This document shows, piece after piece, positions 1 through 64,000 of a stretch of DNA of 64,000 nt. The stretch lies in contig MLAK01000374.1 of the NCBI GenBank assembly GCA_001839685.1, positions 8,134 to 72,133 on the forward strand. Direction: 5' to 3'. Positions within the stretch are counted from its first letter, which is position 1, and every line of letters begins with the position of its first letter. Origin of the DNA: Tritrichomonas foetus (Eukaryota > Parabasalia > Tritrichomonadida > Tritrichomonadidae). The notes below the pieces were generated by a model, which was not told the origin of the DNA, searched no databases, and saw nothing but the letters and a program-made list of their open reading frames with translations. A program made the translations under genes and the position numbers.

Positions 1-759
1 ATTTCACCAGGACCAGCAGCTTACTCACCACAGCTTCCAGCAAGTGGTGCAGGTGCAACGATGCATGTTCGACCTAAAGATCGTGATATTGAAGTTACAC
101 CAGGTCCAAGTGACTATGAAGTCAGTCGTGATTTGGGTGGACAAAAGTCAACCATGCACATCAGACCACAAGATCAAGCAGGTTACAACAATCCAGGACC
201 AGGTCAATACACACCAACTGATGCCAACAAGCCAAGCAATCCACGCTTCACTATGAAAGGACGTCATGAAATTCCAACACAACCTAACACAGCACCATAT
301 CGTGAATTACCATCCACAGTTGGTGAAGGACCTAAAATTTCACTTTCATCAAGACATAAAGAACGAGATCCAGTTTCAACACCAGGACCAAACTATATTC
401 CACCAAATCTTGGTTCAGATGCTCAAAAGAGCACATTATCAGGTCGCACAGGTGAAGAATATGATCCTAGACGTGACAATCCAGGCCCAGGTGCATATGA
501 ATACACACCTAAATTTGGAAATGATGCACAGAAGAGCACNNTNCANCANNGAACNGGCACCGAAGTTCCAGANATTTCACCAGGACCAGCAGCATATACA
601 CCACAACTTCCTGCAAGTGGTGCAGGCGCAACAATGCACTTCCGTCCAAAGGACAAAGGACCAGAAGAGACACCAGGGTATGTTAAACTTCCATCAACAC
701 TTGGAGGTCCTAAATATACCATTGGAAACAGAGAAGACCTTGATATGGAACCTGTATAG
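1..759 (+). CDS. Sperm-tail PG-rich repeat (STPGR/ODF3-like) protein, 3' part
   Basis: The frame is open from base 1, so the true start lies outside the window; the stop is TAG at 757-759. The 252 visible residues are a tandem array of PGPG.Y units (PGPSDYEV, PGPGQYTP, PGPNYIPP, PGPGAYEY, PGPAAYTP) spaced 30-40 residues apart, each followed by a short basic stretch such as MHVRPKD or MHFRPKDK. This is the STPGR pattern of ODF3/SHIPPO-type proteins, which associate with microtubules of flagella and related cytoskeleton, so a flagellar or axostylar structural role is inferred. Bases 540-573 contain 10 scattered Ns inside one repeat, so about 12 residues are unreadable. The segment after the Ns nearly repeats the first 75 bases of the window. 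Family assignment is good; the number of repeats upstream is unknown. Confidence 0.85.
   Translation: MSPGPAAYSPQLPASGAGATMHVRPKDRDIEVTPGPSDYEVSRDLGGQKSTMHIRPQDQAGYNNPGPGQYTPTDANKPSNPRFTMKGRHEIPTQPNTAPYRELPSTVGEGPKISLSSRHKERDPVSTPGPNYIPPNLGSDAQKSTLSGRTGEEYDPRRDNPGPGAYEYTPKFGNDAQKSXXXXXXGTEVPXISPGPAAYTPQLPASGAGATMHFRPKDKGPEETPGYVKLPSTLGGPKYTIGNREDLDMEPV
540..573. other. Ambiguous bases inside a PG-rich repeat
   Basis: Ten Ns are scattered among called bases over 34 nt. The flanks (1-75 and 574-648) are near-identical copies of one repeat, so the ambiguity looks like collapsed or conflicting reads over a recent internal duplication rather than a sized assembly gap. Confidence 0.8.
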
Positions 760-1154
760 AAATGTTAATTTTTATTATTTGAAATATTTTCTTGTTTATT
801 TACTTAAACAGACTGTTTAAAATACCAATTTGCAGATATTAATCTCCCTATTTTTTTTCTCTACATTTCTTGGATTTATTTAAAAATTTTCTAAATAATT
901 TAATATTCTTGTCTAAAAATAAAACGCGGGTTGAGTACTATGGTATCAATTTAATTATTGTTCTTTGAAAAACATTTAAACAATTTATGAAATAAAAATG
1001 AGGGAGATGGACATAAATTAAATATTTTTTTTCAAAGTTAAAGCATTTAGCAAAAATGGCATCCCTAAATTTATATTTACAATCAGTTGGTCTTAAAAAA
1101 ATGATGAAAATCGAATCGACAATGGGGAGAAAATTGTCATTTCACATCAAAAAA
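760..1154. other. Intergenic region upstream of CK2 alpha
   Basis: AT-rich spacer with no supported gene. It holds AAAGTTAAAGC near 1036, a motif also seen at 5072 and 48574, and ends with the initiator of the kinase gene. An in-frame ATG at 1056 would extend the kinase by 33 residues but is judged non-coding. Confidence 0.6.
1142..1146 (+). promoter_or_regulatory. Initiator (Inr) TCACA of CK2 alpha
   Basis: TCACA matches the parabasalid initiator TCA(C/T)(A/T) and lies 9 nt before the ATG at 1155. It would be inside the coding region if the ATG at 1056 were used, so it favours 1155 as the start. Confidence 0.65.
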
Positions 1155-2216
1155 ATGAGCGACCCTTTTGCCATTTCGAACGCCTACGCTGGCGAAAAGT
1201 TCAACGCGGACCATCCAAACATCTCCCAAAATTACGCAAACATCAATCTCGAGCTTGGCGCCTCCCATTGGAACTATCGAGCTTGGAATCCAGAATTCGG
1301 CGATATTAAAAGATATTCGTTATACCTCTGGCTCGGTAGTGGCCGTTATTCTGATGTTTTCTTATCACTCCAGGACGGTAAAACGAAGTGCGCAGCAAAA
1401 CTATTAAAGCCAGTGAACACAGACCGAGTAAGACGAGAATTAAGAATTTTGTCGATCTTGAAAGGAGGACCAAACATCCTCGAACTTTGGGATATTGTTA
1501 TTGATGGAAAATATGGAATTCCCGCAATGATTACAGAAGTCGTCGACAACATCGATTGGAGGGATATGTTTCAAAAAATGACTTTAGACGACATTCGCTT
1601 CTACAGTTATCGACTTCTTCTCGCTTTAGATTTCACGCACAAGAACGGAATTATGCACAGAGACGTTAAACCCGTTAATATTTTATGCAAAGATCCCAAA
1701 AAGGAATTAAAGCTTGCAGACTGGGGCCTGGCTGAATTCTATCATCCGATGAGGCAATATTCACCATGTGTTGGCACTCGTTATTACAAATCACCAGAAA
1801 TTTTATTCGATTATGAATATTATGATTATTCAATGGATATCTGGGCCGCTGGTGTCATTCTTTTAGAAATGCTTTCATTGGACATTCACATTTTTGATGG
1901 AGAATCTCAAAAATGTGAACAGATTGATACAATCGCCAAAGTCGTTGGTGGACAAACACTCGTCGACTGGACCATAAAGTACAGGAAACAACAAAAACCA
2001 GAAGTTGTGAACAGACTTCTCAAATTCCCAGGAACTCCATTCGAAAACATCATTCCTTATGCAAGGAGGCAATTCAGGGACCCAGACGCAGTTGACCTCC
2101 TGATGATGCTCCTCAAGGTCGACCACAAAGAGAGATGTTCCGCAGAAGAAGCTCTCTGCCATCGATTCTTTGACCCGATCAGGAACAAGGTTTACAACGA
2201 GGTGCACAAAACATAA
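1155..2216 (+). CDS. Casein kinase II catalytic subunit (CK2 alpha)
   Basis: A CMGC Ser/Thr kinase of 353 residues counted from the ATG at 1155. CK2 signatures are clear: glycine loop GSGRYS at about 61, the KPV segment after the ATP lysine, HRDVKPVN with catalytic Asp at about 170, the CK2-specific DWGLAEFYHP in place of DFG at about 189, and VGTRYYKSPEI in the activation segment. CK2 phosphorylates acidic Ser/Thr sites in many nuclear and cytoplasmic proteins. The basic cluster KKKK that follows KPV in most CK2 alpha proteins reads NTDR here, so part of the substrate/heparin-binding face is changed. ATG 1155 is preferred because TCACA lies just before it and the usual CK2 N-terminus begins about there; an upstream in-frame ATG at 1056 is the alternative. 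Confidence 0.93.
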   Translation: MSDPFAISNAYAGEKFNADHPNISQNYANINLELGASHWNYRAWNPEFGDIKRYSLYLWLGSGRYSDVFLSLQDGKTKCAAKLLKPVNTDRVRRELRILSILKGGPNILELWDIVIDGKYGIPAMITEVVDNIDWRDMFQKMTLDDIRFYSYRLLLALDFTHKNGIMHRDVKPVNILCKDPKKELKLADWGLAEFYHPMRQYSPCVGTRYYKSPEILFDYEYYDYSMDIWAAGVILLEMLSLDIHIFDGESQKCEQIDTIAKVVGGQTLVDWTIKYRKQQKPEVVNRLLKFPGTPFENIIPYARRQFRDPDAVDLLMMLLKVDHKERCSAEEALCHRFFDPIRNKVYNEVHKT

Positions 2217-2584
2217 TTTGAATTGATTGTAATGAAAAAAAAAAAAATGATGAAAAAACTTGAAAAATAAAATAAAATTGTATTATTTTTTATCTTTTTT
2301 ATGATTTTGTCGATCGGTTCTGTTCAATAGACACCGCGTCGAGATCGAGAGAAACGAGAATTCCCTAATGGTCAAAGATATATAAAGGAAGATATATAAA
2401 GGAAGACGTATAAAATAAGATTTATAAAAGAAGATAAATAAAGGAAGATATGTAAAAGAAGATATAAGTATAGTTATGTAAAACATGAGATCTAGAAAAT
2501 AATGAATAAAAAGAGAATAAAAGATAGAATAATACAGATAATACTCTTTAAAAAAAAATACTGTTAGGAAAGAAATATGCAATC
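2217..2584. other. Intergenic, convergent 3' ends
   Basis: Spacer between the 3' ends of CK2 alpha (+) and the ARM-repeat gene (-). Apart from the purine-rich repeat at 2375-2468 and A runs near 2237 and 2549, nothing is recognisable. Confidence 0.6.
2375..2468. repeat. Degenerate purine-rich tandem repeat
   Basis: About seven imperfect copies of a 13-16 nt unit close to GGAAGATATATAAA, with drift (GGAAGACGTATAAA, GAAGATAAATAAA). It lies wholly in non-coding sequence. Confidence 0.75.
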
Positions 2585-3643
2585 TCATTGTGGAGGAGCT
2601 TCACCTTCAGGCGGAGCTTCATCCTTTCTGACTGGTTTGGATGGATCAACCACATCTCCAACAATAACCTTTCCGAAAGGAAGCTCAGCAACAATAACTC
2701 TGCATTTGTAGGCAGCTCTCCTACATTCAAGGTCTGCATCTGATTCGGAAATTTTCTTTAGCGTGTCTGCGATTGTTCGTTCCATTGCAATTCTTTCTTT
2801 TCCTTCTTTTGGAACGGCCAAAAGCGTAATAAGTGCAATTGTTGCAATCCTGACACTAATTTTTGGAGAGTTTAGAAGTGGTCCCAATTCGTCTAAGATG
2901 TCCACATTTAGTAAAGCAAGCTTTCCATTATGCCCGCTATCCATCGCAATATTTTCTGCCAGATTGATGGTAATCATCTGTAAATCTGGATTAGGAATAG
3001 ATTTCACAATCACCTGCAATAAATCTTGGTTTTCAATGAGCGGAACACGAACTTTTTGCATGTTCGTGAGTCGGGAAAGAAGATGGAAAAGTTCAGCAAG
3101 TAGCGGTGGTGTGGAATATTTTGAAGCAGCAGCAACAACAAGCTTGATAGGAACATCGCCTTCAATGAACGGATCAATTGGACCAAGAAGCTCGGCAATA
3201 TGACGTAGAAGTGCTGCAGCAGCAATACGGAGTGGAATTTCGTTATCAGGATGGACGACATCAACAATTCGTGGAATATCAGAACTAAGCTGTTCGGCGT
3301 CATACATTGTTGAAATGAGTGTATTGAGTGCGATCAATGTGTGAAGTAGGAGACCGTTATTTTGCTGGAGAAGTAATGGCCGTAATGCGTCGAAGGCGTG
3401 AAGTTGGATTGCCTCCGCTTCACGGCCAGGAAGAATGTCATTCAATAGTCGAAGCGCTTTAGTCTTGTCAATTCGTGTTGCTTGCTGATCATAAATAATT
3501 TCTAACAAATGCGAGATTTCACGGTGTCCGAGACCTAAAGAAATTTCATAAGGATCATGCTGCTCGGCAAATGGCTTATCTGTGTAGGGGACACGACGGC
3601 GAAGTGTGTCGGGGACCCAGTGCGCGGATGGTGTTCGCGACAT
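2585..3643 (-). CDS. Armadillo/HEAT-repeat protein, possibly RSPH14-like
   Basis: A 352-residue protein from ATG 3643, made almost entirely of paired amphipathic helices typical of ARM/HEAT folds (for example TKALRLLNDIL, LLLHTLIALNTLI, ISVRIATIALITLLAV). The N-terminus (about 1-45) is a non-helical basic lead and the C-terminus is a Pro/Glu-rich tail (DEAPPEGEAPPQ). The size, the lead and the spacing of repeats recall radial spoke head protein 14 (RTDR1), which would fit a flagellate, but this is a resemblance rather than a proven assignment; any ARM scaffold is possible. No TCAYW initiator is visible directly before this ATG. Confidence 0.8.
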   Translation of the reverse strand: MSRTPSAHWVPDTLRRRVPYTDKPFAEQHDPYEISLGLGHREISHLLEIIYDQQATRIDKTKALRLLNDILPGREAEAIQLHAFDALRPLLLQQNNGLLLHTLIALNTLISTMYDAEQLSSDIPRIVDVVHPDNEIPLRIAAAALLRHIAELLGPIDPFIEGDVPIKLVVAAASKYSTPPLLAELFHLLSRLTNMQKVRVPLIENQDLLQVIVKSIPNPDLQMITINLAENIAMDSGHNGKLALLNVDILDELGPLLNSPKISVRIATIALITLLAVPKEGKERIAMERTIADTLKKISESDADLECRRAAYKCRVIVAELPFGKVIVGDVVDPSKPVRKDEAPPEGEAPPQ

Positions 3644-3910
3644 TTGGAAACTTCAAACGTATTTTTCGACGATAGAATATTAATTTTGAAATGTGATATG
3701 AAAATATTTCCTTGCACATTGAAACACACACCATTCATTGAAACATACATTATTTATTGAAACATATAATATTCACTCAACAAGTATATATTGATTCATG
3801 TTGCAATCATTATTAATATAAAAGATAGATTGATATATTTAGAATAGCATTAACTTTGTCTCATTCTATATAATTTAGAGATTAAAAACATAATTTTATT
3901 CAAACAAAAA

Positions 3911-4972
3911 TTAACAAATATTGCATGGGAGACATGAGCAGCATTTCTTCTTATTTTCTTCAATTATATATTCATCTTCATCACCTGGTACAACGCATGG
4001 AAGAAGCTGTCCTTCACCTGGAACGTATGGTTCCTCGTCAAGAGGAGCATCAATTGGAATTACTGAAATGTGTTCCTTTTCTTCTTTATCGAGTAATTCC
4101 CAATCATACTGGTCATCAAATGTCGCATCTGTTTTTGTCATAGCTTGTACTAAGAATGAGAGTAGAAGTCGATAGTTTGGTTCTGTTGCATATTCATATT
4201 GCATAATTGTTCGCCATAATGAAATAAATTCTTCTGGTAAGCCTTTACAAAGCTCTTCTTTTGTAATATTCAATTTCATATTGTAGACGTCTTCCCGTTT
4301 AGTTATATCTCCCCAAGGAAGTGAACCTTTTGCCAATTCGATCATGGAATAAAACCAACTAATTAAATCATCTCTACGACCAAGATCGTGATATTCATGC
4401 GCATTGAGTGATGCATATTTACAGGTTCCTGCAAATCCAGCTTTTGAACGTGGCTCAATTGGTAAGTTTGTTTCAGGATTCATGTGCAATCTAGCAAGGC
4501 CATAATCAATTAAAGCTAAAGGGTGCTGACGACTTGGCCTTATCAAAAAATTACCTGGTTTGATATCTCGGTGAATGTAACCAGCACGATGAAATTTCTC
4601 GATGCAACGAAGCATATGAATACCTAGTAAAAGTGTTGATGAAATTGTATACGTATTATCTGGCAATTTCTTCCGCACCACTGTGAGTGAAGGACCTAAA
4701 CATTCCAATAGATAATAGCGATACTTGGGTGTTTCACCGGACCGTATAAATTTTGGGAAGAATGGAGAATCTCCAAGTGCGTAAAAAACACTTTCTTCTA
4801 ACTGTAAGGTTTTCTTTTGATTCGATTTTGATTCAACTTTTAATGCATATTTTTGATCGGTTTTCCTTTCACGAACATGATAAATATCTGCAAATCCACC
4901 TTGCCCAATGAGTCGTAATACTTGAAAATTGAGAAATACTTTTCCTTTCTTAAAAGTTTTCCTTTGTGACAT
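3911..4972 (-). CDS. CK1-family protein kinase with cysteine-rich C-terminal tail
   Basis: 353 residues from the ATG at 4972. The frame continues a few codons upstream only through TTG, and ACGTTAA at 4980-4986 lies in that extension, so 4972 is the start. Kinase landmarks: glycine loop GQGGFADI at 23-30, ATP lysine K45, HRDIKPGNFL with H134-D136, and DYG (not DFG) at 156-158, followed by the CK1-type GTCKYASLNAHE and RRDDLISWFYSMIE. This resembles the TTBK/CK1 branch that is expanded in trichomonads. After an acidic linker the protein ends in KKKCCSCLPCNIC: five cysteines next to a lysine cluster, which suggests palmitoylation and membrane attachment as in CK1 gamma, though this is inferred. 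The gene is divergent from the PCI-like gene. Confidence 0.9.
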   Translation of the reverse strand: MSQRKTFKKGKVFLNFQVLRLIGQGGFADIYHVRERKTDQKYALKVESKSNQKKTLQLEESVFYALGDSPFFPKFIRSGETPKYRYYLLECLGPSLTVVRKKLPDNTYTISSTLLLGIHMLRCIEKFHRAGYIHRDIKPGNFLIRPSRQHPLALIDYGLARLHMNPETNLPIEPRSKAGFAGTCKYASLNAHEYHDLGRRDDLISWFYSMIELAKGSLPWGDITKREDVYNMKLNITKEELCKGLPEEFISLWRTIMQYEYATEPNYRLLLSFLVQAMTKTDATFDDQYDWELLDKEEKEHISVIPIDAPLDEEPYVPGEGQLLPCVVPGDEDEYIIEENKKKCCSCLPCNIC

Positions 4973-4979
4973 TATGTGT

Positions 4980-4986
4980 ACGTTAA
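4980..4986 (-). promoter_or_regulatory. M3/Myb-like element before the CK1 kinase gene
   Basis: On the gene strand TTAACGT lies about 8 nt before ATG 4972. It resembles the AACGTTA (M3) and TAACG Myb-recognition motifs described for trichomonad promoters. Similar sequences occur at 5063, 15032, 19862 and 21950. Confidence 0.45.
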
Positions 4987-5062
4987 CCAAAATATATTTT
5001 TGTCACAATCTACTTTTTATGAAGTTATATGGCTATCAATTACAATACTTGGACCATATAAC

Positions 5063-5080
5063 AACGTAAAAAGTTAAAGC
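5063..5080. promoter_or_regulatory. AACGTAAAAAGTTAAAGC element
   Basis: An AACGT core followed by AAAAAGTTAAAGC, in the spacer between two divergent genes. AAAGTTAAAGC recurs before CK2 alpha (near 1036) and upstream of the PP2A scaffold gene (near 48574), so it may be a shared promoter element. Function is inferred only from this recurrence. Confidence 0.35.
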
Positions 5081-5222
5081 GAAATCTTATTGACATTCAA
5101 TTTGGATTTACTTTCATGTTATTCAGTACTAAAATGGTCAATTCATACAAAAATTGAATCATTTCAAATCGAAGTATCGATATGATTGGTCAAATAAAAG
5201 GTCAATTGTGTTTAATAAACCA

Positions 5223-6584
5223 ATGAATTTCAACTTTTTTCAGAATGAAAAAATGGACGATGATAACATAACTCCATGGCAGTATATGGAGCAAGATGGT
5301 CAAATTGTCTATTCAGATTCATTTAACGAAGAAGAAAATATACCAACCCTCGAGTTAGAAGACGAAAATTATTCAATATCTCTAAAAAATTCACAAAATT
5401 CATCAAAAATCGATTTTTCTTCCTTTAACGAATGCATTGAAACACGCAATTTCAAGAAAGCCTTAAAAGTTATAGATGACATCATTCAAATTTGTTATCA
5501 AAAATGCATTTTTGACGATAACTTTGGAAATAAAATATTGGAATGCTGCCAGATTTTGAATAATGACGCAAATCAAACAGAAACAGATTCAATAAATGAT
5601 GAAAACGAAAATGAACAAGCGGTCAAAGACTTTTTGCTTTTAATTTCCAATATGAAAATCAGATTAGCTTTTTTTTATTTATTTTCATTTCTTCTCACAA
5701 ATAAGATTACATATGTAGAAAAGTTCTTGCCAATTATATCAGAACTTGATTTTTTATTTCAGAAAAAAGATTCTGATTTTTATGATCTGCAAAAATATTT
5801 ATGTGTTTTGAATTCTACCTACTTAGTTGCTTCTAGATTTAATGCACTTGAAAGTATTTCTGAAGCTATAAGCTGGGCTTCATATGATGAAAATTATGAT
5901 TTCTCACAAGAAAAATATTTTGCGCCATATCTTTGCCTTGCTGATGCTGTTAAATCATTCAATCGAAGAATCTACAAGCAAGCAGTAAATCGATCGTTTC
6001 AATCATTTGAGCTATTTCCTCCAGAAATCTCTTCAATGAGAAAAAAATGTTTAGTTTTATATTTTTTCACTTCACTATTCATCACCAATGAAATAACAAA
6101 AGAAAAAAGTGATTTATTAATCACTGATGAAAGTGTCAAAAATGATGCTGATTTAATTCCATTTCTAGAGTTCATAAATCTTCATCAAAAATGCGATTTT
6201 CTTACATCTCGAAATCAAATTCATGATTTTTCTGAAAAAGTGTCAAATTCTTTTGATTTTTTGAGAAGATCTAGGTTTGATGAGATTCCAAATGTTATTC
6301 GAAGGAGAGCAATTATGAAATCATTCATTATATATCGAAGAGTTAGTACTAACTTTATCACAAATAAATTTTCATTCAATTCTAATGAAGAAACAATGAA
6401 AACTTTGTTCGAAATGATTCGAAGAAAAGAAATTTGTCATTTTTACAATGACAGGAATGATACTTTTGAAATTGTTGACTCAGCTCATCAAAATGATGAA
6501 TCATTGAAAAATGAAAAAGATGAATATGAAATTTTATCAAATACCACAAATGTTGTCAATGAATTCATTAATACATTTATGTAA
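5223..6584 (+). CDS. Helical-repeat protein with PCI-like C-terminus
   Basis: 453 residues from ATG 5223; the next in-frame ATG at 5253 is an alternative, and further upstream the frame opens only through TTG. An acidic N-terminus (MDDDN, EEENIPTLELEDEN) is followed by about 250 residues of alpha-helical repeat with no membrane character. Near the C-terminus a segment around RRAIMKSFIIYRR, ETMKTLFEMIRRKEI and DTFEIVD has the spacing of a PCI winged helix, as in COP9/proteasome lid/eIF3 subunits. A lid or CSN2/Rpn6-type role is possible but weakly supported. TAA overlaps an AATAAA-like sequence. I do not recognise the gene with certainty. Confidence 0.75.
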   Translation: MNFNFFQNEKMDDDNITPWQYMEQDGQIVYSDSFNEEENIPTLELEDENYSISLKNSQNSSKIDFSSFNECIETRNFKKALKVIDDIIQICYQKCIFDDNFGNKILECCQILNNDANQTETDSINDENENEQAVKDFLLLISNMKIRLAFFYLFSFLLTNKITYVEKFLPIISELDFLFQKKDSDFYDLQKYLCVLNSTYLVASRFNALESISEAISWASYDENYDFSQEKYFAPYLCLADAVKSFNRRIYKQAVNRSFQSFELFPPEISSMRKKCLVLYFFTSLFITNEITKEKSDLLITDESVKNDADLIPFLEFINLHQKCDFLTSRNQIHDFSEKVSNSFDFLRRSRFDEIPNVIRRRAIMKSFIIYRRVSTNFITNKFSFNSNEETMKTLFEMIRRKEICHFYNDRNDTFEIVDSAHQNDESLKNEKDEYEILSNTTNVVNEFINTFM

Positions 6585-6991
6585 AATAAAAATACTTCTT
6601 CATGTAGTTAGTGATTTCTATATGATAGAAGTAATGCGGTTGTTTGTTTATTTAATAAATATTTCCAAAATATAACTTTTTTTCTTTTATATCATATTAC
6701 CTCACTAAAAATGCTGACGAAACTCTCAACATGATTTATGACTCAACTAGTAAATGAGGAAATCGTGAATATGTATTTTTTTTATGAAACAGGCATGACT
6801 TAATTCGAAAGATCATCGAGACACATGAAAAGATAAGTTTGATATATGCAGAATCAAAAGTCAGTCAAATATCTATTTTCACTAGAGTGGAAAACATGAG
6901 GAAAGTTACATGAAAGACGATATAAAAAAATTAGAGATTTGGATAGAAAAATATTTATATAATATCATGGTAATTGCGAAATAATAGTTAC
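6585..6991. other. Intergenic, convergent 3' ends
   Basis: AT-rich spacer of about 400 nt between convergent genes; no conserved motif or RNA gene seen. Confidence 0.6.
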
Positions 6992-8101
6992 TTAGTGATT
7001 AAATGAAAAGCGGAGACGTACTTTTTCTTTTGAAATTGAAGGTGCTCTTTCTGGAGGTTTTTTCTTAAAAATCATTTTTAACATTGGTGAAGAAGCAGTG
7101 AATCCGATCATTGGTGGTCTCGCTGAAAGAGCGGATGCTTTATTTTTCTGAAGTTGTTTTTGGTTTCTATTCTTGTTTCGATGTTGAAAAAGCGCAAAAG
7201 CGCTATCAATAGTCCAATCATATTTTTCATCAAAAACATATCCTTTTTTGATGAACAATTTTCGAAACATCGACTTATACATGTTATAGTCAGGTTCTTC
7301 ATTAAATTCAAGTGCTTTTACAGAAAGTAAAAATTGCAAAAATTCTTCAGGAATGTTTTGACATAATTCTTTGAAGTTGGTATTTTCTTTAACTTTCAAA
7401 ATTTGAGTAGATATTTCTTGTTCGCTTAGATTTGGTGAACATGAAGCAACTTTTTCCCATGGTAAACTTCCAGTTAAAAAGTAGATGAGAATATAGGCGA
7501 TTGACTCAAGGTCATCACGCCTCGAGCGAGCAACACCTTTGTATGAATTAATTGACGCAAATTCAGGAGTACCAAAAAATTTGTGACCATCAGAATAATC
7601 AATATGCTGATTATTATAAAACCCTCTAAATTTGGTGGCAAGTCCAAAATCTATCAGATAGATAATGTTAGAGTTTTTTCCAATGCCAGTTATTAAATTT
7701 CCGGGTTTAATATCGTTATGAATTATTCCCTTCGAATGTAAGAACTGAACCCTCGAAATAAGCTGTTCGGCAATCATTAAGACTGTTTTTAAGGAAAATT
7801 TAAAATTGGACTTTTTGAACAACGAATACAACGAATCGCCTAATATTTCCATAACAAGGGCATTCAAGCCTTCGTCTGTAGCGAACTCTTTGAGTTTTGG
7901 AAACCCTAGGGCTCCGTCGAGAATGCGATATATCTTTGCTTCGTTGCAAAGCTGGATTGAGCGGGTATTATTCACGACTGGTTCGATTTTCATGGCAACC
8001 TCTTCTCCTGTTTTCATGTCAATACCGTTGTAGATTTGTCCAAAACTCCCACCTCCAATGAGCTGGATAATATCAAACCTGTTGGCGAACTTGGTTTTCA
8101 T
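6992..8101 (-). CDS. CK1-like protein kinase with non-RD catalytic loop
   Basis: 369 residues from ATG 8101. Landmarks: glycine loop GGGSFGQIY at 16-24, ATP lysine in AMKIEP (K38), HNDIKPGNLI at 128-137 where the usual HRD arginine is Asn, DFGLATK at 151-157, the CK1-type FGTPEFASINSYKG, and RRDDLESIAYILIYFLTGSLPW. The catalytic Asp (D130), the HxDxKPxN lysine and Asn are kept, so it may well be active but would not be regulated as an RD kinase. The C-terminal tail of about 70 residues is basic and Pro/Ser-containing. It belongs to the CK1 superfamily, as does the gene at 3911-4972, but the two are not close copies. Confidence 0.9.
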   Translation of the reverse strand: MKTKFANRFDIIQLIGGGSFGQIYNGIDMKTGEEVAMKIEPVVNNTRSIQLCNEAKIYRILDGALGFPKLKEFATDEGLNALVMEILGDSLYSLFKKSNFKFSLKTVLMIAEQLISRVQFLHSKGIIHNDIKPGNLITGIGKNSNIIYLIDFGLATKFRGFYNNQHIDYSDGHKFFGTPEFASINSYKGVARSRRDDLESIAYILIYFLTGSLPWEKVASCSPNLSEQEISTQILKVKENTNFKELCQNIPEEFLQFLLSVKALEFNEEPDYNMYKSMFRKLFIKKGYVFDEKYDWTIDSAFALFQHRNKNRNQKQLQKNKASALSARPPMIGFTASSPMLKMIFKKKPPERAPSISKEKVRLRFSFNH

Positions 8102-8980
8102 TTTTATTTATTTTGACCTTTTCAATTTCTTAAGAATTTGGAAAAATCATTTTGAATCAACATTCAATTATTTTCTATGCAACCTGAATTTTTCTATGAT
8201 TTTAAATCAATATTTGTAAGAATTATTTTCATGAAATTATGATAAGAATTATTTCAAAATTAGTAATTGAATTCCAATCTTTTTGAATTATTATTTCAAC
8301 TTTTTAATTGAAAGCTACAAAGTTAATATAGTAATTTACCTGGGTTAAAAAATCTCACTGTATTTCATCAATAAACAAAATAGGGATCTGAGACAAAAAG
8401 ACAAGTAAGTGACAATTTGATAGTTACGAAAAATAATTCAATCAAGAAGTTTGATTTGAAACAAAAATTTTCACTTTTGTGATGCATTGAATAAAATAAT
8501 TCTTTTAATTTTTCATCTTATTTTTTTCATGAATCACACAAAAATAAATTCTGAATTCATTTCCTCTTTCCGGTTTCTTTCCCAAAAAACGTAAGATTTG
8601 TAATAAGTACTCTATATAATTCTCAAGAGAACTACGGTCTGTTTTATGAGACCAATTTGCATATTGTCTTTGAAAAAGTTATTTATGGTGATAAAGTAAT
8701 CGTGTATTCAGAATCCATGAAGAAATTTTTTTTTGTTTTGGCCATCCATCTATCAATATAATCAATATAAATTAGGACCACTAGATTGTAGATTAGATAT
8801 ACAATCAAGTGGAGTTATAATAAATAATAAAATGTGGGCAATAGAAAGGAGAAATATTGTTTTCCTTATCTCTCAACAACATGAATTCCATCCATATAAA
8901 ATTCTGTTCACATTGAATGCAATATTTATTGAATAGTTTACATTAATCAACTATTTCCGAATATATATATATATCATTTC

Positions 8981-9184
8981 ATGGAAAATCGCCCTAATAA
9001 TTCAGATTCGTTATTTGTTCATCACGGACATGAACAATTCATGTTTATTTACGAATCTCTCCGTCGAGAAATTGAAAAGGATTTACGATATGTTTTTCAA
9101 TGTATATATGGTCAACAAATAACCGTTTTCTTGTATGAAATAATTTCACCATACATTACTTGTTATTTGGCAAAATTATATTAG
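8981..9184 (+). CDS. Possible small gene or 5' gene fragment
   Basis: A 67-codon ATG frame in an otherwise gene-free spacer. TCATTTC, which contains an initiator-like TCATT, lies directly before the ATG. The first 45 residues are mixed polar (MENRPNNSDSLFVHHG, YESLRREIEKDLRYVF), unlike translated AT-rich spacer, while the last 20 are hydrophobic and low complexity. No family recognised. It could be a truncated 5' end of a gene or a chance frame. Confidence 0.3.
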   Translation: MENRPNNSDSLFVHHGHEQFMFIYESLRREIEKDLRYVFQCIYGQQITVFLYEIISPYITCYLAKLY

Positions 9185-9311
9185 TGAGAAATATCACATT
9201 TTTCAGAAAACTATTGAAATTAATTTGCCTACTTTTATATTTCTATCGATATTTACGAAATGACAGCAATAAATCACATTGAAAAACTAATCAAGTCATA
9301 AAATAATCATA

Positions 9312-9319
9312 CGATAAAC
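9312..9319. repeat. Target site duplication, left (copy 1)
   Basis: CGATAAAC directly precedes the element and is repeated exactly at 10416-10423 directly after it. Confidence 0.9.
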
Positions 9320-9697
9320 AGATGTATACAAACTAACTAGCTCTAGATGTAGAAGACTATTGAGAGATCTAAATGNATAATTGTTGATATTATTGTCATC
9401 TAAATATTATTTAATTGTAATCCTATTAATAATATATAAATATTATAATTTAAAAATCAAGATACAGAGAAAACCAAATCCAAAAAAAAATTGTGAGAAA
9501 AAAATAAACCCCACAGAAATTTCTGAGAATTATTGAGATAAAAAGTGATTTTATAGCATTAATATCTTGATTATTTCTTATCATAAATCGTGCTTTTTAT
9601 TATCATATGACCCTCCATCGAAAATTATAATGTTTTCCAAAATACAAAAATGAAGTATAAAAAAAATATTAATAATTTTGATATAAATAAAAAAAAT

Positions 9698-9913
9698 TTA
9701 GGCATCAATGAGAAGATTACGAATGTTTTGCCATCTAATTGGCGAGTCATCAGAAAATTCACTTGGCATCGAGTCTGGAAAAAAACATATTGGATTCCAT
9801 TTTTCTTGATTTGGTCTTTCAATCGTTGTATCTGTATCCCTGCTTGAGAATGTGCTGTTGAGGACTGCCAGTCTATTTTCTTCATATACTAAAATTTTAT
9901 GACAGAAAAGATT
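9698..9913 (-). pseudogene. 3' coding relic inside element copy 1
   Basis: An open frame of 71 codons plus TAA but without a start ATG. It reads as ordinary protein (VYEENRLAVLNSTFSSRD, ending WQNIRNLLIDA). Copy 2 keeps the same frame and stop with two visible amino-acid differences in this stretch (E/D and I/F). I take it as the C-terminal remnant of the element's former gene. An overlapping 86-codon ATG frame (9625-9885) ends in hydrophobic AT-rich translation and is judged spurious. Confidence 0.5.
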
Positions 9914-10206
9914 TCAATACATTCTTATTTGTCAAATGGAAATTGAATTAATTCAACATCACTGAGTTAAAACTATCAAAATTTTCGCGATTTTTAATTA
10001 AAAATCGATAGAAGAAGTGTAAATAGAATTATGGGAAGCAGTATTATAATCTTTATGATTCTTGGAAAAAAAGCTTCTCACAATTTTTTTTTAGGCTTTC
10101 TCCAAAATCGCTCTTTTTTCGGTTTAATTGTTGCAAAATTTCAAAACTATGAATAAATATGGCTCATAACTATAAAATATAGATTTAACAATTGACTGAA
10201 AGCTGT

Positions 10207-10305
10207 TCACCCGAAAACTGAAACAATAGCTTCTTCAGAATCATTTTCGAAATATTTGTGAATTCGACCATTTGCGAAGTTTGCGATAAGGGAAATTTTC
10301 GTCAT
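10207..10305 (-). pseudogene. 5' coding relic inside element copy 1
   Basis: A 32-codon ATG frame starting MTKISLIANFANGRIHKYF and ending EEAIVSVFG before TGA. It is identical in copy 2. It reads like a protein N-terminus and is on the same strand as the 3' relic, about 290 bp away, as expected for an internally deleted element gene. Confidence 0.5.
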
Positions 10306-10415
10306 TCTTTTAGCTATTTGGGTTTTGATTTTTGACTGATGGTATTAAGTAATACTGATGATAAGGATCATTTGAGTGATTTCGTACGTTAAGACTATTT
10401 GGTTTGTATACATCT

Positions 10416-10423
10416 CGATAAAC
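10416..10423. repeat. Target site duplication, right (copy 1)
   Basis: CGATAAAC, an exact copy of 9312-9319. Confidence 0.9.
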
Positions 10424-10452
10424 TTTCTATTTTCAATTAAAATCTGGATAAA

Positions 10453-10457
10453 TCACA
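10453..10457 (+). promoter_or_regulatory. Initiator TCACA of the MT-A70 gene
   Basis: TCACA 8 nt before ATG 10465, only about 38 bp from the end of the transposable element. Any promoter element further upstream must lie inside the element. Confidence 0.65.
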
Positions 10458-10464
10458 TTTCTGA

Positions 10465-11706
10465 ATGGCATACTTCGGGACACGAAAACATGAAAAAATC
10501 TCGTATGACGAGCGTGACCCAGACTATATAGAAGGTATTTGTTCAGATGACGACTCAATTTTATTTCTTCCGAAAGACAAAAACAAACGAAGGAAAGTAT
10601 CAAAAGAAAAGCAAAAAGACAAAGAAGCCTATTCGCCTGAATTTTCACCTCCAGAGCCAAAGGATTTTATTATACATCAGAAAAAGACGAAAAAGAGGTC
10701 ATCAGTAAATGGCCCAATATTAACAGGCAAAACACATATTCAGCAATTCGCACCAGCTCTTATTCAAAAGCTTATATATACTACTAACGATTCTATTGTT
10801 TACACCGACCCACAGGGAAATCCATGCCCGTATGTTCCATATTCCGAAGTTGTCAAAAAAATACTCAGACCTGAACTGCTATTCAAAGGATGCACCAACA
10901 TCAATACGCTGATGCCTGTTTATGATCCAACGGCGCCAGATAAATTGCAATATTTTAATCTCGATGGCCAACTACCGATTTTCGACATGAATTATATTCA
11001 TTCGTTATCTGATGAAGATATCAAAGAAATAATTTCTATGATTGACTCAGAATTAAACGAATATGATTTTTTAAATATCGAGGATTGTTATTTGGTTCCA
11101 CCGTTCAATGAAAACCTGAAAAAATCAATCTCTATTAATGCCAATGTCCTTGACTTTGACTGGGAAGCGCTTGGCCGAGAGATTCAATTTGATGTTATTT
11201 TGATGGATCCTCCTTGGATGATTCAAAGCAGTAAAATGACTCGTGGTGTTGAACTTGGATATGACCAAATGAAAGAAGACCACATTGCAGCAATGCCTTT
11301 GCATCTTGTCCAGAAAAATGGATATGTATTTATGTGGGTTGTTGCCCGCGAATTTTCAAACGGATTGAAAATGCTTGAAATGTGGGGATACCAAGTTATT
11401 AATTCTGTGAATTGGATAAAAACAAGTCGAAGAGGAATCTATCATCCATCAAATGGCTACTACCTCCAACACACAAAAGAAACGCTTTTAATCGGTGTGA
11501 AGGGAAGTGGCGTCAGTTTTATGAGACCTAATAAATTTCATGACTTGATTGTTCAGCCAAGAAACTTGAGACAAAGCCACAAACCAAATAGACTCTATAA
11601 AATTATTGAGTCGATTTTTCCTGGCGGAAAATATCTCGAACTATTTGCGAGATCTCATAATCTTCGAAATGGGTGGGTCTCATTGGGACTTGAAGTGCCG
11701 AAATGA
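10465..11706 (+). CDS. MT-A70 family N6-adenine methyltransferase (METTL3-like)
   Basis: 413 residues. The C-terminal half is an MT-A70 domain: FDVILMDPPW with the catalytic DPPW at 248-251, GYVFMWV, the WIKTSRRG region, HTKETLLIGVKG, then QSHKPNRLYKIIES and KYLELFARSHN, all in the usual MT-A70 order. Such enzymes transfer a methyl group from S-adenosylmethionine to N6 of adenine in RNA, or in some clades DNA. The intact DPPW argues for the catalytic type rather than a METTL14-type partner. The N-terminal 60 residues are basic (KDKNKRRKVSKEKQKDK) and may act in nuclear import. No zinc-finger pair is seen. Substrate cannot be told from sequence. Confidence 0.92.
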   Translation: MAYFGTRKHEKISYDERDPDYIEGICSDDDSILFLPKDKNKRRKVSKEKQKDKEAYSPEFSPPEPKDFIIHQKKTKKRSSVNGPILTGKTHIQQFAPALIQKLIYTTNDSIVYTDPQGNPCPYVPYSEVVKKILRPELLFKGCTNINTLMPVYDPTAPDKLQYFNLDGQLPIFDMNYIHSLSDEDIKEIISMIDSELNEYDFLNIEDCYLVPPFNENLKKSISINANVLDFDWEALGREIQFDVILMDPPWMIQSSKMTRGVELGYDQMKEDHIAAMPLHLVQKNGYVFMWVVAREFSNGLKMLEMWGYQVINSVNWIKTSRRGIYHPSNGYYLQHTKETLLIGVKGSGVSFMRPNKFHDLIVQPRNLRQSHKPNRLYKIIESIFPGGKYLELFARSHNLRNGWVSLGLEVPK

Positions 11707-12018
11707 GAATTTTTGTAAATTGTTTTATAGTATTTTTATGATTATTTGTTTGTTATTTATTTTTAGATTTAGATTTTGAAGTGCTTCCCCTTGGTATTTT
11801 TCGGCTTTTTATTGATATTAGATACATTAAATTAGAAATTATTAATAATCAATCTACAATATGAATGAAAGTGAAGCTGAAAGTAGGCGTCGATTATTCA
11901 CGTCTGTGAAAGTAAGTATGAAGTTTTGTAGTGTAAAGTCAGGATTATATACCCTATAATGGGTGTCATCTAGATAGAATATAAATAGTATAAAAATAGA
12001 TTATTTTATAAAATTATT
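11707..12018. other. Intergenic, with a short orphan frame
   Basis: 312 nt between convergent genes; contains the orphan coding-like frame at 11861-11959 and otherwise AT-rich sequence. Confidence 0.55.
11861..11959 (+). pseudogene. Orphan 5' coding fragment
   Basis: ATG opens a short frame beginning MNESEAESRRRLFTSVK, much more protein-like and GC-rich than its surroundings, and then runs through GTAAGTATG to a stop. Either a relic of the first codons of a lost gene or the first exon of one whose remainder is not here; no downstream exon can be placed because the next gene is on the other strand. Confidence 0.3.
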
Positions 12019-12975
12019 TTACGATTCAGCTGAAGGAGGTGGCTGTCGAGATAATTCATAGCATACAATTTCTGCCCCATCAAGTTTCATTTCATCAGTA
12101 ATTTCTAGTTTTCCATTTTCATATTTATATATTTTTCCATTGATGTCTCTTGCAATTGCACTATCATTTGACATCATCCAAATTAATTTATAGCACATAT
12201 TCTCATTTTCATTTTCAGAGTAGATAATTTCCGGTATATCTTTTTCTTCTTTTACATTAAAAACAAATCTTGTGGATGTTAATTTAATAATTTGCTTTTC
12301 AGCAAGTAAATTTAACTTTTCTTTCAATGTTTTTTCAATTTCTTCATCAATAGAATCAAAATTTAAAAGAAAGAAAAGAAAACTATTCATCTTTTTGAGA
12401 AAATCGAGCCCATTTGCAAAATTATCTCTTTCTTCCTTTTGACCGATGAAGTGTCTACAAAAATTAATATGACGATCAAATAAACAAACATTTACACGAT
12501 TTTCTTCTTCTTTATCTTCTTCTTCATCTTCTTCTTTTATTTGGGGCTTTATAGGATGATATTTATTTGTGATGTTATAGAAGTTGCTATCTGATTCTAG
12601 AACATGAAACTTTTTATATAAAGAACAGTATACAACAAATAAACCGAGATTGGGACAATTGCCAATTCTTTCTTCGAGATTGGTGATCTGAATTTCTGAG
12701 TTCTCTTTCTTTACTGGCTTAATCGAATCAAAATCTAATTCAACCATTGAATTTTGGACTTCATCTTCTTCACGTAATTGTACATTGGAAAGTGGCTTTT
12801 TTGGAGATGTATTCGATTTTTTGACTGATTTAAGTTTTTTTGATTTGGCTTCTTTCTCATTCTTGATTTTTTTCGTATCATTTTTGGCAGTAGAAAAATT
12901 ATTAACTTTTTTTGTTTTTACACCTTTACTAGATGATTGCTTGGAAGATTTCTTGATAGATTTATTAGAAATCAT
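12019..12975 (-). CDS. Lysine-rich protein of unknown function
   Basis: 318 residues from ATG 12975. A longer frame begins at 13050, but TCACA lies 2 nt before ATG 12975 and the extra 25 residues are hydrophobic AT-rich translation, so 12975 is preferred. Residues 1-65 are very basic (KSIKKSSKQSSSKGVKTKKV), resembling a nuclear or nucleic-acid-binding tail. The middle carries an acidic run (KEEDEEEDKEEEN) and the C-terminal 150 residues appear folded, with an alpha-helical stretch followed by beta-like segments. No family recognised. Confidence 0.75.
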   Translation of the reverse strand: MISNKSIKKSSKQSSSKGVKTKKVNNFSTAKNDTKKIKNEKEAKSKKLKSVKKSNTSPKKPLSNVQLREEDEVQNSMVELDFDSIKPVKKENSEIQITNLEERIGNCPNLGLFVVYCSLYKKFHVLESDSNFYNITNKYHPIKPQIKEEDEEEDKEEENRVNVCLFDRHINFCRHFIGQKEERDNFANGLDFLKKMNSFLFFLLNFDSIDEEIEKTLKEKLNLLAEKQIIKLTSTRFVFNVKEEKDIPEIIYSENENENMCYKLIWMMSNDSAIARDINGKIYKYENGKLEITDEMKLDGAEIVCYELSRQPPPSAES

Positions 12976-13994
12976 TTTGTGAAAAATATGACATATAGTG
13001 ATATAGGTCAAAAAAAAGGTGAAATTGAGATGATATGACCATTTATGCATTTAAAAACAGAATCACAGCCTTTGACAAAAATGTCACAAAAAAGTGTCAC
13101 AAAATTGTGTTAAAAAGTGAAGTGAAAAAATTATAAATAATTTAAATATAGTGTGAAATATTGGGGTTTTATTGACATTTTTGGATTTTTTGGTTTAGGG
13201 TTATATCGAGTTTATGAAGTGAAAGGAAACAAAGAAGTTAAGAAGAACAAATATAATATTTGTCGAATTAAAGTGAAAACAATGATTTCATTTGTTAATG
13301 AGATTGGAAGAACTGACATTTGGTTGAAACTGCATTATATGTTGCAACCAAACAATCTTCATGTACAATTTTCATTTTTTAAATTATAAAAAATTATGAA
13401 ATTCAAAATACCATTACTCTTACTTGACTTAGAAATTATATTACTTGTTATTCCCACTCTCTTCTATGTTTAAACATAGTATTGGTTTATATTGGAATGA
13501 CTTATTCAACTTTATAGCATGAATCATGCTGGAAAATGCAACAATTCACTCTATACGAAATAATAAACATTCATTTTTATTCCTCACAATACAGATCATT
13601 TATTTTTTCTTTTATTCATAAACAAATATTAATAATGATTATTAATTTATTTTCCAATTGGATATTAGTTTAAACTAAATATATTTCCGTTTTTATAGGT
13701 ACTTAGAGGATATCAAACAAGATATTAACATAAAATTTGATTGCTCAAATCACTTCACCAATGTGAAGTAAAAAAAATAATTATTATTTATGGGGCTTCA
13801 CTTACCATACAAAATAGAATACTATTTCTATCACATGTAATACATCATCTCAACTATCTATATATGCCATAAAATAAGATCCAAAAAATGCGATTGAAAA
13901 TGTATATTATTTTTCGCAAGAATTTTTTAGACCATTTTATTCATAGTGTAATCTAGTTATCCGATGTATAATATAAATGAACTGATAGAATTTC
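12976..13994. other. Intergenic region
   Basis: About 1 kb without a supported gene. It holds the initiator of the Lys-rich gene at 12978-12982 (minus strand), a perfect 16-bp palindrome CTATGTTTAAACATAG at 13464-13479, and a small hairpin ACTTCAC..GTGAAGT near 13755. A 78-codon frame at 13153 begins with GTG and is low complexity. Confidence 0.55.
12978..12982 (-). promoter_or_regulatory. Initiator TCACA of the Lys-rich gene
   Basis: On the minus strand the sequence reads TTTTTCACAAAATG; the initiator is 2 nt before the start codon and decides the start at 12975. Confidence 0.6.
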
Positions 13995-14255
13995 ATGAAA
14001 TCTGCCACAAAAAAACTTTGTGAATGTGAAAAGCTCGTGATAAGATTAAGTAGCGATCACGCCATTTGTCAAAAATCACGATTAAATTTACATCTGTGTT
14101 ACGACCAAACTAGAAAAGATTACTACCAAGCTTGTTCAATTCTAAAGGTGAATTTTGAATTTCTAGTTTATCTTTTGGTCCTAACGCAGAGGTATCTAAT
14201 CACACCATTTCTCAGAATGGCATTGTTTCAAAAAAAGGTTGGATTAGAAAAATAA
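13995..14255 (+). CDS. Possible small protein or gene fragment
   Basis: An 86-codon ATG frame. Residues 1-50 look like real protein (KKLCECEKLVIRLSSDHAI, LHLCYDQTRKDYYQACSIL) with four cysteines; the remainder is hydrophobic and may be translated spacer. It ends 10 nt before the 3' end of the TPI gene on the other strand. No family recognised; perhaps the truncated 5' end of a gene. Confidence 0.3.
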   Translation: MKSATKKLCECEKLVIRLSSDHAICQKSRLNLHLCYDQTRKDYYQACSILKVNFEFLVYLLVLTQRYLITPFLRMALFQKKVGLEK

Positions 14256-14264
14256 GCATTTTGT

Positions 14265-15026
14265 TTACTTGCTATAAGCGGCTGAATTTACAATATCGAT
14301 GAATCCGGCAGTAAGTGATGCACCACCAACGAGGAATCCATCAACATCAGGCTGTGCAGCGAGCTCATTACAGTTATCGGCTTTCACAGATCCACCATAC
14401 AGAATGCGGGTTGTATCAGCTACTTGTGGGCTGACTTTAGCACGAAGGATGTCACGAATGACTTTACCCATATCTTGAGCATCTTCAGTTGAAGCAACTT
14501 TTCCTGTTCCGATTGCCCAGATTGGTTCGTATGCAATGACTACATCACCCCATTTTCCTTCAGGGACAGCTGGAATCATCCTCTCGATCTGTGCACCAAC
14601 AAATTCGTTTTGTGTGCCGGCCTGGCGTTCTTCGAGATGCTCTCCACAGCAGAAGATTATCTTCAAACCGTGATTGAGGGCTTGCGTAACTTTGGCGGCA
14701 AGGAAGTCGTCGTCTTCTTGAAGAATGTCGCGGCGTTCTGAGTGACCAAGAATGGTCCATCCAATTCCGAAGGAGTTAAGCATTGGCGCTGTAACTTCAC
14801 CTGTGAATGCGCCGTTATCTTTAGTGAAGATATTTTCTGATGATGGGTACCAATCCTTACGGAGGCGATCTTTAAGGAGTGGAAGGAAGATAAATGGAGC
14901 TCCAACAACGACGTCGACGTCGCAGTTGATTTTAGCAGCGTTTAAAATATCGATGAGCTTGTTTGCTTCTTCAATTGTCTTTGGATTTGCTTTCCAGTTT
15001 CCACCAACTAAAAAACGGCGTCCCAT
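14265..15026 (-). CDS. TPI: Triosephosphate isomerase
   Basis: 253 residues, the normal TPI length. It interconverts dihydroxyacetone phosphate and glyceraldehyde 3-phosphate in glycolysis. All catalytic parts are present: NWKAN with K12, ILGHSERR with H95, AYEPIWAIGTG with the base E167 and start of loop 6, YGGSV in the phosphate-binding region, and VDGFLVGGASL near the end. No targeting extension, so cytosolic. The coding region is more GC-rich and codon-biased than its neighbours, as expected of an abundant enzyme. An AACGTTA motif lies just upstream of the ATG. Confidence 0.98.
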   Translation of the reverse strand: MGRRFLVGGNWKANPKTIEEANKLIDILNAAKINCDVDVVVGAPFIFLPLLKDRLRKDWYPSSENIFTKDNGAFTGEVTAPMLNSFGIGWTILGHSERRDILQEDDDFLAAKVTQALNHGLKIIFCCGEHLEERQAGTQNEFVGAQIERMIPAVPEGKWGDVVIAYEPIWAIGTGKVASTEDAQDMGKVIRDILRAKVSPQVADTTRILYGGSVKADNCNELAAQPDVDGFLVGGASLTAGFIDIVNSAAYSK

Positions 15027-15031
15027 TGATG

Positions 15032-15039
15032 AACGTTAA
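15032..15039 (-). promoter_or_regulatory. M3/Myb-like element before TPI
   Basis: On the gene strand TTAACGTTCATCAATG: AACGTT centred about 9 nt before the start codon. It resembles the trichomonad M3 motif; no perfect TCAYW is present here. Confidence 0.5.
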
Positions 15040-15211
15040 AAAGTGATGTCAGGAAATGATTTATATCACATGTCACATCACTCCATTTCAAAGTGTAATT
15101 ATCTTATCGTCGTGATTGATGGATTAGTCAGAGGTAATAAAAAGTCAGAGTCCTCTCACAATTAAAATTTCTATTCAAAAGTAAGTTCACAAAAACAGGC
15201 TAGGCTTTATT

Positions 15212-15216
15212 TCACA
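15212..15216 (+). promoter_or_regulatory. Initiator TCACA of the UBR gene
   Basis: TCACA 8 nt upstream of ATG 15224, matching the parabasalid initiator and its usual spacing. Confidence 0.65.
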
Positions 15217-15223
15217 TTAATTC

Positions 15224-18200
15224 ATGAAAACGAAGAAAAAGATCACTAAAAAGAAAAAATTCGTCAACACAACCCTTCGAAAATGGAAAAACTCAATTAC
15301 TCCTTCAGATTATCCAGATTTTGATACCTTTAATAAACATCAACAAGATATTGCATATTTTTCTCGCTGCTCAAATAATCACACCGATACCAACATGTTT
15401 TTCAATTGTACTGAGTGTTGCAGAACATCAAATTCAGTTTACTGTATTAATTGTTTCTCCGAAAGTGATCATGAAAATCATCATGTCACAATCATATATA
15501 CCAATCAAGCTGTTTGTGATTGTGGTGACCCTTTTGCAATTAGAAGGGATTGTTGGTGCTCACATCACAAAAAAGATCCAGAATTTGATATTCCAACTTA
15601 TGAATATATTTTACAATTTAAAAATACTATTTCAGATGTTTTTTCATACTTATCGATCTCTGAAAAGAAGTCATCATTTCCTCAAGCTATTAATTTTATT
15701 TCTGAATTCGTAAATTGGGGAACTTTTTATTGTGATTTAATTGCAGAAGTTTTATTTGATGGAGACTGGCATGACTCTTTTTTTGGAAAAATATGCCGCA
15801 CATATGATACCATTTCCCCTCAAAATTTCGAATGCTTTAATAACTTTCTCCTTCGAATTATCACATCAAAGTATTCCAAAAGGGGCTACACAAAATTTTT
15901 CTATGAACTTGCCAAAATCTCAATGTTAGTTTTCACTGATTCCAAATTCATTCCTGACTTTTTAGATATTCTTGAACATTCAACACAGTGCGTAATGGAT
16001 TCTGATTATATTATCAGCCTTCAGAAAAATGATTCTATTATTACAAATTTATTAAATCTTTATGCTGATATTTATGAATTACCTTGTTTTTATGATGAAA
16101 AAGGATTTACATTCAATAACAACAATTATCACGGGAATTTACTATTTCTTTTGCTTGATTCAATCTCGCACTTTTTTGAATTACCAACTGTTTTCAATTC
16201 TATTATTCATGATGCTGATTTTATTAAAGCTATGGCAAGACTTGCTAAAAAAAATTCTGAAATTGCATTAATTATTCGAAAAGATGGTGAAAAAGAAGAA
16301 TTTTCGAATTATTTATATCATTTTCATTTTTCTAATTTGACAACAGTTTATAACATTATTTGCGATTTTGCTTATCATCTTCCTTTAATTACATCTGACT
16401 TAAAAGAAGATGATAATTTATATTTAAATGAAGCTTTTCAATCTCCAATTAAAACAATTGATCAATCACATCTAAAAACTCTTGATCAACTTTTTGCCAT
16501 TCTCTATGAATATTTAGATCCATTTTTAGAAATTCCAGAAAAACCAACTTTATTTAATTCCATGTCTAAATACATTCAACCTTATGATGAACAATTTACA
16601 ATTGATCATCCTTTAGCTGTGTTATTCACAGCTTCTGCAGGTTGTTTCTCCCTTTATAATAATTCTGATCCAGAAGACATTTTTCTGAGGATTGGTTTTA
16701 CTAAATTTGAAGAACTTGCCGCAATTTTTATTTCTAATTTATCTGGGAAATACCAAATTATTAATGATCTGTTTTTGAAAAATAATGATTCACTTAAATT
16801 CTTTGGTCTTAATTATGAATGCATTGGAGCTTCATTAAGCTCACTTCAATTATGCTTTTCTATTTCACCAGATCCAGGATCCTTAGTTATCAACTCCACT
16901 GAATCGTTTGGTTTTAGAAAATGGTTAGATGCATCGATTGATGATGTTGAAGAATGTTTAAGATGGACAAATATGATGACTTCTTTGCTTCGAATGTTTA
17001 TATGTTTATCTTGCAGTGACAACTTTTTTGATTTTTGTTTATCTGAAAAAGTTGTTCAAAAATTAATTGCGAATCTTGTTTTTCTGAAAATTCCTCGTGA
17101 AGATATTATACGAAGGGCGAAGATGGTTGTTTTTGATAATCAAAAGATTATAGATAAAGTTATTAATGATTTAATCGATGTAAAATTTGAAAACAATAAA
17201 TCTCGGTTTTACCTAAAGCCTGAGTACGAAGATCTTGTTGACATTTTTTCAAATTACTTAACATTACATGAATTTAATAAATTATTAGCGAATGAAATTG
17301 AGAAACATAAAGGAGGATTATTTCATTTGGTGCCAAATGATCCTCCTCCTTCACTCGAAAAATTAAAAGAGTATCTATTTACAGAACAACTACGGGATGT
17401 TATTAAGCAAATATTAATAATGGCTTCACAATGTAATGAAAAATCTACTATCTCTTTGATTCTTACACTTTTTTCACTTGTTAGGCTTATTCTTCTGGAA
17501 TCCAATGATCCATCCAGTATCGAAAATGCGTTTATTACGAGTGATATAATAAATTTATTAATTAAAGTAATTCGACAACTTGAAAATGGAACAACTTATC
17601 TCTTAAACTTCAATAATGAATGTCAACAAAGATATCCAAATATTGCATCAATAGTCAAAACTGAAATACAAGGCGATCTCAAAGAAAAGAATAAGAATCG
17701 TCCTAAAATTGATCGATCTCTTATATTAAAACAATTTTCACAGGCACAGAATGCCTTTGCCGACAAAAATTCTGAGGATTTATCAACAATTGAAAGTGCA
17801 GTTCCACAATCCTTCACTTGTGCTTTTTGTGGTGAGTCTTTTAATGATGATTCTGAAGACACTTATGGAATTTTATCAAATTTATTTAATTCAAACCTTT
17901 TATCAAAGATAGAAGCATTAATTGCTAATGATAGTATTGAAAGATATCAACCTACTTATCAAATCAAAGTATGTGGACATTGGGCACATAATCATTGTTT
18001 TGAGGAAGGTCGCGCTAATCCAGAATTAGAGTTTCAACTTCGAGAAACGATCAAACAATGTCCAATCGATCGAACTGGAGCCAACATTATAATTCCGGTT
18101 TTCTCTGGAAATGAGCCAAGCGAAAAATGCTTGGAAGTTTTACAGCAATTTTCTGAAAGTGCATTTGCAGCACGTGAACTCTCACTATCGCACTGTATTG

Positions 18201-19132
18201 CTTATAATATTGCATTAATTGAAGTTCTTGCACGACAAAATCCAACTGCAATTGATGATAAAAGAACACTATTGGGATTAATACATCTTATTCGAGCATC
18301 TTTCTTTATCGATTCGATAAAAGCCGAAACGAATGATCCATTTGTTAAATTTACTCAAGAATTTTGCGCAAATGGCAATTTTTCGAAAGCCAAGGAAGTT
18401 TTTAATGAACTTTTACCAGTATTCTGGAATGAAATTGCAAAATCGGCAAAAATTCAACCCAAAGAAATCAGACTTTCTATTTTTGAAGCTTATATTCGAA
18501 GAATTTCTTTATTAGAACAAATTGCACTATCACCAAACTTAGCAATAATGCTCCCAACTATTACAGAGTTTGTTGAATCACATGACTTATCATCTCCTTC
18601 TATTGCCATGCAAAATGTGACAGTTGATCTTGAAAATGTTTCATTTCTTGCACCCTGTTTGAAATATGAAATGATTAAATTAAAAGAAAACTATACAGAT
18701 TATTTCTTACAGCCAAAATATTACGATTATTTCAAAAATCCACATTTAGATTTTTGTCTCTGTTTATTATGCGGGAAATTATGCTATATACAGAAATACC
18801 CACCTTTACAAACTCCAAATGAGCCAGAAGGAGGTGAATTACTCTATAATCATATTATGAAATGTTCTTGTTTATCTTGCGGGCCATTTATGTTTTTGAC
18901 TGGTGAATATGCATCTGCAATAAGAGTGTATGATAGTGATTTTGACTATCAATGGCTTGACTATGGCTCATTTTATGTAGATAAATATGGTGACTATAAT
19001 ATTGGGCTCCAAAAAGGGGAAATATTACATTTGGACAAACACAAACAAACTGTGTTTATAGAAGAGATGCTTACAGGTGAAATTCGAAGAAAGTTTGAAC
19101 AGCAAGAAGTTCCCTATTTTACTGTTGATTAA
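15224..19132 (+). CDS. UBR-type N-recognin E3 ubiquitin ligase (UBR1/UBR2-like)
   Basis: 1,302 residues, single open frame. The N-terminal UBR box (about 49-118) has the full Cys/His ladder, including CTECCRTSNSVYCINCF, HENHHV and CDCGDPFAIRRDCWCSHH, the zinc fold that binds type 1 N-degrons. A long alpha-helical middle follows. A RING-type H2 domain lies at about 865-945 (CAFCGESF, then CGHWAHNHCF and CPIDRTGAN), and the last 140 residues match the UBR1 C-terminal autoinhibitory region (CLLCGKLCY, CSCLSCGPFMFL, DYGSFYVDKYGDYN, LQKGEILHLD). The protein should recognise destabilising N-terminal residues and ubiquitinate the substrate. It is shorter than animal or yeast UBR1 proteins. I did not recognise a clear ClpS-like domain after the UBR box. 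Confidence 0.93.
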   Translation: MKTKKKITKKKKFVNTTLRKWKNSITPSDYPDFDTFNKHQQDIAYFSRCSNNHTDTNMFFNCTECCRTSNSVYCINCFSESDHENHHVTIIYTNQAVCDCGDPFAIRRDCWCSHHKKDPEFDIPTYEYILQFKNTISDVFSYLSISEKKSSFPQAINFISEFVNWGTFYCDLIAEVLFDGDWHDSFFGKICRTYDTISPQNFECFNNFLLRIITSKYSKRGYTKFFYELAKISMLVFTDSKFIPDFLDILEHSTQCVMDSDYIISLQKNDSIITNLLNLYADIYELPCFYDEKGFTFNNNNYHGNLLFLLLDSISHFFELPTVFNSIIHDADFIKAMARLAKKNSEIALIIRKDGEKEEFSNYLYHFHFSNLTTVYNIICDFAYHLPLITSDLKEDDNLYLNEAFQSPIKTIDQSHLKTLDQLFAILYEYLDPFLEIPEKPTLFNSMSKYIQPYDEQFTIDHPLAVLFTASAGCFSLYNNSDPEDIFLRIGFTKFEELAAIFISNLSGKYQIINDLFLKNNDSLKFFGLNYECIGASLSSLQLCFSISPDPGSLVINSTESFGFRKWLDASIDDVEECLRWTNMMTSLLRMFICLSCSDNFFDFCLSEKVVQKLIANLVFLKIPREDIIRRAKMVVFDNQKIIDKVINDLIDVKFENNKSRFYLKPEYEDLVDIFSNYLTLHEFNKLLANEIEKHKGGLFHLVPNDPPPSLEKLKEYLFTEQLRDVIKQILIMASQCNEKSTISLILTLFSLVRLILLESNDPSSIENAFITSDIINLLIKVIRQLENGTTYLLNFNNECQQRYPNIASIVKTEIQGDLKEKNKNRPKIDRSLILKQFSQAQNAFADKNSEDLSTIESAVPQSFTCAFCGESFNDDSEDTYGILSNLFNSNLLSKIEALIANDSIERYQPTYQIKVCGHWAHNHCFEEGRANPELEFQLRETIKQCPIDRTGANIIIPVFSGNEPSEKCLEVLQQFSESAFAARELSLSHCIAYNIALIEVLARQNPTAIDDKRTLLGLIHLIRASFFIDSIKAETNDPFVKFTQEFCANGNFSKAKEVFNELLPVFWNEIAKSAKIQPKEIRLSIFEAYIRRISLLEQIALSPNLAIMLPTITEFVESHDLSSPSIAMQNVTVDLENVSFLAPCLKYEMIKLKENYTDYFLQPKYYDYFKNPHLDFCLCLLCGKLCYIQKYPPLQTPNEPEGGELLYNHIMKCSCLSCGPFMFLTGEYASAIRVYDSDFDYQWLDYGSFYVDKYGDYNIGLQKGEILHLDKHKQTVFIEEMLTGEIRRKFEQQEVPYFTVD

Positions 19133-19932
19133 TTATGTATTTAATAGAAAAAATATTTATCATTGATATATCCTAAAATATTAGAATTATATATTTATAT
19201 ATTTTATTATTTAACATGGGGAGTCATATTTGGAACAGCTCAAAACATTCTATTATATATAAATTTAGCATATAATGAAGTTGAGTCAATCATCAACTAT
19301 TATATCTCACCTAACATCTATCTAAATTAAAAAGTTAAAAAAAATTATCATAAGTGTGTTTCAACAAAAAATACAACAATAAACTAATTCGTAGTGTGAG
19401 TTTACATAATCTAAGGATTCATGAGATTGAATTAACACGATACTCTTTCCCATTTTCATATCTCAACTATTTGTATCTTTCTTTCAGCCAGCAATCATTA
19501 AATTTATCATATCATGTTAATTCTAAGATATAATATTCATTATGTTTCTCATCAAATTTCCAAAATAATATCATCAGTGTTTCAAAGTTCATAATTACTA
19601 GATCAAACACTTCCACATATGTCGAATTCGGAATATATCTCATAATCAAGTCTTTTTATTTATAAAAAAAAAAAATCCTGTAGAACAACAATTCCTGTTT
19701 ACAAAATAAAAAATAACCGTAAAAACGTATTGAATCAATGCGAGACTCTATATCAGTTTGGTAATTATAGATACTCTTTCGTTATTATCTCAATTTATCT
19801 AGCTAAATAATATGATTAGCTAAGCTATATCAAAAAAATTCTGGTGTTTAAACCGGTTTTTAACGTCACAAATGAAATTCTAAGCATTTTATAATCGCAC
19901 TTTTATTTTGATAAAAAATTCTAAACAACAAA
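19133..19932. other. Intergenic region
   Basis: 800 nt, strongly AT-rich, no supported gene or RNA. The last 80 nt hold the promoter and leader of the dynein light chain gene, including TTAACGTCACA (19861-19870) and a three-codon upstream frame. Confidence 0.55.
19861..19870 (+). promoter_or_regulatory. Fused Myb-like element and initiator of the dynein light chain gene
   Basis: TAACGTCACA joins a TAACG Myb-like core to a TCACA initiator. Transcription from this initiator would include a tiny upstream frame (ATG AAA TTC TAA at 19872-19883) before the true start at 19933. Confidence 0.5.
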
Positions 19933-20277
19933 ATGACTCAAGAGCAGCATAATAAAGAAATGCTGATGGAAATGCAATCAATTGCTCAATCATCGATTCA
20001 ACGCACTTTAAACGGACAGAATTACGACGATTCGCTGATAGAAAATTGGACAAGAAAAATAATTACCTCAATATTACGAAAACTAGACAAAACGAAAACT
20101 CCGCGCTATAAATTTATTGCCCATTGTATGGTAATTTCAAGCAGAAGCCAGTTTGTCAACGATGTTCAAATGGCAATTTGGGATAATAAAGAAGACCTCA
20201 AAATCACGACAAAATGGGCGAATGAAACAATGCAATGCATAGTATCTTTATGGGCATTTCGTACGCGATTTGACTAA
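19933..20277 (+). CDS. Tctex-1 family dynein light chain
   Basis: 114 residues, the usual Tctex-1 length. It follows the family throughout: an N-terminal helix (IAQSSIQRTLNGQNYDD), the helix with the family's NWTRKIITSILRKL, the first strand YKFIAHCMVI, the WDNKEDLKITTKW hairpin, and the C-terminal ETMQCIVSLWAF strand. Tctex-1 chains dimerise and link dynein intermediate chain to cargo or to the axoneme, so a flagellar or cytoplasmic dynein role is inferred; the sequence does not say which. The leader carries a short upstream frame. Confidence 0.92.
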   Translation: MTQEQHNKEMLMEMQSIAQSSIQRTLNGQNYDDSLIENWTRKIITSILRKLDKTKTPRYKFIAHCMVISSRSQFVNDVQMAIWDNKEDLKITTKWANETMQCIVSLWAFRTRFD

Positions 20278-20878
20278 GCTTTTTTTGTTCATAAATATAT
20301 TTTTTGATTAAATATTTTGGTTCTATTTCTTCATTTTCAATTATATTCATTTCTTCATTGTATGATACATATTTGTGTCTATCTGAAATCATTTCAGTCA
20401 AAATCATCCTCTTTTGTGGATTTGATTAATGTTAAACTTCATCCAATGATTTCTTTGATCATCACTTTCTTCTGTATTGAATATTTTGTGTTGAAAAAGT
20501 CATGTTACATATCTTATGTTATAAATTTATTCCAGTAAAATAATATATTTTCATTTCATCATTTTTTTCTCGAATTTGATTTATTATTTAGGCTTCTTTC
20601 ATGTTATCACTCACAGTTGTACATACACTATCGACCAATTAAAATCTAGAATTGACATACAGAAAAATGAGAAATTGGGAAATTGAAAATTAACGAAAAT
20701 GTGGTTATATTTTTCATGAAAATCATTTCTTCTACAAAAAAGCCACTCCTCTGAGTGCTAAATCGTGTTTACAACAATTCAAATAAAGAACTGAATGAAA
20801 TAAAAAAGAGAGGATGGGAAAAAAATTCTTCAAAATGTGTTTAATTATTCAAATGTTAAGCATATTTAGGGTCTTACT
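20278..20878. other. Intergenic, convergent 3' ends
   Basis: 600 nt of AT-rich spacer; no supported gene. A 73-codon frame at 20317 starts with TTG and is hydrophobic low complexity. Confidence 0.6.
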
Positions 20879-21943
20879 TCACAAGTCTTCTTGAAGTATC
20901 GCTTCGTGCATCCTCTCAATCTGATCGCTCATTTCCGACTGTTTCCGCTTCATTGAAGTGATTTCCTTTGACATCTGCTTCAGAAGGAGATCAATTGAAA
21001 GCTCCCTTTCTGGAGCGAAAACTTCCGAGTAGTTAATAATATAGTCAATGTCATAGAACTTGTTATAAGGAGGCAAAGTCTCATTGAAAAGATACTGTTT
21101 GTAGGAATCGTAGTATCCCAGCCTTCCGAACAAGAAACTGACAAAGTGATAGGAAAAGAAGGTCAATATGAAAACAATAGCACAGGTCAATCCAACATTC
21201 TTGTAGTTGATGTTCTTCTTCAACTTTTCGAATGCTGATTCCTCATGCTCGATTGGCTCTGTTGAGACCTCTGATGTGTGAATGTGGATGATTCTTCGTG
21301 AGCGAGAGCGCGGCGAAAGTGGCGGGGATTCTGTCGTTTCTTCTTGTTTATCTAATTCGAATGATGCGCTTCGAGCTTGAACGGGCGGAATTTCGATTTC
21401 GGCTGGAATTTCCTTTATTTCTGTATCGTTCAATAAAGAGGCTTCTTCGGCTGGAGGAGGTGGCTCATCGATTTGTAATGGCTTCAATTGTTTAACAAAC
21501 ATATTGAAATTGGGTCTCTTGAATTGCGGTTGAGCAAGGATATATTCGGCTGCAAGAGAAGCTCGGCATTCTCTAAGTTTGATTTCGCGATTTTTATATT
21601 CTTGAATTCTGAGGAGCAGACCAAGCTTATTCCATGCAAGACGATATTTCCGTTGAGAAGCAGCATTCCTCCATTCGTGGAAGAAGTTTCTGGTTAATGA
21701 TTGATTTCGATGAATATGCGTTTTGGCTGCGTACAAATATGTGATTAGGGATTGAACTCCATCAGTTTTCATTGCTCCTCGAATTATTCGGAGCCACTTT
21801 TTACGAATTATTCCATGTTTGTCTTTTGGTCGGTTTTCGCCACGCATTTCTTGTAATTTATGCGTGAAAATGCTGAAGTTTAATGAGCAAAGATGCTTGA
21901 TTGAATCGTCGATTGGTGATTGATCGCGAATCCTGTCAGTCAT
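20879..21943 (-). CDS. Single-pass membrane protein with C-terminal coiled coil, unknown
   Basis: 354 residues from ATG 21943. Residues 1-150 are basic and helical with repeated Trp (KKWLRIIRGAMK, FFHEWRNAAS, AWNKLGLLLR). Residues 160-235 are Pro/Glu/Ser-rich and disordered, with an Arg/Ser cluster SPRSRSRRIIHIH. One transmembrane helix lies at about 250-272 (VGLTCAIVFILTFFSYHFV). The last 82 residues end in a coiled coil (LLLKQMSKEITSMKRKQSEM). With no signal peptide, the N-terminus is probably cytoplasmic or nuclear and the coiled coil luminal or extracellular. The layout recalls organelle-anchored tethers, but I recognise no family. Confidence 0.8.
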   Translation of the reverse strand: MTDRIRDQSPIDDSIKHLCSLNFSIFTHKLQEMRGENRPKDKHGIIRKKWLRIIRGAMKTDGVQSLITYLYAAKTHIHRNQSLTRNFFHEWRNAASQRKYRLAWNKLGLLLRIQEYKNREIKLRECRASLAAEYILAQPQFKRPNFNMFVKQLKPLQIDEPPPPAEEASLLNDTEIKEIPAEIEIPPVQARSASFELDKQEETTESPPLSPRSRSRRIIHIHTSEVSTEPIEHEESAFEKLKKNINYKNVGLTCAIVFILTFFSYHFVSFLFGRLGYYDSYKQYLFNETLPPYNKFYDIDYIINYSEVFAPERELSIDLLLKQMSKEITSMKRKQSEMSDQIERMHEAILQEDL

Positions 21944-22339
21944 TTAAAAACCGTTAAGAGGGAAAATAAATTATTGAAAAAAAAAAATCAAATTCAAAAT
22001 AAATGAAAGAAAAATATCTGTTTTCAAACGGTCATTTTATTATTTCTAAGCTGTTTATGATGAGGAAAGGGAAAGACGTTAAAATTTAATTGTTATTAAA
22101 AAGTTTATATGTCATTATCATTCCTCTAAAATTGATTATAATCGTTGAGAATAAAAAAAAATTGATAAGTTATCAAAATTGGTGCATGTCACTTCAGAAA
22201 ATTTATTAAAAAGTAGACATGCGTATTGATTTATTCTATAGAAATAATACTGGCTAGGAAACTTTTTGAAAAATGTTATTTCAGTATTTTACATCAACGG
22301 TTAGACTTGGAATTGATTTGATCGATCAACTTTTCTCGA
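21944..22339. other. Divergent promoter region
   Basis: About 400 nt between divergent genes. It contains ACCGTTAA at 21950-21957 (a Myb-like TAACGG on the minus strand, 7 nt before ATG 21943) and GACGTTAAAA near 22075. No coding potential seen. Confidence 0.5.
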
Positions 22340-23539
22340 ATGATTCCGATTTCTTTTCTTTGTTCCATCATTTTATTCGCATTAATGCAAAAAACTCCCC
22401 TTAATCGCGCCACTTCCTGGATCGTCGGCATCAAATACATGCTGATTCCAAAAGAATCCTTAAACAAGTATAGTAAGCCAGACAAGCAAGTTCTCAGTCA
22501 GAAAAACAAACAAACAAAATCTCTCGATATCATTTACTTAAAGCGAAAAATCGTTAAAGAAGATTTACTTGGAATGCCATATACAAACGATTTGATTTAC
22601 CTCTGGTCATCCTTCTTAGCCGGAGTTGGATCGCTGTTAGTTTGCATTTCCCTTGGCTTTCTCGGAATTGCTGCTGTTCAAAATGAGGTCAATAATTTCA
22701 TAGCTGTTGCATTCGGTTTCTTTTTCGTCTTTTTACGTTTTGGCATTGTATCGTCCTTCAATCGTGCCATGCACAGAAGGTTTGCTGTTGCCTACGGCCT
22801 ATTATTTTCAGTTTTATCATTTCTGATTTTACGACGAGTTGGTTTAGGAATTTTTGAATTTCGTCCTTCACTCTTATTGTATCTAGAAATGCCTCAACTC
22901 TTCCTTGATCTCATAATTTCTGTTCTTTTAGGAATTCTTGGCTATTCTTTATCAACACCAATGCTTTATGAATTATTTGCTTATCAAATGATTAAGAAAA
23001 AGCCAGCAGCAATTATTCCTTTTGATTTCGCCTCAAAATATTACAATAAAAGAATACCAAGTTTACGCCGAACAACAACATCAATTTTCACATTCACACC
23101 ACTTGTTCCATTACTTATTATGGTTTCTTCTCGCTTTTTAACAATGGATCATTCAGATTTAATATTTTCAATCATTTTCTTCGCTATTGAGGTTGTTTTC
23201 GCGATCCTTAAATTGAAGAGCGTTAAAGTGAAAGCCCAAATATTAACATTCAATTCATACAAAGGCGTTATTGAATATAACTATTACCGAACATACGATT
23301 TTGGCAAGCAAGCTTTAGCAAATCTTAACAGGGCACTTCTTATGGTTCCTGTTTCTGAAGTTGCACTTTCTATTCATCCAATGATGGCTATCTTCTTTGC
23401 GACAGCTTTTGCTTCGAGTTTTGTTATGACTGGCTTAACTTCCATTATTCTTCGTCACACCTCCTTATTTTTGATGACAGCTATTGATTTTATACTTGCT
23501 GGATATCGTATCTTCAACTTATTCATGACTATTGAATAA
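22340..23539 (+). CDS. Multi-pass membrane protein, TMEM161-like
   Basis: 399 residues with roughly eight to nine hydrophobic segments. The N-terminus (LCSIILFALMQKTPL, ATSWIVGIKYMLIP, then a basic PDKQVLSQKNKQTKS) follows the order seen at the start of TMEM161 proteins, where a first helix ending in MQK is followed by a short amphipathic Trp segment and a Lys-rich loop. Later helices include WSSFLAGVGSLLVCISLGFL and FFVFLRFGIVSSF. TMEM161 proteins are conserved eukaryotic membrane proteins without a settled biochemical function. The assignment is moderate; other polytopic families are possible. It is divergent from the gene at 20879-21943. Confidence 0.8.
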   Translation: MIPISFLCSIILFALMQKTPLNRATSWIVGIKYMLIPKESLNKYSKPDKQVLSQKNKQTKSLDIIYLKRKIVKEDLLGMPYTNDLIYLWSSFLAGVGSLLVCISLGFLGIAAVQNEVNNFIAVAFGFFFVFLRFGIVSSFNRAMHRRFAVAYGLLFSVLSFLILRRVGLGIFEFRPSLLLYLEMPQLFLDLIISVLLGILGYSLSTPMLYELFAYQMIKKKPAAIIPFDFASKYYNKRIPSLRRTTTSIFTFTPLVPLLIMVSSRFLTMDHSDLIFSIIFFAIEVVFAILKLKSVKVKAQILTFNSYKGVIEYNYYRTYDFGKQALANLNRALLMVPVSEVALSIHPMMAIFFATAFASSFVMTGLTSIILRHTSLFLMTAIDFILAGYRIFNLFMTIE

Positions 23540-23943
23540 AGATATTATTTTTCAACAAAAATAAGGAGATTAGAATTCTGTGTAAATAAAAAAGCCAAAA
23601 AAATTATCAAAAAGCTTATCGTCTATACAAAAAATCGTCAAATATAAACTTTTTGATATTAAAATTTTATAAACTCGAGTTGAGAAAGAAACAAAAGCAA
23701 CAATTATATTATAAGCTCTAACACATACTTTATTTTCATCCAGTAAATAGATAATGTATTCATACAATGTTTCTTTTTCCAAATTGGAAAGAGAAAACTT
23801 TTATCTTTGATATCGATTTCACTTTTTTTCTTTTTGTTTTGCTTGTTTGTTTGTTTTGGAAATTAATTTTTTTCTATTCATTTTTCTCATCAAAAAAGAC
23901 GATAACAAATTTTTGAGAAGGGATTCTTATCTAATCCAGAATA
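23540..23943. other. Intergenic region
   Basis: 400 nt, AT-rich, nothing recognised beyond T-rich tracts before the RRM gene. Confidence 0.55.
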
Positions 23944-25158
23944 ATGAATAATATTCCCCCAGGGTATCCTCCTCCTCAATATCCTCCTCCGCCATATAAC
24001 TATTCGAATTCATATCCAACCCCTCCACCGAATTATTCAAATCAATCGAATTCTCCTCATCAAAATCCGCCTCCACGCTCAATTCGAACCAAACCGATGT
24101 ATTTAGAGCCACCAAAACCATCGAATGCGATTTTCGTTAAGAATCTTCCATACAATTTAACGACCGATGAATTTCTCACCACTTTTTCTCAATTTGGTGA
24201 AATTGCTTCTTTTTTCCCAAATCACATTCGGGAAAAGGGAATTGCATTTGTCACATATTATAACATTTTGTCGGCAATCGAAGCAGTTGATAAGATGAAG
24301 AATATCAAAATTCATGATCGATTTCCAACGACCGCTTTTTCTTTTAAACCACCGAACTATTCACGAGTTGACCCTAAAATGACAAGTACGATAGTTTTAG
24401 TCCAGCCAAATCAGCCATGCTCGAATATATTAACCAGTGATCAAATCGGACAGGAAATGTCAAAATTTGGCCAGATACATCAAATAAAAGAAATTGGGCC
24501 AAACCAAATTACCGTTCAATTTTGTGATATGAGGGTTGCCCGCCATGCCTCTGAAGTTGGATCAAATATTGACATTGGTGGAATCAAATGTAGAGCGGAG
24601 CTGTATGTTGAACCTGATGGCGAAGTAGTGTACCAGCCAGTCACACCGCCCCATCATTCTAAAAGAGGACATCAGCCAGCATATTCGCCTCGTAGGCAAC
24701 AGCATGATTATCAACAACCACATCTACCGCCGCCTCCACCACCACCACCACCACCACCACAGACTCAAATGCAGCACCAGCAGTATCCAGCCGCCTTTCC
24801 ACCCCCTCTTCCGCATCAAATTCCTACATATACTGACCAAATATCCCCACAAATATCACATCAAGTTCCAAATCAAATACCTCCTCCTCAACTGCAACCA
24901 CCGATCCTGAATCAATTTTCAAATCCAATGCAATCTTCTATGCCAGGGCAGATGTCTCTTCAAGTTTCTCCACAAATTCCAATGACTGCACCAATCCAAG
25001 GCCAAATCCAAGGTCAATATCAAGGTCAAATACCACAGCATTCACATCAATATCAAACTCCACCTATTCAATATCAACAGCCGCCTTTACAACAGCATCA
25101 ATTGCAGCAACTTCAAACAGGGTATCCTGGCCCACAGGTATATCCACCTGGGCATTAG
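23944..25158 (+). CDS. RRM RNA-binding protein with Pro/Gln-rich tail (Mei2-like)
   Basis: 404 residues. A short Pro/Tyr/Asn-rich N-terminus (GYPPPQYPPPPYNYSN) is followed by an RRM at about 58-135, with RNP2-like IFVKNLP and RNP1-like GIAFVTYYNILSAIEA. The spacing FGEIASFFPNHIREKGIAFV, with a short loop before RNP1, resembles Mei2 and animal/plant proteins of that group. A second weaker RRM-like region covers 145-220 (STIVLVQPN.. ITVQFCDMRVARHASE). The last 180 residues are low-complexity Pro/Gln (a run of ten prolines near 264, many QIP/QIS units), likely disordered and assembly-prone. Expected role: mRNA binding in the nucleus or cytoplasm. Target unknown. Confidence 0.88.
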   Translation: MNNIPPGYPPPQYPPPPYNYSNSYPTPPPNYSNQSNSPHQNPPPRSIRTKPMYLEPPKPSNAIFVKNLPYNLTTDEFLTTFSQFGEIASFFPNHIREKGIAFVTYYNILSAIEAVDKMKNIKIHDRFPTTAFSFKPPNYSRVDPKMTSTIVLVQPNQPCSNILTSDQIGQEMSKFGQIHQIKEIGPNQITVQFCDMRVARHASEVGSNIDIGGIKCRAELYVEPDGEVVYQPVTPPHHSKRGHQPAYSPRRQQHDYQQPHLPPPPPPPPPPPQTQMQHQQYPAAFPPPLPHQIPTYTDQISPQISHQVPNQIPPPQLQPPILNQFSNPMQSSMPGQMSLQVSPQIPMTAPIQGQIQGQYQGQIPQHSHQYQTPPIQYQQPPLQQHQLQQLQTGYPGPQVYPPGH

Positions 25159-25392
25159 AGATCGAATTAATATTTAGAATGAATTGTGTTTTCTATAAAT
25201 TATATATAAATTCCTCGTATCTTTCTCTTTATTCTTTACCCAAATTCCTTTATATGCATTTACATACATAATATGATGAATTCTTTCATGATTTGCTTGA
25301 TTATGAATTCAATGCATATTTGTCCAATTATATTGAATTCGATAATATCCCAAAATTAATCGAAATCTACGAAAATTGGCCTCTAATTGGCC

Positions 25393-26412
25393 ATGGTTTC
25401 CAAAAGCTCCACAATTTGTAAAATGCTTTCTCCTCTCTTTTTACTTTGTGTTATCACAAGGAAGAAGGAAAATAACTATCCGTTAACCAATTCATTCCAA
25501 TGCACAGAATTGACCGGAAAAACATTCAAAGACAACGCCCAATTACATCATCCAAACAACGATTGCCTCTTCATCAAAGACTCCGTTTTTTTCCACTGTA
25601 ATTGCGACACTTTAACCTATGGCGGCGGCGCCATTTTCTGCCAGCAAATCGACCCAGCGCGTCTCACTTTATATCTATTCGATACCTCCTTCGTAGAGTG
25701 CCGCGCGCGAGCCCAAGTCGACATGGGCGGAGTTGGAGGTGGAATATTTTTCGAAAGTAACCGCTCGTTTATCGCCCGATGTTGCGGAACAAGATGCTGC
25801 GCCACGAATGCCGGCCAATTTCTATACATTCACTGCACGCAGGGGCACCCCAGTCGCATGAACGCCACATCCTGCTTCAGGTGTCCAATCGAGGAGAAAG
25901 ATGTGCAGAATGCCCCAATATTTATGGAAGACGGAAGTCAGAAAATTTCTGATGTTAACTCCTCATTTAATGAGATTGACTGTCTCGGCGATGTTTTTTA
26001 CTCAGTTCAGTCCATCAAAATTCAGAGGTGCACATTCTATAAAAATATTGGCGACTGCGCCTTCAATATTGTTGGATTCAATACTCCAACCGTGACAAGC
26101 TACTGCAACTTTATTGGAAACAGATGCGGCGACTCTGGCGTCGTTCTTTGCGAAGTTTACGCAAATGGCGTCCATGCCTTTGAAAAGTGCGTCTGGTACA
26201 GAAATAAGGCGAATGTTGCAATTAACGAAGCGAAGGGATATGATGTTACTCTCATCGGCTGCACTTTTGATGAAGAAATGAAGACTTATGGATCGTTCAA
26301 TGTCGAAGATTGCACTGTGACAAAGAAGCCTGTGTTGAATGAAATTGATCACTTCCAGACCTACTTCTGTGCACCAAATTTGGATAAGAAAAAGAAGAGA
26401 TTCATTTTCTAG
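25393..26412 (+). CDS. Cysteine-rich beta-helix (Pmp-like) secreted or surface protein
   Basis: 339 residues from ATG 25393; the frame extends two codons further only through a TTG. A hydrophobic stretch MLSPLFLLCVI at 12-22 resembles a signal peptide or anchor. The body is built of about 22-residue turns with recurrent GGGAIFCQ, GGVGGGIFFES, CSFRCP-like and CTFYKNI / CNFIGNRCG / CVWYRNKANVA segments, the ladder seen in right-handed parallel beta-helices of the Chlamydia Pmp type that are expanded in trichomonads. More than 25 cysteines. It ends with a lysine run KKKKRF. Its base composition is markedly more GC-rich than the flanks. A role at the cell surface is inferred; no enzymatic residues are seen. 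Confidence 0.8.
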   Translation: MVSKSSTICKMLSPLFLLCVITRKKENNYPLTNSFQCTELTGKTFKDNAQLHHPNNDCLFIKDSVFFHCNCDTLTYGGGAIFCQQIDPARLTLYLFDTSFVECRARAQVDMGGVGGGIFFESNRSFIARCCGTRCCATNAGQFLYIHCTQGHPSRMNATSCFRCPIEEKDVQNAPIFMEDGSQKISDVNSSFNEIDCLGDVFYSVQSIKIQRCTFYKNIGDCAFNIVGFNTPTVTSYCNFIGNRCGDSGVVLCEVYANGVHAFEKCVWYRNKANVAINEAKGYDVTLIGCTFDEEMKTYGSFNVEDCTVTKKPVLNEIDHFQTYFCAPNLDKKKKRFIF

Positions 26413-27026
26413 AAGAAAAATGGAAAGCATGTAAATAAATAACAATAATTTTGTGATTTTCTTTCTTTCTTTTTCCATTTTAGATCAAGCCAAAATCTAA
26501 ATCGAATGAATACCATAAATAACTAATGAATGTTGGCAATCCAGAATGTGGTTTTATGCGCTATTGATGGATATATTTATATATAATTTAGGATAAGGAG
26601 TAACATCCTAATTCAATCTCTATTATTGTGGGCTTAAAACAAGAGAAAAATAGGCGTCGTCCGATTCAATATTGGTATTTGATGATAAACTAAACGAAAT
26701 AGTTCGCAAATCCTTACTAAGAAGAGACAAAATCTTGTATTTTTTGTTCCTTGAATTCTCGAATGTGATAACATCTTATAATAATGAAACATCAAAATCT
26801 ATGTCTTAAGAATGATGATTGGCCTAATTACTTAAAGATATCAAAATATTCAAAACTCTTTTACTCATTCTTTAGATGAAAATCGATTTGTGTCATTTAT
26901 TGAATAATGACAGAAAATTGTTTTAGAAATATTTTTTGAGATGAATGATGGAAGAAATAAAGAAAATCGAGTAATAAATTAAGAAATGAAAAATATATAT
27001 ATAAAATAATTCCGTAATAAAAACAT
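26413..27026. other. Intergenic, convergent 3' ends
   Basis: About 610 nt of AT-rich spacer between convergent genes; no motif, RNA or frame supported. Confidence 0.6.
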
Positions 27027-30000
27027 TTATGATATATTAACTGGATATTCAACAGAATATACTTTATATTTCGAACCATTAGGCCTAGAAACATAAGAAA
27101 AGTAAGTAATATCATAGTTATCGTCAGACAAAACTTCAAACATTGTGTTCGTTACAAGAACATGATTTGGAGGGAATTTAAGCATGATTAATTCAGAAAC
27201 ATTCATTTGCGTTCCATACAAGTCAAACACAGGCAAAGGATCTTTTATAACATCAGCTAAATATTGCGATCCCATATGAATACAACAATATAAATCCAAT
27301 ACTTTATTATTCTTTTGTTGAAAAGATTTAATTTTCTTTAACAATTTCAAACTAAATTTTACGATCTTATTTGCCATTTCTGGAATTGTTATCATAGTTG
27401 AGAATAAACCTGAAATAACCCTAAAGTGTTGGCATGATCTACCAAGGAATGTCAAATCAGAATCACTATTTAAAAGTTTCCTAATAATTGTGTGAATTTT
27501 TGATATTTGGTCAACTTGGAGGTTATGAACTCCTGACAAATAAAATGAGCCAATGCAGCTTTTGTTTAACAAAAACATATTAAATTGGCCATCTTCCAAC
27601 ATTGACATTGCAACAGGTGTTGGAACAATTTGAGACATTAAAAGTCGAAGTTGATTTGCTTCTTGGTTCATCCTTCGAATCAATGTATCTCTATATGTAA
27701 CATCTTGTAAAACACATGCAAAAGAAATATCATGACCATCATAAGAAAAGTTATCCATTGGAATTAATGTACACAAAAATAAACACTTAGTTTGATCAGC
27801 TAATGAAAATGTGATTGGCATAGTTTGATCATGGGTTGGTGGGATTTCTAATTTTATCATTTTTTTTGATAAATTTTGAAGGAATGTTGAAAATTTATCT
27901 GTGATTCCTTCGTTTATCTCAATTTGTAATTTTGATGCGGTATTAGGTGTTGAATAAACAATTTCTTCAGAATTATTAACCAGAATTATGATATCTGATA
28001 TGGATTCGAGTGTTTTTGAACGATTTAGAATTTGATAACCTATTTCATTTTTCACTTTCTTCGGAGCCATCACTTCTAGAGCCTTTTCATTTGTATTCAG
28101 AACATGAAGAGGGACAGATGACAATACAGCAGTGGAAAATTGTGGTGAAAAAACTAAATAATTTATAAAAGTCTGTGAAATAATCATTAAAAGAAGAAGA
28201 ATCAAAAGATTCATTATAAAAATATTAAATAGATCGATTTTCACCACATCAAAGAAAGATTCAACAGAGTCAAAGAATGGATCAATAACATTTCTTTGTG
28301 TAAAAGATAAAGTAAAGAAAATATTTCTAACAACTTCATCAATTTTCTCTCTTTCAAAGTAAGATCCATTATCAATGAATTCAACCGCAACAACATCCAA
28401 AATGTTTGTGATGAGATACATCAAACTATTAGAAAGTGAAAAACAAAGCTTATTCATATTGTCAGGATGGCATAAAATATCATCATAATAAAGGGAGCTT
28501 TCATAAATTGGCGGAATATTTGAAATATTTGATAGTTGATATACATAATTTAAATGAAAATAATCAGTAACTGTGAGTAAAGACTCTCTTTGTAATTCCA
28601 TATTTTTATCAATGGGGAAGAAATGTAGATTTTCATAATTCACAAAATGAGATGAATATAAATACAAAACATGTGGCATGAACATTAATGTTTTGGATTG
28701 GGCAAGACTATCAGCAGAATCTCTAATGAATATACCTTTTACATGAATCACTGAAATCATTAATAAGACATAAATTAAAAAATATATAAATATATAAATA
28801 ATATATCTGACAGTAATTCCAATTTTGGTTAAATATGAAGAAGGTGGCGATGGATAAGAAAGTTGTCGTATATAAAATCTTTGTTCTTGTTCTAATGACT
28901 CTAAAATTGAAGCAGGAAGTGCTAGTTTATCACCGACTTTTTCTAGTAATTCCGAAACAACAGTTTTTGGCAATGTTAAAAATGGTAAAAATAATTCTGA
29001 TTGAATTTGATTCATTAAAATATGGCAAATGGCAAGGGAAATTAGCATAGCTACGGCCGCCACAGGAATAACGATATAAAACGATCTTTCAGTTTTTTCG
29101 AACCGATTTATTATAATGGGTGGTTCGATTTCTAAGGTCTTATTAATTATGTTAATCAAGCAATTAGTTACAATTTTATAATTGGTTTGCAGTATATCCG
29201 TAAAATTGGATGAAAATACCTGGAAAATATTCGGATTATTGATCACCGTTTGACTACCAAATTGAATAATATATTCGCTAAGTAAAGCAAAAACCGATAA
29301 TTCTTCCTCTTTTGTTTCAAATGTAGTATACAAATAAAATTTATTCTTTTGATCGAAACATTCTCTGACTTCATTAGATAATGGTAAAGTATCTAACAGA
29401 TCAATTAATTCAGCTATGTTTGAGCGTGCATCATCCAATAGATATTGGATGTCATTAATAGGATCTGTTAAATTTGACGGGAATACCCAGTTTTTCAGAT
29501 TGATGAAATCGTGTAATTTTGCAGGAGGAGGAAAATCAGAGGTATATGGTGGTAAAATCGTTAATGCAAACAAGCAAGACGAAAAATCGTAGAGAATTTG
29601 TAATAATTTTTGATAAACCTGCCATGTTTCATTATTTTGAGTTAATGGATCAAATAATATCACTCCATAAATGATTAATAATATGGTCATGAAATAAAAT
29701 GGTAAAAATGATGTAAGATGATGAAGTATTGATAATCTATTCCGTGCAATATCTTGTAGCATTGAAGCAGCTGGACTAAAAACTGTTTTCACATTATTTT
29801 CTAATTTAACTTCTAATTTTTTTACTTGAGTGAATATTCTGTAAGAATTTTCAAATAAAATATCATTTAATGTATGCAGCTTTGTAAATGGTTCTTTCCT
29901 TAATCGTATAGGAACAAAAGAAAGGAATCTATCAAAGCATTCAATCATTCCGGTTTCACGTCCGTATTTCGGCATTAATTGTGAAAAAGTTGAAATTGCT

Positions 30001-31454
30001 TGATTATATTTTGAATTCGCTTCTTGTGCCAACGATGCCAGCCTTTCAGTGCGTCCAAGAAGAACCTCTGTCCAAAATAAATGGAGTGCTGATAAGAAAT
30101 CATCAACAATTGAATTGCAAATGTTAATCATTCGAATACTCTGTGAATGTGTATCATGTGTCATATCAAAGAAAGCAAGCTGGAACATAGAAACAGATGT
30201 CCAATTAATTATAGAATTTGATGCGCGTCGTTTCATTTCGGTTAGAATAGTTTTTATCATGGATGGATTATTTGCATCAATTGCTGTGAGTTTGCCAATC
30301 ACAAAAGTGATTAAGAATGAATCAGGATGTGATCGAACAGCCGCATCAAAAATAGAATAATCAGTACCAATCAAATGATAACTGATACATAAAGCTACAG
30401 AAAGTTTATAATGATTCATTTTTTCAATAGCCGAAAAATCATTTGATTCAATTGCCGAAAAAATCGTGACTAAAAGTTTATCTGTAGATGATTTGATAAA
30501 TAAAAATGAAGTCACAGCAACTGGTAATGATAAAGTTAAGACTACAACAATAGTTGTATCACTGTTTTTTATAAGTAATGAAAAAAGTGTCAAGAAAGTA
30601 GTTACAGCACCCATTGCATTAAAAAAGAAAACTAAAATTTGATAAGAAAATAAAATAAATGGTAAAATATTAGATGAAATAGCAGAACTTAATAAATATA
30701 AAATAAGGCGAATAACTAAACATGAATGTGCAATAAAATTATTATCAATAGAATGAACAACAACTTCAGTAGCAGCAAAAGAAATAACATAATTAAGAGA
30801 AACATAGGTTAAAGGGACTGAAATCCAAGTTGCACCAAAGATTGGATTAAAAGATAATAATTGATTATGCACGAATCGATTAATTAAAAAGCCAGCAAAA
30901 ATAAATACAAAATTTAATAAAGAAATAATTAAATAAAGTGGATAAGGTTCATCCAAAAAACAAAATATAGAGTCAAGAAATAAATTAAGTGATATTGGCA
31001 TAAAAATAGTTAAATAACATAAAGAAATATTAATTAAAATGTGAGTTATTGTTGAGTAAAAAATAATATGATGTTTGACTGTAAAAAATATCGAAAAGAT
31101 AAAAATTAAAGAGACAATTGTCAAGGAAAAAAGCAAAATGATGGTGCATTCTTTTGTTGCCTTTGTTGAATCAACTGGAATCAATCGAACAATACATGAA
31201 CAAATTTCCAATAAATAGTCGAAGGATGTTGGTGACTTGTCGCCAGGGTAAGCCATTATGTACAGGGAGCTAACGAAATGCTGAATTAACAAAATTGTTG
31301 TTGAAAATGAGTAAAAAAAATTATTTATTGCTCGAGATTTTTGTAAGAAAATAATGAAAGATGCAATTCTTTGAACAAGAGATGGATGTTTTTGAGGAGA
31401 TACGAGTATCCAATCCGAGTTTTGTTGGTGTTCGAGATCATCGGAGGGAATCAT
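27027..31454 (-). CDS. Large polytopic membrane protein with degenerate adenylyl/guanylyl cyclase domain
   Basis: 1,475 residues from ATG 31454. The N-terminal 330 residues hold about ten hydrophobic helices, a soluble region follows, further helices occur near 580-640, 800, 890 and 1110, then a PAS-like segment near 1150-1250 (ISDIIILVNNSEEIVYSTPN). The C-terminal 190 residues follow the class III cyclase fold: LMSQIVPTPVAMSMLEDGQF, IHMGSQYLADV, VFDLYGTQMNVSELI and VLVTNTMFEVL match the usual …P..VA..L..G, IH.G, YD.WG..VN and I.VS..T..L positions. However, the FxDIxGF metal Asp, the second metal Asp (IGDxY) and the VNxAxR arginine are not present. Trichomonads have a large family with this architecture. 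Catalysis is doubtful; it may dimerise with active paralogues or act as a sensor. Confidence 0.88.
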   Translation of the reverse strand: MIPSDDLEHQQNSDWILVSPQKHPSLVQRIASFIIFLQKSRAINNFFYSFSTTILLIQHFVSSLYIMAYPGDKSPTSFDYLLEICSCIVRLIPVDSTKATKECTIILLFSLTIVSLIFIFSIFFTVKHHIIFYSTITHILINISLCYLTIFMPISLNLFLDSIFCFLDEPYPLYLIISLLNFVFIFAGFLINRFVHNQLLSFNPIFGATWISVPLTYVSLNYVISFAATEVVVHSIDNNFIAHSCLVIRLILYLLSSAISSNILPFILFSYQILVFFFNAMGAVTTFLTLFSLLIKNSDTTIVVVLTLSLPVAVTSFLFIKSSTDKLLVTIFSAIESNDFSAIEKMNHYKLSVALCISYHLIGTDYSIFDAAVRSHPDSFLITFVIGKLTAIDANNPSMIKTILTEMKRRASNSIINWTSVSMFQLAFFDMTHDTHSQSIRMINICNSIVDDFLSALHLFWTEVLLGRTERLASLAQEANSKYNQAISTFSQLMPKYGRETGMIECFDRFLSFVPIRLRKEPFTKLHTLNDILFENSYRIFTQVKKLEVKLENNVKTVFSPAASMLQDIARNRLSILHHLTSFLPFYFMTILLIIYGVILFDPLTQNNETWQVYQKLLQILYDFSSCLFALTILPPYTSDFPPPAKLHDFINLKNWVFPSNLTDPINDIQYLLDDARSNIAELIDLLDTLPLSNEVRECFDQKNKFYLYTTFETKEEELSVFALLSEYIIQFGSQTVINNPNIFQVFSSNFTDILQTNYKIVTNCLINIINKTLEIEPPIIINRFEKTERSFYIVIPVAAVAMLISLAICHILMNQIQSELFLPFLTLPKTVVSELLEKVGDKLALPASILESLEQEQRFYIRQLSYPSPPSSYLTKIGITVRYIIYIFIYFLIYVLLMISVIHVKGIFIRDSADSLAQSKTLMFMPHVLYLYSSHFVNYENLHFFPIDKNMELQRESLLTVTDYFHLNYVYQLSNISNIPPIYESSLYYDDILCHPDNMNKLCFSLSNSLMYLITNILDVVAVEFIDNGSYFEREKIDEVVRNIFFTLSFTQRNVIDPFFDSVESFFDVVKIDLFNIFIMNLLILLLLMIISQTFINYLVFSPQFSTAVLSSVPLHVLNTNEKALEVMAPKKVKNEIGYQILNRSKTLESISDIIILVNNSEEIVYSTPNTASKLQIEINEGITDKFSTFLQNLSKKMIKLEIPPTHDQTMPITFSLADQTKCLFLCTLIPMDNFSYDGHDISFACVLQDVTYRDTLIRRMNQEANQLRLLMSQIVPTPVAMSMLEDGQFNMFLLNKSCIGSFYLSGVHNLQVDQISKIHTIIRKLLNSDSDLTFLGRSCQHFRVISGLFSTMITIPEMANKIVKFSLKLLKKIKSFQQKNNKVLDLYCCIHMGSQYLADVIKDPLPVFDLYGTQMNVSELIMLKFPPNHVLVTNTMFEVLSDDNYDITYFSYVSRPNGSKYKVYSVEYPVNIS

Positions 31455-31609
31455 GAATCTTGGAACTTTTTAAACATATATTTGGCCTGAATTAATTTTT
31501 CTATGAAATTATTCAATTTTCAAAGAAAAAGAAAATCGTTGAAATCTCCTTCTCAAAAACTCATTGTTACTAAATCTTCATTAAAATTTCGATATATACT
31601 TAGCTATCA
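31455..31609. promoter_or_regulatory. Short divergent promoter region
   Basis: 155 nt between the cyclase-like gene (-) and the Gln-rich gene (+). No perfect TCAYW directly before either ATG, although CTATCA precedes ATG 31610. Confidence 0.4.
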
Positions 31610-32185
31610 ATGACTTACCAGCTCTTCAGCTTCGAAAACCAATCACCAGAAAGACAGAGAGAGATATTAGAAAAGCAAATAAAACAACAACAACAGCGCG
31701 AAATTCTTGAACAACAAATTCAAGCTCGTAAAAGAGAAAAGGAGCTCGAAAGAGAAAAAGAAGAGCGAATACAATCAATGTATGAGCAGAGACATTCACA
31801 GCCACAACAACAGCAACAGCAATCTCAAAAACAACAACAATATATTCCACAGCCGCATCAGCAGCAATTCCAGCAAACTCAAAACTATCCATCAATTGTT
31901 GATTCGCCTCCTCGTCAGCAGGCAACAATAGACTTCACAAAGACAAATGGTGGAGCCAGAAATCAGCCATTGGTTTTCACTCCACAAAAATCGTTATTAT
32001 CTGATACCCGCCCTCGTGTTGTCATTCCTGAGAGACAAATTCTGTCGATGTCATTAACGCCATCAACAATACATGATGCATTTGCATCCTTGAGGCATCA
32101 AATCATGACAACTGCTGCATCTACAGTAATTTCGGGAAGCCCTGATTGTAGAACACGAGGAAGAAAAGCACATGCAACATTTTAG
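31610..32185 (+). CDS. Gln-rich coiled-coil protein, unknown
   Basis: 191 residues. Residues 10-65 are a charged coiled coil (REILEKQIKQQQQREILEQQ, then KREKELEREKEERIQ), residues 66-95 are Gln-rich (PQQQQQQSQKQQQY), and the C-terminal third is Ser/Thr-rich and basic, with LSMSLTPSTIHDAFASLRHQ as the only potential structured helix and RTRGRKAHATF at the end. The layout suits a structural or centrosomal adaptor, but no family is recognised. The gene is divergent from the cyclase-like gene. Confidence 0.7.
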   Translation: MTYQLFSFENQSPERQREILEKQIKQQQQREILEQQIQARKREKELEREKEERIQSMYEQRHSQPQQQQQQSQKQQQYIPQPHQQQFQQTQNYPSIVDSPPRQQATIDFTKTNGGARNQPLVFTPQKSLLSDTRPRVVIPERQILSMSLTPSTIHDAFASLRHQIMTTAASTVISGSPDCRTRGRKAHATF

Positions 32186-33320
32186 TCATATTTACGAGTG
32201 ATCTCCATTCAGCAAAATATTATATCTGATTTTTTTTTTTTTTTTTTTTTGCATTTTAGTTGTATTATGAAAGAAAAAGTTTATATCTTAGTCATCGATG
32301 AATCATTTAATCATCTGATATATTCATCAATTACTCCGGTTCAACATGTAATAAATATTTTTCCACCTAACAACTTTATTTATTTATTTATTATTGATAT
32401 TATTATTATAGTCCTGCTGTTAATACTTTGGAAAAATCAAATTGAGAATTGTAAGATTTAAAAAAATATCAAATTGTCTGACAAATAAAATGATAAATTA
32501 ACAAGAAAATCAAAATGTCAAAGAATGGAATTGTTGGATGAGATAGGAAAATCATTATATCTATTTTATGAGGGAGATTCGCAAATGCCCATTAGGGTCA
32601 ACTAACTGTAAAATTTTTATTCATTAGGTGACAAAACAATAAAACAACTTTTTTATGAAATACAAACATGATATCGAAATGAAAATTTCAAGATCTAAGA
32701 AGTGATACATGACTATTTCAGACCACTAAATCGCATTATTACCTTTTGGGTATTTCTTGTAGAATTACAGCGAATTATACAAAATTCACTTGTGTTCAAT
32801 TTGAAATCAATAATTTCGTCTATATTTCTGATATGATGAAATTCTATCAAGTTTCTTCATGTTTTGACAACTATTTGAAAATCACTCTTTTTAATTAATC
32901 AATTCGATCATTTCTACTTTTACATCAACAATCATAACTTAATGGTAAAGTATGTAAGGCATAAAGATTGCTAGATATTTTTTAGAAATAATTCGTTTAG
33001 ATTCATTGTTTATTAACATTAACCATATCTCCTCAAACAAAACAACAGCGGGAAAAATGCCTTATTTGAAGTATGAAAATGCATTCTTTCAGGAAATATT
33101 CAAATTAAACCATTTAGTTTTGATTTGATACAGAAAAGATATAAAAAATTCAATTTTAATTGTCTCTTTAGAAAATAAAATTCTTAATAAAGGTGAATAT
33201 GTAGTAACTCTATTTTTAATAATACTTCAAAATTATACAATTTGGCTGATTTCATCTTCAGTGAGGTACTTTTTTAATTATTGACCACAAAATGAATTTA
33301 TTTATGAAATCTAATATATA
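32186..33320. other. Intergenic region
   Basis: 1.1 kb without a supported gene. It starts with a T run of about 20 nt near 32231. A frame at 32198 begins with GTG and translates low-complexity spacer. No RNA gene seen. Confidence 0.6.
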
Positions 33321-34328
33321 CTAGTAACGATCAAATCGATGATCATCTTCGTCATCTTCGTCTTCTTTTTCGCTTTCACTTCCTGATGATGATCCTGAAC
33401 CAGACTCTGATTCTGAATTTGAAGAGTCACTTTTAGCTGATTCGCTTTCATCTTTTTGGGTTTCTTCATATTGTGAATCTTGTACAATTTTGCGTCTTTC
33501 AAGTTCAAGTTCATATTTTTGAATAATTGCGGAAATATCAACTTCACCTTTAAAATCGTCACGAATTTGATGAATTTGGTCAACAGATAAAGAATCAATC
33601 GACGATTGTTTTACATTATTATTCAAAAGTTGGACTATTATATCAATTGGTAAAACATCCAAATTTTCTTCAGCTTTTTGCGCTGAAACACAATTTTCAG
33701 CTGAAGCTGAAGTTTCCACAGGAACAAAAACAGGAGGTACATATGAAGGTGGTGGTGTCAATTTTGGCATAGTTTGTGTGACAATTGTTTTTGGTATATA
33801 TTTGCCAAGTAATGAATCCCATTTCCAATTCGGATTATTATTTTGATTCCAAAATAAAAAATTATTGTTATTGAAAATATTGTTATTGTTGTTATTGTTA
33901 TTGTTATTGCTATTTTTAGTTATATTGCGATTTGAAAAAGAACTCCATTCATCAACATCAATATCATTTTGTGATTCTAGATTCTGCGATTCTTCTTCTA
34001 TTTCTTTTTCTTTCTCTTCGAGAATTTTCTCGGCTTCTTTTGTAAAAATTGGGCGAGCCTGTTTCGTCCAATATGTTGAATAGCCTAATACCTTACAGAA
34101 GAATGACGAATTTGTTGATGCTGTTGATTCACGAAGCATTGACGACAGCTGCCATTTTGGTAAATGTTCGACAACTGTTGGTTGGAAGTTTCTGGCTATT
34201 AATTCTTTTCGGAGGAGTTCAATCGGTAAGTTCATGAGGTCGTTAATGCCTTCTTTAATTTCGTCATCACTTGAATCAGAAAAATCAACTTTTGGTTTGT
34301 TTGCTGCCTTTCCTCCCCTTCGAGACAT
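33321..34328 (-). CDS. Acidic low-complexity protein with TAF1-like segment
   Basis: 335 residues from ATG 34328; upstream the frame opens only through GTG. Residues 30-100 form a folded region, LPIELLRKELIARNF … LPKWQLSSMLREST … FTKEAEKILEEKEKEIEE, whose pattern (L.RW....R..ST, then a helix ending IF..Q/E) recalls the end of the TAF1 central domain. A run of ten asparagines follows near 135, then NPNWKWDSLLGKYIPKT, a helical segment (LPIDIIVQLLNNNVK) and an acidic Ser/Glu tail (SESESGSGSSSGSESEKEDE). If the resemblance is real it is a chromatin or transcription-initiation factor; the match is too short for confidence. Confidence 0.7.
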   Translation of the reverse strand: MSRRGGKAANKPKVDFSDSSDDEIKEGINDLMNLPIELLRKELIARNFQPTVVEHLPKWQLSSMLRESTASTNSSFFCKVLGYSTYWTKQARPIFTKEAEKILEEKEKEIEEESQNLESQNDIDVDEWSSFSNRNITKNSNNNNNNNNNNIFNNNNFLFWNQNNNPNWKWDSLLGKYIPKTIVTQTMPKLTPPPSYVPPVFVPVETSASAENCVSAQKAEENLDVLPIDIIVQLLNNNVKQSSIDSLSVDQIHQIRDDFKGEVDISAIIQKYELELERRKIVQDSQYEETQKDESESAKSDSSNSESESGSGSSSGSESEKEDEDDEDDHRFDRY

Positions 34329-34631
34329 GATTTTAAGTGATGAATATGTCACTTAATAATTCAGTTCACATTTCGTGTTAGAAGGAAGATGATATTTCAT
34401 TTTTAAATGACCGATTAACATCAGAAAATATTTACTTTTATAAAAATGATACAATATCCACAAAATACACCTATACAAGGTGAATAAAGTGCAAAATTCA
34501 GTATTATTGAATGAAATACGAATGAAATATCATTAGAGATTTATTTCATATTATCAAGCTTTTTCACTCGATTTGATGAATCGATCCTATTGATCTTGAT
34601 GATATCGGTTTTTCACAAAAAGTTATCGACA
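34329..34631. promoter_or_regulatory. Divergent promoter region with two initiators
   Basis: 303 nt. TCACT at 34336-34340 (minus strand) precedes ATG 34328, and TCACA at 34613-34617 (plus strand) lies 14 nt before ATG 34632. Nothing coding between them. Confidence 0.55.
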
Positions 34632-35930
34632 ATGGATATTGAAATTGGTATTTTGAAATTTTGCTCAATGATAATCTCAAGCTTGTTCTCAAGTAATCAA
34701 ACACCAACCACAGACAATCCCTTCACACCTGTGTTTGACGATCTAAGAAAAACATCACAAGCTCGATGCGCATTTTGTGATGAAATCCAAAAGAATCTAC
34801 TCATATATTCAACAAATTTTCAGACGTACGCAGAAAAACTCTTCCAAATATCGGCGGAAGCAACAGGGAATTTGAAGAAAAAAACACGGCCAGAAGAACT
34901 TGAGCAAATGACAAACTGGGTCATTTCAAATTCGTCAAATTATCAAAACGTTGACCAATTTTCCAAAATGGTGAAAATGAACATAATTGCACCACTTTAT
35001 GACCTCAGTAAAAATTACGCCAAACAAACAGAAGCTCAATTTTTGGTTTATCAGCAACTTGCCAAAAAATATGAACAGGACGAAAAACAATATCAGGATG
35101 TATATCAGAAATATATAAAGCACTGTCAATTAATTGAATCTACTGGCCAAAAATGTGATAAAAACCCATCCAAATATCAAGCCGAATTAAATAGCCTGCG
35201 CGACCGCTGTATAGCATTTGAGAGAGATACAGCAGCTGCTTGCGATGCATTTGCAAAACTCAGTAGCCAATACCAAAGTGCAGTCGAGCAAATTATTCTT
35301 ACATTTGAAAGCATCGAAAGATCATTTTTCGATTCTTTTGCAGAAATAATGCGAAAGCTTGCGGGACTTATTGACCAGCTTGAGAATAGCTATGTCCAGC
35401 TTTCAGAAACCTCGAAAGCCGAATTAAACACCATCCATCAAAATAACGAGAAAACTGGTTTGCAAAATAAGATAGATGAATCATCATCAATCATTGATCA
35501 ATTTTCTCATGTTGGAATTCCAAATTTCAACATTTTCGACGTATTGCCTCCTCATGTTGTCTTTCAAGCTGATCTTACAGCAAACTATTTGAATGTACAA
35601 CAAAGCTACAGCGTGAAAACACTTTCATTAAACGCCGGAGATCTTGTGAAGGCAGTCTCAGAGCGACCCACAACGATTCGAGTCGAAGCACCAAATGGAA
35701 TTCGTGGAAAAGTACCACGCTCTCTTCTTAAACCGAATAAAACATATAAACCAGTCATTTATCAGGTAAAAATGGCACACACATCGAACGGATCCGATTT
35801 AAATTTGGAACCTGGCACTTTTGTGCTTGGACTCACATCAAGTGGGCAATCTGCAATGTGCAGAGACATACTTGGAAGGGTTGGACAAGTTCCACTCTCG
35901 AAACTCCAGTTGTATGATCCTCCGAAATAA
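34632..35930 (+). CDS. F-BAR domain protein with C-terminal SH3-like domains
   Basis: 432 residues from ATG 34632, chosen because TCACA lies 14 nt upstream; an in-frame ATG at 34599 is the alternative. Residues about 20-290 are a continuous alpha-helical bundle with F-BAR character: an FCH-like start (FTPVFDDLRKTSQARCAFCDEI), long charged helices (YAKQTEAQFLVYQQLAKKYE, YQKYIKHCQLIE, CIAFERDTAAACDAFAKLSS). Two SH3-like beta segments follow at about 313-363 (YSVKTLSLNAGDLVKAV, GKVPRSLLKP) and 375-428 (LNLEPGTFVLGL, GRVGQVPLSKLQL). Such proteins bend membranes and couple them to actin during endocytosis or cell-shape change. The SH3 segments lack several of the aromatic ligand residues, so binding may differ. 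Confidence 0.82.
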   Translation: MDIEIGILKFCSMIISSLFSSNQTPTTDNPFTPVFDDLRKTSQARCAFCDEIQKNLLIYSTNFQTYAEKLFQISAEATGNLKKKTRPEELEQMTNWVISNSSNYQNVDQFSKMVKMNIIAPLYDLSKNYAKQTEAQFLVYQQLAKKYEQDEKQYQDVYQKYIKHCQLIESTGQKCDKNPSKYQAELNSLRDRCIAFERDTAAACDAFAKLSSQYQSAVEQIILTFESIERSFFDSFAEIMRKLAGLIDQLENSYVQLSETSKAELNTIHQNNEKTGLQNKIDESSSIIDQFSHVGIPNFNIFDVLPPHVVFQADLTANYLNVQQSYSVKTLSLNAGDLVKAVSERPTTIRVEAPNGIRGKVPRSLLKPNKTYKPVIYQVKMAHTSNGSDLNLEPGTFVLGLTSSGQSAMCRDILGRVGQVPLSKLQLYDPPK

Positions 35931-36359
35931 AGAGAGAATGAATTCATGTTTAATACACAGCATTTTGGTGTGCATGTTTTATTTAAGAAGATTTCATTAA
36001 AGCCCATTGTTTTTTATTTTTTTTCCTTCCTTTTTTGTCTCACTTTAACTATTTTAATTTTCTTTAAATTTTTAGCTGTGAATGATGTTTTATGTAAATT
36101 TTTTGTTGTTAATTAGCTATCATTTTCAGTATTTTGAGTTTGAGTTTCCCAAAGTCAACTAAATTACAAAACCATTGACAATGTCGCCAATTTGGTTGAA
36201 TCATTGTTACACTTTAAAAAAGTATGATTTCTGTTTAGTAGAAGGCCTTTTCATTAAAAACTAAAATCTGAGTTTTCTTTGTTGTATAAATAATGACAAA
36301 AAAAAAAAAAAAAAAAAAAAAAAGTATATAAATAAAGATATGATAATATAAGATAACAT
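35931..36359. other. Intergenic, convergent 3' ends, with A26 tract
   Basis: 430 nt. An uninterrupted run of 26 A lies at 36298-36323. Otherwise AT-rich with no feature. Confidence 0.6.
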
Positions 36360-38144
36360 TTACATTAACAATTCGCCAAATAATTCTGGAGTATGCTTAA
36401 ACATAGTGCCAGGCGATTCATAGCCATTATGTGGGTTCATTACAACATTGTACATCTTTTTATAGGCTGTAACGAGTTGTTCAATCACTTCTTTATGTGC
36501 TCTTTGTCTTAAATCAGGATTAGAAAGTGAATCACATCTTGGAGTGATAATTTTCTTACTTTCAAGGACAGATGATTCATATCTGTTTATTGCGTGTCTC
36601 AAAATGTCTGGTTCCAAACCTCTTATTGTTGACATTGGTTGATCTGTCTTCATGTCACACATTGCTATAGTTTCATGAATTCTACATCTTACAAAAATCT
36701 CATTCGAATCATCAATCACAATTCTAGCAAGTAAATTATCAACTTCTTCACCAATTGTAGTTTTTGACATGAGATTTGCATCTCTACAGACAAGAAGTAA
36801 TTCATAAAGTGCATTTGTTTGGAATGAGACAGAATCTTTACAGTCTTCAATTGCTGATTTAAGGCCGTTTGCATAACTATCGATCAGTGTACCGATATCA
36901 AAAGATGCAGACAAGGAAGATTGTTTATGCAAAGATGTAATTTCAGCAACAGCATGAATTGCCTCAGTGATTGCCCCTTGTGTTGGCTTTCCATCAGCAC
37001 GAATATCTTCAACAGACTCACTAATACTTTTCTTGAAGCCTTCAGTTGCCGATAATTTCAAAGTTTCTGTACAACGATATAAAGAACTAGTCATTCCACA
37101 AATATCTCCAAATGTTTGAGAGAAGAATGCACAAATATTTGCAACTTGGTAAAAATCTGCTGGTCTTGCCAAATTTTTTATTGCTTGTTGAACACGTGGT
37201 TCAAGTGGACGAATAAGTGCATCGAAAACTGTCGCTAGAGCGTTTTTAACATTTTTTGATGTTTGCTCTTCCTTTAATAAGTTCGAAAGAAAGGCAGCTT
37301 CGGTAGCAGTACATTGATGGATCCATGCAAACATATCGCCAACAAATTGGAGAGGATCAACACCAGAAGATGCTTCGATTGGTTTATTTTCCTTATCACC
37401 AGTTGTCAGTGCTCTCAGAAATGTTCGACCAACTACATCTCCTCTAACTTTTGCTATTTCATCAATCACAAAACCGTAATGAAACGGCTTCACTTTTATC
37501 GATGCTAAACATTTTTCATAGGATGATCCAACGCATGGGTGAAGTGAATCAAAAAGATGTGAGTTCATGTGTAGCCAGTGATACATTCTTTGGTAAGCAC
37601 TTTCTTTGGTTTTATTAAGTGATGCTGATACATCAAGGAGGCAAGTTGATTGATTTGTTCTCAAAGTGGCCGTTGTTCGTTCTTGAACTGTTTCCAAACG
37701 AGTGAATGCATCGAAAAAGGTATCGTTTATATCACCTGCATTTAATATCTCTAAATCTGATTTTGGTAAATAGAATTCGTCGATAAAATTATGGATTTTG
37801 TTTAATTGATGCATCTGTTTTTCTTGCTGAGTATGAAGTGAGGTTGTCATATCCAGGACTTCATCTACTCCTTTATCGCCGATCGATAATTTTTCAAGCA
37901 TTGAATCGCACGATTTGTCGAGGGTGTCAATTGTTTTGAATATTGTTCCTATTGCGTTTGAAAGATTGGAAAATGATTTAATAAAATTATTCAAGGTCGC
38001 GAGTTCTTTTTCTTCGAGTGAATTTCGAACGTTTCCTGAGATATTCGCACTGTCGATTGAAGATAGAGCTTCGATTACTTCTGGCCGAGTGTCATTCGCT
38101 AAGGCCTCAATTTCAACAAGTCTTCTTTGAATGTTTGTTTGCAT
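36360..38144 (-). CDS. COG6: Conserved oligomeric Golgi complex subunit 6
   Basis: 594 residues from ATG 38144, near the usual COG6 length. It begins with coiled-coil helices (IQRRLVEIEALANDTR, ELATLNNFIKSFSNLSNAI), then the family's lobe-B arrangement: LHTQQEKQMHQLNKIHNFID, FYLPKSDLEILNAGD, FFDAFTRLETVQERTTATL, and the COG6 hallmark KESAYQRMYHWLHMNSHLF. Further on, GDMFAWIHQCTATEAAFLSN matches the central COG6 region. COG is the octameric tether for intra-Golgi retrograde vesicles. TCACT on the minus strand (38149-38153) lies 4 nt before the ATG. It shares a 73-nt promoter region with the CENP-C-like gene. Confidence 0.9.
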   Translation of the reverse strand: MQTNIQRRLVEIEALANDTRPEVIEALSSIDSANISGNVRNSLEEKELATLNNFIKSFSNLSNAIGTIFKTIDTLDKSCDSMLEKLSIGDKGVDEVLDMTTSLHTQQEKQMHQLNKIHNFIDEFYLPKSDLEILNAGDINDTFFDAFTRLETVQERTTATLRTNQSTCLLDVSASLNKTKESAYQRMYHWLHMNSHLFDSLHPCVGSSYEKCLASIKVKPFHYGFVIDEIAKVRGDVVGRTFLRALTTGDKENKPIEASSGVDPLQFVGDMFAWIHQCTATEAAFLSNLLKEEQTSKNVKNALATVFDALIRPLEPRVQQAIKNLARPADFYQVANICAFFSQTFGDICGMTSSLYRCTETLKLSATEGFKKSISESVEDIRADGKPTQGAITEAIHAVAEITSLHKQSSLSASFDIGTLIDSYANGLKSAIEDCKDSVSFQTNALYELLLVCRDANLMSKTTIGEEVDNLLARIVIDDSNEIFVRCRIHETIAMCDMKTDQPMSTIRGLEPDILRHAINRYESSVLESKKIITPRCDSLSNPDLRQRAHKEVIEQLVTAYKKMYNVVMNPHNGYESPGTMFKHTPELFGELLM

Positions 38145-38217
38145 CTTGAGTGATTTTATTTAACATGTCACTATCTCAATTTGATAAATTCAATTGAATT
38201 TTTAAAAGTGTCACAGA
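38145..38217. promoter_or_regulatory. 73-nt bidirectional promoter (COG6 / CENP-C)
   Basis: Both genes start within 73 nt. Initiators sit at both edges: TCACT at 38149-38153 (minus) and TCACA at 38211-38215 (plus). For the CENP-C-like gene the inferred leader is about 5 nt. Confidence 0.65.
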
Positions 38218-40725
38218 ATGTCAACAACAACTTCTGATACCGATACAGATTCACATTCCGATCAGCTGAGCGATTTCGATGACCCAGGTCCGCCTTTTTT
38301 TTCGCCGCTTCGAAAACCCCAATTTGAGGATGTTGATGAATTTTGGAGAAACACTCCTTCAAGACGCTCTTCTTTATCGCCAAATTCGAGAAATTTACAC
38401 GATACTAAAAAATTAGCCCAATTTTCGCCTGCTCAATCATCGCCATATAAAAATTCAGATACTTCACCAAATTTGCCAGTCAACAGATTTTCACCTATAT
38501 ATGTTGATTCATCATCCCAAAATACTCCATTTAAACCAGAGCCAAAAAAATCAAATTTCAAAACTATTTCTTTTTCGTCATCATTTTCTTCATCTTCATC
38601 TTTTTTATCTGATTCGTCAGATTATTCTGGAAAAGAAAACAAAGGAAAAATCTCCAAAGTTTCTAAAAATGAAGAAAAGAGGCAACCTTCTCAGTCTTCT
38701 TCCTCTGACGATATTACAGTTGTTTATACGCCAATTGATAAATACAAGTCAAATAAGAAAAAAGAAATTAAGGACTCATCAAAAAATTCAAGTAAAATCG
38801 GAAAAATTGTCTGGAATCGTTCACCCGAAAATTCAATCAAATCTGAAAAGGAAAATATCAATGAAAAGGAAATGAAAGCTGAAAAAGAAAATATCAATGA
38901 AAAGGAAATTATAAATGAAAAGGAAATTATAAAAGAAAAGGAAAACATAAAAGAAAAGGAAAACATAAAAGAAAAGGAAATGACAAATAAAAAGGGAATG
39001 AAAACTGTATCACTTTTAAGTTCAGATGATGAAGATTTCTTCAGAAAGAAACCACAAAATAAAACTCAAAACGAGAAGAAAATTTCAAAACCTGCTTTTG
39101 AGTCTCCGAAAAGGCAAGCAAGCTGGATTGTAGAAGAAGTGAAAATTACTGAACTATCACCAACCTCTTCATCAAGAAGGAATACAACTAAAAAGTCAAT
39201 GAAAACTGACTTTCAACTTGAAATAGAAAACAAAAATGAAAAAGAAAACATTTACATGAACAATGTAGAAAATGATGAAACGATACAAAGGAATTTAGCC
39301 ATGAAACAAAATCAAAAATCATCTCTGGCCAAAATGGCCTATGCCGAATTAAATGACAACAAAGAAAAATTACCAAAAAATGAATCACGTATAAAAGAGA
39401 TTATGTCTTGTAAAAATTTTGATTTAAAAATTAAACCTGTCAGTACGAAATCCAAAACAGAAAAGACAAGCACAAATTCAAACTCATTGAAAAATGTTTC
39501 AAATGACTCTGATGTTAATTCTGATGTCAATGTGATGAATAATTCTCAAAATAACTCGAAACAGAAATCTAGTGTTGATGCAACTGAAAATGAAATTATA
39601 CAAAAAACTGAAGTTGTTCAACTTGAGGAAATTCCCCTTCCTGATTTATCCGATTTATCTGATTCATCGTCTCCCAGACGAACCAAAAATCATTTAAGTA
39701 TTAATTATTTAAATAATGTGAACTACAGTCATTCAATTTTAAGTGAACCTGTTCCTTTTTTTGTGACAGACAATGAAACAAAGTATAATTTAAACGAAGA
39801 GATCGAAAAACTAAAAACAGAAAAAGAAATTCACAAGAAAAATAAGATGAAGATAAATGAAGAACAGAAAAAGAAAAATGAAATTAAGCCAAAAGAAGAA
39901 GCAAAAACTGAAATTGAAAACAATGAAAAAGAATATAAAACTAGGCAGAAAGCTGATGATCAGAAACCAAAAGATAATAAAATCATCAGTAAACACAAAA
40001 AAAGGAAAACCGATGAATCTACACCAACGACTGAAATAAAACCAAAAAAGGAAGAAAAAAAGAAAGAGGTCATTAAAAGAAAAAACACTGAAATCAAGAA
40101 AAATGCTGAAATCAAGAAAAATTCTGAAACCAAGAAAAATACTGAAACCAAGAAAAATGATGAAACCAAGAAAAAAAAGTCGCCTGTTGCAAAGTCTATT
40201 ACAAAAACTTCAAAAAAACCTGCAACTAAAGGTGCAAAAACGGACGAAAAACCAAAATCCAGAAAATATAATTTTTCAATCGATAGTGATGATGAAGATC
40301 GAACTGTTCGTTCAATTTTCACTTTTCCTGAAGAAAGTCCCAATGAAGTCAATGATGACAACCTTCCAATTGCACTAAGACGCTCAAAAAGACCAAAAAT
40401 TAAGGTACTCAAGCATTGGAAGCATGAAAAAATTATGTATCAGCCTGAAGAAGATGGTACTTTCACAATTGTAGGTATCAATACTGAATTTCATCGAAAA
40501 CTTGAAAAAGGTGAAATAATGATTAAACCAGATCATATGAAAAAGTTTAATTGTAGCAAAAGTGACCGAAAGATTACTCGAATTGAAGGTGATGGAATGA
40601 TTGTATTACAAAAAGATACTATTCAATTCAAAAATAAAAATGAGCATATTCTTAAAAAAGGTGAAAAATGCAATGTTCACTGTGTAGGTGATGAGCCACT
40701 TGTTATAAAAGTTGAGACAATCTAA
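38218..40725 (+). CDS. CENP-C homologue (inner kinetochore protein)
   Basis: 835 residues. Residues 1-690 are disordered and charged: a Ser/Pro-rich N-terminus (DDPGPPFFSPLRKPQFED), an EKE-repeat region (about 215-265) and a KKN-repeat region (about 624-652). At 721-740 the CENP-C motif is clear, LRRSKRPKIKVLKHWKHEKI followed by MYQ, with the RRSxR start and the W at 734 that contact the H2A/H2B acidic patch and CENP-A tail in known CENP-C. The last 95 residues (GTFTIVGINTEFH … IMIKP … DGMIVLQKDTIQFKN … GEKCNVHCVGDEPLVIKV) have the strand spacing of the Mif2/CENP-C cupin dimerisation domain. It should link centromeric nucleosomes to the outer kinetochore. The initiator TCACA ends 2 nt before the ATG. 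Confidence 0.85.
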   Translation: MSTTTSDTDTDSHSDQLSDFDDPGPPFFSPLRKPQFEDVDEFWRNTPSRRSSLSPNSRNLHDTKKLAQFSPAQSSPYKNSDTSPNLPVNRFSPIYVDSSSQNTPFKPEPKKSNFKTISFSSSFSSSSSFLSDSSDYSGKENKGKISKVSKNEEKRQPSQSSSSDDITVVYTPIDKYKSNKKKEIKDSSKNSSKIGKIVWNRSPENSIKSEKENINEKEMKAEKENINEKEIINEKEIIKEKENIKEKENIKEKEMTNKKGMKTVSLLSSDDEDFFRKKPQNKTQNEKKISKPAFESPKRQASWIVEEVKITELSPTSSSRRNTTKKSMKTDFQLEIENKNEKENIYMNNVENDETIQRNLAMKQNQKSSLAKMAYAELNDNKEKLPKNESRIKEIMSCKNFDLKIKPVSTKSKTEKTSTNSNSLKNVSNDSDVNSDVNVMNNSQNNSKQKSSVDATENEIIQKTEVVQLEEIPLPDLSDLSDSSSPRRTKNHLSINYLNNVNYSHSILSEPVPFFVTDNETKYNLNEEIEKLKTEKEIHKKNKMKINEEQKKKNEIKPKEEAKTEIENNEKEYKTRQKADDQKPKDNKIISKHKKRKTDESTPTTEIKPKKEEKKKEVIKRKNTEIKKNAEIKKNSETKKNTETKKNDETKKKKSPVAKSITKTSKKPATKGAKTDEKPKSRKYNFSIDSDDEDRTVRSIFTFPEESPNEVNDDNLPIALRRSKRPKIKVLKHWKHEKIMYQPEEDGTFTIVGINTEFHRKLEKGEIMIKPDHMKKFNCSKSDRKITRIEGDGMIVLQKDTIQFKNKNEHILKKGEKCNVHCVGDEPLVIKVETI
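38848..39002 (+). repeat. EKE-type coding repeats within the CENP-C-like gene
   Basis: About eight copies of an 18-24 nt unit encoding variants of (N/I)(I)NEKE / KEKENI. The repeat is in frame and purine-rich, so it can expand or contract without breaking the frame. Confidence 0.75.
40085..40175 (+). repeat. KKN-type coding repeats within the CENP-C-like gene
   Basis: Five copies of an 18-nt unit close to GAAACCAAGAAAAATACT, encoding TEIKKN, AEIKKN, SETKKN, TETKKN and DETKKK, in frame. Confidence 0.8.
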
Positions 40726-41056
40726 TATTTTTGTAATTAAACAAAATTGTGTTTGTATGAATATTCACTTATCTTTTTTTTTCCCCGAAACCATTTCGAT
40801 AATTTGCCAAATTTTTATTTTTCAGTTTGTATATGGTCATGAATTCTGTATAGCGACCGTATAAGTAATGAAAATGATCTTCATATGGATAGAGTAATAA
40901 CTTGACCATCTTTATTTTTTTAAAAATAACCAATCAAAACAGGTTATTTATTTAGATTTATTGTTTCGAAGGAGCTCTTCTTTTTGTAGAAATATCTGTT
41001 TAGATACATCTTTTCATTGTAGAAATCCCTTCTTAGTTTGCCAAGCATTTTCGAAA

Positions 41057-41173
41057 TCAAAATTTCACATAACATGTCTTCTCGCATATTTAATGAAGGA
41101 ACCAAGCAGACATGTTATGTGAAATTTTGATAGAATTAATATTAATTCTATCAAAATTTCACATAACATGTCT
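41057..41173. repeat. Triplicated promoter segment with perfect 66-bp palindrome
   Basis: A 23-nt segment (TCAAAATTTCACATAACATG plus TCT) lies at 41057-41079 in plus orientation, again at 41108-41130 inverted, and again at 41151-41173 in plus orientation. The second and third belong to a perfect palindrome with 33-bp arms and no spacer (41108-41140 / 41141-41173). Each plus copy carries an initiator TCACA followed by ATG. Copy 1 opens a short frame MSSRIFNEGTKQ that ends where the palindrome begins. The element looks like a template-switch or fold-back event that duplicated a gene start. Confidence 0.9.
41159..41163 (+). promoter_or_regulatory. Initiator TCACA of the BTB gene (in palindrome arm)
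   Basis: TCACA 17 nt before ATG 41181. An out-of-frame ATG at 41168 would open a six-codon upstream frame overlapping the start. Confidence 0.5.
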
Positions 41174-41180
41174 TATTTAA

Positions 41181-42488
41181 ATGAATGAATATGAATCCAT
41201 ATTTTTATGTCATGCCAACCAAAATCAATTAGAAAAGCCAACTCTTGTCTCTTCCGATATCAGTGACGAAATTTTCTTGGAAACCGTTGCCAAAAATGAA
41301 AAAACATTTACTTTCTATCATAATAAAAAATCTTACCATGTAAGCAAAACGATTGCATGCTTATATTCACAAACAATTTTTAATTTGTCCTTAAGTGATC
41401 CATTCGTCGATTCATATACAGTTGACCCTTTCGATGGTGATTTTAATATCGTCGAAAAATATTTTTTAACAAAAGACGTGCATATTAATAAAACTAACGC
41501 ATTATTTTTATTTAATGTAGGATTACAACTCAAAATCGATTATTTCATCAACCACTGCTCTTTTAATCTTCCTGAATCATCATTCCTTAATAATGAAGAC
41601 AATATTACTGTTAAACTTTTTGAAACTGGATCTGATATGAAAAATGTTATTTCACTTTTAGCCAGAAATTTCAGCTCACTTATTTCATCCAATGTTTTGA
41701 AAAGCTATCCAATTTCTTTAATTGACTTAATTCTAAAATCTCCATTCTTGAATATTGAACCAAGTCTTCTTAATTCTTACCTCTTCACTATTTTCTCCTA
41801 TAAAAATGAACCTAATCATCGATTAGCAAAATACATTTCATTTGGTGAAATGTCGAAAGATGATGTTAAAGCATATTTAAATAATACACGTTTAAATATG
41901 AATCGATTGAGAGTAAAACTACTTGGTTCTTTACCATTTTTACAAGAAAAACGAGAAAGAATAAATCTGATTCATACAGAAATTGACCTTCCAACTAACA
42001 TTTTCGATGACTTATCTGGTCTCATTCGAGCAACTGAAAATCCTGAAACAATAGCTTCTTCAATAGCTTATCCAACAAACATGCAGCATAGCTATGGTCC
42101 AGAAATGCTTTTCCAGAAAAATATGAAATCAAAAATGTATTTCTGTACTTTATCTGAAGAGAATCCATGGTTTCAAATGGAATTTACAAACATATCTATA
42201 AAATTAAGTGGTTATATGCTCAAATCTTGGTATAATGCACAAAATGGAGTGTGCCCAACTTCTTGGACGTTAGAAGCCTCAGAGGATGGTATTGATTGGG
42301 TGAAAATTGACAGTGTTTTACAATCAAAGGAACTAATGAATAATGGCGCTGTTGTCATTCGAAATACATCAATAGAAGAATACTTTACGTTCTTTAGGTT
42401 TACCCAGCTATCAAATGTAAATCCAGGAAATAAGGCACTTGCATTGAATTTGTTTGAATTGTATGGAACTGCACAGGAAATGCAGTGA
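41181..42488 (+). CDS. BTB-BACK-discoidin (F5/8C-like) domain protein
   Basis: 435 residues. Residues about 35-125 are BTB-like (KSYHVSKTIACLYSQTIFNL, a strand/helix pattern ending in the FLFNVGLQLKIDYFINHC helices). Residues 130-260 are alpha-helical, like a BACK domain. The C-terminal 150 residues form a discoidin/F5/8C-like jelly roll: NPWFQMEFTNISIKLSGYML, SWTLEASEDGIDWVKID, then FTFFRFTQLSNVNPGNKAL and FELYGT at the end. This three-part arrangement is common among trichomonad proteins. BTB domains usually dimerise or recruit cullin-3; the partner here is unknown. The promoter lies in the fold-back repeat. Confidence 0.82.
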   Translation: MNEYESIFLCHANQNQLEKPTLVSSDISDEIFLETVAKNEKTFTFYHNKKSYHVSKTIACLYSQTIFNLSLSDPFVDSYTVDPFDGDFNIVEKYFLTKDVHINKTNALFLFNVGLQLKIDYFINHCSFNLPESSFLNNEDNITVKLFETGSDMKNVISLLARNFSSLISSNVLKSYPISLIDLILKSPFLNIEPSLLNSYLFTIFSYKNEPNHRLAKYISFGEMSKDDVKAYLNNTRLNMNRLRVKLLGSLPFLQEKRERINLIHTEIDLPTNIFDDLSGLIRATENPETIASSIAYPTNMQHSYGPEMLFQKNMKSKMYFCTLSEENPWFQMEFTNISIKLSGYMLKSWYNAQNGVCPTSWTLEASEDGIDWVKIDSVLQSKELMNNGAVVIRNTSIEEYFTFFRFTQLSNVNPGNKALALNLFELYGTAQEMQ

Positions 42489-43086
42489 CATTTATATTTA
42501 TTTTTTATTTATATCCATAAACTTTATTTGAACTGGAATATCTTCTTTGATTTTCTTTAATTCGAATTTCATAATTTATTTATAAAAAAAAAAAAAAGGA
42601 TGTGGAAAAACATAATTCGAAACATGTAGTCATATATTTCATTGAAAGGTCTCTTTGATTTCATATTAATATTTTTTACGCAATAACAGAGCATAATTTG
42701 TTTGTTGAAACACAAAAACAATCTATTTTGTTGAGAAAATGCTTCACCTTCAGACACATTTCATTTTTTTTGTTTAATGTTTCTTCAAAATCACTATATA
42801 GTTGACAATAAATCACTTAATATGCAATTATTTGTAGAAAAAATGTCAATCCAGTTATGTACAAGATTTGTTCATTAATGTCACATCATGAGATTAACAT
42901 TTCGAATATATTGTAAATATCAGGAAAAAAGAAACTGGAAAATATTTCCAAATTCTGCTTCTAGTTTGAAATTCACTCAATTGTAATCAAATCACACATA
43001 TATTTTAACAAGTTCTTTAAAGAAATCAAAACCAAAAAAAGTAAAAAAGAAATATATCAATGCATTATTTTATTAAATTAAATTTA
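42489..43086. other. Intergenic, convergent 3' ends
   Basis: 600 nt of AT-rich spacer; an A run of 14 near 42584. No gene or RNA supported. Confidence 0.6.
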
Positions 43087-43797
43087 TCAAATGATTAACG
43101 CTATGTCAGTTTGGTACTCCTGTGGTGTTGAGCTACAGAAAACCCTCTGACCAAATTCGAGAATTTCTTTCTCAATATTAGCTCTCAATGTTTCGCCAGT
43201 GATAGTTGGCTTGGACTTTATGTTTGTATACAATTCCTGAATGAAAAGGCATTCATTCTTTAGATCATTTTGTTGAAGATGGGCCTGTTTTGGATCTGGA
43301 TATGGTGCGATGAACAAAACGCCCGGCTCGTCCAAATCCTGGTCGGCAGGGTCCCAGGGAGTTGGGTTGTTTACTCCGTCGAAGCAAATGACGATTCTGA
43401 GATCTGTTGGCTTTTCGTTAATCACTGAATAAAACAAATCTGGACCAACTGTTCCTTCGCTGACCTTCAGGATTGGCGGATCGTCCATCGTGTCTTGAGA
43501 AATTGGGTTTCCTGCGTAATAAATATACAGGAAATTCAATGTCTGTGTTGCAAAGTGGCGTAAAGCGTCGACAAATTCTGGCACTGATGGATCTGTGATG
43601 AAATAAACCTCACAGTTTGCCCACTTCATAAGCTTTGCGATTCGGATTGCTGAATTATATGATGCGTTTGTGTGATAAGCGTTTTTATTGATGATAATTA
43701 AGCATGCGCGTTCAATATTAATTGGAATGCGGCTCCAACCAATGAGACGAACATCACGTGCAAGTGCTTGGAGTTCTCTGTGTGGATTAAAAGACAT
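43087..43797 (-). CDS. Caspase-fold (C14-like) protein lacking catalytic residues
   Basis: 236 residues from ATG 43797. It has the order of a caspase/metacaspase p20 core: RACLIIINKNAYH (first strand), NSAIRIAKLMKWANCEVYFI (helix and second strand), a third helix, LNFLYIYYAGNPIS at 89-100, then PTDLRIVICFDGVNN at 130-144, and a C-terminal small-subunit-like part (DEPGVLFIAPYP, ETLRANIEKEIL). In active C14 peptidases YYSGHG supplies the catalytic His and DxCxS the Cys; here these positions read YYAGNP and FDGVNN, so both are missing. It is probably a non-peptidase homologue, perhaps a regulator of an active metacaspase. TCACA directly abuts the ATG. Confidence 0.8.
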   Translation of the reverse strand: MSFNPHRELQALARDVRLIGWSRIPINIERACLIIINKNAYHTNASYNSAIRIAKLMKWANCEVYFITDPSVPEFVDALRHFATQTLNFLYIYYAGNPISQDTMDDPPILKVSEGTVGPDLFYSVINEKPTDLRIVICFDGVNNPTPWDPADQDLDEPGVLFIAPYPDPKQAHLQQNDLKNECLFIQELYTNIKSKPTITGETLRANIEKEILEFGQRVFCSSTPQEYQTDIALII

Positions 43798-43901
43798 TGT
43801 GAAGAGCTTTCACTATTTTATATAACGTATATAAATTGACAAACTATGTTTGACTATTTAATATCAGAATAAGCTATTCAAATTTGAATGCAAATTTTAG
43901 A
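43798..43901. promoter_or_regulatory. 104-nt bidirectional promoter (caspase-like / ARM-like)
   Basis: Divergent start codons are 104 nt apart. On the minus strand TCACAATG places the initiator (43798-43802) in contact with the start codon, implying a leader of only 2-3 nt if transcription begins at the initiator A. Confidence 0.6.
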
Positions 43902-45293
43902 ATGCTTTTTTCGCATCTCAAAAATGATGTGGTTGATGATTCGCCAGGCTATAATCACTTGAAAAATGATTTGATAAATCATATTAATAAAAGTGAGAAA
44001 GTTTCTCCTTTTGAATTATACAAAAATGAAGTAGATCACTACATGGAATTGATTATGATGTCTGATAATCTTGATGATCTCCAAGAATCATTTTCATTCT
44101 TTAATTTCTTTTTAGTTGAAAATGATTTAATATTTCCTCCTCTTATTCTCAATAAATTATTATTTTTGATTTCCAATCATCAAAATCAAAATATAGGAAA
44201 ATTATTAAAATTAATCAGATTAACAACATCATTTGATTCACCAATGCAAGATTTTTATGTTGAAAATCAAATATTTAATCTTTTACATCCTTATTTTCCA
44301 CACGAAGAAGTGATTAATACCTATGCTAACTTATCACTCAAAAGCCCAATGTTTCGAGAATTCCTTTTAAATTCCAATATTTTGACATTCATTCTCCAAA
44401 ACATCAACAATGAACAATATTTTGAATGTTTGATTAATCTCACAAAAGCACTTTTGTATAAAATTGATGATTTTTCATATGAAAACTTTAATAGGAATAA
44501 TGGCAATGATTTTGTTATTCGATTGTTTATAGAACTATTTAATTTTCTTATTTTTAGAGTTGGTTCTGATGAAAAAACAATTCTAATAGTTGGCGCTTTT
44601 CGAGACTTCATTGAAGCTGATATTCGATTTCTAGACTATTTCATTTCACAAAACTTTCTTCGAATTTTCTTGAAGTATAAAACAAATGATTTATTATATA
44701 TACGAACTGTTTTACGTATTTGTGATATTATGTTTTGTAAAAATGGAGAAGTTGTACATTATTTATTATCATTGAATATTTTGGATTGGATTCATTCAAT
44801 TATTTTTGTAGATAATCAAGAAATTAGATCACTATCTTTTCAACTACTATATGATCTTGTTGATTATCATCCTTCAATAACTGATGATTTGATTAGGAAT
44901 GACATGCATGTATTTATACTTCCTGAATTTTCAGGAAAAGCTTCAATTCGTTATAAAAGAGCACTTTATAAATTTAGCTGCATTTTGTTACAAAATATAA
45001 CAACCGAATTTCTTGATGAATTAATTTCCAATAAAATTATTGATATAATTATTCATGAAATTTCTCTTATCGACGCTGATGATGATGATTCTGTGCTTGT
45101 TTTAGATGCAATTTTAAAGCTTCAACAATTTCTCGAACATGATGCTGTTCATGACATTATTTATCGAATCAAACATGAAGAAGAATTTACTAATTGGATT
45201 CTCGATGCTGCTGAAAGTGAAAATGAAACTGTCGCAGATACTGCTTATATTGTTAAATCATTTTTGGAGGGAATAGAAGAGGAAGAAACCTAA
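43902..45293 (+). CDS. ARM-like helical repeat protein, unknown
   Basis: 463 residues from ATG 43902 (upstream the frame opens only through TTG). Apart from an acidic end (EGIEEEET), it is all alpha-helical, with about ten hydrophobic helix pairs spaced 40-45 residues apart (NILTFILQNINNEQYFECLI, ILDWIHSIIFVDNQEIRSLS, ILLQNITTEFLDELIS), an ARM/HEAT-type solenoid. Trichomonads have many such proteins and I cannot place this one in a named family. It shares a promoter region with the caspase-fold gene. Confidence 0.78.
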   Translation: MLFSHLKNDVVDDSPGYNHLKNDLINHINKSEKVSPFELYKNEVDHYMELIMMSDNLDDLQESFSFFNFFLVENDLIFPPLILNKLLFLISNHQNQNIGKLLKLIRLTTSFDSPMQDFYVENQIFNLLHPYFPHEEVINTYANLSLKSPMFREFLLNSNILTFILQNINNEQYFECLINLTKALLYKIDDFSYENFNRNNGNDFVIRLFIELFNFLIFRVGSDEKTILIVGAFRDFIEADIRFLDYFISQNFLRIFLKYKTNDLLYIRTVLRICDIMFCKNGEVVHYLLSLNILDWIHSIIFVDNQEIRSLSFQLLYDLVDYHPSITDDLIRNDMHVFILPEFSGKASIRYKRALYKFSCILLQNITTEFLDELISNKIIDIIIHEISLIDADDDDSVLVLDAILKLQQFLEHDAVHDIIYRIKHEEEFTNWILDAAESENETVADTAYIVKSFLEGIEEEET

Positions 45294-45696
45294 CTCAAAC
45301 AAAGATCATTTTTACATGGACTGAGTTCATAGCAAAGCCGGTATATGTATTCTCTTTTTTGTGTCAGTCAATAAAACAGGTTAAATTCATGAAACAAATT
45401 TTGTTATTCTGAATAATGATTAATATTAATTATGTTTTTGTCAATTCTCTATCCATAAACTTTTATATAATTCACAGTAGATGAAGTCAAGAAAACTGAA
45501 TGATGAAAGTTATAGCAACAAAATTCCACAAAATGCAAACTAAAGACTCACACAGTTTGGAAGGATGGAATCCTTAACAATACTCAGTTTATTATAAATG
45601 AATCCATGAAAAAAAATAAAAAATAAGAAAAGTTAAAAAATGCGGATTTATAAACAATTTATTATATTAATATAAAAAATAATTGAAGACAATCAC
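45294..45696. other. Intergenic, convergent 3' ends
   Basis: 400 nt, AT-rich, nothing recognised. Confidence 0.6.
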
Positions 45697-46362
45697 TTAG
45701 GTTTGTCTTACTTTCATTTTACGGATTTCTACAAATGATCTAAGTCTGTCAACAGTCAATTCGCACGATTCTATTGAAGCAAAAGGCCTGAAAATCTGTT
45801 TTACCATTTTTTCCGGCTTGGCCTTTTGCGTGAGTTGGCCGATTCTGATTTTTTCTGGCGCTTTAACATTCTGTTTGTTTAAGCAAGGCATGCTCATTGT
45901 GCTGGTCATCATGTTGATGCTATTTAAACAATTATTCAAAGGTATTATGTTAACTCGACTATTTATATCATGAATGTTATTCATGTTAATGGTTCGATTA
46001 ATGTTAATTTTCGATGTAGATTTGGGTAAAATAGGTTCTGGAATTTGAGAATTCGTATGAACAGAATCGAATCGAATTTTGGTCATCCCATATTGAGCTA
46101 AAAAGGGATCATTTTGATTAGAGAAATCTGCGTTTCTTAAGTTTCTATTGTCAGTGTAAGGTTTAGGACAACCAGAGCTAATAGAGCACTCGGAGTCATT
46201 CATGCCGGACGAATATTCGAGATTGGAATTGTTGATTGTGGGCATTGAAAAAGGTGATTGGAGACTCATCGTATCATTGAAGGGTAAATCACAGCATCCT
46301 TGGCCAGGAGGATGGTTAGGAGACTGAGAATTCGCAAAAAGGTCTTCGAAGTCGGAAAACAT
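45697..46362 (-). CDS. Ser/Asn/Met-rich protein, unknown, possibly cell-cycle regulated
   Basis: 221 residues from ATG 46362. The N-terminal half is Ser/Pro/Asn-rich and disordered (NDTMSLQSPFSMPTINNSN, SSGMNDSECSISSGCPKPY), the centre is Ile/Asn/Met-rich (ININRTINMNNIHDINSRV), and the C-terminal 60 residues are basic and may fold (APEKIRIGQLTQKAKPEKMV, SCELTVDRLRSFVEIRKMKV). No family recognised. What stands out is the upstream region: two GC-rich GGCGCG motifs in otherwise AT-rich DNA, like E2F sites. Confidence 0.65.
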   Translation of the reverse strand: MFSDFEDLFANSQSPNHPPGQGCCDLPFNDTMSLQSPFSMPTINNSNLEYSSGMNDSECSISSGCPKPYTDNRNLRNADFSNQNDPFLAQYGMTKIRFDSVHTNSQIPEPILPKSTSKININRTINMNNIHDINSRVNIIPLNNCLNSINMMTSTMSMPCLNKQNVKAPEKIRIGQLTQKAKPEKMVKQIFRPFASIESCELTVDRLRSFVEIRKMKVRQT

Positions 46363-46443
46363 GAAAAAGATAGAAAAGATTTTGCTTTCAATATTTCAGT
46401 AGTAAACGGGCAAATTGAATATCCTAATTCAAATACTGGATTA

Positions 46444-46451
46444 TTGGCGCG
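46444..46451. promoter_or_regulatory. E2F-like site TTGGCGCG
   Basis: TTGGCGCG about 82 bp upstream of ATG 46362, close to the E2F consensus TTTSGCGC. Runs of G/C this long are rare in the surrounding spacers. Confidence 0.4.
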
Positions 46452-46502
46452 TGATTTTATATTTCACCATTTATATTGACCTTATATTTACATCAAAAAT
46501 GA

Positions 46503-46513
46503 TTCGGCGCGCC
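46503..46513. promoter_or_regulatory. E2F-like palindromic site GGCGCGCC
   Basis: TTCGGCGCGCC about 141 bp upstream of ATG 46362; contains the 8-bp palindrome GGCGCGCC. Second of a pair with 46444-46451. Confidence 0.4.
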
Positions 46514-46794
46514 TTTCGGATTTCACTTCACCAACTAACTTAGCTTTATTCCAACCCTGGATTTATCTGAAAACATATCTTTGGATTTTATAGTTTCTAT
46601 GAAATATATATTAGTATAAAATTTTCAAATTATGAAGCCGAAGAGCAGGATAAGCTGATCATTATTTGGTGTAACGAAAAAAATTGAATAGAAATAGGTC
46701 AAAATAAAAAGGTCAATTAAAATTTTGGACAGAAATGTTTATGATAAACAAACAAAAAATAAATAAATAACAAAAAAGGAATTCATAAACAAGA

Positions 46795-48510
46795 TCAAGA
46801 ATCCGATGAGCTATCATCGCTTGTATTGCTACTTTCAGACGAATCGCTAGAACTTGAACTCGAGGTTATTTGTGACTTTTGCTGATTTGACGACAATTTA
46901 TTCATAATCGAATGACTGTATTTCGCATTTTCTTGAACCGACGCGATTTTATCTTTTTCAATAAGGTTTAGCCATGCTTCCAAGCTCGTTTTTATGTCAT
47001 TTGGAGGATCGTTGTATATTAGTTCAACGATTGTCCTCGATAAACTCTGTTTCACTAAAGCATTTCCTTCTTTTACACCTTTTTCAATACGTTTTATTGC
47101 ATTTTCTTTCAGCCAATTCCATGAATAAACCTTTGAAAAGTCTACAAGCATTTCACCTACAATACACCTTACCATTAATGATGGGGCCTCAAGTAACGGA
47201 AATGCAAGTGATGACATTTCAAGTGCAAGATCTTTTAAATTCGACATTTGACTATATAATCTTAAAACCGCCACACCCGCAGCTTTCCAAGTTGGCGTGA
47301 CTGATTCCAAAAGTGTGTGAAAACCTTTTCTGAGTGTTTTTATATTAATTTGTTCTTCAGGAACAAGTGGAATAATTCTGTACATCATTTGATAAGTTAT
47401 TGCTTCGATTGGAAGCACTGCTATCAAATTTAATGTTCCAAAAAGTGACGCATGAAATTTAGCACTAGGATGATGTTTCAAAAGTGATGCCCATAAATCA
47501 ATTGTAGCAGTTCTTATATCCTCTTGTGGTGATTTCATCCCTTGTTCAATAATTTTCGGAATTATGTCCAAACTGCTAGTTGGGAAAAAATGAACTGTTT
47601 CGGTCAAAACTTTCAGAGCTAGGGAATGAATCTGATTCACACTATCTTGTGTTAATTTGAGAAGTGGTGCTGCAAAAACAACACGGTCTGGTGCTGATTC
47701 TATTGCTTCTTTCAAGTGATGTGTAACTGCAAATCTGACATACCAGGATTCATCGTCTGAATTTTTTAAAAATTTAGTGATGAATTCGTGATCTGAAAAA
47801 AAGAGATTCCCTAATGAACATGCCGTTGATATAGCAGCTGTTCGAACTTTAAAATCAGAGTCGTGAAACTTTGGTATGATCAATTCACGGATTAACTCGT
47901 TAGGTTGATCAGAAACCGTTATAATTTCTGATAATGATTTCAATACACAAACCCTAATATATGATGACTCATTATCTGATAATTTCCGAATTCGTGATGT
48001 GATTTTATCATGCCAGTTTTTGTTGGCAAGGGGAATGAAATAAGACTGTACACGAATTGCAAGGCCTTGCGAATCTGTATTTGAAGGAATAAATAGCTGA
48101 TCCAAAGACGGCAAGATGAAAGTTTGTATGGATTCGATATCGAAAACATCTGCGATCGTTTTACAGACTTCCATCATTTGCTTTTCTATAAACATGGCGC
48201 TCTGTCGAATTATATCGTTCATCGGGAAAAGTAAATCGAAAAAAATGAATGCTGGTAAATGAGGCGGCATAAAAAGTGGAAGCATTGAAGTGAAAAGTGT
48301 AGCATTGGTTCGATCTCCGAAGTTGATCCAGTTTTTTATAAAAGGAATCAGCTCAGTTCGAACCGTTTCGGCTTCCATCGATTGTAGAAATAAGGGAATC
48401 GCTTCGATAAAATTTGTTTGGGCTGAATCTTTTTGCTTTATCACATTCATGATAAGCTGGGGCATGTCCTCCTTCTTGAAAAACATCGCGGAACTTAGAT
48501 GGGAGGACAT
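46795..48510 (-). CDS. PP2A scaffold subunit A (PR65-like HEAT protein)
   Basis: 571 residues from ATG 48510; the frame extends ten codons further only through TTG, and TCATT lies 4 nt before this ATG. It consists of about fifteen HEAT repeats of some 39 residues with the PR65 signature of paired helices and a D-x-V-R turn: DESWYVRFAVTHHLKEAIES, DFKVRTAAISTACSLG, DNESSYIRVCVLKSLSEII, SPQEDIRTATIDLWASLL. PR65 holds the catalytic and regulatory subunits of protein phosphatase 2A. The final 30 residues are an extra Ser/Asp tail (SSSSSSDSSESSNTSDDSSS) not present in animal PR65, a likely CK2 target. Confidence 0.88.
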   Translation of the reverse strand: MSSHLSSAMFFKKEDMPQLIMNVIKQKDSAQTNFIEAIPLFLQSMEAETVRTELIPFIKNWINFGDRTNATLFTSMLPLFMPPHLPAFIFFDLLFPMNDIIRQSAMFIEKQMMEVCKTIADVFDIESIQTFILPSLDQLFIPSNTDSQGLAIRVQSYFIPLANKNWHDKITSRIRKLSDNESSYIRVCVLKSLSEIITVSDQPNELIRELIIPKFHDSDFKVRTAAISTACSLGNLFFSDHEFITKFLKNSDDESWYVRFAVTHHLKEAIESAPDRVVFAAPLLKLTQDSVNQIHSLALKVLTETVHFFPTSSLDIIPKIIEQGMKSPQEDIRTATIDLWASLLKHHPSAKFHASLFGTLNLIAVLPIEAITYQMMYRIIPLVPEEQINIKTLRKGFHTLLESVTPTWKAAGVAVLRLYSQMSNLKDLALEMSSLAFPLLEAPSLMVRCIVGEMLVDFSKVYSWNWLKENAIKRIEKGVKEGNALVKQSLSRTIVELIYNDPPNDIKTSLEAWLNLIEKDKIASVQENAKYSHSIMNKLSSNQQKSQITSSSSSSDSSESSNTSDDSSSDS

Positions 48511-48939
48511 TTGAAATGATTTTAATACCTTTTTATTCAATAATTAATGAAAAGAATTTTATTAGATTCAAAAAGTTAAAGCAGAAGGTTTTTGAAATAT
48601 CTCAAATTACTCTATCGGTAAGTTCTTTGAATTCATTTCAATTAATTTCACCCGAATTCGGGTGAATCTGCAAATTTTCCATCAAGAATAATAGCTATGA
48701 AAAAGTTGAAACAAAAAAAGTTATTCAAAATTTGAAAAAATCAAATTTTCACAGAAGTATTTACTATTATAACAATATCGATAATACACGTCGATAGAAG
48801 AAGTAACTTTCTTACTTATATTAATATGAAAATAAATAAATTATCGACATAAATGAATTATATTATTTCATAAACCATTTTGAATGGCTTATCTTGATAT
48901 GAATCATTGTAATCTAATTGTTTCATTAAATTACATATA
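48511..48939. other. Intergenic with perfect palindrome
   Basis: 430 nt upstream of PP2A A. It contains AAAAAGTTAAAGC near 48572, a motif shared with the CK2 alpha and PCI-like upstream regions, and the 20-bp palindrome at 48647-48666. Confidence 0.6.
48647..48666. promoter_or_regulatory. Perfect 20-bp palindrome TTCACCCGAATTCGGGTGAA
   Basis: Two 10-bp arms without spacer and with CCCG/CGGG cores, unusual for this AT-rich spacer, 137 bp upstream of ATG 48510. Candidate dimeric protein-binding site; function not shown. Confidence 0.4.
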
Positions 48940-51669
48940 TTATTTCTCTAATTCTATTTTTTCGAAATTATAAAAAAGGGAAAGAGTTGTAAGTGCCATT
49001 TGTTTGATACATCCCCAATACACAGCACTTTTCTCATCACCATGAACAGCAATATCGTAATTAAAAATGGAAAAGTTCTTATCAATCTTCATTGCAAAAA
49101 GTCGACCATTTTTCATTGTTATTTGTTTTGCAAGAAGTCGATGATTTTGGCAACAAATTGAATGATAATATATATCAGCTATTTGATTGAGAGGAAGAAT
49201 TGGCAAGTTTTCTATACTTGGTAGAAATCCAGGCGATGGTTCATTCCATTCAATTTTGGTCAAATTATCATGATCAAATGTTAATAAATTAGGCATGAAT
49301 TGAGGATTTTCATGAATTGCAGCTTTAAAAGCATTTGCATTCATTGCAAATGGTTGTTTCCGTGACATAAAATAAGCTATCATTGATTTAAGTGGGAAAT
49401 CAATTCCATGTAATAATGGTTTTATTAACAATATTGGACAATCATCAGGTACTGTCATTTTATCTTGATCAGGAAAAATAACACGAATATTTCGAATTCC
49501 AACAAAATCAAACGATCTTTTAAGTAAATTCACAAAGTTTTGATTTGTATCAGACATTACAAAAACAGCAACAGTTGTAATGGAATGATACACAAATCTG
49601 GGTATGCTGATAGTTAACCATTTATTAAAATCGAAAGTAACTTTATTTTTACTGATCAATTTCGAAAATGAATCAACTTTTGGATCAAATTGAAATTGAA
49701 CTGGTTCAAAAAATGAAGAAACTGTTCGAAATGACAACTGTGGAACATTAATTAGCAATGGTTCATAATTTTGTGATAATGTTGCATAAAACAGAACTTT
49801 ATCTTCATTCATAGAATTGACTGGTGCACCTTGACTAAAGAAAGAATTAAATGGAATCAATTTACTTAATGAAATAATGTCTGAGATTGGTAAACTGCCG
49901 AAAATGCTCCTTCCAACATTCAAAATTTCATTTATGATACTATCACTAAGAGAATTTGCATTTTCACGATTTTCACTTTGAATAGCATCATTTTCACTCT
50001 GAATGGATTTGCTGTGTGATTCGATTTGATTAATTAAGTTGAGTGTGGTTGAAAATGTTTCTTTATAGATTGGGAGTAAAATTGAGTGATTGAAATTCTC
50101 AATTTGGAAATTCTTTATGATTGAAATGAATAAAATTTGTTCGTTTTTGAACATTTTTGTTCTTTCATGTAAAGAATCTAGTGTTTTTTTATGAATAGAT
50201 AAAATTTTATTTTTTTCGAGTAAAAATTGAAATAATTCTTCAAAATTGCTTGTAAAAAGTTTCTCTCGAATAATTAAAGTTAATTCTTTTTGATTTTTTT
50301 TAAACAATAAATCAAAAATGCGAAAAATCATGTAAGGATAACGAATGGTCCATTCGTTCACATTTTCTAATAAAGAATTAAATTGTGTTAAATTCTCATG
50401 GTCAAAATCCTGGTATTTTTTTAACCATTTATAACAAATTTCTATAAAAACAGCATCATCAATGTGAAAAGTATTAAAAAGTTGGTTCCAATTTAATGTT
50501 AAAATCAATTTTTGATTATTTTTGATTAAAAATGAAGAAATTCCTCGTTCTTTTAATTCATTTGAGAGTTGATTAAAAATGTTGTCATAAATTTCTTCAT
50601 CATCTTTAGTGAGTGGATGAGCAGAAAGAGGAAGTAAATCAATAATTTGTTCAGTTTGTAAGTTTTTTGGATCAAAAGAATTCAGTGAAATTACAGAATG
50701 GAATAATTTTGAACAAATTTGAGGATTTGTTTTCGATAGTGATCGAACATAAGGAACAACAAGTGAAATAATCTTTGGACTTATTATTTTATTAGTACGA
50801 TTTTCAAAAACCCATAAAATTTGATCTTCAGAAAGCGGCAAAGATGAATCAAAATCAAATTCATTAATTACTGGTAAAAATACTTTTTTTCCATTCACTG
50901 AAGGGAAAAACTGAGAAAATATCCATATTGTATAGGCAAAATTCGAATTTAAAACTGGTAAATTTTGAATAAGTTGTTGAACCTCAGAAAAATGGTCTCT
51001 AGATTTCGAAAATTCTTCAAAGACTGAAAGAAGCCAATTGCAAACAAATTTATGATGTTTTTTCTTTTGAAGAGTGATAATTACTTCTGCAAAGTGAAGT
51101 GATTTTAAATAAAAATCAATTGGAGGTTCAGCTTCTAAAATTAGTGAAAGCTGGCAATTCATTTCTGAAAAAGAAATTAATTTATATTCATAAGATTGTA
51201 AAAATATTTGTGCAATATTTTGTTGATTCATTGAATAAAGTGAAATTTCAAGATATTTTGATAAATTTGAAAAATTCAACTTTCGTGATAAATAATATAA
51301 AGGAACAAAAATTTCTATTGAAATTTTATATGTCAAAGTTGGAGAATTAATTTTTTTGATATCTCCAATTCGATATGGCACTAAATAGTTTTCAAGTGCA
51401 AGAATAGCATCTCTCCATCTGTAATCACCTTTTAATAAATCGAATTTGATATTTAAGTCGGGATTTTTAATCTTCGTTTCGGATATGTATTTAAGCGTCG
51501 GAACATGAATAACGGAAATGCAAGATCCTTGGTAATAAAATAATATGCTGACTGGCTCTGAGTATTTTTCGAGTGGTGGATTAGATTTATTAAAAATAAC
51601 TACATCATTCATAAAAGACGATAAGTTTTTACATTTTGAGTGATTCCAATTATACTCTGAATTTACCAT
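48940..51669 (-). CDS. Large unrecognised protein (909 aa)
   Basis: 909 residues from ATG 51669. No signal peptide or membrane segment. Residues 15-110 have a strand/helix order like a small adaptor domain (SFMNDVVIFNKSN, PVSILFYYQGSCISVIHVP, YRWRDAILALENYLVPY). Residues 120-560 are all-helical. Residues about 640-900 form an alpha/beta region (TTVAVFVMSDTN, IRNIRVIFPDQDK, DDCPILLIKPLLHGIDFPLK) with no catalytic motif that I can identify. The layout, N-terminal adaptor then helices then a Rossmann-like domain, resembles large unnamed trichomonad families, but I cannot name it. Confidence 0.8.
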   Translation of the reverse strand: MVNSEYNWNHSKCKNLSSFMNDVVIFNKSNPPLEKYSEPVSILFYYQGSCISVIHVPTLKYISETKIKNPDLNIKFDLLKGDYRWRDAILALENYLVPYRIGDIKKINSPTLTYKISIEIFVPLYYLSRKLNFSNLSKYLEISLYSMNQQNIAQIFLQSYEYKLISFSEMNCQLSLILEAEPPIDFYLKSLHFAEVIITLQKKKHHKFVCNWLLSVFEEFSKSRDHFSEVQQLIQNLPVLNSNFAYTIWIFSQFFPSVNGKKVFLPVINEFDFDSSLPLSEDQILWVFENRTNKIISPKIISLVVPYVRSLSKTNPQICSKLFHSVISLNSFDPKNLQTEQIIDLLPLSAHPLTKDDEEIYDNIFNQLSNELKERGISSFLIKNNQKLILTLNWNQLFNTFHIDDAVFIEICYKWLKKYQDFDHENLTQFNSLLENVNEWTIRYPYMIFRIFDLLFKKNQKELTLIIREKLFTSNFEELFQFLLEKNKILSIHKKTLDSLHERTKMFKNEQILFISIIKNFQIENFNHSILLPIYKETFSTTLNLINQIESHSKSIQSENDAIQSENRENANSLSDSIINEILNVGRSIFGSLPISDIISLSKLIPFNSFFSQGAPVNSMNEDKVLFYATLSQNYEPLLINVPQLSFRTVSSFFEPVQFQFDPKVDSFSKLISKNKVTFDFNKWLTISIPRFVYHSITTVAVFVMSDTNQNFVNLLKRSFDFVGIRNIRVIFPDQDKMTVPDDCPILLIKPLLHGIDFPLKSMIAYFMSRKQPFAMNANAFKAAIHENPQFMPNLLTFDHDNLTKIEWNEPSPGFLPSIENLPILPLNQIADIYYHSICCQNHRLLAKQITMKNGRLFAMKIDKNFSIFNYDIAVHGDEKSAVYWGCIKQMALTTLSLFYNFEKIELEK

Positions 51670-51912
51670 TTCTACTTTTTCTGTAGTTATTTGGTCTAGT
51701 TGATGATATAAAGACCATATAAATACATAAAAAGTTGATAAAGAAAATTAGCCTAAATTTAACCTTAATAATTCCATCAAAAATATAGGTAAATAATTTA
51801 AAAACAAAAAGTTATAACTTTTTCTGAAAAAGTTATTCATGAATTTTTTCATTCAAATATTTGAAAATTTTCTACAAGTGAGTGATTAAAAGTCGCATCC
51901 ACTAATTTCCAA

Positions 51913-53091
51913 ATGACGGCTTACTCCTATATTCCCCTAATTACCACGCGATCATCATCATTCAGCGATACAGATCTCCAAGCGTTAGAAGATTGGAGCG
52001 AAGAAGAAAGAAAAAATGTTTGTTTAACAATTTGGGTTGATTCGATGATTTTAAGAATCGCCATTTGTCCAGCGAAAAACGCAAAGAAAGCAATTTATTT
52101 ACCGGAAACGACAGTAAACAAAGTTCAAGATGTTCACGAAAGCTACGAAGGCTTACATAATGCATTTGCCCGATATCATTGTCAAGTTGTATTTTCGACT
52201 ATGAGCTTTGCCGGACCAGTTTCTCAGGACCATGTCGTCATTACCAACTGGTCGTGTGAGGCCAGCGATCGCGTTATTCATTTCGCATCCTTACCTTTCG
52301 ATCTCTTCCCGCTCGACCGAAGAATGTTCATGAATGACCTCGAGGCAGCTTCCTACGGACTTTTGGCGAAATATCTGAACAATACAATATCGGAGATATT
52401 TGTACCACTCTGGAATTGCGACGCTGTTGGAAAACCTATTGTCCTTGATGGAAGCTCGGCAGTTGTATGGATCGGAGACGGCTTTGGCGTATCCTACATC
52501 TGCAGAAATGAATCATCAGAGCACAATTGTGTTGTTTCTTCTGAAAGTGGCCATGGGCAATGTTTTATATGTGCACCAACTGATCCTTTATATGAACTGG
52601 AGTATAGCCTCATTAAATTTGTGTCGCATAAGATTTATGCAGGCTCACACCAACCAGAATGGGAAGATTTGAATTCTCTTCGTGGATGCGAAATTATTTA
52701 CCGCTTTTTGAAGCAGAAACAAGGCATAAAATTACCTGAATGGCCAAAATATGACAGAATTCGATCTTTAGCAATCAATAATGAAGATCCTGATGCTGAA
52801 CTCGCATTTAGAATTCATTATCGCTTCATTTTGCGCTCTGTTCAATCATGCGCTCTTGGAATCCAATGTCAGCGAATGTTTATTATTTCTGAATATCATG
52901 TCAAAAATATGGAACTCATTTACCGCTTTGCAGATGATATGAAAGACACTTTTGAAGACCATCCACGCGCAGACTGGTTCAGGAAGATAACTGTGTATTC
53001 ACAGTGTAAGTCTTCGCAGTTTGCATTGTCTGGAGGACTCTTCTTGTCGCGTATTTATGCTGTTGCTCACCAAAACGAAATATCTTTTTAA
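51913..53091 (+). CDS. Bacterial-type glucokinase-like protein (Glk family)
   Basis: 392 residues. It belongs to the Glk (not hexokinase) family: FAGPVSQDHVVITNWSC at 99-115 matches the GPV…TN.W sugar-binding stretch, RMFMNDLEAASYGL at 137-150 has the catalytic-type Asp D142, IGDGFGVSYI near 187-196 resembles the phosphate/adenosine region, and SSESGHGQ (E210, H213) matches the EGGH motif. Glk phosphorylates glucose with ATP in the cytosol, and trichomonads are known to use enzymes of this type. The N-terminal DxGGT phosphate motif is not recognisable (VCLTIWVDSMILRIAI in its place), so activity is uncertain and this may be a divergent paralogue. Confidence 0.87.
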   Translation: MTAYSYIPLITTRSSSFSDTDLQALEDWSEEERKNVCLTIWVDSMILRIAICPAKNAKKAIYLPETTVNKVQDVHESYEGLHNAFARYHCQVVFSTMSFAGPVSQDHVVITNWSCEASDRVIHFASLPFDLFPLDRRMFMNDLEAASYGLLAKYLNNTISEIFVPLWNCDAVGKPIVLDGSSAVVWIGDGFGVSYICRNESSEHNCVVSSESGHGQCFICAPTDPLYELEYSLIKFVSHKIYAGSHQPEWEDLNSLRGCEIIYRFLKQKQGIKLPEWPKYDRIRSLAINNEDPDAELAFRIHYRFILRSVQSCALGIQCQRMFIISEYHVKNMELIYRFADDMKDTFEDHPRADWFRKITVYSQCKSSQFALSGGLFLSRIYAVAHQNEISF

Positions 53092-53139
53092 ACATCGTAC
53101 GATTTCATCTAACTGTTTAATTCATTCTTTATTTATTTT

Positions 53140-53360
53140 TATATATCTTTGTTGTATATATATCTTTGTTGTATATATATCTTTGTTGTATATATATCTT
53201 TGTTGTATATATCTTTGTTTTATATATCTTTGTTTTATATATCTTTGTTTTATATATCTTTGTTGTATATATCTTTGTTTTATATATATCTTTGTTTTAT
53301 ATATCTTTGTTTTATATATATCTTTGTTTTAGATATCTTTGTTTTAGATATCTTTGTTTT
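53140..53360. repeat. Tandem repeat of TATATATCTTTGTT(G/T)
   Basis: About 13 copies of a 15-17 nt unit: first three or four 17-nt units (TATATATATCTTTGTTG), then 15-nt units (TATATATCTTTGTTT), ending with a GATATC variant. Frames through it are open in all three plus frames because the unit has no stop codon; they are not genes. Confidence 0.92.
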
Positions 53361-53681
53361 GCGATGAAGATAGAAGAATCCAACCAGGAATTAATGAAAT
53401 TCTCTGCATCATATAAAAGTAAAGAAAGATTCCTGATTAAGCTATATATGTGATAAATCAATTCACATAACTCATCTTATGTTGATGAATCTTCTATCTA
53501 TTTGACTATTTATACATGATTTTCTCTTTTTATGAGAGGGAAATTAACAGATATTCCAAACTACAATCTAGAGAAGGAGAATTATTCACAATGAAGCAAT
53601 ATTCAATCGTTTAAAATCTCAAATGTTAATTGTTCAGAAAGATGATGCAATAATATTTCATATAACATTTCAGGAACAAAT

Positions 53682-53686
53682 TCACT
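53682..53686 (+). promoter_or_regulatory. Initiator TCACT of the glucosidase II beta gene
   Basis: TCACT 5 nt before ATG 53692. It supports 53692 as the start, so that the protein begins with its signal peptide, over the in-frame ATG at 53623. Confidence 0.6.
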
Positions 53687-53691
53687 CCAAA

Positions 53692-54816
53692 ATGATCGTT
53701 CTCTTTATTCTATCTATTATCACAGATCCCCCAGTTGGAGCCCATCCAAGTACCTGGGAGAAATACAAAGCCAACATCGATGTTGACCATCAAACTTTTC
53801 GCTGTTTTGATGGAAGCAAAATAATTCCATTAAATCACCTCAATAACGATTATGTCGACTGCCCAGATGGATCTGACGAACCAGGCACATCTGCTTATCC
53901 TAACGGTACGTTTTATTGTCACAACGATGGAGTCGATCCAATGGAAATTCCTAAATGGAGCGTTGGTGATGGAATTTGCGATTGCTGCGATGGCTCAGAC
54001 GAATTCTCTCGATTATCACATTCAAAATGTTCAAACACTTGCCACGTTTTCATCAAAGAAAAGGAATCTCTCAAAAAGTTGATCAAATCCAAATATCTTG
54101 AAGGCGCAAAAAATAAAAATCAAATGCAAGAAAAAGGAATCTCCCTTTTAAAGAAAATCGATGAAACAACCAAATTTTACAAAAGGCCCATCAACTTTCT
54201 CAATAAAATGGTCAATTTCTTCTCAAATTTCACCAAAACTCAAACAAAAGTGTCAAGCAGTACAGAAAATCCAACGGTTTGGAAAGAAAAAATCACAAAA
54301 ATTTGGAAATTCACTTTTCATCCAAAAACTGATGGTGAGGAGTTCATTTCAACTTTTTCTAATTCTTTCGTTATTGATTTAAATTCACTTATTCGAAAAC
54401 TAAATAAAAAAGTTGGAAAAACTGCTAAAATGGTAAATGTGACAGATTTGGTTCCTCCTGAGCTTCTATCATTATATGGTCAAAAATTCGAAAATGGGGA
54501 ATACACTCTCAAATTTTTAAAAAAGGTTAAACAACCGCATAATATTGTAGGATTCTTTAAAAACATGTCTGGATCAACACTCTACTTCGATGGAGGTGAT
54601 CACTGCTGGAAAACTGAGGCGCCCCGAAATTTTGAGCTGAGTTTGGTATGCGGTTCAGAAAATCGCCTTGTTTCGGCTGAAGAACCTTCTGTATGTGTGT
54701 ATAAAGGGATTTTTGAGACGCCTTTCGCTTGTTCAACTGACGATGTCGAAAATGTTGAAAAGATGAATTTGAATGAACTTAGATTGACTGCGAAAATGTT
54801 GAAAATTGAATATTAA
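53692..54816 (+). CDS. Glucosidase II beta subunit (PRKCSH-like)
   Basis: 374 residues from ATG 53692; from there the N-terminus is a signal peptide (MIVLFILSII). Residues 33-112 form the glucosidase II beta N-terminal domain with paired LDL-receptor-A-like motifs: CFDGSKIIPLNHLNNDYVDC-PDGSDEPG and VGDGICDCCDGSDE, whose acidic residues bind calcium. A coiled linker follows (120-250), and the C-terminal region (about 280-360) is an MRH domain (FENGEYTLKFLK, YFDGGDHCWKTEAPR, LVCGSEN, CVYKGIFETPFAC) that binds mannose on N-glycans. The subunit holds the catalytic alpha subunit in the ER for glucose trimming. There is no KDEL/HDEL-type ending (the chain ends KMLKIEY), so ER retention must use another means. 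Confidence 0.9.
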   Translation: MIVLFILSIITDPPVGAHPSTWEKYKANIDVDHQTFRCFDGSKIIPLNHLNNDYVDCPDGSDEPGTSAYPNGTFYCHNDGVDPMEIPKWSVGDGICDCCDGSDEFSRLSHSKCSNTCHVFIKEKESLKKLIKSKYLEGAKNKNQMQEKGISLLKKIDETTKFYKRPINFLNKMVNFFSNFTKTQTKVSSSTENPTVWKEKITKIWKFTFHPKTDGEEFISTFSNSFVIDLNSLIRKLNKKVGKTAKMVNVTDLVPPELLSLYGQKFENGEYTLKFLKKVKQPHNIVGFFKNMSGSTLYFDGGDHCWKTEAPRNFELSLVCGSENRLVSAEEPSVCVYKGIFETPFACSTDDVENVEKMNLNELRLTAKMLKIEY

Positions 54817-57054
54817 ATTGTTGTTTTAAAGAAAGTTTTCTTATTTATTAAACATATATTAAACTCATATTTTTTTGAAGGCTAGTTATTATTTCTCAAT
54901 CGTGAAATGCAGATGCTTATATTTCTTTAATCATGAGTTTCATATTTTGCTCAACAACCCTGAGTGAACTTTTCTCAAATACAAATATTTATCTTGCAAT
55001 TTTCCAAGAAACACAGTGAAAATTTCCCAATGGAAGTAAAATTATTAAATGTGAATTGATAAAGTGATGAATCTCATGATCATCATTATTATTGTTATCG
55101 AAATTGTCCAAAATGAATATTTTCTGTGGAATTCTCTTTTATCAACAATTTTGGGAATGTTTATTGATATCCAAGCCTCAGTTTCAATATTAATTGAACT
55201 AAATCACATAGATGATTGTAGAAAAAAAGATAGTTTCTATTATTTGAGTGAAAATATTCATTTTCTACATTTTAAATAACTGTGTTTCCAACAGAAGCTA
55301 TTTTGGAACTTGTACAAGAAGTTCGTAACCATAAATATTTGAATATGAATTGGTAGTTCCCTCACAATGATAAATTCCATAATTACTGTTTATCAGAGAA
55401 GCCTATTCACTGATATTGTGCAATATTTTTTTTTATTTTATAATCTGTCGACAACTAGCCTTAATCAAAAATATGTTTCATCATCTTATACCTTTACATG
55501 AAAAGGAAATTTATGTTCATTATCGTTTGTCTGCTGTTCATAATCAATGATTAAGGCTCCTTGTTTAGATTTTTCAATCAATCATAAGTCAAAATTTGTC
55601 ACTAGTATATCGGCCCTCCTATTGAGATAAGTTAAACCTCCTTTTTGTGATCCATTCATTCATTAATCGATCATCAAAATGACACTTTCTTGTGAAAAAC
55701 ACTATTTCTCAAAAAAATGAATTTTCGACACGATTTATTCAACAGCTTTTTGGAAATGACACGATTTACCTCGAGTCTCATTATTTTGAAAAGCCTTTTA
55801 CTTAATTCCAAATTGTATCAAAAGCTTAATTCTTTCATTTTACCTGAAAGCGATGATTGGTATGCTCTTCTCAAGTGATACAATGATCAATTGTTCTTAA
55901 TTTCTTTATCACTAGACAATAATGTTAGGGGACACAATTAAAATATTTTCAGTTTTCCATTTGTTGGCCAACGAATAATAATATTTGGATTGATCTGGTC
56001 ATCATTGACATTTATGAGTTTTCAAATCACAATCATTGTGATTTGTCTGTTTTTCATTGATAAAGTAACATTCTTTCGTTTCATTGCTTCAATCTCCATA
56101 AAGAATATATACTCACATAAGTCTTTGGAAGCTGTTTAGCGAATAGAAAATAGATTCATGGTTTTCAAAGATTTTATTCAAACATATGTGAATATGGTAC
56201 TTTGATTTCTTTCATTCTGCAAGAGTTATCTATATTACAGAAACAAAAGATGTACTCATATGCCAATCATGATCAATTGGATTGCCCTTAATAATATTTA
56301 TTTCAAATGATGTTGGATCCACGAATTTTCTTTGTGATTCACAAGAGAATAATGTCGAATAAATTTTCGGGATGGAGCATTATCTAAAATATATTCAATT
56401 TATGTTTCATCTGATTCAATCAATTGAGATTTTGAGTTCATACCAAATTATATTTCCACAATTTTGGAAACAACATCAACATTGAGAAATAAGAATTCTG
56501 ACATACTTGTTAAGACCTACCCAATTAGAGCTATAACAAAACGAACAATCAAAATAATTGAATCTATATTGTATTTTCTAGATCAAAGAGCAGAGGTGTT
56601 TTATATTGTGTGATTTGTGTCGCACAAACAAAAACTCACTGTCAAACTCTCTTCATTAAAAATGTTTTTTATTTTTCCCCTAATATTCATATTGTTTTAT
56701 AAACCTAGACGAAATATATGAATAAAATCATAACATAGACACATCAAGTAAGATGAATAATAATCAACTAATATATATAAATTTAAAACGAATAAATTCT
56801 ACATAAATCATATTACATATCGAACATCTAATAGGATATTTCTCAGCATGCTCGAAGTCTGTTTCAATAAATAATCAAATATTCTTACAAAGTGTTGAAA
56901 ACAATATTGGGAAAATCTTTTTTATGAGCAAGTGATAGGAGTGAATACCTAATTCCTATTCTTATTTTCTCAGGCTATTGTCTCAATATTTTTTAACTCG
57001 AAAAAGAAAAGATAAATAAACAAAATCAATCCTTTTTAAAAAATAAAAGAAAAA
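54817..57054. other. 2.2-kb gene-free region
   Basis: The longest stretch without a gene. No ATG frame has protein-like composition; a 71-codon frame at 55064 is hydrophobic low complexity. The only structure I can point to is a perfect palindrome with 11-bp arms and a 1-nt centre at 56023-56045 (CAAATCACAAT / ATTGTGATTTG). No tRNA B-box or CRISPR-like pattern seen. Confidence 0.55.
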
Positions 57055-58303
57055 TCATGTTGTTGGTACTCGTGCAAAAGAAAATCTATGTCTTGATGAA
57101 TTCTTCGGGACCAAAATATTCACTTTCTCTGCAATCTGTTTTGCAAAATGTTCCAATTCCGCTAATTTATTTTTTATTGCCTGCTGCTGCTGTCTTGTTG
57201 AATTCAAGTTGTTTGCCTGCACGCCAATTTTCTGTTTAAGTTGCTTTATATAGTCTGAATGTTTTTCTTGTCCATTCAGAAGATCTTCTAAAGTTTTATT
57301 TAACATTCTTTGTTCATGGACAATGTTTTTATCTAATTCGGTTAATCCAACTTTTGCTTTTTTCACATCTTCGCCTTCTTTTTTCTGTAAAAGTTCAACA
57401 ATTTCACCATGATCACCTGCTTCTGCAACTTCTTCTGGTGTTTTTCCTAATTGGTTCTTCAATTTTGGATCAGCACCAGCACGAAGTAAATCAGAAACAA
57501 TTTCAACATAATTATGTTGACATGCAAAGTGAAGTGGAGTATCTTCGCTTTTATCTTGGATGTTAACAGATGCCTTTTTGGCAATCAGTGCGATTTCACT
57601 TTGGCGATTTCCAAACCAGCAGCAGCAGTGAAGTGGCGTCTTACCTGATGCATCAGCTTGATCAACATTTGCATTATATTGCAAAAGAATTTGAACAATA
57701 TCAGTGTGGCCAAACCAGCAAGCAAGGTGAAGTGGTGATCGATTAGAAATAGAAAAAAAAATTCCATCAATTCGAAAAAAAACTGCGTTAAAATAAAAAA
57801 ATTAACTGAATCTGTATGTGATAAATCAGCACCTGCTTTAAGAAGTAAGTTAACACATTCTGTTCGACCGTAGCGAGTTGCTAATAAAAGAGGATTGTGA
57901 TCGCGTGATACAATTTGTTTCCCTCCGTTGTCTAAAAGAAAGGCGAGAACTTGGTGGTGACCAGCGATTGAAGCCCAATGAATTGCCGTAAAAGGTTAAC
58001 AAATAAAAAAAACTCCATCGTAAATAAATAATATAAATTCCTTCGGACGAATCGATTTTAGCACCGGACTTAAAAAGAAATTTGACAGCTTCGAGTGATC
58101 CATACGCAGATGCAATACAGATCAAAGGAACGTTCCTGCGTGTGAGCGAGTTGAGTTTAATTCGGTAAAAAATTGAAAAACGTTGGCACGTAAATAATAA
58201 AAAAAACTTTTTCGTTCGGACTTACTTTGCTTGGAATTAATGATTGTAGAACAGTATCACTATTTCGTTGGATATTTCGAACAACTTGGACTAAAGGATC
58301 CAT
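57055..58303 (-). pseudogene. Ankyrin-repeat gene split by three short interruptions
   Basis: Four blocks on the minus strand together make one ankyrin protein: A 58226-58303 (MDPLVQVVRNIQRNSDTVLQ…SK), B 58039-58134 (VPLICIASAYGSLEAVKFLF…SSEG), C 57807-57989 (TAIHWASIAGHHQVLAFLL … GADLSHTDS) and D 57055-57744 (NRSPLHLACWFGHTDIVQIL … then three further repeats and a coiled-coil C-terminus). The blocks are in three frames and are separated by AT-rich inserts of 91, 49 and 62 nt. All inserts fall at the same point of consecutive repeats, just before the conserved (T/S)PLH or TAIH. Insert 1 begins GTAAGT and holds …CACACGCAG, intron-like, but removal leaves the frame off by one. It is either a gene with atypical introns, a decaying gene, or an assembly artefact. 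Confidence 0.7.
58136..58225 (-). other. Candidate intron 1 of the ankyrin gene
   Basis: Starts GTAAGT and ends CACACGCAG (90 nt). It lacks the canonical trichomonad GTAYGT … ACTAACACACAG signals, and joining blocks A and B at these sites shifts the ankyrin frame by one nucleotide. Confidence 0.3.
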
Positions 58304-58806
58304 TTCTAATAAGGAAAATTTTGCTTAAAAGTGCCAGCTATTAAGGCGAATTTATTTTACCTTATTGCAAAAATCTGGTAAATTTTATTGACAAACTAGG
58401 TGAAATTTTGAATAACATCAAAAAACGATAAATATCTACATTAGAAAAGAAATGGTTATCAAAAAAATCTTTAACCAAATATTTCCAAAGAAATAGATAT
58501 CATTTCTAGAGCTTGAAGAGCATTAATTTCCATAATATCATACTGAGACATAGATTGACATGACTGAGTTCTTAGATCAAGTGAAATTGAAATTAATTAA
58601 AATATTTATATCACTCCCATAAAATAATGTAGCAAATATGAGATTCAAATCTGAAATTTTGATTTAGAAAGACGTGAAAAAAGTATTAATTGATCTAAAA
58701 TAGAAAAAAATGCATATATGATTTTTTTTTTTTTCAATGATGCTTTCGGAAGAAATAAAAAATAACAAGTACGACGAAATGTGAGTATTTATACCAAAAA
58801 AAATAT
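58304..58806. other. Intergenic region
   Basis: 500 nt upstream of the ankyrin gene and downstream of the FOP-like gene; AT-rich with a T run near 58722, nothing recognised. Confidence 0.55.
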
Positions 58807-59217
58807 TTATTTCTTGTAAAACTCCGTTTCAATCTTAATATCAGCGCTCCTTGGATTGAGTAGTTGTCTAATTTTGTGGGTCTTCAATAATTCACGTAGT
58901 GGATCATTCGTGTTTTTAAGCTCGAGGGTATCGACGAGGTCCTCTGCTGGACGTGGGATGAAATCTTTCTGATTTGATTTCAGATTTTCTGCTGTCATGT
59001 CCATTTGTTTGGCCTCAAGGAAGGCGCAAACAAGGCCGTACGCGTTGGCCCATTCTTCTGTATCCGCTTTGTGTACTTCTGGAAATGTTTTTCTTAATGC
59101 GCGAGGACGTTCATCGTGCACTTCTTGACCGAGTTTCTTGAAAAAGCTGGCTTGGAGATGGTTTGTATATCCTTTCGAGTCGAACAGTTCTTCGATGACC
59201 TGCTCTTGAGATTTCAT
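58807..59217 (-). CDS. FOP/LisH-like small protein, possible basal-body component
   Basis: 136 residues from ATG 59217. The first 90 residues resemble the FOP dimerisation/LisH arrangement: an N-terminal helix VIEELFDSKGYTNHLQASFF, a second helix with KKLGQEV, a variable loop, and a LisH-like ANAYGLVCAFLEAKQMDMTA followed by ENLKSN. The C-terminal 45 residues are charged and end in TEFYKK. Proteins of this type (FOP, FOR20/FOPNL) act at centrioles and basal bodies, which suits a flagellate, but the similarity is short. The coding sequence is GC-richer than its flanks. Confidence 0.75.
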   Translation of the reverse strand: MKSQEQVIEELFDSKGYTNHLQASFFKKLGQEVHDERPRALRKTFPEVHKADTEEWANAYGLVCAFLEAKQMDMTAENLKSNQKDFIPRPAEDLVDTLELKNTNDPLRELLKTHKIRQLLNPRSADIKIETEFYKK

Positions 59218-59615
59218 TTGTTTTTGGATAAAAAATATTATTTTTATTCTTCTGAAAAAGTTGATATTTCCTGTCCGTTAAGTCTCTTCCTTTTTCATAA
59301 TTTTTACATCATTTCCTCAAAATTCATTTGATTTTATTCAATTTTCTGAAAAAGTGTGAATGCCAAAATCCTGATTTTTCTCACACAATCATGATTAATA
59401 TAACTGAGTAGCAAAGAGAAATAAAGTGTTTTATAACCCAATCCGTCATCTCCTTCATCTATTATTTAATTTTGAGTGAGCAGAAACTTCAAAAACGTGA
59501 ATAGAAATATACCAATATGCATTAATTTACAAATTGTTAAATAACAAAATAATGATAAGATTTATACTTTATAGTGAATTTTTATTCAGATATTTAAACA
59601 TAATCGTCGTCAAAA
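59218..59615. other. Intergenic region
   Basis: 400 nt of AT-rich spacer, nothing recognised. Confidence 0.55.
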
Positions 59616-60722
59616 TTAAATGAATGGATCATCTTTCACTAGCGTCATGCCCGCCGTGTGTCCCCAATCAAACAAACATGCATTTATACCTAGTCTTTCA
59701 ATTGCAGATGGTCTGTTTGCAACTTTCGAATCAACATTTGCAAGTGGCGTCACCCTTTGGTGAAGTGAAAATAGTTCCATTGTATTTATGACATTTGCTA
59801 CACCAGCATCATCGAAAAATTGAGCTTGGAGCTTCCTGCTGATTTTTGGTGGTTTTATGACAGGAACCGCAAATGTTTTAATAATTGGTGCAGGTGCGCT
59901 CTCGTCGACCCATCGGCCAAATGATATTTCTGCTTTTGTGGTTCCACCAAAACGAGATCCCTGAAGTGCTGCTTTAGCTGCTTCAGCCTCGACGTGATTA
60001 TCCAATTCAACGTTGGCCCAATCTGCGTGTCCAGGAATGATTTTGACACGTTTGACCATCCCGTACTGGGAAAAGTGCTGCACTAAAGTTTCTTCTGTAA
60101 CGATTTCGGCGTCGAGGTTTCTAAGGAAGAGGATTGAGCTTTCATTGTCAATAATTGATTCTGGGCCGGCTTTCCTATTTGCTGCTGCTTCACTACAGCG
60201 AAGTGGTCGGCCAAACTCAGAAAAATTATTGAACTGATTAATAAAATCTGTCATTTCTTGGTAAGTATTGAATCTGATGAATCCGAAGCCTTTTGAAATT
60301 CCGTCAGCGCCATGAATGAGTCGAACTGATAACAAATTCGGAAAAAATTGAGTGAAGAATGATCTGATTTGTTCATCGTCCATTGAAATCGGCAAGTTTC
60401 CGACGTACGCAGAGAATCCTGCCGATTGCTGCATGGATTCTATGCCCGCTCCGGGTCTGCGAATATTACCCCAATTTAATTTGAATCTGAGATGTGGAGC
60501 TGTCGGAATGGGAGTGTCGCGAAGTTGTCTTAAAACATCAACTGCTTCTTGTACGTTATTGAAATCGATGAAGCCGTAGCCTTCTACCTGACCGGTGGAT
60601 CTATTGCGTGAAAACCACACAGCCATTGGAGTGATGCCTGTTTTTGTTCGAACTATGTTTAGTAGTTGTTCTTCGTTTTCAAAACAATCTGTATTTCCAA
60701 CCCAAAGTTGTTGCGTTGTCAT
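59616..60722 (-). CDS. Three-RRM protein of the Nam8/SECp43/TIA-1 type
   Basis: 368 residues from ATG 60722; upstream the frame opens only through GTG. RRM1 at about 4-83 (LWVGNTD, then GYGFIDFNNVQEAVDVL), RRM2 at about 98-175 (AYVGNLP, KGFGFIRFNTYQEM), RRM3 at about 195-265 (LFLRNLDAEIVTEETLVQHF, WANVELDNHVEAEAA). The RRM1 features RNRSTGQVEGYGFIDF and HLRFKLNWG match TRNAU1AP/SECp43, Nam8 and RBP45/47. Members act in U1 snRNP-associated splicing, mRNA stability or tRNA-Sec biology; which applies here is unknown. The C-terminal 90 residues have an unusual conserved-looking block (RPSAIERLGINACLFDWGHT). Confidence 0.88.
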   Translation of the reverse strand: MTTQQLWVGNTDCFENEEQLLNIVRTKTGITPMAVWFSRNRSTGQVEGYGFIDFNNVQEAVDVLRQLRDTPIPTAPHLRFKLNWGNIRRPGAGIESMQQSAGFSAYVGNLPISMDDEQIRSFFTQFFPNLLSVRLIHGADGISKGFGFIRFNTYQEMTDFINQFNNFSEFGRPLRCSEAAANRKAGPESIIDNESSILFLRNLDAEIVTEETLVQHFSQYGMVKRVKIIPGHADWANVELDNHVEAEAAKAALQGSRFGGTTKAEISFGRWVDESAPAPIIKTFAVPVIKPPKISRKLQAQFFDDAGVANVINTMELFSLHQRVTPLANVDSKVANRPSAIERLGINACLFDWGHTAGMTLVKDDPFI

Positions 60723-60925
60723 TTTTTTTTCGATGTTCACTTTTTCATAATTTGGAAATTTGGAAAGTCGTTGACCGTTTATTATATGATGTAATTTTTC
60801 ATCATGATCAACAGAACTCTGACTGGTAAATATCGTAGTTCATAATATGATCATCATATAAACCATGGATTTTTCAAACATCATGTTGCCCAATGGATGA
60901 AACACAACATAATTGAAAAAACGGG

Positions 60926-60933
60926 GTTTCATC
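60926..60933. repeat. Target site duplication, left (copy 2)
   Basis: GTTTCATC directly before the element, repeated exactly at 62030-62037. Confidence 0.9.
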
Positions 60934-61043
60934 AGATGTATACAAACCAAATAGTCTTAACGTACGAAATCACTAAAATGATCCTTATCATCAGTATTAC
61001 TTAATACCATCAGTCAAAAATCAAAACCCAAATAGCTAAAAGA

Positions 61044-61142
61044 ATGACGAAAATTTCCCTTATCGCAAACTTCGCAAATGGTCGAATTCACAAATATTTC
61101 GAAAATGATTCTGAAGAAGCTATTGTTTCAGTTTTCGGGTGA
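61044..61142 (+). pseudogene. 5' coding relic inside element copy 2
   Basis: A 32-codon frame starting MTKISLIANFANGRIHKYF, identical to that in copy 1. Likely the N-terminus of a former element-encoded protein. Confidence 0.5.
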
Positions 61143-61435
61143 ACAGCTTTCAGTCAATTGTTAAATCTATTTTTTATAGTTATGAGCCATATTTATTCAT
61201 AGTTTTGAAATTTTGCAACAATTAAACCGAAAAAAGAGCGATTTTGGAGAAAGCATAAAAAAAAATTGTGAGAAGCTTTTTTTCCAAGAATCATAAAGAT
61301 TATAACACTGCTTCCCATAATTCTATTTACACTTCTTCTATCGATTTTTAATTAAAAATCGCGAAAATTTTGATAGTTTTAACTCAGTGATGTTGAATTA
61401 ATTCAATTTCCATTTGACAAATATGAATGTATTGA

Positions 61436-61651
61436 AATCTTTTCTGTCATAAAATTTTAGTATATGAAGAAAATAGACTGGCAGTCCTCAACAGCACATT
61501 CTCAAGCAGGGATACAGATACAACGATTGAAAGACCAAATCAAGAAAAATGGAATCCAATATGTTTTTTTCCAGACTCGATGCCAAGTGACTTTTCTGAT
61601 GACTCGCCATTTAGATGGCAAAACATTCGTAATCTTCTCATTGATGCCTAA
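61436..61651 (+). pseudogene. 3' coding relic inside element copy 2
   Basis: Open for 71 codons up to TAA, without a start ATG, protein-like throughout (VYEENRLAVLNSTFSSRD … FRWQNIRNLLIDA). An overlapping 86-codon ATG frame (61464-61724) ends in translated AT-rich DNA and is probably not real. Confidence 0.5.
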
Positions 61652-62029
61652 ATTTTTTTTATTTATATCAAAATTATTAATATTTTTTTTATACTTCATT
61701 TTTGTATTTTGGAAAACATTATAATTTTCGATGGAGGGTCATATGATAATAAAAAGCACGATTTATGATAAGAAATAATCAAGATATTAATGCTATAAAA
61801 TCACTTTTTATCTCAATAATTCTCAGAAATTTCTGTGGGGTTTATTTTTTTCTCACAATTTTTTTTTGGATTTGGTTTTCTCTGTATCTTGATTTTTAAA
61901 TTATAATATTTATATATTATTAATAGGATTACAATTAAATATTTTTTAGATGACAATAATATCAACAATTATTCATTTAGATCTCTCAATAGTCTTCTAC
62001 ATCTAGAGCTAGTTAGTTTGTATACATCT

Positions 62030-62037
62030 GTTTCATC
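62030..62037. repeat. Target site duplication, right (copy 2)
   Basis: GTTTCATC, an exact copy of 60926-60933. Confidence 0.9.
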
Positions 62038-62124
62038 TTTTTTTGGATTGTTGGAATTCAATAAGTAATCCTGACTCATTCAGAAAATTCAAAGAAATTA
62101 TTGAGATATTTGTTCAAGCCTTCT

Positions 62125-62129
62125 TCATT
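62125..62129 (+). promoter_or_regulatory. Initiator TCATT of the RRM-like gene
   Basis: TCATT 2 nt before ATG 62132, matching TCA(C/T)(A/T). Confidence 0.5.
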
Positions 62130-62131
62130 TC

Positions 62132-64000
62132 ATGCAAGATGTCGAAGAGCAATTCATAGACGACAACAACGAAGAACGGCAATCGAGAAGCTTTATCATT
62201 AAAACTTACAGCGAATCATCATCTTTCCAAAATATCTGCGAATTGACATATCAGAAGATTATTCATATCCGTGGGGTCAAATACACACTCATTATATTTC
62301 AGAATCCTGTTTGGAGAAGCGAGCTGTCGAAAAAAACTGGAATTCCTACCAGCCATATTAAAATAGTCGACAAAAATGCGACAGATCCACTTCCAAAATT
62401 GACAGAAACTTTTTATATTTGCGGATTTTACGAAACAGGTTTAACACTTGACGAATGCGATAATATTTTACACCAATTTTCGACAAAAATTTCGATAACC
62501 TTCAATGTAAGTGTAATAAACGTTTCATCATCAAATTGCGAAGAATCTGACCGAACCGCAATCAAATTATTTTTACCGAAATTATATCCATGTTTAGATA
62601 TATCTACATCTATCAACGTTCCTTGCGTCAGATTGTATGTTGATTATTTTCCAGCTTATCAAAACCAGGTAATCACCGAAGACGAAATACACACCATATT
62701 TTCGCAAAATATCAGAAATATAGTCATCAGTGAAGACAATACGATAGTCGATTTAATGCTATACAAAAAAGAGGACATGACGGCTTTAATTGACAGAAGA
62801 TTCGTTCGAACAGAAAAATGCGATATTAGTATAACGTCAATATTAACGCTAACCACTTTACAGCGTGTTTCCCGAAATGAGCTAAAAATTGAAAGGCTTC
62901 CATCAGATTTCGATCTTGAAAAAGCTTATGAGCTTGTCAAAGGCTGTAGCAATATTTATCGAGTAAAGATAGTAAATTTGAACGCAACAATGAAAACAGC
63001 CATCATTCAATTTACTTCTAATAAAGATGCAGGTAACTTTTTGAATCGACCAAGAAAATATAACAACCAATCATTAAAAGTGTCACGAAATGATACTCGA
63101 AACCAATTTCCAAATATTTCAACTCCAGCCCGACCGCTCGCTGATAAGCCGTTTGTTCAAAAACCAAATCAAACAGCCCCATTTTCTACTATTGTTTCAA
63201 ATCCAGTTCCAAGACCACCATTTATTACCTCACAAAGTGCAGACGAAAATATAAAACCAAGAGCTACTGATGAATCTGGTGACGAACCAGTTAAAATACC
63301 AAAGAATTCATTAATAGTTTCAATTACTACAGAAAAAACGTCGAAAATTGACTATACTCCTCCTCCTATCTTTTTTGCTTTATCCGACAATAAAAATGAA
63401 GCACAACAACAAAATAGTCAACAACAAACATCTCAACCAAAACAACAAAAAACAGTTTTTGATTTCCAATCACCACTTGGGTTCACCCCACCAAAAACAT
63501 TAAACATCAGCAAAGACAAAAATAATTCACCAGAATATGGAAATGCAAAATACGAAGGTATAATGAAATGCACCACTGAAACAAAAACTGAAAATAAGAC
63601 AGAGATAAAAATTGAAAACAAGACAGAAACCACACTCAAAACTCACAATGAAGGTGTTACAAATGAAGAGGGACAAAATGAAAGCGAAAATTTTTTTAAA
63701 AAAGAGCCAATCGAAGTTAAAGTAATGAATAAAGAGGAAAATATCAATAGTGATAAAATGAATAATGAAGAAGACCAGGAATCAAATAAAGGAATTCCTG
63801 ATAAAAGCATGGAAAAAGAAGATGAAGAGAGATTTTTTTTGAATGAAAAGCCTGTAGAGCACAATGTTGATGATGGCAAAAAACCAAAAAAAGAATCAAA
63901 TGAAGTGCAGCCACCAAAAACACAAAAAGTAGAAATTTCAAGCGATAATTTAAAAATACAAGCCAATTTTATAAATAAAGAGATTGAAAATGATAAAAAA
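62132..64000 (+). CDS. RRM-like protein with long charged tail, 3' end outside the window
   Basis: 623 codons, open to the last base, so the gene is partial. Residues about 20-250 read as three weakly similar alpha/beta units (RSFIIKTYSESSSFQNICEL, ETFYICGFYETGLTLDECDN, VRLYVDYFPAYQNQVITEDE), possibly degenerate RRMs. A clearer RRM-like unit covers 251-316 (LKIERLPSDFDLEKAYELV, TAIIQFTSNKDAGNFLN). The remainder is disordered: Pro/Thr-rich, a Gln-rich stretch, an FG/FxPP-like GFTPPKTL segment, then a Lys/Glu/Asn-rich tail with repeated NKTE units. No named family. The initiator and first ATG agree. Confidence 0.8.
   Translation, partial: MQDVEEQFIDDNNEERQSRSFIIKTYSESSSFQNICELTYQKIIHIRGVKYTLIIFQNPVWRSELSKKTGIPTSHIKIVDKNATDPLPKLTETFYICGFYETGLTLDECDNILHQFSTKISITFNVSVINVSSSNCEESDRTAIKLFLPKLYPCLDISTSINVPCVRLYVDYFPAYQNQVITEDEIHTIFSQNIRNIVISEDNTIVDLMLYKKEDMTALIDRRFVRTEKCDISITSILTLTTLQRVSRNELKIERLPSDFDLEKAYELVKGCSNIYRVKIVNLNATMKTAIIQFTSNKDAGNFLNRPRKYNNQSLKVSRNDTRNQFPNISTPARPLADKPFVQKPNQTAPFSTIVSNPVPRPPFITSQSADENIKPRATDESGDEPVKIPKNSLIVSITTEKTSKIDYTPPPIFFALSDNKNEAQQQNSQQQTSQPKQQKTVFDFQSPLGFTPPKTLNISKDKNNSPEYGNAKYEGIMKCTTETKTENKTEIKIENKTETTLKTHNEGVTNEEGQNESENFFKKEPIEVKVMNKEENINSDKMNNEEDQESNKGIPDKSMEKEDEERFFLNEKPVEHNVDDGKKPKKESNEVQPPKTQKVEISSDNLKIQANFINKEIENDKK

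Follow-up and report, generated by a model that had tools for sequence, protein, structure and literature searches.

The genome of the cattle parasite Tritrichomonas foetus harbors, within the 64,000-nt stretch of DNA analyzed here (the window), two copies of a 1,096-bp element, raising the question of which transposon superfamily this element belongs to and which enzyme moves it. Copy A (window positions 9320-10415; minus strand by the direction of its gene remnant) is flanked on both sides by the 8-bp target duplication CGATAAAC (9312-9319 and 10416-10423). Copy B (60934-62029), whose gene remnant lies on the plus strand, is inverted relative to copy A and has its own duplication, GTTTCATC (60926-60933 and 62030-62037). 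The two copies differ at ten of 1,096 positions, nine of them bases and one an N at position 9375, and at the composition of the window an 8-base match between two flanks would arise by chance with p ∼4e-5. Thus, an earlier note, made from the letters of the window, was right in describing an intact 1,096-bp element with a perfect 8-bp duplication and an inverted second copy of equal length, ∼99% identical and with a duplication of its own.

The ends of the element form a perfect 14-bp terminal inverted repeat, AGATGTATACAAAC (9320-9333 on the plus strand and 10402-10415 on the minus strand in copy A), which can be extended to 21 bp with a 90% match. Further inside lies a second perfect inverted repeat of 18 nt, AAAAAAAAATTGTGAGAA, a putative subterminal repeat with its left arm at 9482-9499 (plus strand) and its right arm at 10075-10092 (minus strand); none of 500 first-order shuffles contained a perfect inverted repeat of this length. 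Two pieces that look coding, read from the right end and in different frames, lie between these arms on the minus strand of copy A: the first ∼28 codons of a transposase gene (9802-9885; MKKIDWQSSTAHSQAGIQIQRLKDQIKK) and its last ∼35 codons and stop (9698-9805), ending with “NIRNLLIDA*”. They meet at an internal-deletion junction with a 4-nt GAAA overlap (9802-9805, minus strand), which was mapped on copy B and falls at the same place in copy A. The element carries no working transposase, as the earlier note had stated while missing these remnants.

Searches of the genome assembly (63.7 Mb in 1,064 contigs) showed that the family is large and young. The best 40 of 615 first-look candidates all cover positions 1-1096 of the element at 99-100% identity, and patterns of the two ends, allowing ≤3 mismatches, were found at 497 left and 544 right ends, with no match for the reversed controls. 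Among the ends listed (100 right and 81 of 100 left), 58 pairs were formed, 31 of exactly 1,096 bp, 19 of 1,077-1,103 bp, and eight of 1,249-1,260 bp. The unpaired ends were rejected as a sign of longer elements, since the pairing took in only ends among the matches listed; at three such places inspected, two (L050 and L051) are ordinary 1,096-bp copies and the third (L052) reaches the contig end. Eleven 1,096-bp copies differ by 0.68% on average (range 0.09-1.46%), although seven of these eleven were top-ranked matches, so that the family overall may be more diverse. One deletion form of 1,096 bp has spread to some hundreds of copies, in agreement with the earlier view of a recently mobile and abundant family.

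The origin of this short form can be traced through related elements. In the 1,260-bp form (L053) the start piece runs on as a coiled coil, and in forms such as L029 and L034 a larger part of the end piece is preserved than in the 1,096-bp form. When the 75-aa start piece was used as query, 22 of the best 150 of 507 candidates covered at least 73 residues, one covered 56, and 127 covered 28-30; with the 92-aa end piece, 12 of the best 150 of 514 candidates covered at least 75 residues. Among the scored matches, only one contig, C546, has both pieces near-complete (73/75 and 92/92 residues) with a long stretch between them, and at C456 the two pieces (56/75 and 80/92) directly adjoin. On the minus strand, the C546 stretch of ∼1,200 bp can be read as a single gene that is interrupted by an in-frame TAA and has its frame damaged further on; its element has the left end in common with the 1,096-bp form and lacks the last bases of the right end. 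Relative to this gene, 1,015 nt are missing from the 1,096-bp form at the GAAA junction. The 1,260-bp form arose by another deletion, with a 2-nt overlap, and L029 and L034 by a third, whose junction is located approximately. Longer copies with the same ends, which the earlier note had envisaged, hence exist, but none with an intact transposase was found among the scored matches in the 63.7-Mb assembly.

The parental gene encodes a P-type transposase. A 219-aa piece of it scores over the cut-off for both PF12017 and PF21787, the latter by a narrow margin, and the homologue P0001 likewise passes both. The other nine homologues scanned include two, P0006 and P0008, that pass PF12017, and none that passes PF21787; P0003 stays under the PF12017 cut-off and P0006 under that of PF21787, and P0002 has no P-type Pfam hit at E≤1. 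P transposases have an RNase H domain that is split, with the D-D-E residues placed around an inserted GTP-binding domain. In P0006, acidic residues D169, D239, and E459 lie in motifs picked by hand, and no Pfam match to a GTP-binding domain was obtained among the homologues scanned. C546 ends before the region in which P0006 has its catalytic E and contains nothing that corresponds to it; judging from this missing stretch, C546 is probably itself internally deleted. The predicted structure of P0006, a weak model with a mean pLDDT of 54, aligns over residues 61-492 to 6p5a. The P element ranks first only after realigning the 1,000 best chains of Foldseek; it was not seen in Foldseek's own top 50, where ISCth4, RAG, and Transib chains lead.

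Target duplications in the P superfamily are 7-8 bp long, usually 8 bp. An N-terminal THAP domain is usual in animal P transposases, but is treated here as accessory and not as a basis of the superfamily. No THAP domain was detected at E≤1 in ten homologues, which are mostly fragments and keep the N-terminus only in P0002, P0006, and P0008; before the first catalytic D these have five, two, and two cysteines, respectively. The C546 ORF opens with the coiled coil directly after an in-frame stop, and a spliced upstream exon may carry a THAP domain. Membership in the P superfamily follows from the transposase core (HTH and RNase H), the 8-bp duplication, and the terminal and subterminal inverted repeats, all of which were found. 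We therefore assign the 1,096-bp element, with a probability of roughly 0.92, to the P superfamily as a non-autonomous, internally deleted member with a P-type parent, probably mobilized in trans in T. foetus. It is a new family within a known kind, related to the P element of fruit flies, of recent spread and without a transposase of its own.

The earlier note had taken the 8-bp duplication as a hint of a hAT element, and a MITE of the hAT superfamily would indeed leave such duplications, a feature that is not specific to hAT. The genome also contains hAT-type genes, with 11 PF05699 matches, all over the cut-off. This reading is nevertheless very improbable, being largely refuted by the P-type parental gene: no hAT family matched the core or the end piece at E≤10, and the ORFs of four hAT loci (one of them largely Ns) showed no meaningful similarity to the parental core (best E-value 8.5) or the end piece (2.4). 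A Mutator origin, as in TvMULE, was rejected because the duplications measure 8 bp and not 9-14 bp, and no MULE family matched at E≤10. By eye, mariner-like ORFs adjoin two (L047 and L049) of the hAT-type loci L046-L049.

In the parental element, a gene for a P-type transposase ran inward from the right end. Internal deletions of the kind seen at the junctions gave short forms with both ends preserved, one of which, the 1,096-bp form, multiplied to the some hundreds of copies evident from the end counts. For these short copies of the P-superfamily element, we infer mobilization in trans by a P-type enzyme. A P-type transposase acting in trans would bind the 14-bp ends and the subterminal sites, excise the element, and insert it into the target by strand transfers staggered by 8 bp, giving rise to the 8-bp duplication.

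Where this transposase comes from can be answered in more than one way. The copies could be the fossil of a burst whose source is extinct, as the failure to find an intact copy in the assembly and the broken state of C546, with one end eroded, would suggest. We consider this unlikely, though with some weight, because the mean difference among the eleven copies is just 0.68%, other P-type frames are still open, and the 63.7-Mb assembly amounts to less than half of a published T. foetus assembly, given as 148.7 Mb (PMC11415386), so that an intact parent may be missing from it. These open frames were identified by searching the genome with P0006, which returned C546 and 13 other P-type places; at four of them (C887, C310, C532, and C745) frames of 608-826 codons are open and are possible transposase sources. 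That the mover is such a distantly related P-type family of the same genome, and not the element's own parent family, is less probable still, as the four frames are just 26-30% identical to P0006.

In 30 elements with both ends read, including the 27-bp remnant L045 described below, the 8-mers on both flanks match exactly in 27; the exceptions are L007 (9 bp), L051 (none), and C546 (eroded right end). The flanks of 27 insertions, some of them short, show no similarity to one another at E≤1e-10, indicating independent insertions. The sequences of 26 target sites may lean to a weak palindrome, RnTnnAnY, in this AT-rich genome. The remnant (L045:1490-1516, contig C475) consists of 13 + 14 nt of both ends joined, with its 8-bp duplications intact, and looks like the footprint of an excision or of an extreme internal deletion. 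It stands alone: a search that required perfect 10-nt ends separated by 0-24 nt gave no further end-to-end remnant, and the 27-nt pattern with ≤3 mismatches matched only C475.

The insertions tend to lie on the 5′ side of genes. Among flanks longer than 1 kb with an ORF untouched by the insertion, 20 of 26 face the 5′ end of the ORF, compared to 245 of 600 random intergenic points; this sample is small and non-random, and three more flanks touch an ORF. Intergenic points served as null in place of 300 random points that lie mostly inside ORFs, to which five insertions with ORFs on both sides had been compared. Copy A ends 49 bp (10416-10464) from the start of an ORF for an MT-A70 methyltransferase and may thus affect the start region of this gene, and on either side of copy B an ORF begins, one for an RRM protein at a distance of 203 bp and another at 102 bp.

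P elements in parabasalids were already implied by P.1N1 of Trichomonas vaginalis, in whose name we take N1 to stand for non-autonomous. A table row lists this P-type family with 164 annotated copies (PMC7845603); apart from it, a literature search for P elements together with Trichomonas or Tritrichomonas returned no title on trichomonad P elements. With P.1N1 on record, the T. foetus family is new but of a known kind and will not surprise a specialist. Like Drosophila P, which has many internally deleted copies of 0.5-2.8 kb and is prevalent around promoters, it combines 8-bp duplications, inverted ends, subterminal inverted repeats, internally deleted copies, and insertions in promoter areas (PMC7776569), and the fold of its homologous transposase, in a weak predicted model, is similar. 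It differs from Drosophila P in its 14-bp rather than 31-bp ends, in that THAP was not seen, and in having hundreds of copies of a single deletion form. The zebrafish THAP9 P-like element, with 13-bp ends, 12-bp subterminal inverted repeats, 8-bp duplications, and multiple internally deleted copies (PMC7776569), is similar as well, but encodes a THAP9 protein, whereas no THAP is visible in the T. foetus family. TvMULE and IS481EU are likewise DNA transposons of parabasalids, the same host group, with duplications of 10-14 bp (PMC2725143) and of about 4, 15, or 25 bp (PMC10045372), respectively, instead of 8 bp. What T. foetus gains is a defined, recent, high-copy P-type family tending to the 5′ side of genes, which could underlie strain differences, and an apparently THAP-less lineage of P transposases offers a means to ask which part of the enzyme recognizes the ends.

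In a second population of elements, ∼2.0-2.2 kb long, a ∼0.9-kb unit B with inverted ends of its own is fused to the 1,096-bp element, and the two are trimmed where they meet. The outer ends of unit B match at 28 of 29 bases; a complete second end is present only in L031, where the interior is a gap. The B-type 15-mer AGATGTATACAAACA occurs at 50 places, or 47 after removal of one chance match and two tandem 14-mers, the majority counted from the match to the 15-mer, in agreement with the surplus of 47 right ends (544 − 497). Of 20 B-type stretches that were read, 16 are elements with both ends, L030 is cut by the contig end, L032 is a B-type end alone, L036 holds the tandem 14-mers, and L028 (positions 5813-5827, contig C9) was discarded as a chance match inside a 2,774-codon host ORF, where it encodes “CLYTS”. 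Words similar to “CLYTS” recur by eye in the protein of this ORF. All 16 composites, which combine a B-type end with the right end of the 1,096-bp element (e.g., L022:135-2133), have their own 8-bp duplications, so the fused pair transposes as a whole; two of the 16, L034 and L031, have undergone further rearrangement. In the list of the 50 places, no pair of B-type ends has the facing orientation and ∼0.9-kb spacing expected for a solo B. Tentatively, and with the odds slightly against it, these elements could represent a parabasalid branch of P in which a THAP-less transposase reads the 14-bp ends by another part, and in which B and the 1,096-bp element (A), sharing 14 bp, fused and move as a composite.

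One composite (L034/L041, contig C345) contains a 184-aa ORF with a zinc-finger-like CxxC...HxxC start and a DGTT motif, which was dropped as a lead and taken as a separate sequence in a single composite copy. It has no Pfam match near the cut-off and no relatives at E≤0.001 among 28 candidates, and its five PDB matches, which reach E 0.02 at best and come only from envelope-protein chains of alphaviruses, were put down to chance; three other partial matches to it occur in the genome. At L036:2287-2328 (contig C101), three terminal-repeat 14-mers, one of them mismatched, are arranged head-to-tail beside one left end.
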